Of a stretch of 28,858 bases of DNA, positions 1 through 28,858 are shown one piece after another. This stretch comes from a virus. The translations under genes were made by a program, and so were the position numbers. The notes beneath the pieces were generated by a model. That model saw nothing but the letters and a program-made list of their open reading frames with translations. It had not been told where the DNA came from and made no database searches. Within the stretch, counting starts at the first letter, position 1, and every line of letters begins with the position of its first letter. The stretch is taken from the IMG/VR virus record IMGVR_UViG_3300028920_000752, positions 1 to 28,858 of that record; one strand, given 5' to 3'.

Positions 1-1
1 G

Positions 2-316
2 GATGGGAAATGGGGATGGAAGGTCGCAACGGAAAAAGGGGTAGGGTTGCAGAAGGTGGACGGCATAGGCGGAAGTCTATGGGTCATGAAAGCTCGCGTG
101 TTTGACTTGATGCCATCGCCGTGGTTCGAGTTCAAGACGCTGAGTGCGAGCTGCACCGTTCCAGAAGACTTGGTGTTCTCAAAGAAGGCCAAAGATTCGG
201 GGATAGATATGCATGTGGACTGGGACACACACGCGGGCCATGTGGCAAGCGGGCTCATGACGAAGGATGGCATGCTGACCGTGGCGGCCACGGGCCAGGC
301 GTTGATGAGGACGTAA
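2..316 (+). CDS. Glycosyltransferase family 2-like protein, C-terminal part
   Basis: The reading frame is open from the window edge, so the true start lies upstream; the TTG at 47 is only the first possible start inside the window. The visible part has the late motifs of GT-A fold (family 2) glycosyltransferases: a GGSLWVMKARVFD segment (the usual 'small glycine, then R-x-V/I-F' acceptor-loop region), an aromatic PWFEF, then PEDLVFSKKAKDSG, equivalent to the conserved ED-x-x-F-x-x-K motif holding the catalytic-base region, and VDWDTHAGHV, like the late D-x-x-x-x-x-H motif. Family members move a sugar from a nucleotide sugar to an acceptor. In phages they may modify DNA, virion proteins or host surface glycans; the acceptor cannot be told here. 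The next gene starts 3 bases after its stop. Only about 105 residues are visible. Confidence 0.7.
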   Translation, partial: DGKWGWKVATEKGVGLQKVDGIGGSLWVMKARVFDLMPSPWFEFKTLSASCTVPEDLVFSKKAKDSGIDMHVDWDTHAGHVASGLMTKDGMLTVAATGQALMRT

Positions 317-319
317 GAG

Positions 320-592
320 ATGAACAGACGAGCGTTTTTGAAGAGGCTTGGCATTGGGGCGGCGGCAACGGTAGCGGCACCCTTGGTGGCTAGGTCGCAA
401 GAAAAAGAGGTCCCAAAACCAGAGATCTCAACAGAGTCCATGCGCCATGATCACATTCTTCTGGTCCCGCCACATCTAGAATCGAAGGCGCGTGAGATTT
501 GCGGATGGGGCAATCTGGCGCCGGGTGCGCCGTTAACGTCGGAAAAGTTGCGAAGACTTAGACAGACGTTCAGGACGTTGAGTAGGACGTGA
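320..592 (+). CDS. Small protein with twin-arginine (Tat) signal peptide
   Basis: This 90-residue protein begins with a textbook Tat signal: N-R-R-A-F-L-K at residues 2-8 (consensus S/T-R-R-x-F-L-K), then an Ala/Gly/Val-rich hydrophobic stretch to about residue 24 and a possible cleavage site after PLVA. The signal predicts export in folded form across the host inner membrane. The mature part is only about 65 residues, with one cysteine (EICGWG), a central HDHILLVPPHL stretch and a basic tail (EKLRRLRQTFRTLSRT). I recognise no family. It lies between the glycosyltransferase and small genes before terminase, with a modest GTAAGAG ribosome site, and its stop overlaps the next start (TGATG). An alternative is that the hydrophobic stretch stays as a membrane anchor. 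Confidence 0.75.
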   Translation: MNRRAFLKRLGIGAAATVAAPLVARSQEKEVPKPEISTESMRHDHILLVPPHLESKAREICGWGNLAPGAPLTSEKLRRLRQTFRTLSRT

Positions 593-828
593 TGACGACC
601 CCAGCCAAAACAGCGATACGCTCGTTTCTGACAGACACGTTGCGTGTGCCAGGAGACGCCGGGACTGCCGTGTATTCGCCTGTAGCACGGATAACTGATG
701 ACACGGGCGAGTTTCTCTACCTGTACGAGTTCCAGCGAATGGAGGAAGACGATGGTGCCAGACAAACTGATGAGATGTGTGCGAAAGGTGGCGAGGACGA
801 TCACGCCGCGCAAGAAGGGGCAGACTAA
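592..828 (+). CDS. Hypothetical small acidic protein
   Basis: A 78-residue protein starting at ATG 592, which overlaps the upstream TGA in a TGATG junction (a GTG one codon earlier is possible). No family recognised. The first 50 residues (FLTDTLRVPGDAGTAVYSPV, then DDTGEFLYLYEFQRM) look like ordinary folded protein. The last 28 are acidic and low in hydrophobics and are read out of frame with the next gene, which starts at 752 inside this one. The tail may therefore be passively encoded. It probably belongs to the same transcription unit as terminase. Confidence 0.55.
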   Translation: MTTPAKTAIRSFLTDTLRVPGDAGTAVYSPVARITDDTGEFLYLYEFQRMEEDDGARQTDEMCAKGGEDDHAAQEGAD

Positions 829-904
829 GAAATCTGCCGCTTATGCTACGTGCATAAAGGCGACGGGTCAGAAGCCGCATCGGCGGAAAAAGAAACGCGC
901 ATGA
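752..904 (+). CDS. Hypothetical 50-residue very basic protein
   Basis: I place the start at ATG 752 because a GGAGG Shine-Dalgarno sequence sits at 740-744, and because the frame upstream of it overlaps the previous gene. The product has about 17 Lys/Arg in 50 residues, ending HRRKKKRA, with a run PRKKGQTKKSA in the middle and two cysteines. Such a charge suggests binding to nucleic acid, but no domain is recognised. Its stop overlaps the terminase start (ATGA at 901-904), pointing to translational coupling. It could be a terminase accessory factor, but there is no direct evidence of that. Confidence 0.6.
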   Translation: MVPDKLMRCVRKVARTITPRKKGQTKKSAAYATCIKATGQKPHRRKKKRA

Positions 905-2700
905 TTCAGATCTACAAATTCCCGTATCGGGGTGAGTGGCGCGTCGCGACCGAGGCGCGGATCAAGCAACTCGAAGAAGGCAAGGCCGACGACCGCAAGT
1001 CCGCAAAAGAGATACGGGAGATGTGGGATCAGTACCAGAAGAATCGGCTCTCGTTCTTTCTGCCGCATGGACCAAAGCTGAAGGCGATGGTGAAGCAACC
1101 ATCGGGCGTCTTGCGGAACGTCATCCAGCGCGACAAGATACCACATTGCGGTGCGGGAACGACTGGCGCAGAGTTCATTAACAACACTGAGCAGACATTC
1201 ACGATGTTCCTGAAAGTGAGCCAGGGTGGCGGCACTTGTCATGGCATGATCTTCTCGCTGGTGCGTTGCGTGAAATGTGATCCCGACTGGATGTGTTTCA
1301 CAGATCATGGGCTCAAGCACATTCCATACACCGGCCCAAAGGACTGGCTGATAACGGCAGACTCGTGGAACAAGATGCAGCGCATCTGGCGCGAATACCT
1401 GACATTCATTCCGGAGTATGAACTTGAGAAAAGGCATTACGCTATCGCGCACACGTTGCGGCATGGACACATTCAGGAAGCGCCTCCCCTACTCGTTAGT
1501 GGCACAGTGTTTCATTTCTGTTCGTACTCGCAGTGGCACCATAGAGCACTTAGCGGGAAACAGCTCGACGGAGGACAATGGGACGAGCAGATGCCTGAGG
1601 AGATGGCGGACGAATACTTCGAGCGCCTCTCAACGCGCCGCATCGTAGTGGATGGGGAAACGGTGTATCAGCCACAGACATGCGCTACGCTCACAGGCCA
1701 CGTACAGGAGGGCAACCCAGACACGGGTGGCGGGGGCTGGCTCAAGACGAAGATGTACGACGGACGCGACATGAAGGGCACCAGTATCGCCGTCTATCAG
1801 ATGCCGGGCTGGTATGTGCCGGATGAGATCATAGATCGCAAGACAAAGCAAGAGAAGTACGAACGCGGCGTGGTCATTCCGAAGCAGAACAATGACAAGC
1901 ACGCGGAGCGGATAGGCCGTGCACGCTGGTTCGCAGAATGGGAAATGGTTGGCGGCTTGGTCATCGACAGGTGGGACCCCGCCATGCACTGGATTGACCC
2001 ATTCGAGATCCCGAAGGACTGGACACTGTATCGCGCTATCGACTACGGCAAGAATAAGCCTACAGCAGCGCTATGGGCAGCCGTGTCGCCCGACTTCGAT
2101 CTGTTCTTCTATCGCGAGTATTACACGACGAGTCTTAGTGTCGGGGAGAATGCGGCGAACATCGTTGAGGTGTCAGGGAACAAGCGACGTGCCCTAAAGA
2201 CAGACAACGATCCCCGCCTAGGCGAAACGTGGACTACGTTCGAGGAGATCATGTGCGGCGAAGAGTTCTTTGACAGCGTGCTTGACAGCCGCAGCTTCGG
2301 CACGCCATCGGATCGCGGAATGCTCACGATTGGGCAACTCTACAACGACTATGGCTGTTACTGCCGCAAGGCATCTGGCAAGCAGAACCGAACGCCGGAA
2401 GGAGATGGTGCGCTAGATCTCCTGAACAACTGGTTTGAGGTTAATCCGAATCGGCGACACTATGTCACAAAAAAGCCGGGTGCTGCACGCATCTACGTTT
2501 TCAACACGCTGAAACATTTCCGCGACGAGATTGAAACGCTGCAAGAGGGCAAGCGGCTAGACACGCAGCAGGACCACTTGATCTGTTGCGCGAAGTGGAT
2601 CGTTCTACTTGACCCGTCATACATGGGCCACAAGCAGCCACGAGACATCGAGGACAGACGTGTGAGCCGGAGACCGCGTGCACGCTTTACCAATTATTGA
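901..2700 (+). CDS. terL: Terminase large subunit (DNA-packaging ATPase/nuclease)
   Basis: A 599-residue protein with the two-domain layout of large terminases, the motor that pumps phage DNA into the prohead and cuts it. ATPase part: a PHG motif at 55-57, which often precedes the P-loop; two glycine-rich candidates for Walker A, GAGTTG at 84-89 and QGGGTCHG at 108-115; and DEQMPEE at 228-234 as Walker B with catalytic Glu. Nuclease part (RNase H fold): AIDYG with Asp381 after an aromatic strand, then TAALWAAV and an FYREYY strand, a middle acidic pair Asp458/Asp462, and DHLICCAKWI with Asp558, the usual DDH(L)-D-A-x-R-Y position. Neither P-loop candidate has the usual Lys. Start chosen at ATG 901 (ATGA overlap with the gene before) rather than GTG 850. 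No small terminase is recognised next to it. Confidence 0.88.
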   Translation: MIQIYKFPYRGEWRVATEARIKQLEEGKADDRKSAKEIREMWDQYQKNRLSFFLPHGPKLKAMVKQPSGVLRNVIQRDKIPHCGAGTTGAEFINNTEQTFTMFLKVSQGGGTCHGMIFSLVRCVKCDPDWMCFTDHGLKHIPYTGPKDWLITADSWNKMQRIWREYLTFIPEYELEKRHYAIAHTLRHGHIQEAPPLLVSGTVFHFCSYSQWHHRALSGKQLDGGQWDEQMPEEMADEYFERLSTRRIVVDGETVYQPQTCATLTGHVQEGNPDTGGGGWLKTKMYDGRDMKGTSIAVYQMPGWYVPDEIIDRKTKQEKYERGVVIPKQNNDKHAERIGRARWFAEWEMVGGLVIDRWDPAMHWIDPFEIPKDWTLYRAIDYGKNKPTAALWAAVSPDFDLFFYREYYTTSLSVGENAANIVEVSGNKRRALKTDNDPRLGETWTTFEEIMCGEEFFDSVLDSRSFGTPSDRGMLTIGQLYNDYGCYCRKASGKQNRTPEGDGALDLLNNWFEVNPNRRHYVTKKPGAARIYVFNTLKHFRDEIETLQEGKRLDTQQDHLICCAKWIVLLDPSYMGHKQPRDIEDRRVSRRPRARFTNY

Positions 2701-2727
2701 ACACGCAGATGAGTTGAAAGGAACGAC

Positions 2728-2961
2728 ATGAGTTGCACATGCAGAATATGGGAAGTGATCGGCGCGATCAACGGGAATTGCGTCTACGTCAAAGACAGTT
2801 TGACAGACGCGGAGACATTGCATTTTCTGGACAACACTCAAGTGCAGGGGGAGAGCGGGCAGATTCGCTATTTTTGGCCAGACGGGGATGGAATTGTAGC
2901 CCCGGCGGCGAACTCAGCATTCTGGCGCAGGAAAATGCACGAACATCGTCTAGCGCAATAG
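2728..2961 (+). CDS. Hypothetical protein (77 aa)
   Basis: ATG 2728 has a GAAAGGA ribosome site 6-7 bases upstream. The product is soluble-looking: SCTCRIWEVIGAING at the start, a YVKDSL segment, then QIRYFWPDGDGIVAPAANSAFWRRK near the end. Two cysteines sit at the N-terminus (C-T-C). I recognise no family. The alternation of hydrophobic and polar residues suggests a small beta domain. It follows terminase by 27 bases and precedes a small membrane protein by 12 bases, so it is probably co-transcribed with both. Confidence 0.6.
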   Translation: MSCTCRIWEVIGAINGNCVYVKDSLTDAETLHFLDNTQVQGESGQIRYFWPDGDGIVAPAANSAFWRRKMHEHRLAQ

Positions 2962-2973
2962 GGAGGCAAGAAC

Positions 2974-3120
2974 ATGAAGATATTCACAATCAACCTAGCT
3001 TTACTCGCGACGATCCCACTGACAATCTGGCTGGCGGCAACGAACCGTATCGGCTGGTGGACGGTCGTTGCGATTTGGGCATCGCATGTGTCGGCGATGA
3101 TCTCGTTTCGGAAACGATAA
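2974..3120 (+). CDS. Small two-helix membrane protein
   Basis: A 48-residue protein starting at ATG 2974 after a strong GGGAGGC ribosome site. It has two hydrophobic stretches: residues about 5-21 (TINLALLATIPLTIWLA) and about 27-44 (WWTVVAIWASHVSAMIS), joined by a short ATNRIG turn and ended by FRKR. This is a helical hairpin in the inner membrane with a basic cytoplasmic end. Size and topology would suit a small holin or an antiholin-like protein, but no lysin is nearby, so I leave the function open. The overlapping frame that starts at 2733 looks like a shadow. Confidence 0.6.
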   Translation: MKIFTINLALLATIPLTIWLAATNRIGWWTVVAIWASHVSAMISFRKR

Positions 3121-3129
3121 CGCAGAAAT

Positions 3130-3235
3130 GAGGGGCAAGTGAAACCCAACACCAAACACCATCGGGCGCGTGCGGAGGCTTCGGCATGGGAAGTCGCGCC
3201 CTGCTCTGCTAATGGCGCGGGATCACTTGTCCCTC
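3130..3235 (+). repeat. Imperfect inverted repeat, attC-like boundary site (site 0)
   Basis: Outer arms GAGGGGCAAGTGA (3130-3142) and TCACTTGTCCCTC (3223-3235) pair with one mismatch. Inner arms GGGCGCG and CGCGCCC pair further in. The right part (CTAATG..CGC..CACTTGTCCC, then TCCATT) resembles the right end of the cassette array at 7278-7310. It does not have the AAC/GTT ends of the true attC-like sites, so its role as the ancestral insertion point is an inference. Confidence 0.4.
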
Positions 3236-3267
3236 TCCATTTCCTTGTTCGCCTCTTGAAGCTATAA
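3139..3267 (+). CDS. Possible small ORF (42 aa)
   Basis: A GTG start at 3139 follows AGGGGCAA and the frame runs to TAA at 3265-3267. The product begins MKPNTKHHRARAEASAWEV and ends PLHFLVRLLKL. Nothing about the composition is typical of a known family, and the whole frame lies inside an imperfect inverted repeat (3130-3235), so it may well be non-coding. Listed only because this 156-base gap holds no better gene. Confidence 0.2.
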   Translation: MKPNTKHHRARAEASAWEVAPCSANGAGSLVPLHFLVRLLKL

Positions 3268-3276
3268 GGAGGAGTG

Positions 3277-3459
3277 ATGAGTAAAGTGCTTAGTCTCGTG
3301 CTTGTGATATGCCTGTTAAGTCTGAGCGGTTGCGCCTGGATTATGCCGAATGTCGATAAAGCCAGAACAGAGCGCAGGCAAGAAGAATTACTTGAACGGC
3401 AATGTGAAGCTATTGAGCGTATCGCCGACGTGTTGGAACAAGAGGCGGAACAACCATGA
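3277..3459 (+). CDS. Small lipoprotein
   Basis: ATG 3277 is preceded by AAGGAGG; the GTG at 3274 is too close to that site. The 60-residue product has a lipoprotein signal: MSK, a hydrophobic run VLSLVLVICLLSL and the lipobox L-S-G-C with Cys19 as the lipidated residue. The mature part (about 42 residues) is a charged amphipathic helix (RTERRQEELLERQCEAIERIADVLEQEAEQ) likely to form a coiled coil. A short outer-membrane lipoprotein with a helical tail could be an o-spanin-type lysis protein or a superinfection-exclusion lipoprotein. No i-spanin is visible, so I do not choose. Its TGA overlaps the sulfotransferase start (ATGA). Confidence 0.75.
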   Translation: MSKVLSLVLVICLLSLSGCAWIMPNVDKARTERRQEELLERQCEAIERIADVLEQEAEQP

Positions 3460-4088
3460 TAGTCATCATCGTAGGATCATTCGGGTCAGGCACGACATTT
3501 CTGAGCGAAAGACTTCACGAGTCCGGCATTACAATGTGGACCCACAATCTGATGGCCCACGAAGACGCAGACATCTACGGGATGAACCAGGTCGAGTGCA
3601 TTTACAGTACGGCGAAACGGAATCATAATCCGATGACATACGATCCAAGCGAGTACTTTGTGAAACGGCTCACGGAGTATCGGGAATACCGCGAGACCTG
3701 TAGCGACGGAGACTGGGGATGCAAGGAGCCGCAGATCATATGGTTCACCAAAGCCTATGCCCAGGTCTTTCCAGACGCGAAGTACATCTGCTGCATTCGG
3801 AATCCGCTATCCTGCATAGAGAGTCAACGGAAGAAGAACAAGTATCTCCAAGGCGATGGCCTGGCATTGAAGACATGGACATACTATCTCCTGAACTTCT
3901 TGACGTATGGGGCGGAAGCGGAGCTAGCGGCACACTTCTTCAATTACGATGCCGACATGGAGCTAGAACAAGCGGCATTATCGAAGTTCCTTGGGCGCGA
4001 GATAGACCTGGTGAGCGCGTTTAAGTGGAAGCAAGCGCGTCGCCTTGCAATAGACCCAATACGGTACGGGCAAGAGACGGTCTACTGA
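3456..4088 (+). CDS. Sulfotransferase-like protein
   Basis: A 210-residue protein with the two PAPS-binding signatures of the sulfotransferase fold. The 5'-phosphosulfate loop is at the N-terminus: after strand MIVIIV comes GSFGSGTTFLSERL, like the G-x-x-x-S-G-T-T loop. The 3'-phosphate-binding motif is YICCIRNPLSCIESQRK at about residues 109-125 (R-x-P plus a Ser seven residues after the Arg), preceded by the usual F-P-D-A-K-Y strand. Members transfer sulfate from PAPS to sugars, peptides or small molecules. It starts in an ATGA overlap with the lipoprotein gene and ends one base inside the first attC-like site. Possible roles are host-surface or virion glycan modification, perhaps together with the glycosyltransferase at the window start; that link is inference. 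Confidence 0.8.
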   Translation: MIVIIVGSFGSGTTFLSERLHESGITMWTHNLMAHEDADIYGMNQVECIYSTAKRNHNPMTYDPSEYFVKRLTEYREYRETCSDGDWGCKEPQIIWFTKAYAQVFPDAKYICCIRNPLSCIESQRKKNKYLQGDGLALKTWTYYLLNFLTYGAEAELAAHFFNYDADMELEQAALSKFLGREIDLVSAFKWKQARRLAIDPIRYGQETVY

Positions 4089-4279
4089 ACGCCAGGATAA
4101 AGAAAGTCACAAAGCGCATGGTATTGCCAACGACAAGGATGAGGCTCAACATGAAGCGTGACAGCGGGAAAGGTGGCAAGCGTCAAGACCAGCCCTTGCG
4201 GCAGGACACCGACAGCGCTCGTGAAAGCGGCGCTTCATGTTGTAGCCCTCAATCCGCACACTCCAATTCATTGTTATGC
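4087..4279 (+). repeat. attC-like site A (first of array)
   Basis: The core hairpin pairs GAGGCTCAACATGAAGCG (4141-4158) with CGCTTCATGTTGTAGCCCTC (4231-4250), with two bulged bases. The right end R' is GTTATGC (4273-4279). The left end is less sure: GAACGCC at 4087, at the sulfotransferase stop, has the usual form, as does GCCAACG near 4127. The outer arms differ in length, so this site may be enlarged or decayed. About 210 bases here (4089-4300) hold no gene I can support apart from this repeat. Confidence 0.55.
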
Positions 4280-4300
4280 GCCGACAACAGGAGAGAGACG

Positions 4301-4492
4301 ATGCCAGAAGTATATACGTGTGAGTGCGGGAATCAGACATGGACGCTCTACAGCAGCGACGACATCGTGTGCGCGCTATGCGAGACACGATACCGCCTGC
4401 GCCTGTACGCCGGAGAGTTCAATGTGCGCCGTGAGGACTACGACAACACACCGCAGGGAACGCAAGGCATGACCAATGCCGCAGGCGCATAA
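4301..4492 (+). CDS. Small zinc-ribbon-like protein (cassette gene)
   Basis: Start at ATG 4301 with GGAGAGAG just upstream; the frame is open further left but that part lies in attC-like site A and looks non-coding. The 63-residue product has CECG at residues 7-10 and CALC about 20 residues later, an arrangement like a zinc ribbon, with a WTLYSSDDIV strand between the two pairs. The C-terminal half (FNVRREDYDNTPQGTQG) is polar. The TAA stop is inside the R'' end of the next site, as is common for integron cassettes. Function unknown; DNA, RNA or protein binding through zinc is the family-level expectation. Confidence 0.65.
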   Translation: MPEVYTCECGNQTWTLYSSDDIVCALCETRYRLRLYAGEFNVRREDYDNTPQGTQGMTNAAGA

Positions 4493-4621
4493 CGCCAGCC
4501 TTGAGCCGCTGGCGAGAAAAAATCACCAATGAGCGATGACTTTCATGTAAAGACCTTAGAAAACAATGGAGTGTTGGAGCGGGCGGCTTCTCGCCAGTCG
4601 CGCTCGAAGGCTTTGTTGGCT
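4487..4621 (+). repeat. attC-like site B (long loop)
   Basis: R'' GCATAAC at 4487-4493 and R' GTTGGCT at 4615-4621. The left stem AGCCTTGAGCCGCTGGCGAG (4497-4516) pairs with 4590-4612, whose reverse complement is CTCGCCAG-type sequence with three extra bases that would bulge. The loop contains the ATG of the next gene at 4529. GGCGCATAAC at the left end is the exact reverse complement of GTTATGCGCC at the start of the same cassette (10 bases). Confidence 0.75.
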
Positions 4622-4807
4622 GCTGTCGACGCCCTCGCGGATGCGTGCGACAAACACGCCAAGGCCGCAGCGTGCAGCGTTGACCATTCCGACTGGTGCG
4701 AGACGATGGAAGCGGTAGAATCGGCGGCACGGGCGTATCGCGAACTGCGTGCCGCCAACGCCGGGCTTCACCGGACTTCGGAAGCCGAGCACAACGAGAA
4801 AGGATAG
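4529..4807 (+). CDS. Hypothetical helical protein (cassette gene)
   Basis: A 92-residue product starting inside the loop of site B and stopping in the loop of site C. The first 30 residues (to about SRSKALL) come from the right arm of site B, the central part (AAVDALADACDKHAKAAACSVDHSDWCETMEAVESAARAYRELR) from the cassette body, and the tail after ANAGLH from the left arm of site C. The centre is strongly alpha-helical, Ala-rich, with three cysteines. No Shine-Dalgarno sequence is evident before ATG 4529, so an internal start such as the TTG codon at the recombination joint is possible. No family recognised. Confidence 0.55.
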   Translation: MSDDFHVKTLENNGVLERAASRQSRSKALLAAVDALADACDKHAKAAACSVDHSDWCETMEAVESAARAYRELRAANAGLHRTSEAEHNEKG

Positions 4808-4876
4808 GATTATGGATAACGTAGAGACAAAAGAAAACGCGGCTTCCGAAGGTGCGAGTGGAAGCCCTTGTTCGAC
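4753..4876 (+). repeat. attC-like site C (long loop)
   Basis: R'' CGCCAAC at 4753-4759, R' GTTCGAC at 4870-4876. Left stem GGGCTTCACCGGACTTCGGA (starting 4763) pairs with 4841-4867 (CTTCCGAAGG...GAAGCCC) with three bulged bases. GCCAAC is the reverse complement of GTTGGC at the start of the same cassette. The loop holds the stop of one gene (4805-4807) and the ATG of the next (4812). Confidence 0.75.
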
Positions 4877-5090
4877 GATTGAGTTCACTGACGGTTGCCC
4901 TGGCAGGGGTTGCCAGATTTGCGGCGATCCTGTCGAGACGCGCTTCGGAGGCTGCTTCCAGTGCGCTGATGCTGAGGCGGTCATAGCGACGGGCGCAGAC
5001 ATGCACGACAAGAAGGTGGCCGAAACGCCGAGGGAGAAACTGCGGTACGTTCTGAAGGCGTATGGCATTCCGTGCAGGCTGTTCAGATGA
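4812..5090 (+). CDS. Cys-rich small protein (cassette gene)
   Basis: ATG 4812 lies in the loop of site C with AAAGGAT upstream, 4 bases after the previous stop. The 92-residue product has a leader encoded by the site's right arm (to about GSPCSTIEF), then CPGRGCQICGDPVETRFGGCFQCADAE, with six cysteines in a C-x4-C-x2-C ... C-x2-C layout that suggests one or two zinc sites, and a helical C-terminus (EKLRYVLKAYGIPCRLF). The last 100 bases pass into the degenerate site D. Function unknown. Confidence 0.6.
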   Translation: MDNVETKENAASEGASGSPCSTIEFTDGCPGRGCQICGDPVETRFGGCFQCADAEAVIATGADMHDKKVAETPREKLRYVLKAYGIPCRLFR

Positions 5091-5190
5091 TGTATGGCGT
5101 GAAGGATTACTACGAGCAAGGCATTTGCTCTCCAGCCTGTAATGAGAAAGTTGTCCGCCCTTCATCGCCGCCTCCATCCGCTTGTTCGGT
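5019..5190 (+). repeat. Degenerate attC-like site D
   Basis: The right end R' GTTCGGT (5184-5190) is secure because GCACCGAAC at the end of the same downstream cassette (5348-5356) is its reverse complement. The left half is poor. GGCGTGAAGG near 5096-5105 can pair with CCTTCATCGCC at 5159-5169 with one bulge, and an inner GAGCAA/TTGCTC hairpin is present. GCCGAAAC near 5019 may be an R'' with one extra A. The site may have suffered indels. Confidence 0.4.
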
Positions 5191-5366
5191 GCGATGCTTT
5201 GGGTTGCGAAAAAAGGGCGAGGAAATGCCTCGGTCGCCATTGTTTCCGACATGGGCAGATGCATCGGTTGCAAGATTGGTTCATCCAGAAATACATGCTG
5301 ACGATTTTGAGGTCGTCAGGATTACGATTGAAAATCAAGATACAGATGCACCGAACGTTGACGTGA
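5142..5366 (+). CDS. HNH-type zinc-binding small protein, possibly frameshifted (cassette gene)
   Basis: This frame encodes RCDALGCEKRARKCLGRHCF followed by RHG, close to the C-x4-C-x(5-7)-C-x2-3-H-x-x-R-x(2-3)-G pattern seen at the start of many phage HNH-type proteins. The leader LHPLVRC crosses the R' of site D with GTT read as a Val codon, just as PIVRC does in the gene at 6264. ATG 5142 has no clear ribosome site. After about residue 45 the frame becomes less protein-like, while the frame one base back (next entry) becomes more so. Either two overlapping genes or one gene with a -1 shift near 5270-5280 is possible. Confidence 0.4.
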   Translation: MRKLSALHRRLHPLVRCDALGCEKRARKCLGRHCFRHGQMHRLQDWFIQKYMLTILRSSGLRLKIKIQMHRTLT

Positions 5367-5392
5367 GCATGTCCGAGAAGGGGGCACGATGA
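5225..5392 (+). CDS. Hypothetical small protein overlapping the HNH-type ORF
   Basis: ATG 5225 has a good GGCGAGGAA site directly upstream. The 55-residue product contains HPEIHADDFEVVRITIENQD, a convincing beta/helix segment, and ends APNVDVSMSEKGAR, where AAC of the R'' end is read in the same phase as in six other cassette genes. The same frame is open back to ATG 5087, which overlaps the stop of the gene before; a longer product with two extra Cys pairs is possible. Alternatively it is the displaced C-terminal half of the protein starting at 5142. Confidence 0.45.
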   Translation: MPRSPLFPTWADASVARLVHPEIHADDFEVVRITIENQDTDAPNVDVSMSEKGAR

Positions 5393-5497
5393 ACCGAACG
5401 CGAGGAAACATTGGCGACACCTCAGAACCATCCGCAGGGCGTGGGCGAGCGGAGAAGCCGCCCCCTTCTCGGAATATGCTCGACGTGCTCGTTGGGC
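5350..5497 (+). repeat. attC-like site E (long loop)
   Basis: R'' ACCGAAC at 5350-5356 and R' GTTGGGC at 5491-5497, which fits the integron consensus GTTRRRY exactly. Left stem GACGTGAGCATGTCCGAGAA (then GGGGGC) pairs with 5459-5487 nearly perfectly; the right arm has an extra base in each of two places, giving the bulges expected of attC. The 70-base loop contains ATG 5389 of the next gene and the stop of the last. Confidence 0.8.
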
Positions 5498-5724
5498 AAC
5501 CCTGCCGCTCGGTGTGTGTCGGCGAGGATGGGATTGTCGGCGTGCATGTCCTGCGTGGGACAAAACTGCTATTCCACGGCTGCTGTGATTGCGGCCTCCG
5601 CCATCGGATCGAGTTCGAGTGGCCGGAAGACGGCGTAGTGATGAAGTGGACAAGGTTGCCGAACGCCGAGCATCATGCGCGCTGTCAAGCGTCGCCTGAA
5701 TGCTCTTGTTCTGTGGAGGATTGA
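5389..5724 (+). CDS. Cys-rich small protein (cassette gene)
   Basis: A 111-residue product starting at ATG 5389 in the loop of site E. Residues 1-34 (to about VLVGQ) are encoded by the site's right arm and are Arg/Pro/Ser-rich. The body CRSVCVGEDGIVGVHVLRGTK reads as beta strands, followed by HGCCDCGLRHRIEFEW and GVVMKWTRLPNAEHHARC, with late cysteines CSC. A CxxC-type pair plus His residues suggests a zinc-stabilised beta domain. The gene runs through the whole short site F and stops 10 bases past its R' end, so its tail is also site-encoded. No family recognised. Confidence 0.6.
   Translation: MNRTRGNIGDTSEPSAGRGRAEKPPPSRNMLDVLVGQPCRSVCVGEDGIVGVHVLRGTKLLFHGCCDCGLRHRIEFEWPEDGVVMKWTRLPNAEHHARCQASPECSCSVED
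5658..5714 (+). repeat. attC-like site F (short, about 57 bases)
   Basis: R'' GCCGAAC (5658-5664), R' GTTCTGT (5708-5714). Stem GAGCATCATGCGC (5668-5680) pairs with GCGTCGCCTGAATGCTC (5689-5705) with bulges, leaving a loop of about 8 bases. GTTGCCGAAC at the left differs by one base from the reverse complement of GTTGGGCAAC at the start of its cassette. Confidence 0.7.
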
Positions 5725-5727
5725 CCG

Positions 5728-5910
5728 ATGATTATTGAATGGGCGAAGGACTGCAAGTGCAACACGACGGCCATGCGACCGGGATTCACGTTTCAGCAAC
5801 GCGAAGGCAAGAACAACACAATCACCGTGACGGTGACGTTTCACCCAGGACCGGTGTGCGACGGGTGCGGCAAGCCGTGGAAGCGGGTGCGCGAGGGCAC
5901 GGGTGAGTAG
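5728..5910 (+). CDS. Small protein with two Cys pairs (cassette gene)
   Basis: A 60-residue product; GGAGG sits upstream of ATG 5728, and the start is after the recombination point, so this is a self-contained cassette gene. DCKCNT at residues 8-13 and CDGCGKPW at about 44-51 give a C-x-C ... C-x2-C pair likely to bind one zinc, separated by a beta hairpin (NNTITVTVTFHPG). It ends WKRVREGTGE just before the R'' of site G. Layout resembles small phage zinc-ribbon proteins. Function unknown. Confidence 0.65.
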   Translation: MIIEWAKDCKCNTTAMRPGFTFQQREGKNNTITVTVTFHPGPVCDGCGKPWKRVREGTGE

Positions 5911-5913
5911 TAC

Positions 5914-5975
5914 ACAGAACGCTCCGCGTCAGCATTTGGCGCGAAGCGACAATATGCTGGACGCGATTGTTCGGC
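5914..5975 (+). repeat. attC-like site G (short, 62 bases)
   Basis: R'' ACAGAAC (5914-5920), R' GTTCGGC (5969-5975). Stem CGCGTCAGCAT (5925-5935) pairs with ATGCTGGACGCG (5954-5965) with one extra G bulged on the right arm, as in classical attC sites. ACAGAAC is the exact reverse complement of GTTCTGT at the start of its own cassette. Confidence 0.8.
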
Positions 5976-5991
5976 AAGATGGAGGTAGCAA

Positions 5992-6267
5992 ATGACGTGC
6001 GAATGCAAGCGGGCCCGGAAAACAATCCGAGAGGAGTTCCCGTATGACATTGGGGACATCGTGAATCAGAACGGACACGACGAATTTCCGCTGGTAGTAA
6101 CCGGGTACATCACGGATCAACAACGTCTGTTTGTGCGAGACCCCAGCGGGGCCTTGTCAAAAGGCGACGAGTTTGAAATGCACTTTTGTGAGGTCACGGA
6201 CCACTGGCGCAGGGTGAAGCCGAACGCTACGGGTGAGCGGCCCGAAACCCGCTCGGAGGACGTATGA
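5992..6267 (+). CDS. Hypothetical protein (cassette gene)
   Basis: A 91-residue product with GGAGGT before ATG 5992, after the recombination point. It begins MTCECKRARKTI (C-x-C), then IGDIVNQNGHDEFPLVVTGYITDQQRLFVRDPSGAL, which reads as a small beta-barrel like domain, and DEFEMHFCEVTDHWRRV. The tail KPNATGERPETRSEDV is encoded by the left arm of site H. Its TGA overlaps the next start (ATGA at 6264). Possibly a small nucleic-acid or protein-binding barrel; no family assigned. Confidence 0.65.
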   Translation: MTCECKRARKTIREEFPYDIGDIVNQNGHDEFPLVVTGYITDQQRLFVRDPSGALSKGDEFEMHFCEVTDHWRRVKPNATGERPETRSEDV

Positions 6268-6321
6268 CTACAGAGGCAACGCAGGTGCGGGTTTCGGGTA
6301 CGCTCGACCCGATTGTTCGGT
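6219..6321 (+). repeat. attC-like site H (long loop)
   Basis: R'' GCCGAAC (6219-6225), R' GTTCGGT (6315-6321). The left stem CGGGTGAGCGGCCCGAAACC (from 6230, continuing CGC) pairs with 6287-6310 (GCGGGTTTCGGGTACGCTCG) with a few bulged bases. The loop carries the stop of the previous gene and ATG 6264. GCCGAAC is the reverse complement of GTTCGGC at the start of the cassette. This is one of the clearest hairpins of the array. Confidence 0.85.
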
Positions 6322-6497
6322 GTTCGAATTGCGTGTGGGTTCACAAGTTCAATCCACGCCAAGACGAAATTGACCGAGGGTTGACGATCGGCTGCAAGAA
6401 GCCGGGATGGGAGGGTTATTCGCACGACGATGATCCTGCCTGCGGCGGCGTGTTCTTTACACCGAACGCTGGAGGTGACGCGCATGGAAACCGCTGA
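6264..6497 (+). CDS. Cys-rich small protein (cassette gene)
   Basis: A 77-residue product starting in the loop of site H, with CGGAGGA upstream. The leader TTEATQVRVSGTLDPIVR comes from the right arm of site H. The body has CSNCVWVHKF (C-x2-C), then IGCKKPGWEGY and DPACGGVFFTP, so four cysteines in a C-x2-C ... C ... C layout, plausible for a zinc site. The tail TPNAGGDAHGNR is encoded by the left arm of site I. The next gene starts 14 bases before its stop. No family recognised. Confidence 0.6.
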   Translation: MTTEATQVRVSGTLDPIVRCSNCVWVHKFNPRQDEIDRGLTIGCKKPGWEGYSHDDDPACGGVFFTPNAGGDAHGNR

Positions 6498-6564
6498 ACA
6501 ACGCAACGAATCAACCGAGGAGGTCAGCGCGGTTTCCATGTCGCCGTCCACCTCTTTGTTGGCA
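6461..6564 (+). repeat. attC-like site I (long loop)
   Basis: R'' ACCGAAC (6461-6467), R' GTTGGCA (6558-6564). Left stem GAGGTGACGCGCATGGAAAC (6472-6491, then CGCTGA) pairs with 6523-6554 with four bulged bases. ACACCGAAC is the reverse complement of GTTCGGTGT at the cassette start. The start codon ATG 6484 lies within the left arm itself, so the hairpin in mRNA could mask it. Confidence 0.8.
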
Positions 6565-6798
6565 TGTCCATTTTGCGGAGAGTCAGAAGTTGAAGAACGC
6601 ATGGTGACAGTACACATTGCTGGCGAAAAACCTGAGCGCTACAGCGTGGAATCCGGCGCGGCGCGGTGCGTATACTGCTGGAACTGTGGGGCGAACGCAC
6701 TTGTGCAATGGTGGAGCCGTCGTCATGCCAACGTCGAGCCTCACGGTCGGCGCGATAGCGACGTAGCGTGCAGGCGGCTTGTTGGAGCGGATCAATGA
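6484..6798 (+). CDS. Lar-like restriction-alleviation-type protein (cassette gene)
   Basis: ATG 6484 has GGAGGT upstream. The 104-residue product has a Ser/Glu-rich leader of about 26 residues encoded by site I, then LACPFCGESEVEERMVTV, a central helix/strand region, and CVYCWNCGANALVQWWSRR. The CPFCG start, a second C-x2-C about 40 residues on and the closing W-x-x-R match the layout of Lar-type proteins, which in phages and prophages counter type I restriction. Confirmed function cannot be read from sequence. The gene continues through site J and stops past its R' end; its TGA overlaps the next ATG. Confidence 0.65.
   Translation: METAEQRNESTEEVSAVSMSPSTSLLACPFCGESEVEERMVTVHIAGEKPERYSVESGAARCVYCWNCGANALVQWWSRRHANVEPHGRRDSDVACRRLVGADQ
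6726..6787 (+). repeat. attC-like site J (short, 62 bases)
   Basis: R'' TGCCAAC (6726-6732), R' GTTGGAG (6781-6787). Short stem CCTCACG (6739-6745) with CGTGCAGG (6767-6774) and one bulged base. CATGCCAAC at 6724-6732 is the exact 9-base reverse complement of GTTGGCATG at the start of the same cassette. The stem is weaker than in the other sites but the ends are convincing. Confidence 0.65.
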
Positions 6799-7037
6799 AA
6801 AGCCGATGGCAACTCGACACGGACTATTTGGCAGACTGTAGCCTGTTTTCCACTGAGCCGGTCATGCGTGAGTGCCCGTACTGCCGTGAGACGTTCAAGC
6901 CGCGATGGAACCCGCCGACGCCCAACCAGACGTTCGGACACTGGCAGCGGTTCTGCTCGCGGACTTGCTGGAAGCTGTGGAATGAGGAGCATCGCTCCAA
7001 CGCCCGGAGTCAGGCGCTCCGGGGAAAGGACGATTGA
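6795..7037 (+). CDS. Small zinc-finger-like protein (cassette gene)
   Basis: An 80-residue product; ATG 6795 overlaps the previous stop and has TTGGAGCGG upstream, part of which is the R' of site J. It contains MRECPYCRETFKPR, then FGHWQRFCSRTCWKLWNEE: C-x2-C about 35 residues before C-x3-C, the layout of treble-clef or MYM-like zinc fingers that often bind nucleic acid. The tail RSNARSQALRGKDD is encoded by the left arm of site K. Probably a phage zinc-finger protein of unknown target. Confidence 0.65.
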   Translation: MKSRWQLDTDYLADCSLFSTEPVMRECPYCRETFKPRWNPPTPNQTFGHWQRFCSRTCWKLWNEEHRSNARSQALRGKDD

Positions 7038-7087
7038 TATGAAGAAAAAGCGCGGAACCCGGAGTCGCCTGCACTCCGTTGTTCTCA
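6995..7087 (+). repeat. attC-like site K (long loop)
   Basis: R'' CTCCAAC (6995-7001), R' GTTCTCA (7081-7087). Left stem from GCCCGGAGTCAGGCGCTCCG (7002-7021) pairs with CGGAGTCGCCTGCACTCCG (7060-7078), with a bulged base in each of two positions. CGCTCCAAC is the 9-base reverse complement of GTTGGAGCG at the start of its cassette. The loop contains ATG 7039. Confidence 0.85.
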
Positions 7088-7281
7088 AGCCCTGCCCGTT
7101 TTGCGGTTGTGACATGGGCGTGCTTGAGTTGGGCGGCGGGTTTGAGTGGTATGGACGGCACAAGTCAATGTGCCCCCTGGAGTGTAACCCGTCTGGATCA
7201 TACGGGCGCGTTGGCGACATGGCTGACGCATGGAACATGAGGCTTGAGAACAGCGCAATAAGTGGAAAATCGCGCTACTAA
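7039..7281 (+). CDS. Lar-like restriction-alleviation-type protein (cassette gene)
   Basis: An 80-residue product with GGAAAGGA upstream of ATG 7039. A basic leader MKKKRGTRSRLHSVV from the right arm of site K is joined to LKPCPFCGCDMGVLELGGG, then WYGRHKSMCPLEC and GDMADAWNMRLEN. LKPCPFCG at the start, a second cysteine pair and the A-D-A-W-N-x-R near the end match the Lar/restriction-alleviation family closely; these proteins reduce cleavage by host type I restriction enzymes. It is the second such gene in the array (the first at 6484). It ends inside site L, the last of the array. Confidence 0.75.
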   Translation: MKKKRGTRSRLHSVVLKPCPFCGCDMGVLELGGGFEWYGRHKSMCPLECNPSGSYGRVGDMADAWNMRLENSAISGKSRY

Positions 7282-7298
7282 TGCGCCACTTGTCCCCT
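7245..7298 (+). repeat. attC-like site L (last of array, right end degenerate)
   Basis: R'' TGAGAAC (7245-7251) with GGCTTGAGAAC as the exact 11-base reverse complement of GTTCTCAAGCC at the cassette start. Stem GCGCAATAAGT (7253-7263) pairs with ACTAATGCGC (7277-7286) with a bulge and a mismatch. The right end reads CACTTGTCCCC instead of a GTT box. It is followed by several TGTCC repeats (7292-7316). Confidence 0.65.
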
Positions 7299-7324
7299 AT
7301 TGTCCATTCCTGTCCATTTTTGTC

Positions 7325-7353
7325 TTGACAAGCCTGTCAGTCTGTGCTAGACC
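7325..7353 (+). promoter_or_regulatory. Predicted sigma70-type promoter driving the head genes
   Basis: A perfect -35 TTGACA (7325-7330), a 17-base spacer and an extended -10 TGcTAGACC (-10 at 7348-7353). The -10 hexamer matches TATAAT at only three positions but the TG extension and perfect -35 compensate. Transcription would begin about 7360, at or just before ATG 7362, implying a leaderless message. Confidence 0.5.
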
Positions 7354-7361
7354 TAGCTAGC

Positions 7362-7772
7362 ATGGAAGAGAACCAGTCTCTATTTGCCATCCCGCCTATC
7401 AATGACGGCGATGAGCCTCTCCTCGCTTTTCTGCCCGGCCATTGGCTTCTAGTCCACCACTGCGCCGCCCCGCTTGACGTGCATTTCAAGGACAATGCTG
7501 GCCGCGATGTCACGTTGTATAAGCCAGACAAGAACATCGACGACACGCTCGAATGCGAAGTGATTGCGGTTGGCGCTCGCTGTGGAAAGCCACGCAGGAT
7601 GCCGAAGAAAGACCGCAAGAAGCGCGGCTATCCGGCTGCGCTCAATAACCCCCTGAAGAAAGGTGACCGCGTGCTCGTCCCAGAGATAGACGAGGACACG
7701 AAGCGAACGCCATGGGACAAAGACGAATACTATGTTGACGAATCAGCCGTGATTGCGATCTGCCATGAGTGA
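7362..7772 (+). CDS. GroES-like co-chaperonin
   Basis: A 136-residue protein with the GroES (Cpn10) layout: a first strand HWLLVHHCAAP, a loop ending DVTLYKPDKN (equivalent to the mobile loop with its I-V-L contact to GroEL), ECEVIAVGARCG (the conserved G/E-V-x-A-V-G), then LKKGDRVLVPEIDE (the v-k-x-G-D-x-V-l motif) and EYYVDESAVIAI (the y-x-x-v-x-e-x-d-I-x-A closing motif). Cellular GroES is about 97 residues; the extra length is partly a basic insert RRMPKKDRKKRGYPAALNNP. Phage co-chaperonins such as T4 gp31 adapt host GroEL to fold capsid protein, and this gene sits just before portal and capsid genes. ATG 7362 chosen (GTG 7344 lies within the promoter); no Shine-Dalgarno sequence. Confidence 0.8.
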   Translation: MEENQSLFAIPPINDGDEPLLAFLPGHWLLVHHCAAPLDVHFKDNAGRDVTLYKPDKNIDDTLECEVIAVGARCGKPRRMPKKDRKKRGYPAALNNPLKKGDRVLVPEIDEDTKRTPWDKDEYYVDESAVIAICHE

Positions 7773-10014
7773 AGAACAAGTCATCGAGCTTACAGAAGCT
7801 ATGTCTGCCGTCGTGGATGTGCCGGTCGAGATGGACGAGCCGAAGCAAGAGGCGAAGCCATACTACCAAGATCCGCCGGAGAACATCGCGGCCCGAAAAG
7901 GCAAGAAGGCCCAGGAGACCGTAAACAAGTTCCGCAAGCGTTCTGCGTCATGGCTTAGAAAGTTCAAGAACCGCAACGCGAGAAAAGATTTTGACGAGAA
8001 GCTGGACGAATGGGATGCCATGTGGCGAGCGTCTCTCACGGCCACCTATCGGCGCAATGACCAACTCAACACCAACGAGGATGGCGACACGGAGAAGAAG
8101 ACAAGATCGAACGTCGCGTCCACGGCCTTCCATCAGCGTGTGGCAGTCCGCACCAGCAACCGCTCGATGATAATGTTCCAGGAAGGCAAGATGCCGTTCC
8201 GCGAGGAGCCATTGCCGGGAACAGACGAGTACACCGAGAACGAGGGACAGCGTGTCGCCGACTATCACAATCTGCTGAATGAGCTAACATGGTCGATGGA
8301 CGGCGTGCCTGCGAAGCTGAAGGACGCCCTGCTATTCTGCGGCAAGAACAGCCTGCAAGTGATGGCGATAGAGTGGGATCGTCGCAAGCGCATGATCCCT
8401 GACCGCGTAGCGACGGATTACGATGAGAACGGTATTCCGACCGCCTACGACTTCAAGGACAAGGAAGAGATCATCGCAGATCATCCCACGTTGCGCTTGG
8501 TGGACATCAAAGACTTCTATTTTGACAACCTGGTTGACGACGAAGAACGGTGGGTATGCACCATTGAGAAGTTCAACGCGATCATGCCTGAGCTGATGGA
8601 GCAGGCCCGGATAAAGAACGGCTATACGAATCTCGACAAACTGAAGACCAAGCATCTCTATGTCAACGAGGGAGACAACGAGACATTGCGGCATCGCGCC
8701 GAAAACGCGGATGAGGAAAGCGACGAGGACGCGACCGGGGCCTTCAAGATGAAACGGGTATTCCTGCGTGCGCCGATCAATGATGACGGCGTATGGGATG
8801 AGAAGAAAACGCCCGCAACGGAATGGTGGGAAGGGATATTCGGCGGGGAATTGGGCGAGACCGACGCGGTGTGTGTCATGCTGCGCAAGCGTAGAGACTT
8901 GGCCGGGATCTCGATGTACAAGCTCATGCACGAGATGCGGGACGACAAGGGTGCCTTGCACATGGGATCGGCAGAGCTTATCGCCTCACTCTATTGGGAG
9001 CATTACACGACCAAGAATCAGCTATACGATATGCGGGATAGGCTCGTCAACGTGCCTTACTTGGCTGAGGCCGGATCTATTCTATCGCAGGGCCGACAAA
9101 TGGAAGGTAATATCACGACGTACATCAAGCCTGGACGCGAAGTCAAACCGGCTCCGATCTTAGACGCAACGTCGCCGATTCTCCAAAGCCTCTCCGATAT
9201 CGGACGCGAGATGGACGATGCGCTGCACACGACACCGCCCGTCATGGGCATGGCGAGAGCGCGTGTATCGGCTACTGGCGAGAAACAGGCTCTAGAGCAA
9301 GGCTTGAAGCCGATCACGGAGGATACACGCTACATGGCGGATCAGGTATTCCCGTGGATGGCGAGTATGTACAGGCGGCTATGGCGCTTTTATGGCGATC
9401 CGAAGCGTATTGTGACGGTGACACGCCAAGGCGAGAATGTCGAGATACGACCTGCGGAATTGTATGGGCCGCTACGCACTCGCGTTACCTGCGTTGACCA
9501 CTTTGAATCGGACGTGACACGGCGTGCAGAGCAAGACAAGTTCTTGCAGGTGATCTTCCCGTTTATGGCGAAGGACATCGGGCGAAAACAGCGTCTTATG
9601 ATTTATCGTCAACTACTTGAAGACCGAAAGATCGTTGACAATATCCCTGCGGTGCTTCCATTCGATGGCGACTATGATGCAGAGCATCACGCCGACGAAG
9701 AGAACGCAATGATGCTTTATCAGGGCACGATGGAGTATCCGAGTCAGGGTGAAGATAACGATGTGCATCTTTCGCGGCATCATGCCGCCGAGGCGCTCTA
9801 TGGGCAAATGCCCAAAGAGGATCAGAACAACGAAAAGTTATCAATGCTCAAGTTGCACATACAGCTCACGGAACAGATGAAGGAACAGGCTATGGCCGCC
9901 ACTCCTGCGCAATCGGCGCTCCAGCCAGAAACTGCGGCTCAGACACCGGGCGAAGAGAGTGGCGATCAACTTGCGGCAGGATACGGAGATCTCGGACAGG
10001 CAGGGCCAGCATAA
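7765..10014 (+). CDS. Portal protein
   Basis: A 749-residue acidic protein starting at ATG 7765, overlapping the co-chaperonin stop by 8 bases. I call it portal from position (after terminase, before scaffold and capsid), size (that of podovirus-type portals) and segments: a basic N-terminal helix with RKDFDEKLDEWDAMWRASLTATY, a wing-like alpha/beta region with LVDIKDFYFDNL, and a helical stretch ILQSLSDIGREMDDALHTTPPVMG followed by ARVSATGEKQALEQGLKP, like the portal stem/clip region. The C-terminal 100 residues are Gln/Glu/Ala-rich and probably disordered or coiled. A portal dodecamer forms the DNA entry vertex of the head. Confidence 0.7.
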   Translation: MSEEQVIELTEAMSAVVDVPVEMDEPKQEAKPYYQDPPENIAARKGKKAQETVNKFRKRSASWLRKFKNRNARKDFDEKLDEWDAMWRASLTATYRRNDQLNTNEDGDTEKKTRSNVASTAFHQRVAVRTSNRSMIMFQEGKMPFREEPLPGTDEYTENEGQRVADYHNLLNELTWSMDGVPAKLKDALLFCGKNSLQVMAIEWDRRKRMIPDRVATDYDENGIPTAYDFKDKEEIIADHPTLRLVDIKDFYFDNLVDDEERWVCTIEKFNAIMPELMEQARIKNGYTNLDKLKTKHLYVNEGDNETLRHRAENADEESDEDATGAFKMKRVFLRAPINDDGVWDEKKTPATEWWEGIFGGELGETDAVCVMLRKRRDLAGISMYKLMHEMRDDKGALHMGSAELIASLYWEHYTTKNQLYDMRDRLVNVPYLAEAGSILSQGRQMEGNITTYIKPGREVKPAPILDATSPILQSLSDIGREMDDALHTTPPVMGMARARVSATGEKQALEQGLKPITEDTRYMADQVFPWMASMYRRLWRFYGDPKRIVTVTRQGENVEIRPAELYGPLRTRVTCVDHFESDVTRRAEQDKFLQVIFPFMAKDIGRKQRLMIYRQLLEDRKIVDNIPAVLPFDGDYDAEHHADEENAMMLYQGTMEYPSQGEDNDVHLSRHHAAEALYGQMPKEDQNNEKLSMLKLHIQLTEQMKEQAMAATPAQSALQPETAAQTPGEESGDQLAAGYGDLGQAGPA

Positions 10015-10292
10015 TGGCAGAGCGGCTATATCCGATCCTTGAAGGACGGATCGAAGTGCCAGCACGACGGCTGGTAGAGTTGGGCCATCTGATCGAGGCG
10101 GCACAATGGCCAGCTCTTATGGTGGTGCTGTCGCAATATCAGCAAGAGGTTCAGAGATCAACACTGTCTCCGACTTGTTCAGACTTTCAGCATCGGAGGA
10201 ATATCGGCGTCAACCAGGTACTTGACGAATTGCTAGCACTCGAAAAGGAGGTGAAGGACACCCTCAATAACATCATCGACGAACAAGATTGA
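10014..10292 (+). CDS. Hypothetical helical protein (92 aa)
   Basis: The start overlaps the portal stop (TAATG). The product is mostly alpha-helical: RRLVELGHLIEAAQWPALMVVLSQYQQEV, a polar middle with one cysteine, then VLDELLALEKEVKDTLNNI. No domain is recognised. A small helical protein after the portal may be a head-assembly accessory; the position is the only support. Confidence 0.6.
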   Translation: MAERLYPILEGRIEVPARRLVELGHLIEAAQWPALMVVLSQYQQEVQRSTLSPTCSDFQHRRNIGVNQVLDELLALEKEVKDTLNNIIDEQD

Positions 10293-10306
10293 TCGACCAC
10301 TAATCT

Positions 10307-10380
10307 AAACCAGGATGAAGGGTAGCCGGTGTGTGTTTTTCCTGGTTCACGCATCGGTCCCGATTCCTGGTTTTTGTTTT
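10307..10380 (+). terminator. Possible terminator or attenuator with alternative stems
   Basis: AAACCAGGA (10307-10315) can pair with either AGGA-complement TCCTGGTT (10340-10347) or TCCTGGTTT (10365-10373). The second copy is followed by TTGTTTT, a terminator-like U tract. The loops are 24 and 49 bases, long for a simple terminator. The two pairings exclude each other. The gap 10293-10417 holds no gene. Confidence 0.35.
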
Positions 10381-10417
10381 ATGCGGGTAGCCTGGGAGGG
10401 TCCGCTAGGAGGCAACA

Positions 10418-11185
10418 ATGCCAGAGATGGCAGAAGAAATCGTAGCAACTGAGCAAGTGAGCGAAGACGCTGCGTCGGTGTCCGCAGAGGGTGCGGGGAG
10501 CGCCGAACAGGAACGGGAGAGTGGCGAGCAAGCGCCCGACGTGCAGAAGATGTACGATGAGGCGCAAAAGCTCATTGGCAAGCAGGGAGAGGAACTCGGG
10601 CAACTCAGACAACAGTCCAAGATATTGGAACTGGAACTTGAGCAGACCCGTCTCTCCAAGAAACTCGGTGCAACAGATGAAGGCAGCCGCGAACAAGAGA
10701 AGCTCGACAAAGAGTGGCAAGAACTCAAGGAGCGAGCGGCTGACGATCCGACGGTTGCGCTTGATGCAATGGAACGGTATGCGGCGCGGGTTGAGGAGCG
10801 GATTAAGAAACAGCGAGAAGAACTCCGGCAAGAGTTTCTCGCAGAAATCCGGGATCGTGATCCGAGCTATCTGGCACGCAAGAAAGAAGTCGATACGCTC
10901 ATGCAGGAGATGGGCATCAATGATCGAGAAATCGCTATGCGCGTCTTGGATAAGCTGGACGCCTCGCGTCCGCCGAAGAATGCACCAGCCCAGACACCCC
11001 CAGGAGTGCCCAGTACCAAACGGTTGGTGGAAGAAGAACCAGAGTCAAGCCTAGATGAAAAGCAACTGGCCGTCATTAACGCACATATGCGTGCGACGGG
11101 CCTAGGCGGGCTTGACGAAGCTGGCATCAAGGAAATGCAACGTCGGGACATCGAACGCAGGAAGCGTGCACGGAGGGCTAGTTAA
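10418..11185 (+). CDS. Probable head scaffolding protein
   Basis: A 255-residue protein with a strong TAGGAGG ribosome site. It has an acidic, low-complexity N-terminus, a long coiled-coil region at about residues 45-145 (KLIGKQGEELGQLRQQSKILELEL, later EERIKKQREELRQEF), a Pro-rich linker (APAQTPPGVPSTKR) and a very basic C-terminus (RRDIERRKRARRAS). This is the common layout of phage scaffolds: a coiled-coil core and a basic C-terminal helix that docks onto the capsid protein. It lies between portal and capsid genes as expected. No protease signature is seen here or nearby. Confidence 0.65.
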   Translation: MPEMAEEIVATEQVSEDAASVSAEGAGSAEQERESGEQAPDVQKMYDEAQKLIGKQGEELGQLRQQSKILELELEQTRLSKKLGATDEGSREQEKLDKEWQELKERAADDPTVALDAMERYAARVEERIKKQREELRQEFLAEIRDRDPSYLARKKEVDTLMQEMGINDREIAMRVLDKLDASRPPKNAPAQTPPGVPSTKRLVEEEPESSLDEKQLAVINAHMRATGLGGLDEAGIKEMQRRDIERRKRARRAS

Positions 11186-11862
11186 TGAGCGCAGAAGTCG
11201 CCACACCAATCGCGAGAAGTGGACGACGGGGACCACAGGGTGAGTCAGTGAGGCGGAAGGTGTCTACATCGGATATACATGCCCAAGAACAAGCGTATCT
11301 GCAAGAGGACATCGCGAAGGCGCGACGTGAGCAGTTGCGGAAACTGGAGATCATCCGGAAACGCAAGACGGCTCATGGGATTCAGGTCGGACTGGGAGAT
11401 ACGGCAGTTGACGCGGGCAAAGAAAAGCTGATGAGGTTTTGCCCTGAAGCCTTCTGGCGTGACGCAGACGGAAAAATTGTACCGCCACCTCGGAGAGATA
11501 AGCCCGTACCATCGGGATACAAGCCTCCGGATGTTGTGGCGCGCTATAAGGACAGGCGGGATTGGGATCAAGAGATCGCACGCGGATGGGAACCTATCGT
11601 CGATGACCACAAAGAAGTGGCGCAGGACGAGAATGACCCAGCCATGAAAATCCCGTATGAGATCTGGCTTGCGGAACGCAAAGCAGTCGGGAAGGAGTCC
11701 TCGGATCGACTTCCGTTCCATACGGAGAAAGACCTAGCAAACACCGAAGCATTGAGCGCGGATATGGCCAGCGCCATGTCGGATTCTACAATGCAAAAAC
11801 AATGGGAAAAGGCCAAGGGAGACGAGGAGGCCGCGTTCCCAATCGAGAGTAAAGGAGGCTAA
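11185..11862 (+). CDS. Hypothetical protein of the head module (225 aa)
   Basis: The start overlaps the scaffold stop (TAATG). The first 60 residues are basic and helical (DIHAQEQAYLQEDIAKARREQLRKLEIIRKRK), the middle contains FCPEAFWRDADGKIVPPPRRDKPVPSGYKPP, and the C-terminus is Ala/Met/Glu-rich and helical. The composition suits an assembly factor or minor head protein rather than an enzyme. I recognise no family. Its place between scaffold and decoration genes makes a head role likely. Confidence 0.6.
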   Translation: MSAEVATPIARSGRRGPQGESVRRKVSTSDIHAQEQAYLQEDIAKARREQLRKLEIIRKRKTAHGIQVGLGDTAVDAGKEKLMRFCPEAFWRDADGKIVPPPRRDKPVPSGYKPPDVVARYKDRRDWDQEIARGWEPIVDDHKEVAQDENDPAMKIPYEIWLAERKAVGKESSDRLPFHTEKDLANTEALSADMASAMSDSTMQKQWEKAKGDEEAAFPIESKGG

Positions 11863-11864
11863 CC

Positions 11865-12341
11865 GTGGCTATCTCTGCAAAGGGAAACCCCAAGGTGGTG
11901 CATGGTAAGCTGAACGTACAGAGTCATCGGGCGACTGATACGCAGACGTGGAAGGCTGGAGAGTTCTGTTATGCGACATCCGGCGCATATAGTCCAGTCG
12001 CAAACGATGGCGTGAATATCGACGGACAGTTCATGCAGGATCAAACCGCTAGCACCTCAAGTTCTGACGTGTGGGTTGGCGTGATTCCGTCAAGCTCCGT
12101 CATATTCGAGGGCTATACGTGCAGTGCAACGTCGGACGCAGCCGTAGCGCGAACGAATAAAAACATTCCTTATGCGCTTACGGTGTCGTCTAATCAGCAC
12201 ATGATTGATGTGTCTGACACCGGGCATGACGCTGTAGTCATCACGGACGTTGCGTGGGACTATGAACCGTTCAAGAACAGCTCCACGGATTCGCCGGGCA
12301 AGTGCAAGTTCTATGTGCTGACGGCGGCGCTTGAAGCATAA
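11865..12341 (+). CDS. Probable head decoration/stabilisation protein
   Basis: GTG start at 11865 with AAAGGAGG just upstream. The 158-residue product is beta-rich and polar: KAGEFCYATSGAYSPVANDG, then SSDVWVGVIPSSSVIFEG, and TDVAWDYEPF. Its N-terminus (MAISAKGNPKVVHGKL) and the 'tWkaGe' segment resemble small capsid decoration proteins encoded directly before the major capsid gene. Such trimers cap the surface of the expanded head. Assigned mainly from order, size and beta content. Confidence 0.55.
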   Translation: MAISAKGNPKVVHGKLNVQSHRATDTQTWKAGEFCYATSGAYSPVANDGVNIDGQFMQDQTASTSSSDVWVGVIPSSSVIFEGYTCSATSDAAVARTNKNIPYALTVSSNQHMIDVSDTGHDAVVITDVAWDYEPFKNSSTDSPGKCKFYVLTAALEA

Positions 12342-12354
12342 GGAGGAATAAACA

Positions 12355-13317
12355 ATGCCTACTACTGCATCTGCAAGCGCCTTGACTAACTGGTATGCCC
12401 AGCCTGGCGCACTCGAACGACGCGTATACACCGACCTACTGGACAAGGAAATGGATGCCGTAGAGATTACGGCAGACCGTGTAAAGATCCAGTTGGACGA
12501 TCTGTATACGACCCGTGGCGACAAGAAAGACAGCACCATCAAGATCGCAGACGTGAGCAGCATCGCTGATCTGCCTGTCAAGAGTGAAGATATTGATGAT
12601 CTGCCTGTCAGTCACGTCGCTCCCGGATGGGATATCACGCTGACCCCTGTCAACTACCGGCAGTCCCTCAAAGTTACAGAGGACATGCAGGAAATGGACC
12701 GGTTCGGACGCGTGATGCAAATGATGGCTGGTCTGATGAAAGGTGGCTTGCGCCAGAAGCAGTACGCACTCGCGGACCTCTTCAACAACGCGTTTGCCAC
12801 TTACACGGGTGGAGATGGAATGTATCTCCTCGATACAGGACATCCGTATCGAGATCCCTCAGCAGGAACGTGGGATAACCTGGATACTGGTGCACTGACT
12901 CATGGGAGACTGTCTACGGCTCGGGTGAACTTCCGCAAGAGCACCAATGATAAGGGTCATCGCGACCCGATCAAGCTCATGCGGCTACTTGTTCCGCCTG
13001 ACCTGGAGCAGAAGGCTATCGAGATCCGCAAAGCGGAGAAGATGCCAGAGAACGCTCTGAATCAGCCTAACTGGTTGCAGAACACGTTCGACATTCAGGT
13101 GTGCGACTGGTTCACCGGCACGAACGACTGGTTCTGCTGGGGCGACCATACCGAACCTGCGGAGGCTGGACTGTATTACGGCGAGAGATATCCTCTCTCT
13201 GTGCGTCCACTTCCGGCTGGCGAATTGACCGCTGGGATTATCTGGGGCCGCTATCTGAAGGTGGCCTTTGATTACTCCTTCAACGTGGTCAAGAACCTGC
13301 GTGGTTCAACGGGTTAA
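12355..13317 (+). CDS. Major capsid protein (Mu gpT-like, HK97 fold)
   Basis: A 320-residue protein with one of the best ribosome sites in the window (AAGGAGGAATAAACA). It matches the gpT-like capsid layout: an N-terminal helix (LERRVYTDLLDKEM), strands LTPVNYRQSLKVTEDMQEMD, a spine-helix region (GGLRQKQYALADLFNNAFATYTG), then DGMYLLDTGHPYRD with the typical D-G-x-x-L-x-x-x-H-P, LSTARVNFRKSTNDKGH, RLLVPPDLEQKAIEI and the C-terminal strand FDIQVCDWFTGTNDWFCWGD. Many copies form the icosahedral shell. No long N-terminal delta domain is present, in keeping with a separate scaffold gene. A strong hairpin follows the stop codon. Confidence 0.8.
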   Translation: MPTTASASALTNWYAQPGALERRVYTDLLDKEMDAVEITADRVKIQLDDLYTTRGDKKDSTIKIADVSSIADLPVKSEDIDDLPVSHVAPGWDITLTPVNYRQSLKVTEDMQEMDRFGRVMQMMAGLMKGGLRQKQYALADLFNNAFATYTGGDGMYLLDTGHPYRDPSAGTWDNLDTGALTHGRLSTARVNFRKSTNDKGHRDPIKLMRLLVPPDLEQKAIEIRKAEKMPENALNQPNWLQNTFDIQVCDWFTGTNDWFCWGDHTEPAEAGLYYGERYPLSVRPLPAGELTAGIIWGRYLKVAFDYSFNVVKNLRGSTG

Positions 13318-13330
13318 TGGAAACACTGTC

Positions 13331-13356
13331 AGGGGGATGGTTCATTCCATCCCCCT
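13331..13356 (+). promoter_or_regulatory. Perfect stem-loop after the capsid gene
   Basis: AGGGGGATGG (13331-13340) and CCATCCCCCT (13347-13356) form a perfect 10-base-pair stem with loop TTCATT. No U tract follows, so it is not a standard terminator. It ends 5 bases before the AAAGGAG ribosome site of the next gene. A role in partial termination or in protecting the 3' end of the capsid message is likely. Confidence 0.6.
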
Positions 13357-13374
13357 GGCGCAAAGGAGAATGAG

Positions 13375-15657
13375 ATGAGCGAAAAGAAGACGAAGGCATC
13401 CGACAAGGATGTAAGCACCGAGACCAAAGTGTCCGGCGTAGCGTCGGCTAAGGATCTGGAACAGGCGTGGGGCGTGATTCGCAAGATCACGATTGCGCTT
13501 GAGCGGATTTTGGGCATCGACATTAACAGGGATGGCGTGATTGGGAAGGACAAAGGGCAGGTGAGCGTGCGACTGGTTGCGGGAATTGGATTGCTCCTCA
13601 TGATCGCGCTTAGCATTAGCGTGTATGCCGGGGCGCGGACTCTGTGGTCGTTGGATGATGCCGCGGGGAACGCTGGCGTATTTGCCATCACGACGGATGA
13701 TGACGGCACGTCCGATCTCTCGTTGAACGGTGGCGCATTGTCCATGGGTGATCTCACGACAAGTGGCGACATCGACATTGATGGCGGAGACATCACGGCT
13801 CCTGCCGATTTGACGATTACGCCTGCCGGTGGCGATGTGATTATCGCCGCTAATCTGCAAGTGAGCGGGACGACCGGCATTGACGCGACGGCTGGCGACT
13901 ACATCATGGAGAACGACGAGATTCTCCGTAATGATGTCAATAGCGATGTGGAGATCATCTTCGCAGATACGGGCGCGATACTAGGGCAGCTTATTATCGA
14001 CAGCTCTACTCTCAGCGCGACGATGGCGGCGAACGATCTCTACGAAATCATCGCTCGGGCACAGAACGATTCGGCTGAAGCAATCGACTATATCACGCTT
14101 CAACTGAAGATTCTGGACGAGACGACTAATACGGAAGATAGCGCGTTTATCTTCCAGGGGCAGGTCGATGGCACCGAGACGACCATTGCTCAGTTGGATG
14201 GCGCTAATGGGCTGGATCTGCAAGTAGGCAAGATCACGCTGGCCAATGACGAGACCATTGACAATTCGGCCACTGACGACACCGTGACGGTTGCCTCTGG
14301 AGATGCGAGCCTGATCTTCGAGCTGAAGACGCCTAACACTACGGCGGGTAGCGTCACGCTGGCAATGACCACCGACAACTCAACGGACGCCGGTGACGAC
14401 ACTGCGTGGTTGGCTGCGGATGGTGGCACGATTGCTTACCAAACGGACATTGATTCGGCTGGTACACTGGCCACTAAGTGGACGCTTGGCAACCAGGGCC
14501 TGATGACCCTGAAGAATGGGGAGACGGTCGATAACAGCACAACCGATGACACGGTTACGATTGCATCGGATGACGCGGCATTGATCGTTGAGATGAAATC
14601 GCCTCTGACGAGTGCTGGCAATGTGACGCTGAAGGCCATCTCTGATAACTCCACAGATGCAGGCGACGACATGGCCCTCTTCTTTGAAGATGGCGGCACG
14701 ATGAGTTATCAGACTGATGCCGATTCTGCGGGCACGTTGGCCACTAAGCTGAGCATTGATAAAGACGGGCTGGTGACATTGGATAGCGGCGAGACGATTA
14801 ACAACAACACCACGGACGACACCATTACGGTAGCGTCCGATGATGCCAGTTTGGTCTTTGAGCTGAAGACACCCAACGATACGGCGGGTAGTGTGACGCT
14901 GAGAGCTACGACTGATAATTCAACGGATGCCGGTGACGATACTGCGTTACTGTTTGAGGATGGCGGCACGATGTCTTACCAAACCGATATTGATTCGGCT
15001 GGTACACTGGCCACTAAGCTGGCTGTTAACAACCAGGGTATCGTGACGCTCAAGAACGGTGAGCAGATCGACAATGCGACGGCAGATGCGGCAATCGACA
15101 TCACGTTTGATGATGATGCCACTACGCTTGGCGTTGTGAGGCTTGAGTCCACAAATCCGAGCGGAAGCATGTCCGCTGGCGATCAGATGGAGATTGTGTG
15201 CAGAGCGCAGAACGATTCGGCTGAGGCGATTGATTACGCAACTATCCAGTTCGAGATCATCGACGAGACGACCAATACCGAAGATGCTGCGTTTATCTTC
15301 ACCAGTCAAGTAAACGGAACGGCGACTACAGCCGCACAGCTCGACGCTGTTACTGGATTGGCGATGGGCACTGCGCTGAAGGTTACGTCGGACGACATCG
15401 AGTCCTCAAGTCGGAATGTGGTCATATCGAAGGATGCGACCACGATCTATGCCATCGAATCTGGTACATGCACGAATGGCCAAACCGTGACGTTCACCAC
15501 GGCATTCAGCAGTGGTACTCCGGTAGTCATTCTGACTTATCAGGAAGACGCTGGCGTGGATACGGTCTGTGAAGCTACAAGCATTACCACCACGAACTTT
15601 GCCTGTCAGGCAGCGGCTGCTAAAGACGTTGGCTGGATGGCAATGGGTGTGAAATAG
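13375..15657 (+). CDS. Membrane-anchored repeat fibre protein with tail-fibre-like tip
   Basis: A 760-residue protein. Residues 1-65 are polar, with D-I-N-R-D-G-V-I (49-56), an EF-hand/dockerin-like calcium loop lacking the final acidic residue. Residues about 66-87 (RLVAGIGLLLMIALSISVYAGA) form one membrane helix, followed by about 670 residues rich in Thr, Asp, Ser and Ala. A duplicated unit with RAQNDSAEAIDY (first copy near 14058, second near 15202) flanks three 90-residue repeats (270 bases each, from 14251). The end (GQTVTFTTAFSSGTPVVILTY ... NFACQ ... GWMAMGVK) resembles C-terminal tips of phage tail fibres. Placement among virion genes suggests a structural fibre. Membrane insertion would fit an exposed host-surface protein; which is true is unclear. 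Confidence 0.65.
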   Translation: MSEKKTKASDKDVSTETKVSGVASAKDLEQAWGVIRKITIALERILGIDINRDGVIGKDKGQVSVRLVAGIGLLLMIALSISVYAGARTLWSLDDAAGNAGVFAITTDDDGTSDLSLNGGALSMGDLTTSGDIDIDGGDITAPADLTITPAGGDVIIAANLQVSGTTGIDATAGDYIMENDEILRNDVNSDVEIIFADTGAILGQLIIDSSTLSATMAANDLYEIIARAQNDSAEAIDYITLQLKILDETTNTEDSAFIFQGQVDGTETTIAQLDGANGLDLQVGKITLANDETIDNSATDDTVTVASGDASLIFELKTPNTTAGSVTLAMTTDNSTDAGDDTAWLAADGGTIAYQTDIDSAGTLATKWTLGNQGLMTLKNGETVDNSTTDDTVTIASDDAALIVEMKSPLTSAGNVTLKAISDNSTDAGDDMALFFEDGGTMSYQTDADSAGTLATKLSIDKDGLVTLDSGETINNNTTDDTITVASDDASLVFELKTPNDTAGSVTLRATTDNSTDAGDDTALLFEDGGTMSYQTDIDSAGTLATKLAVNNQGIVTLKNGEQIDNATADAAIDITFDDDATTLGVVRLESTNPSGSMSAGDQMEIVCRAQNDSAEAIDYATIQFEIIDETTNTEDAAFIFTSQVNGTATTAAQLDAVTGLAMGTALKVTSDDIESSSRNVVISKDATTIYAIESGTCTNGQTVTFTTAFSSGTPVVILTYQEDAGVDTVCEATSITTTNFACQAAAAKDVGWMAMGVK
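14251..15060 (+). repeat. Three tandem 270-base coding repeats
   Basis: Units at 14251-14520, 14521-14790 and 14791-15060. Each encodes 90 residues beginning GET/DET-[IV]-[DN]-N, with TDDT[VI]T[VI]AS, a LIFELKTP-like strand, TDNSTDAGDD, DGGT[MI][SA]YQT and DSAGTLATK. DNA identity between units is high but not complete, so the duplication is not very recent or is under selection. Confidence 0.85.
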
Positions 15658-15680
15658 CTTCTTCGCTAACAAACCAACCT

Positions 15681-15707
15681 GGGTGGGGAGTTCAATGCTC
15701 CCCGCCC
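15681..15707 (+). promoter_or_regulatory. Strong stem-loop before the next gene
   Basis: GGGTGGGGAG (15681-15690) pairs with CTCCCCGCCC (15698-15707) with one G-U pair and loop TTCAATG. It directly precedes TAGGAGG, the ribosome site for ATG 15720, and has no U tract. It is the counterpart of the hairpin at 13331, so the fibre gene is flanked on both sides by such structures. Confidence 0.55.
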
Positions 15708-15719
15708 TAGGAGGAATAC

Positions 15720-16181
15720 ATGAAACGGTTTGGATGGCTTTTGCTTGTACCGCTTGCCGTCTGCCTAGTGGTCTGTACATGGGCCGAAATGGACTCATGG
15801 TCACTGACTGATTCGAGTGTTAGTCTGGTTGCGACGAATACGTCTGGCAATGCGATTAGCAGGGAGCACGTCTACGGCTATCTGTATGCCATAGCCGTTG
15901 ACCTTGGTAGCGTAGGCTCACCGGACATTGACATCGACATCGTGACAACCACGGGCGAAACGGGTGGCGAGCAGACGTTGTACACGGCTGACGATGTGAC
16001 GGCTGATACGGGATGGTTGTTCCCGCGCTTCTATGGACACGACAGTAGCGGAACAATGATAGGTCCAGCGACGAATACGCTGAGCATGCTGCCCCTTGTT
16101 GGCGACAACGTGGAATTGCGAGCATATGACTCGAATACGAATGCAGCCACTGTAGAAGTGTTGTTTGTGATCGAGAAGTGA
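15720..16181 (+). CDS. Exported hypothetical protein (153 aa)
   Basis: ATG 15720 follows TAGGAGG. The N-terminus is a Sec-type signal peptide: MKR, a hydrophobic core FGWLLLVPLAVCLVVC and a likely cleavage after TWA (residue 22). The mature part is beta-rich and polar: MDSWSLTDSSVSLVATNTSG, GYLYAIAVDLGSVGSPDIDIDI, GWLFPRFYGHDSSG, ending in VEVLFVIEK. Without the signal it would resemble small phage neck or tail-completion proteins placed at this point. No family recognised. Confidence 0.65.
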   Translation: MKRFGWLLLVPLAVCLVVCTWAEMDSWSLTDSSVSLVATNTSGNAISREHVYGYLYAIAVDLGSVGSPDIDIDIVTTTGETGGEQTLYTADDVTADTGWLFPRFYGHDSSGTMIGPATNTLSMLPLVGDNVELRAYDSNTNAATVEVLFVIEK

Positions 16182-16188
16182 GCCCGTC

Positions 16189-16611
16189 ATGGCGGACATA
16201 AACGGAACAGCCTTTTTCGAGCGGATGCGGCGTAAGTTTGGACGTGGTGCTACGGAAGAAAACTTCCTGGAAGATTACTATGACGCGGTAACGGACGCGC
16301 TGAGGCATATCTGGCTTCATGCCAATAACACCTCGACCCGTCCTACTGTATCTAACGCAAAGAGCGACATATCTTTCTCGGAAGACTACGAGCACGTCCT
16401 GGATGCTGGAACGGACTACTATCTCATGCTGAGGGGCTACAAGCCTAGGCAGAGTGGTCCGAACCAGCCCTTTGACGTTGAGACGGCGAGACGGCGATTT
16501 GAGGGCACGTCGCGAGATATTGGGGCGCTTGACCTCTACGTCATGGAGCTGCATCACGACACGCAGACGAGCGATGGACAGGATACGCTTGGACGAGGCG
16601 CGATTGACTAG
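16189..16611 (+). CDS. Hypothetical protein, possible head-tail connector
   Basis: A 140-residue protein starting 7 bases after the previous stop. The N-terminal half is helical (FFERMRRKFGRGATEENFLEDYYDAVTDALRHIWLHANN) and resembles the helical bundle of head-tail adaptor proteins, and the C-terminal part is mixed. Position after the capsid module and before tail proteins fits a connector joining portal and tail. This is a guess from order and helix content. Confidence 0.5.
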   Translation: MADINGTAFFERMRRKFGRGATEENFLEDYYDAVTDALRHIWLHANNTSTRPTVSNAKSDISFSEDYEHVLDAGTDYYLMLRGYKPRQSGPNQPFDVETARRRFEGTSRDIGALDLYVMELHHDTQTSDGQDTLGRGAID

Positions 16612-16625
16612 CTGGAGGCTAGGCT

Positions 16626-17726
16626 ATGGGACAGTGGACTCCACTGGCGTCGAAGTTCCCGGCGACGCTCGTCAAGGACGTACCGCCGGATAAACTTGAC
16701 GACGGCCAAACACCGGACGCATACGGGCTTGGGCTTGATCGTCCAGGCTCTCTATACGCGGGGAGCCTGCCTACTGGGACCGCGCCGCCGTCCTACTCTA
16801 TGGCGGACCCTACCACTGACCACACGCCTCTGGGGATGACTGTCGCCAACTACGACTGGTCGCATGCTTACGACCGCAGTTGGGCGCTAGGCGACTCCAC
16901 ACACCGCAGCAACATCATCTACTACTTCGCCCCCGGCTACGGGACGGATCTCTTTACGCAGGGCTTTCCGGAGATACTATGCGACGATACAACTGGCAAT
17001 CTGAACAAGCTCGCCTTTGCTGGCAACTACGCCGTGGGGTTCAAGTCCGACTCGCTGTATCTGGTGCCGAACGCTATAGATCCTCGCGGGAACTTTGTGC
17101 GTACCCTGATAGCCCAGTCCGATTCGACTGGGGGAGTGGCGACAGGCGACACGACGGATGTCTGCACGTTTGAGGGGAGCGTCTTCTGGAATAACGCCAA
17201 GGGCTTCTTCTCGTTCGACGGCAGGCAGATCAAGGAATGGACACAGCCGATCCGGAACAACATCGGCAACTTCACCGGAGCGCATTTGGACGGGACGAAT
17301 AGCAGCGGCATAGACTGCGTGAAGCGTCGCGTGATAGCTGACGACGGGACATTGAAGTACGTCGTGGATCTGAATGATGGCGGGTTGTACGACTACACGA
17401 CTAGCGGCTTTAGGTGGACAAGTAAGACGCTGCGGAGTGACAAGCGTGACGAGAACGTGCGTGTGACCATGCTTCGGTTCCATGTGGAGCACTCCACGAC
17501 AGCCGACAACAAGCGCATCAAGTACCAGATCATGAAGGAAGACGGCAAGAACTGGTATCCTGCCGAGGAATACAATGTCCGCTATGAGAACGAGTATCAC
17601 TCTAAGTGCCAATTCGGCACGGAACACGGGACGGGCGACCAGGAGCGGTGGGCCATAAGGATCACCAGCATGCCGAGTGGACTGTACATCAACCAGATAG
17701 ACGTGTTGGCAGAGTACGGGGTATAG
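16626..17726 (+). CDS. Tail/neck structural protein, possible beta-propeller
   Basis: A 366-residue protein with TGGAGG upstream. The segments AFAGNYAVGFKSDSLYLV, then TDVCTFEGSVFWNNAKGFFSFDGRQIKEW, resemble blades of the beta-propeller-like proteins that many short-tailed phages encode for the neck (P22 gp10-like stabilisation proteins). Further strands: KYVVDLNDGGLYDYTTSGFRW and the C-terminal WAIRITSMPSGLYINQIDVLAEYGV. The N-terminus (WTPLASKFPATLVKDVPPDKL) is also like that family. Its likely role is closing the portal channel or forming the tail hub. Confidence 0.55.
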   Translation: MGQWTPLASKFPATLVKDVPPDKLDDGQTPDAYGLGLDRPGSLYAGSLPTGTAPPSYSMADPTTDHTPLGMTVANYDWSHAYDRSWALGDSTHRSNIIYYFAPGYGTDLFTQGFPEILCDDTTGNLNKLAFAGNYAVGFKSDSLYLVPNAIDPRGNFVRTLIAQSDSTGGVATGDTTDVCTFEGSVFWNNAKGFFSFDGRQIKEWTQPIRNNIGNFTGAHLDGTNSSGIDCVKRRVIADDGTLKYVVDLNDGGLYDYTTSGFRWTSKTLRSDKRDENVRVTMLRFHVEHSTTADNKRIKYQIMKEDGKNWYPAEEYNVRYENEYHSKCQFGTEHGTGDQERWAIRITSMPSGLYINQIDVLAEYGV

Positions 17727-17727
17727 C

Positions 17728-18639
17728 ATGGCGAGAGCAAACAAGTGGTGGCAAGCAACGGACTTCGGGGCGACTGCCGCAGACCAAAGAACCGGACTCA
17801 ATAATACGGCAAAGGCCGAGCGCGTTCGCATAGCCGACCAGGGACATACGGACCTCATCCTTCGATACTGGGATCATGTTGACCGCAGCCAAGCAGAGAC
17901 ACTGAAGGACGCCCTGAACGGAGTCTCTTCTATCAACACCCCGAAGGTCGACGGGCAAGCCACGGATGGCGATAACTGGATCAACTCGTTCGTCTACATC
18001 CAGGATGCCGATGATGGTAGCGCGACGATACGCCAATGGCTGACGCGGCCACTCTTGCAAACACCGACGGCGGACACAGCCCAGGCATCTCAAGGCGCAG
18101 GCACAGATATCACGGTCATGGAGCAGGCTGCTGTTGGACGATATGAGGCCACCAAGGCTCAGGAATATAGAGACATCTCTGACACTGACGCCAATACCAT
18201 TATGGCGTCTACTGATAGCACGTACACGCCGGATGGATTGGCCTTCTATAAGCACACCCGAGAGCGCCATGACGATGGCACAAACACCGTGCGCGTTACG
18301 GGGATGACGCCAAGCATTCATCTTGGCGCTGGGTTGCCAGATAATGCCAGCTTCACGCTCTACAACGTGATAAAGCAGACAAGGCCAGCGTCGGGCGCGG
18401 CGAATGGGCTCGGATATGAATTTAGGGAATATGTCTTGGTGAGAGCATGCCTGTACACGAGTTCTGAGAGCAGCGCGAAGAATCATCTCGACAATAGCGG
18501 AAGTGGCTCAGGCACAGGTAGCTTTATGAAGCGCCTTCAGAATGGAAATTTTTACGCCGAACGCTGGAGCTACACCCAGATAGGAAGCTGGCTTGGTACT
18601 GCCTGGCCAGATACTGACCCGAGCACGACGACAACATGA
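17728..18639 (+). CDS. Hypothetical virion-region protein (303 aa)
   Basis: ATG 17728 is 1 base after the previous stop. The product begins ARANKWWQATDFGATAADQRTG, has an alpha/beta middle (RYWDHVDRSQAETLKDALNGV) and a C-terminal region (GYEFREYVLVRACLYTSSESS, then GSGSGTGSFMKRLQNGNFY). No signal peptide or membrane segment. Not recognised; placed within the tail module, so probably structural. Its stop overlaps the next start (ATGA). Confidence 0.55.
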   Translation: MARANKWWQATDFGATAADQRTGLNNTAKAERVRIADQGHTDLILRYWDHVDRSQAETLKDALNGVSSINTPKVDGQATDGDNWINSFVYIQDADDGSATIRQWLTRPLLQTPTADTAQASQGAGTDITVMEQAAVGRYEATKAQEYRDISDTDANTIMASTDSTYTPDGLAFYKHTRERHDDGTNTVRVTGMTPSIHLGAGLPDNASFTLYNVIKQTRPASGAANGLGYEFREYVLVRACLYTSSESSAKNHLDNSGSGSGTGSFMKRLQNGNFYAERWSYTQIGSWLGTAWPDTDPSTTTT

Positions 18640-19310
18640 TCGCAAATGATCAAAGCGATAAGCCAAAAGAAGGCGATGTTTCTCTCGGTGCTAGTCAAGA
18701 CAATGAGAGCCTTGCGGCGACAGACATAGAATCGCTTCGTCAGGAAGTATCAGGTCTTGGCGCGATGGTATATCCTGTTGGCGCAGAATCATTGACAGGA
18801 TTGCATGATAGTCCGATTTATGCCATACGAGCAGACAATCAATACATCCAGGCATTCCGGCAAGGAGACGAGGTATTTCTTCTCGGCAGTCCGTCTGTCA
18901 ACATGGTCAACGTCCCCTACTGGTGCAGCACAACGAGTATTGCCTCGCCAGCAGCCGACACACAGTACGTCCAGTTTGAGACAGGCTATCTGAGAATCAA
19001 CAATGTGCAGCAAACTATTACACTGGGCACGGGCATGGGCGGCTCAGGCAACTTGGCATGGGATACAGCACAGGCGATCACGAAGGCGGCACGCTTCTAC
19101 ATGGAGCTGGACTACGGCAATGCCACATGGACGTTCAAGGTGATTGAGGCAGGTGGCGGGACCCCTGAGACTTTGCCGACAATGCCAGCAGGTAGTGCGA
19201 CCGTGAAGGTGTGGCCGATAGCGGATATCAACTGGGACGATACGAACAAAGTGATACCAGCGAACGGGATCGAACGCAGGTGGTCGTTTGAAATCAACTG
19301 GTCTGGGTAA
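18636..19310 (+). CDS. Hypothetical virion-region protein (224 aa)
   Basis: The start overlaps the previous TGA. After a polar N-terminus (MIANDQSDKPKEGDVSLGAS) comes a short helix (ATDIESLRQEVSGLG) and a long beta region with APQ-type polar loops: NQYIQAFRQGDEVFLLG, TQYVQFETGYLRINN, ARFYMELDYGNATWTFKVIEAGGG. It reads as a beta-sandwich, possibly a fibre base or receptor-binding domain. The last 23 bases overlap the next gene if that gene starts at TTG 19288. Confidence 0.55.
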   Translation: MIANDQSDKPKEGDVSLGASQDNESLAATDIESLRQEVSGLGAMVYPVGAESLTGLHDSPIYAIRADNQYIQAFRQGDEVFLLGSPSVNMVNVPYWCSTTSIASPAADTQYVQFETGYLRINNVQQTITLGTGMGGSGNLAWDTAQAITKAARFYMELDYGNATWTFKVIEAGGGTPETLPTMPAGSATVKVWPIADINWDDTNKVIPANGIERRWSFEINWSG

Positions 19311-20664
19311 ACTGATACTAGGTGCGATGATGCTCGCCAGTACAGCCAAAGCGCAATGGGACACGAACTGGACGACGCTGGATGCGCTGACGAACTGGCC
19401 GAGTGCTACGGATACCTATTGGATGTGGCAGGACCAGTGGAACACGAACCAGGTTCCGTGGAGCGTGCAGGTGTACTCATCGCTTGTCGAGCGGTGCACG
19501 GCCATCGGGATCACGAACAAGTTCCCAAGGAGCCACACGAATTACTGGGATACACGGGCGAACTTCTTTCATGTTCCGAATCTTGCGGCAAGCGAAGCCG
19601 GTGACATCACTGCATATCTCACTTTTCGTGGCAACATTGGCCAGTTGGTGCGAGATATTGCACCCGACACAACGGCGACAAAGGGCGGATGGCTGAGCAA
19701 GGAACAACTCACGAACATCATAGATGGCTTGGAGAAAACGAACTCAGTAGCCTTCAACAAGCGGCTTAACTGGGGGAATATGTACGATGGAAATCAGTCC
19801 TGGATTGTGAGCAACTTCGCATTGATACCGAGTAATTACGTCTATCTTGCCGGTGGGACGCCACCGACGTACGTCTACGGGGCACCTGCGCCATATTGGG
19901 GTCTCAGCGGCATTCCCTACACCACAAACACTATTCATGAGAGCGGGATGTCCGCAGGCACTATTGCGGCAATGCTGGCGAACTCCACGAACGAGTACTG
20001 CGCCGGAGACTTCACGATCAATGCCTACGGCTGGCCTCCGCTGAAGCCCATTATCAGCAAGATGGAATGCGGCGTGAAGGCACATGAGGGAATAGATACG
20101 CCAGGCTATCAATGTCGCTGGGAGAAATGGTGGGGACAGGGCACGAACTGTGCGAACTGGGCAGACGCAAAGACTTCGGCAGAAGCGGAATGGCAGCAGC
20201 AATACGTGACGAATCTCTTCGTTCAGTTTCCGATTGGTGGCGCCTGGGCCGAAGCGTATAGCTATCCGTGCAAGTACAGCTTCGGAAAGCGAGACGGTGG
20301 CGACTACTATGCAGCTTTGTATAGTTACAAGGCACAGTATCGCGCTCCGACGAACTGGCACAACAAGGTGAACCATAATGCCTATGCTCCAGTGTGGTCT
20401 ACGGCTGGTGGCGACGATGAGACGTACAGCACGGCGAACAGCAATGTCTGGAACGCCAACGGCGATGGGGTCTTGGAAACAAACTGGGTGCATGTAGGAG
20501 CGGTCTACTCAGGAGAGGTGCCTGGCACAGACTACATAGGCGATTGCGCTCAACCCGCATGGTGCGATGAGCCCGATGACGGTGACGAGATAAGCGAAGG
20601 CTGGACCGTGGATGACGTGTGGTTCGTGGCCGACTGGTCCACCAATTTTCTGTATCACGAATAG
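19288..20664 (+). CDS. Exported hypothetical protein, Trp/Asn/Tyr-rich
   Basis: TTG at 19288 is chosen because only it yields a full signal peptide (KSTGLGKLILGAMMLASTAKA, cleavage before QWDTN); ATG 19327 would cut the core. It overlaps the previous gene by 23 bases, with GCAGGTGG as a possible ribosome site. The mature part of about 435 residues is unusually rich in Trp, Asn, Tyr and Thr (WDTNWTTLDALTNWP; DTYWMWQDQWNTNQVPW) with scattered cysteine pairs. No catalytic motif is recognised. It may be an exported surface or tail-associated protein. Confidence 0.6.
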   Translation: MKSTGLGKLILGAMMLASTAKAQWDTNWTTLDALTNWPSATDTYWMWQDQWNTNQVPWSVQVYSSLVERCTAIGITNKFPRSHTNYWDTRANFFHVPNLAASEAGDITAYLTFRGNIGQLVRDIAPDTTATKGGWLSKEQLTNIIDGLEKTNSVAFNKRLNWGNMYDGNQSWIVSNFALIPSNYVYLAGGTPPTYVYGAPAPYWGLSGIPYTTNTIHESGMSAGTIAAMLANSTNEYCAGDFTINAYGWPPLKPIISKMECGVKAHEGIDTPGYQCRWEKWWGQGTNCANWADAKTSAEAEWQQQYVTNLFVQFPIGGAWAEAYSYPCKYSFGKRDGGDYYAALYSYKAQYRAPTNWHNKVNHNAYAPVWSTAGGDDETYSTANSNVWNANGDGVLETNWVHVGAVYSGEVPGTDYIGDCAQPAWCDEPDDGDEISEGWTVDDVWFVADWSTNFLYHE

Positions 20665-20673
20665 GAGAAGACA

Positions 20674-21759
20674 ATGGCAAGACGACGACGTGAAGAACCT
20701 GTTGGACCGCTAGCTCCGAGATATGTTGCACCTGCCCGTCCGGCTGGCCCGCCGGGAGAACCGCCTGCTGGTGCAAGGCCAGGGGCACGACAAGCTATCT
20801 TGGAAAGCATACGTGGTGGCAAAGCACGGGCTTATGTCCCGGAGAAAACTGCTGCTGGTGCTCCGATTCCGAGAGCCCCACTTAGTGCAGGAGAATCTGC
20901 CGAGATTCATCGCATTATGCGAGAAGGCAAAACGACTACTGGCATCGGCCCTGTCACGGGCCGCAAGGCGCTTATTGAAGCAATGGGAGTCGAACGTGCT
21001 GGCCGCGAGCAGGCGGCAGGACGCGAGTTGCAGAGGGACATTGTAGGGACTGAGGCTGAGACACGCAAAGTTGAAGCACGGGAAAAACGCCTTGGAATGC
21101 GCGAGGCCGGTCTAGGTGCCGCGCAGGAAAGAGGAGCTGCCGCAGTGCGAGGCGCAGAGATAGAGAAGGAGTGGCGAGAAACGCAGGAGGAAGCGCAGCG
21201 CAAAGGCATGGAAGTTCAGGCAGAAGCGCAAGTTAAAGTCGGTGAGCTAAGCACTGAGGCGCAGAAGTACATTGGCCTATTGACGACGCAATCGCAGCAA
21301 TACGCAGTTGAGGCACAAGAACGCATAGCGGCAGAGAGCGAGAAGATGCAGAACTATAGGGCTCAACTTGATGCTTGGGCTCGAGTAACAGGTTCTCAGC
21401 AAGCGGCAGAGGCCCAACGTCTCGCTCCGATGGTCGAATCTCATGCCAACAATGTCAACGCAGTAAACACCATGATGCAGAATATCGGCATGTTGTCCCG
21501 AGATCAGGCCGAACAGCTTATGCCTATTTTGAGCGCTATGGCGTTGCGCGCTGAGCAGCAGTCCGCAACGCTTGAACAAGCAATGCAAACGCAGGCCAAA
21601 ACACTGCCGCCACCGGGCGCTCCCCAAGGGCGCAAGTTGCCAGACCGTGACACCTTTGTCGAGCGGTTTATGGAACGCACGGGGAAGACCGAAGGCGAAG
21701 CCATTGACTCATACAATGAGATGCGAGCCCAGGTCGAGGGACAGACGACAGCGACATAG
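20674..21759 (+). CDS. Coiled-coil protein, possible internal virion/ejection protein
   Basis: A 361-residue protein with AGGAG before the ATG. The N-terminal 65 residues are Arg/Pro/Gly-rich and disordered, followed by a long Ala/Glu/Gln/Arg coiled coil (about 110-300: REQAAGRELQRDIVGTEAET ... EKMQNYRAQLDAWARVTGSQ) and a helical C-terminus ERFMERTGKTEGEAIDSYNEM. In short-tailed phages, helical, Ala/Gln-rich proteins directly before a giant protein are typically internal virion proteins ejected with the DNA. Assigned on those grounds only; a chaperone or minor tail role is not excluded. Confidence 0.5.
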   Translation: MARRRREEPVGPLAPRYVAPARPAGPPGEPPAGARPGARQAILESIRGGKARAYVPEKTAAGAPIPRAPLSAGESAEIHRIMREGKTTTGIGPVTGRKALIEAMGVERAGREQAAGRELQRDIVGTEAETRKVEAREKRLGMREAGLGAAQERGAAAVRGAEIEKEWRETQEEAQRKGMEVQAEAQVKVGELSTEAQKYIGLLTTQSQQYAVEAQERIAAESEKMQNYRAQLDAWARVTGSQQAAEAQRLAPMVESHANNVNAVNTMMQNIGMLSRDQAEQLMPILSAMALRAEQQSATLEQAMQTQAKTLPPPGAPQGRKLPDRDTFVERFMERTGKTEGEAIDSYNEMRAQVEGQTTAT

Positions 21760-21770
21760 AGTAAGTCGAA

Positions 21771-24700
21771 ATGCCTGAGACGGCAGCACAAGATATATGG
21801 CGGGAATTGACGGGCGAAGGAATGCCGACAAGCGATCCATTTGCTCGTGAAGAGGCTCGCGCAGTCTGGCAAGAGACAGCCCAGGAAGCAGCGACAGCTA
21901 CGCCAGCGCAAGACATTTGGCGTGAGTTGACGACGGAAACAGCGGAGCCGCGCAAGGTCGCTCCCAAGGAACAGCGAGCAGCACAAGACATCTGGAAAGA
22001 ACTCACAGAGCCTGCACCGGAAGAACGTCCTGTTGTCACTGCCGTCCGTCAGGCTATCGCCCCGCAAGAGGCCGAGAAAGAGCGTATCCGCAAGCAACGA
22101 GCGGCACAACTACACGCACGGGGCAGGATGCAGCGGGAGGGGATTCCTGAAGCGCCATCCTTCGCGGAAGAGTTAGGAGCAGCAGGCGCATGGCGTGGCC
22201 CAACGCGATTGGCGACTACTGCACTTGTCAAGCCAGTCAGTGCAATCGCCCAACTAGAAGCTGACTACATGCTGAAACCGATGGCCAAGGGCTTGCAATT
22301 CGTGTTCGGCGACAACTGGATTAGCAAAGTCATAGACCAGACGGCGGAGAATTTCAGGGAACCATTCCAGATTGAAACGGCCCTGGAGGAGGATTTCCAA
22401 GAGCGATTGAACAGCAAGCTGCAACGTGGCGATACAAAGGGAGTAGCCGCACAGGTGATAACAGAAGGTGGCCTAGACGTAATGACTGGGCTGCTTCAAA
22501 TGATGATGATGGGTGGGCTTATCAAGGGCACAGCACCAAACCAGGCGAGCTTTCGCGTACTTGGCAAGCAGACGCTAGCACAGCTTGGCGTTAAGCCCGG
22601 TGCTGCACTCGCAATTCCTGGTCTAGAAGCTGGTGGTGCAAAGGCGGTATTGGGGAATGCCGTTTTGCGTGGCGTGTACAGCTTTCTCACGACTCGCGGC
22701 AATAGTGCCGACAGACTACGGGCAGGCATGTCCACGACGGCGTTCATGTCTACCCCTATTGCAGCACGCTTCGTCAAGTACGTGCCAGTGCTAGCCGATC
22801 TTGGGCTGAATACCATGCTATCCGTAGTCACGGGAGCCTATCCAGACGCATGGCGACAGGCTCAGCAACAGGCCAAGGTGTCTGGCAAGCCAGAGGATAC
22901 CACCAAGCTGTTTCTCGCCAATGCTCTACCCACGTTCATTTCTGATGTGATAGCGTCTTCTGGTACGCGATATGAGCCTTCAACGCGAAAGGCACTAAGC
23001 ACGCTGCGCGGAAAAGTGCCAGAGGCAGATATCGCTCGCCTAGGTGCTGCTCTCAAAGCACAGATACCTACGTGCTTGCGACAGCAAGTTGAGCCCGAAC
23101 CCGCAGATCGTAAGCTGAATCCCTTTGTGGCTCATGAGATGCGAACCACCAGCCTCGCACATACGGCTAGTGATGTTCATCGCCTGCTCAAGCAAAATGG
23201 TGGATTCAATGTAGATGCCCCGAAGCGTACAGCCAAGCAAAGCAAAAAACTGCATGCCATGGAGCGCAAGCTGGAACTCTCGAAAGACATGGCGCAAACG
23301 CTACGCAGAGCATTTACTCGTGGCCGAACGATCACCACCAAAGACTTCACCATCGGAGAGGCATCTGCTTACATCGACTATCTTGGGAAATATGGGAATC
23401 AAGTCAAATACGCCAAGACGATGCCGACGATGGCCAAGGTAGACGCTGAACTGCCCAGCGCCCTAGACATTGACAAGGAAACACATCCGACGTTGTATCG
23501 TTTCGCCCAGGACGTGACAGTACAGATGGAACGCACGGCGCGGCCTAGTGAGGAGATTAGTTTTGGAGGGAAGGGAGGACGCGCTGCGGCCATTTGGGAC
23601 ATTGACCGGACAATGTATGACGCCGAAGAGCAGACCGGCTTCCCCATAGGCCGCAAGCATAATGCCGTTCGGAAAGTGCACCGAGATATAATGTATGATT
23701 CGGGCCGTATTGTCAAAAATCTCTTTATGGGCACGGACCTAACGGCAGAGCGGTTACACCGCGATGAAGCAGCATGTAGTCGTATCTTCCAATACCAGAT
23801 CACCGGAACTCCCCCGCCAGATCTGCGCCCAGCCGAGCGCATTGTGGCTGATAGGATGAACGAGTATTTTGAGTCTCAAGAAACCCTTGTCAAGCGGGAA
23901 CGCCATCAGCGATATATACGGACAGGAGAACTTCCGGCAGGTAACAAAACGCAAATGCGTGCGTTGATGGAAGATGGCAAGCGCGTCTTGGAAGAGCAGG
24001 GTGCAGAGGCTTATGATAAGTGGCTTGACGATGCGGCGTTTGGGGTACGTGAGAACTATGCCCCTACTCGCCGGAAGCGCGGCATGGCAAACATTGGCCA
24101 GATTCTCAAGCGCGGGTTTGGACGTGGCTTCACAAAGACACGCACGGTTGAACGGCCCGAATATGATCCCGACAATCCGCTACTTGGCGCATTCTATCGC
24201 TATGTGACAAAGACGCAAAGCATTCAGCGGTTAGAGCCGCATCTGGATGATCTTAAAGCAATGCTCAACGAGGCCAATATCCAGGAAGGAATTGTCGGAC
24301 GGTACTTTGACAATATGTACGGTGTGCACAAAGAGCTTGGACCAGTCCAGGCGGCATGGACCACGGGAATGCGGCAGTTTTTCCGTGTGCGTATTCCGCA
24401 AGCGTTGGCTCGCTGGTATGGTCGAAACAGACTACAGAACACGGCATTTACGCTGCCAAAGGTATTTTCCCCCCGCGACCCGCTTTTCTGGCGCAACCTG
24501 CCAAAGATGTATTCCGCATGGCGCAGGTATGGATCAACAAGCAAGATCATTTCCCAAATGTTTCCCGATCCAGAAGTGCGAGAGTTTGCAGCGCGGTACA
24601 TGACATCGCTTGATGCGGCACGTCAGCATTATCTATTCCAAGATTTGCAAGAGTGGGCTCCTATGCGTGGCTTCATGGGCTTTATGGACCGCATGTCTAA

Positions 24701-25784
24701 GGGATATTCGTTCTCTGACACACAGAATAGACTTGAAGCATTCCTGTACGGATATGATACCGGCAGACAGGCCCTCGACAGATTCAACAAAAACCCAAGC
24801 GAAAAGAACTGGCAACGATTCCTTAAGTTGACAGGTGCCGTGTTCGCTCCACGTCCAGAACAGTTGGAGTTAGCTCGCCTTGCGTCAGAAGGGGATAACA
24901 AAGCCGCCGCACTGATGGCGGCAGAACGCCTGTCTAACTCGACGAACTTCCGTTATCCCAGGTCGGAGCGTGGACTCGCATGGCAAGAGGTTGGTACTGG
25001 CGGCAATCTGGTAACGCCGATAGCAACATTCGCCAAGGGCGTTGTACAGGACGTTTACAAGGATGGCATCCGCCCAGTTATGGATGGCTTGGATGCTAGA
25101 GCCAAAGGGAAAGCGACGAGCTATACCGATCAGAAAATGTATGCTGGCGCATCGCATATTGCGGGATGGTACGCAGCCTCCCTAGTTGTTAATCAGATCA
25201 TGGAGACGGTATACGATATAGACGAAGGAAGCTACGGGCTATCTATCCTGCGGTATACGCCAGGTGGCCCAATAGCTCAACGGTATGCTGAGGCCGCGCA
25301 GTCCATCTGGACCACTTTCGGTGAAGGGGGGAGTGGGGGATACAAGATGGCAGCCACTGCCGATAAGCTGGGCGATGCTTTTTTGCCATTCTATCATCTG
25401 ATTACACGAATGACTGCCGAAGCAAAAGGCAGAGATCCGAAGCGATTCGGGCTAATGAGAGAAGGCCGAAGACTCATCCGAAATTGGCTTGCGGATATGA
25501 GCGGCAGCAAGCGGCCAGCAGATCAAAGGCGGTGGGTTGAGCACAACACGCTGGAGATGGTACAAGCCGTCTTGTTTGACGGGGCGTGGTCAACAAAGAA
25601 ACGAGATCTAGTAAACGCCTACGCACGCTTCAGCCACGAGCGCGATCCCGACAAGCGCCAGCGCCGCTACAAAGAGCTTGAAGAAATGATTCGCAAGTAT
25701 CCCGTGTCCACAAAACGAAAACATCTTCCGAGAACACCGGGTGCGTTACCCGCGCTAGTTCCCGGCCTGGAGGTTCCCCAGTGA
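21771..25784 (+). CDS. Giant protein, probable internal virion/ejection protein
   Basis: At 1337 residues, the largest gene here. The N-terminus repeats a peptide three times: AQDIW[RK]ELT at residues 6-14, 46-54 and 71-79, with a weaker copy (AVWQETAQ) near 31. Helical, partly hydrophobic segments follow ([35 protein letters not shown]), then a long charged helical region and a C-terminal part with two hydrophobic stretches ([38 protein letters not shown]). Size, order and lack of enzyme motifs suit a large ejected core protein (T7 gp16 position) or a large polyvalent-type protein. A tape measure is less likely, since no long-tail genes are present. Its stop overlaps the next GTG start. Confidence 0.55.
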
Positions 25785-28156
25785 AAAAGACACTGTTGTT
25801 ATTGATGCTCATCGCCAGCACGGCCTGGTCATTCCCATACCAGACCAACACAGCCTACAAGACCATCGGTGGCCCGCATACGGGAGAGTTCGACGACTTC
25901 CATTGGCGGTGGACGGCCTTCAACTCGCAGAGCAATACGATCAGCTTCAGCGAGACGCTCACGCCATACACGAACAGCATCGCCTTCCGTCTGGCGGATA
26001 ACGACACGACCTGGCTGAACTACGACAATAGCGAGCTGAGCATTCTGAATGCCACGAGCGTCGTGTTCACCGTGCCGTACACGAATGGGATTCCTGACGG
26101 CGTGTATAAGGGCGAGATGGGTGTCTGGACGGCTATCGCCACGACGAACGTCTTCCGTAGCATCGCACAGGGCAAGGTGACAGTCAGTCAGTCTCTGTAC
26201 GACGATGAGGCGGTGAGCGGTGCCGTGATGACGAACTACAGCATTGTGGCGGGCGCTGGCTTGAATGGGGGCGGCAACTTTGGGACAACGCCTAGCATCA
26301 CGGTGGCGCACAATGATTACACGTCCCTGACGAATCTGGACTACAGCTACTTGACCGTGCTCCAGGACATCACATTCGACTCAGCCGGGCTGGGCCATGT
26401 GAGTAACGTTGTCGCGGCGGACTTGAGCAGTCTGGTCAGCACGCAGGGGCATGTGCATGCCGAGTATGTTGAATCCACTGATGCCATGTTGACCAGTGTC
26501 TACTATGTGGACAAGGGGGGCAACGACAGCAACTCTGGCCTGAGTCCATATGATGCCCTTCTAACCGTCAAGGCGGCTGTGGATGCGACTGAGGCGGCGG
26601 GGAATAGCCGCTATCTGATTAACGTAGGTCTTGGGGCCTACACGGAAAGCCCAATGTCGATCACGAATACGTCTACCTACGTGATGATTCAGGGATCTGG
26701 GGGTTACGTTGGCACGAGCATTCAGGTGGCGAGTGCTTCGCCAGCGATGACTCTCAACGGAACCCATGCAACGCTGGAAATGGATGCGGTATTCTGGCAC
26801 AAAACGGATTCGGGTGATATCATTCAGGTCGATGCTGGTGAACTTGTCTGCTATGACAATGTGACGTTGAGTGCGCCAAACGACGGAACTGCATACGCCA
26901 TCGACAATGTCGGAGGTACAGTCTACCTCTCGCAAGATGCCTATATCGTCTCAGCGGCAGGTGTTGATAACTACTGGAACGGAACGGTATCCAGGTTCGC
27001 CGTACAAGATCATGTCTGGAGTATCGGCAGCACGACGAACGACGTGTTTGTGAGCCACGGTGACGGTGCTGGCGGCTACTGGTACGACCTGGCTGGCAAG
27101 CAAGAACAGGATTCGGAGCTTGACGCCCTGGCCGGGCTGACAAGCGCGGCCAACAAAGTCCCGTATTTCACGGGGTCTGGGACTGCCGATGTGGCGGACT
27201 TCACCGCTGCCGGTAGGGCTCTCGTGGATGACGCCGACGCCTCAGCACAGCGCACAACGCTCGGGCTCGGAACTGCTGCGTTGAGTAATTCGACAGCCTT
27301 TGCCACAGCCGCACAGGGAACCACTGCGGACAGCGCGTTGCAAGATGTTGTTGACGATGCTACGCCGCAACTAGGTGGCACACTGGACACGGCGGGTAAC
27401 GCGATCAATGACGACACCGGGGATGACATTGTAGAGATCAACGACGCCTTCAAGGTGACCATCCCTGCCAATACGAGTCAGGCGGCTCTAATCACCGACG
27501 GTGGCACGGACAATTATATTTATGTGACCACGAGCAACGGCAATGACCAGGTGTGGATGGGAGTATCTGCTGTCGCGGGATGGACAGCATACGAAAATCT
27601 GAGCGCCGTGCTGCCGATAGGCAATATCAACATGAATGGCGCAGAAATCAATGACAATAGCGGCAACGATATTGTCGAAGTCAATGATGCCCTTGATGTG
27701 ACAGGCAACATCACCGTAAGCGGCACTGTGGATGGTGTGGACATATCGGCATACATAGATCAGGATGTGACAAGCGGTAGTAGCCCGACGTTGGACGGCG
27801 CGAATATCACGGGCTTCCCCTTTGACCGCGCTTTGCAAATCCAAGTTCCATCCGCCGGAGCGTACACGAATACCGTCACCCTGGGTCGTGTGTCGAAGGC
27901 TACGACGTTGACGAATGTGCTCTGTTACACGTCGGCAGGAACGAACGTGTTCAACATCTGCGAAACCAGCGCCGGGCAAGTCATTTTCGGCGGGACATGC
28001 TCGACGAATTACGCCAGTGTGACGGCCACTCCTGCCCTGGCCAATCATGCGACGTTTGCCGACGCGAGCGTTGCCGCAGGAACCGAATTATTCGTTATCA
28101 TCACCAGCAGCAGCGATGGCGAAAACCTGAATATCACCGTATCTGGAACGGAATAA
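25781..28156 (+). CDS. Tail fibre/spike-like protein with signal peptide and beta-helix
   Basis: GTG 25781 has TGGAGG upstream and overlaps the previous TGA. Residues 1-17 ([16 protein letters not shown]) form a Sec signal peptide. After an N-terminal beta domain, [26 protein letters not shown] marks the start of a right-handed beta-helix of the pectate-lyase/parallel-repeat type. Then come typical tail-fibre shaft motifs: [33 protein letters not shown] and [20 protein letters not shown]. The end ([20 protein letters not shown] ...) is a beta-sandwich. This is most likely the receptor-binding or depolymerase-type fibre. The combination with a signal peptide is unusual. Confidence 0.75.
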
Positions 28157-28858
28157 ATGCGAAACAGGCTCATATTTCTGGGAATGCTCTCGTGCGTCGG
28201 CATCTTTTCCGCCAGCGCATTGCGAATCGTGTTCATCGAGGACACCGCGAGCGCGCCCGCCGCGAGGAGCTGGACTGATCCTAACGCCGCTTTGCTTCTT
28301 GTACATCTGAACATGGAAGCGACCAACGCAACGCAGACACTGGATGTTTCTGGGAACAACTATCACGCGAATCTGCTTCCAACGCCCGGCACCGGGCCGA
28401 CATGGCATGAGGACTACTACACAAACGAGAATGCACGCGGCGAATCTCTCTATGAGACAGACGGGAACGATGACAAGCTGGACTGCGGTCTTCCGATTGC
28501 GTGGCCGCTCGCCACAAATTGGTCTATGTCCGTGTGGGCGAAATGGAAAGATGAGAGCGTGGGATATCCGCCCATCGTAGACTGCTGGAAGTATCAGACA
28601 TCTGGTTTTCGGTGGAGGGTGAATTTTGCGACTACAGATCAAATGATTCTGTATCTCGGCAACTCGGCAAACACGCTTTTAGGCAATACCGTCATCACAA
28701 CGCAAGTTTGGCATCACGTCGCTTTAACGCACGCCAAATCCTGAGGCAATGCAGACGTGACCATGTACCTTGACGGCGCGTATGAAACGAACAAAACTAT
28801 TACAGCCGGAGTCAACTGTGTCACGAATATGGTCATCATGGGTCAACTCGATGCGAAC
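28157..28858 (+). pseudogene. Exported LamG-like (concanavalin-fold) protein with in-frame TGA, cut by window end
   Basis: ATG 28157 directly follows the previous stop. A Sec signal peptide (RNRLIFLGMLSCVGIFSASA) precedes a LamG-type carbohydrate-binding fold: LLLVHLNMEATNATQTLDVSGNNYHANL, NWSMSVWAKWK and VWHHVALTHAKS. The frame meets TGA at 28742-28744 in the middle of the fold, then continues open with GNADVTMYLDGAYETNKTI, the expected next strand and D-G turn of LamG, to the end of the window. So the gene is either interrupted by a point mutation (GGA or TGG to TGA, for example), read through, or affected by a sequencing error. Other genes here use TGA as a normal stop. Without readthrough the product has 195 residues. 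Confidence 0.6.

Follow-up and report, generated by a model that had tools for sequence, protein, structure and literature searches.

The window, a 28.9 kb phage contig analysed over its full length, carries an array of small genes interspersed with hairpins. The array lies in the head-gene region, with a terminase gene upstream and genes for a presumed portal protein and the major head protein downstream:

850..2700, plus strand: terminase large subunit (PHROG matches; tblastn to phage terminases)
3456..4088, plus strand: sulfotransferase-family gene bordering the array (PF13469, E = 3.4e-9)
7753..10014, plus strand: presumed portal protein, from position and size only (no family match)
12355..13317, plus strand: major head protein (PF10124, phrog_371)

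We identified 11 sites of the integron attC type within ~3 kb (4129–7083), nine of them clear and two degenerate, together with a possible half-site at the end of the array and an outlying candidate (folding energies in kcal/mol; E values from the covariance model described below):

4129..4275, minus strand: attC 1, degenerate, long right spacer, outermost of the array (fold)
4491..4617, minus strand: attC 2, long loop holding the next gene's start codon (4529); -20.9
4757..4872, minus strand: attC 3, long loop with ATG 4812; -24.2; E = 1e-6, minus strand
5024..5186, minus strand: attC 4, degenerate (fold)
5354..5493, minus strand: attC 5, long loop; -27.0
5662..5710, minus strand: attC 6, short; E = 3.9e-9, minus strand
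5918..5971, minus strand: attC 7, short; E = 7.4e-12, minus strand
6223..6317, minus strand: attC 8, ATG 6264 in loop; E = 2.3e-14, minus strand
6465..6560, minus strand: attC 9, ATG 6484 inside; -23.2
6730..6783, minus strand: attC 10, short, upstream ORF reads through; E = 4.3e-4, minus strand
6999..7083, minus strand: attC 11, ATG 7039 in loop; E = 6.4e-10, minus strand
7241..7298, minus strand: possible terminal half-site, right arm degenerate (direct sequence reading)
3119..3249, minus strand: candidate outlying attC before the sulfotransferase gene; -15.6

The outlying candidate has the form AACGC...TTGTT with three extra bases in its right arm, and resembles an attC of phage G002; it was not picked up by the covariance model. 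The genes of the array are as follows:

4301..4492, plus strand: small zinc-ribbon-like protein (CxC...CxxC); no Pfam match above cut-off
4529..4807, plus strand: cassette gene, no assigned function; start lies in attC 2
4812..5090, plus strand: cassette gene, Cys-rich; start in attC 3, 4 nt past the preceding stop
5087..5392, plus strand: cassette gene, no assigned function; ATGA overlap with the preceding gene
5389..5724, plus strand: cassette gene, no assigned function; start in attC 5, reads through attC 6
5728..5910, plus strand: cassette gene, Cys-rich
5992..6267, plus strand: cassette gene; C-terminal tail NATGERPETRSEDV encoded by attC 8
6264..6497, plus strand: cassette gene, zinc-ribbon-like; N-terminus TQVRVSGTLDPIV encoded by attC 8
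6484..6798, plus strand: Lar-type restriction-alleviation protein (PF14354, 29.6 bits against a cut-off of 28.6)
6795..7037, plus strand: cassette gene, zinc-finger-like; ATGA overlap with the preceding gene
7039..7281, plus strand: Lar-like cassette gene (PF14354, 22.5 bits, below the cut-off of 28.6)

Most cassette genes match no family, and two cassette proteins searched against phage records gave no match.

Each of the nine clear sites forms a hairpin running from AAC to GTT, with bulges and a loop that varies between sites. R'' (RYYYAAC) and R' (GTTRRRY) cores lie at the ends of an imperfect hairpin with extra-helical bases in one arm, unpaired spacers and a variable terminal structure, and lengths range from 49 to 140 nt. 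Outer-arm energies at six window sites are between -20.8 and -27.0 kcal/mol, beating every one of 24 dinucleotide shuffles of the whole window, the best of which folded at -17.0 kcal/mol. We also searched with a home-made covariance model trained on other phages and Vibrio only, with the window sequence left out. This model gave six matches (E from 4e-4 to 2e-14), every one of them within the array and on the minus strand, and no further match in the window outside the array at E ≤ 5; with its filters off, it coped worse with long loops. Applied to the published CALIN (an attC cluster lacking an integron integrase gene) of phage TJE1, it detects two sites, both on the strand that carries the TJE1 genes. 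The hairpin scanner overlooks weaker attC sites, since at the thresholds used it yielded a single convincing site for TJE1 but nothing of that quality for P12002L or PH101; the covariance model outperformed it on TJE1. An Rfam scan of the window found no attC family and nothing else relevant. Two extra DNA patterns turned up 22 further contigs, none with an attC where the pattern matched, which serve as a negative control. Overall, we confirm that the window array is made up of integron cassettes with attC sites and lies among phage head genes. The preliminary description had placed an attC-like hairpin array, with small plus-strand genes between its sites, in just this setting, and had named a lack of covariance matches as grounds for rejection. 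On these points its account stands: the ends, bulges, folds beyond those of shuffles and strong matches (six sites, to E = 2e-14) are those of real attC sites, and the intervening genes are real, two of them matching the Lar restriction-alleviation family, of which only one clears the curated cut-off.

All 11 window segments are inverted, with attC sites read on the minus strand, against the plus-strand genes; the typical, though not strictly defining, arrangement with attC at the 3' end of the gene is seen in 0 of 11. By contrast, a bacterial comparison set showed the canonical orientation at 44 of 49 sites and the inverted one at 5. The longest adjacent ORF was inverted relative to the attC at 27 of 34 phage sites and canonical at the other 7, at least one of which (Dam of G001) is inverted by its domain match. 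The anatomy of the arms agrees: extra-helical bases lie on the same arm, the right one on the plus strand, at all clear window sites (attC 2 has three, all in that arm), and the spacers are inverted too. The forward state of bulges and spacers is seen in aadA7 and in most sites of a Vibrio phage integron. The canonical attC strand of the window is hence minus, and not plus as first described; the plus strand is predicted to be the recombinogenic one. This inversion puts the cassette boundary at RYYYAA|C of the window plus strand and means that an attC moves as one with the gene that follows it. GTT on the plus strand was considered as the boundary and rejected on arm anatomy and on junctions in relatives.

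R-box complementarity was 4.2/5 between the two ends of a gene's own segment, compared with 1.8/5 within the hairpin (permutation p = 5e-5). For example, ATGCGCC after the attC 1 GTT complements the segment end GGCGCAT|AAC at attC 2 (a run of 7), GTT|CGGTGC of attC 4 pairs with GCACCG|AAC at attC 5 (a run of 6), and GGCTTGAG|AAC of the half-site at 7241..7298 complements GTT|CTCAAGCC at attC 11. This end-to-end complementarity within each segment is the mark of inserted cassette circles.

We compared two phages of one lineage with the same kind of array, G001 and G011 (40.3 and 40.6 kb), which were drawn from different metagenome records and have backbones that are largely 94–99.9% identical. 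They have in common cassettes A, D, G and H at 99.5–100% identity and cassette I at 92%. At the same locus, the shared cassettes are reordered and others are gained or lost, with no adjacency in common, and every resolved junction is G|TT. Cassettes are therefore mobile as G|TT-bounded units in this lineage, which is not that of the window phage; fixed gene content, which the preliminary description had set against its own proposal, is not what we found, and boundaries shift exactly at GTT. Searches of IMG/VR with the presumed portal gene, terminase and major head protein gave no close relative of the window phage, and INPHARED gave only distant terminases; hence, reshuffling is demonstrated in G001 and G011 rather than in the window. 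Window attC types do recur in three otherwise unrelated phages: attC 8 is 83–86% identical to attCs in G002 and G003, where the neighbouring genes differ, and attC 9 with the start of the downstream Lar gene is 91% identical over 112 nt to phage G010, the identity beginning at the AAC core. The same attC types occur in unrelated phages spanning 45–68% GC. Phages appear to collect and reshuffle such cassette genes, which are of the type that serves bacteria in trading resistance genes.

There is no match to TIGR02249 or PF00589 in the window contig, which is a genome fragment, consistent with the integrase-free cluster first proposed; with 11 attC sites in 3 kb and no intI nearby, the array is a CALIN and not a complete integron. 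No IntI match exceeded the cut-off in any of seven contigs searched. A phage-encoded recombinase other than IntI, such as a phage integrase able to use attC hairpins as well, could move the cassettes. In G001 there is a divergent tyrosine recombinase of the phage type (424 aa; PF00589, 21.6 bits; phrog_1), and G002 encodes two phage-type recombinases, one of them ~1 kb from its array. However, none of these is IntI-like over the curated cut-off, no such recombinase was found in the sequence searched of G003, G004 or the window, the integrase regions of G001 and G011 differ strongly although their arrays share cassettes, and the junctions are exactly those of IntI, so we consider this source unlikely. 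Recombination probably uses IntI supplied by the host in trans. Note that the label 'lytic-type' in the preliminary description is unproven, because the window covers only part of a genome and phage integrases are present in two of the relatives (G001 and G002).

Also unlikely is the usual reading of a CALIN, in which the array is a passive fragment of a bacterial chromosomal integron with no later activity. Qi et al., 2023 (PMC9892861) document the attachment of bacterial arrays to phages, and attC sites matching our model are common in bacterial genomes (72 of 274). Against this reading, gene orientation was opposite in 44 of 49 bacterial cases, a scan of 84,980 species genomes with the attC 8 core gave two matches, neither a complete attC, and the same attC types occur in unrelated phages of widely differing GC content; the differing cassette order of the near-identical G001 and G011 weakens it further. 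Metagenome contigs can be chimeric, and differences in gene order might in principle reflect misassembly or homologous recombination between repeats; we regard this as very improbable, as the junctions share only a few nucleotides (GTT and its neighbours), too short for either, all resolved junctions fall on G|TT, and the two genomes come from separate records. Scarcely credible is a plain phage operon whose small genes are separated by RNA hairpins serving as terminators or in translation control: hairpins lying across start and stop codons could affect translation, but conserved AAC/GTT cores and one-sided bulges have no reason there, and the circle signature, covariance matches and G|TT block exchange refute it.

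The stop and start codons of successive cassette genes mostly overlap or abut, and in the longer attCs the loop contains the start codon of the next gene; ATG 5389, in attC 5, overlaps the upstream gene's stop (ATGA). Judging from this layout, the cassette genes are apparently translationally coupled. Lar, Dcm, PTPS/QueD and Dam genes lie in or beside the phage arrays examined; several phage cassettes appear to carry anti-restriction or DNA-modification genes, and may confer an anti-restriction benefit.

We are highly confident that the array is best explained as an integrase-free phage CALIN of inverted cassettes, exchanged at G|TT, probably translated by coupling and most likely recombined by host IntI in trans. 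Each cassette has its attC at the 5' end of its gene and pointing against it. The cut and the join fall between G and TT in the R' box of the attC, which reads RYYYAA|C in the window plus strand, and the attC is carried along with the downstream gene. These genes probably belong to a phage operon transcribed from the plus strand, with coupled translation: the loop of a longer attC holds the start codon of its own cassette's gene, and the upstream gene crosses the junction into that attC and ends inside it, often with an ATGA overlap. Cassettes pass between unrelated phages and change order within a lineage, most likely through a host IntI.

The common view treats integrons as platforms of bacteria and a phage CALIN as a fragment captured now and then. 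The novelty that the preliminary description implied for a phage CALIN does not survive: Qi et al., 2023 (PMC9892861) described CALINs in virulent and temperate phages, such as Tetrasphaera phage TJE1, and IntI1 used five of six phage attC sites tested. Those arrays resemble the present ones in having attC sites without intI in phage genomes and in their methyltransferase cassettes. In TJE1, however, attC sites run in the same direction as the genes, whereas those of the window are inverted, more numerous, translated through and hold start codons. Cassette reshuffling between near-identical phages, as in G001 and G011, does not feature in the parts of Qi et al., 2023 consulted here. What is new here is inverted, apparently translationally coupled, reshuffled phage cassettes, several of them anti-restriction genes. 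Bacterial chromosomal (sedentary) and mobile integrons share with these arrays the attC anatomy, the cassette circles and the G|TT junctions; they differ in that here no IntI was found and no attI was noticed, gene orientation is reversed relative to the attC, and the arrays lie in phage genomes.

The arrays show cassette exchange within one phage lineage, and an inverted cassette would be silent behind an integron's own promoter, yet fits a phage operon. Together, exchange and orientation suggest a cassette economy adapted to phages and dealing in accessory and anti-restriction genes, and whether phages borrow the host integron integrase becomes a testable question. We are evenly divided on a broader picture, in which phages would keep their own pool of inverted cassettes with the attC as translation start, distinct from the bacterial pool and passed between unrelated phages of different hosts, and host IntI would reshuffle it during infection, varying anti-restriction and accessory genes and even the C-terminal tails of their neighbours. 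Phage Lar-type anti-restriction genes and orphan methyltransferases belong to the same families as genes found here, but here they are exchangeable cassettes. Translational coupling is known in integrons from ORF-11 and ORF-18 at attI1 and from fused cassettes (reviewed in PMC8876359), where stop/start coupling likewise helps promoterless cassette genes. The known source of coupling is attI1 or lost attC sites, whereas here the start signal lies in the loop of an intact attC of the same cassette.

Within positions 4129-7083 of the window, a 28,858-base IMG/VR virus record, we identified 11 hairpins bounded by AAC and GTT (attC 1-11), two of which, 4129-4275 and 5024-5186, are degenerate. The array lies among the following genes:

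850-2700, plus strand: terminase large subunit (PHROG matches, tblastn to phage terminases)
3456-4088, plus strand: sulfotransferase-family gene (PF13469), between the terminase gene and the array
7753-10014, plus strand: presumed portal gene (by position only)
12355-13317, plus strand: major head protein (PF10124, phrog_371)

A simple outer-arm folding score, applied blind across the whole window, put six hairpins of the array at -20.8 to -27.0 kcal/mol; the best of 24 dinucleotide shuffles of the window reached -17.0 kcal/mol. A covariance model trained on attC sites from four other phage contigs and a Vibrio integron, with no window sequence, gave six window matches at E ≤ 5, every one in the array and on the minus strand (best E = 2.3e-14); the score of attC 8 (6223-6317) is only partly independent, two training sequences being homologous to it, while the other five matches are free of such overlap. 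The same model recovered two sites of the published CALIN (a cluster of attC sites lacking the integron integrase, IntI) of Tetrasphaera phage TJE1, on the strand of the TJE1 genes. Upstream of the array, 3119-3249 is a possible extra attC. Its GTT is followed by CGCCTCTTG, which is the reverse complement, with one inserted base, of CAAGAGGCG, located directly before GAAC at about 3440-3450, and the lipoprotein-like gene at 3274-3459 (segment 3247-3452) looks as if it were a former cassette. The stop codon TGA of the sulfotransferase-family gene continues into AACGCC, which resembles an R'' box.

We gathered relatives by DNA patterns and one cassette-protein search, giving seven phage contigs with such attC sites, the window and the following six:

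G001, 40,280 bp
G002, 57,882 bp
G003, 27,938 bp
G004, 29,840 bp
G010, 32,441 bp, 45% GC
G011, 40,610 bp

G001, G002, G003 and G004 carry confirmed phage genes. Aside from the G001/G011 pair and a partial kinship of G002 with G003, the seven contigs have little in common beyond their attC sites, a PolX-like gene and some similarity among cassette genes. Window attC 8 is 83% identical to G002 over 115 nt and 86% identical to G003 over 101 nt, with different genes alongside. Window attC 9 (6465-6560) and the first codons of its gene are 91% identical to G010 over 112 nt, starting at the AAC core; this identity runs past the GTT into the downstream gene, indicating that attC 9 and this gene go together. 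In three different phages, a DNA polymerase beta/PolX-like gene is located close to an attC array (L025:11259-11957, in a stretch of G001; L051:3391-3915; G004:16912-17652), and the C-terminus of the G004 copy is encoded by attC. A lone attC-like covariance match (E = 1e-8) lies far from the G002 array, at 24797-24857.

A cassette enters an integron as a circle; hence, the bases after GTT should complement those before AAC at the other end of the segment, and not the other box of the same hairpin. For 21 segments from four contigs, complementarity averaged 4.2 of 5 between a segment's own ends, compared with 1.8 of 5 between boxes of one hairpin, and random re-pairing of segment starts and ends reached the observed sum in none of 20,000 trials (p = 5e-5). 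The last window segment, outside the 21 counted, is complementary by eye at 8 of 8 positions (CTCAAGCC after GTT at 7081, GGCTTGAG before AAC near 7248).

Known attC sites have extra-helical bases on the R'' arm and spacers of the form AACAA...GCGTT, an anatomy that we observed in the direction of the gene for the aadA7 attC and most Vibrio phage integron sites. By contrast, all clear window sites are the mirror image, with extra bases on the right arm of the plus strand and mostly AACGC...TTGTT, indicating from sequence anatomy that the attC sites run on the minus strand, opposite to plus-strand cassette genes. Lar (PF14354) matches in two of the plus-strand genes support these reading frames: 6484-6798 scores 29.6 bits, which exceeds the 28.6 cut-off, and 7039-7281 scores 22.5 bits, which falls short of it. 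Ribosome-site-like sequence preceding several cassette start codons lends further support. The longest adjoining ORF was in the usual orientation at 44 of 49 bacterial attC sites, whereas in this group of phages the inverted ORF was longer at 27 of 34 sites, the 11 window segments all among them (Fisher p = 1.8e-10, which is indicative, as sites of one array are not fully independent). Several of the seven exceptions may be shadow ORFs; in one, the G001 Dam, the domain match lies on the inverted strand.

The next gene's start codon lies inside the attC at seven of the eight window sites of at least 85 nt, 12-21 nt past GTT at the three short sites, and 26 nt past GTT at the degenerate attC 1. 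Stop/start spacing is -14 to +4 nt in 8 of 10 window gene pairs, four of these eight having a 4-nt ATGA overlap, and reading frames of upstream genes cross the cassette junctions, an arrangement suggestive of translational coupling. Thus attC 8 codes for NATGERPETRSE, the tail of one protein, and for TQVRVSGTLDPIV, the head of the one after it, with near-identical tails or heads in G002 and G003.

The G001 and G011 backbones show 94-99.9% identity over most of their length and greater divergence in some stretches, and carry differing cassette arrays at one and the same locus: A, B, C, D, E, F, G, H, I in G001, and G, D, X, I, F', H, A plus one further segment in G011. Between the two phages, cassettes A, D, G and H show 99.5-100% identity and cassette I 92%; F' matches part of G001 F at 81%. 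No left-right cassette adjacency is common to both, and all resolved junctions in both phages fall between the G and TT of GTT. The junctions share too few bases to allow homologous exchange or misassembly. Reshuffling of cassettes is a finding for the G001/G011 lineage; for the window phage itself, IMG/VR searches with the presumed portal gene, terminase and major head protein found no close relative. The two ends of each contig map near one another in the other phage, suggesting that both genomes, listed as linear by IMG/VR, are probably nearly complete. We found no IntI in either contig; G001 encodes a divergent phage-type tyrosine recombinase.

Most cassette genes matched no known family. 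Cassettes of G001 carry genes for a C5-cytosine methylase (PF00145) and a Lar protein (PF14354), along with one of 6-pyruvoyl tetrahydropterin synthase/QueD type (PF01242), and a Dam-type methylase (PF05869) lies at the array edge. Methyltransferases are noted in published phage CALINs too (PMC9892861). A 231-aa G001 cassette gene without a Pfam match (L025:14658-15350) adjoins the QueD-type gene and could act in the same DNA-modification pathway. Many cassette proteins of window 4301-7281 are short, CxxC-rich and zinc-ribbon-like, with a family match (Lar) in only two.

CALINs in phages are a known kind of element: Qi et al. 2023 (PMC9892861) report 17 in 10,705 phage genomes, some virulent, and IntI1 activity on five of six phage CALIN sites. 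A literature search that covered few subscription papers and preprints turned up no account of inverted cassettes whose attC loops contain start codons, nor of near-identical phages that differ by cassette reshuffling. Most likely, the phage would contribute the attC array and host IntI would recombine the folded single strand, here the window plus strand. Through inversion, a gene would have its start signals within the attC of its own cassette, and promoterless cassettes could be read along with the phage operon. A phage recombinase may act in place of IntI, and the cargo may counter restriction. A search of 84,980 species genomes with the attC-8 core, covering one attC type, gave two matches, neither with a complete attC. 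In a Rubrivivax MAG contig, half an attC arm (GGCGAACGCTGCGGGTGAGCGGCC, L029:3753-3772) directly follows a stop codon and has no right arm to match; a different contig of this genome encodes a full-length IntI (461 bits).
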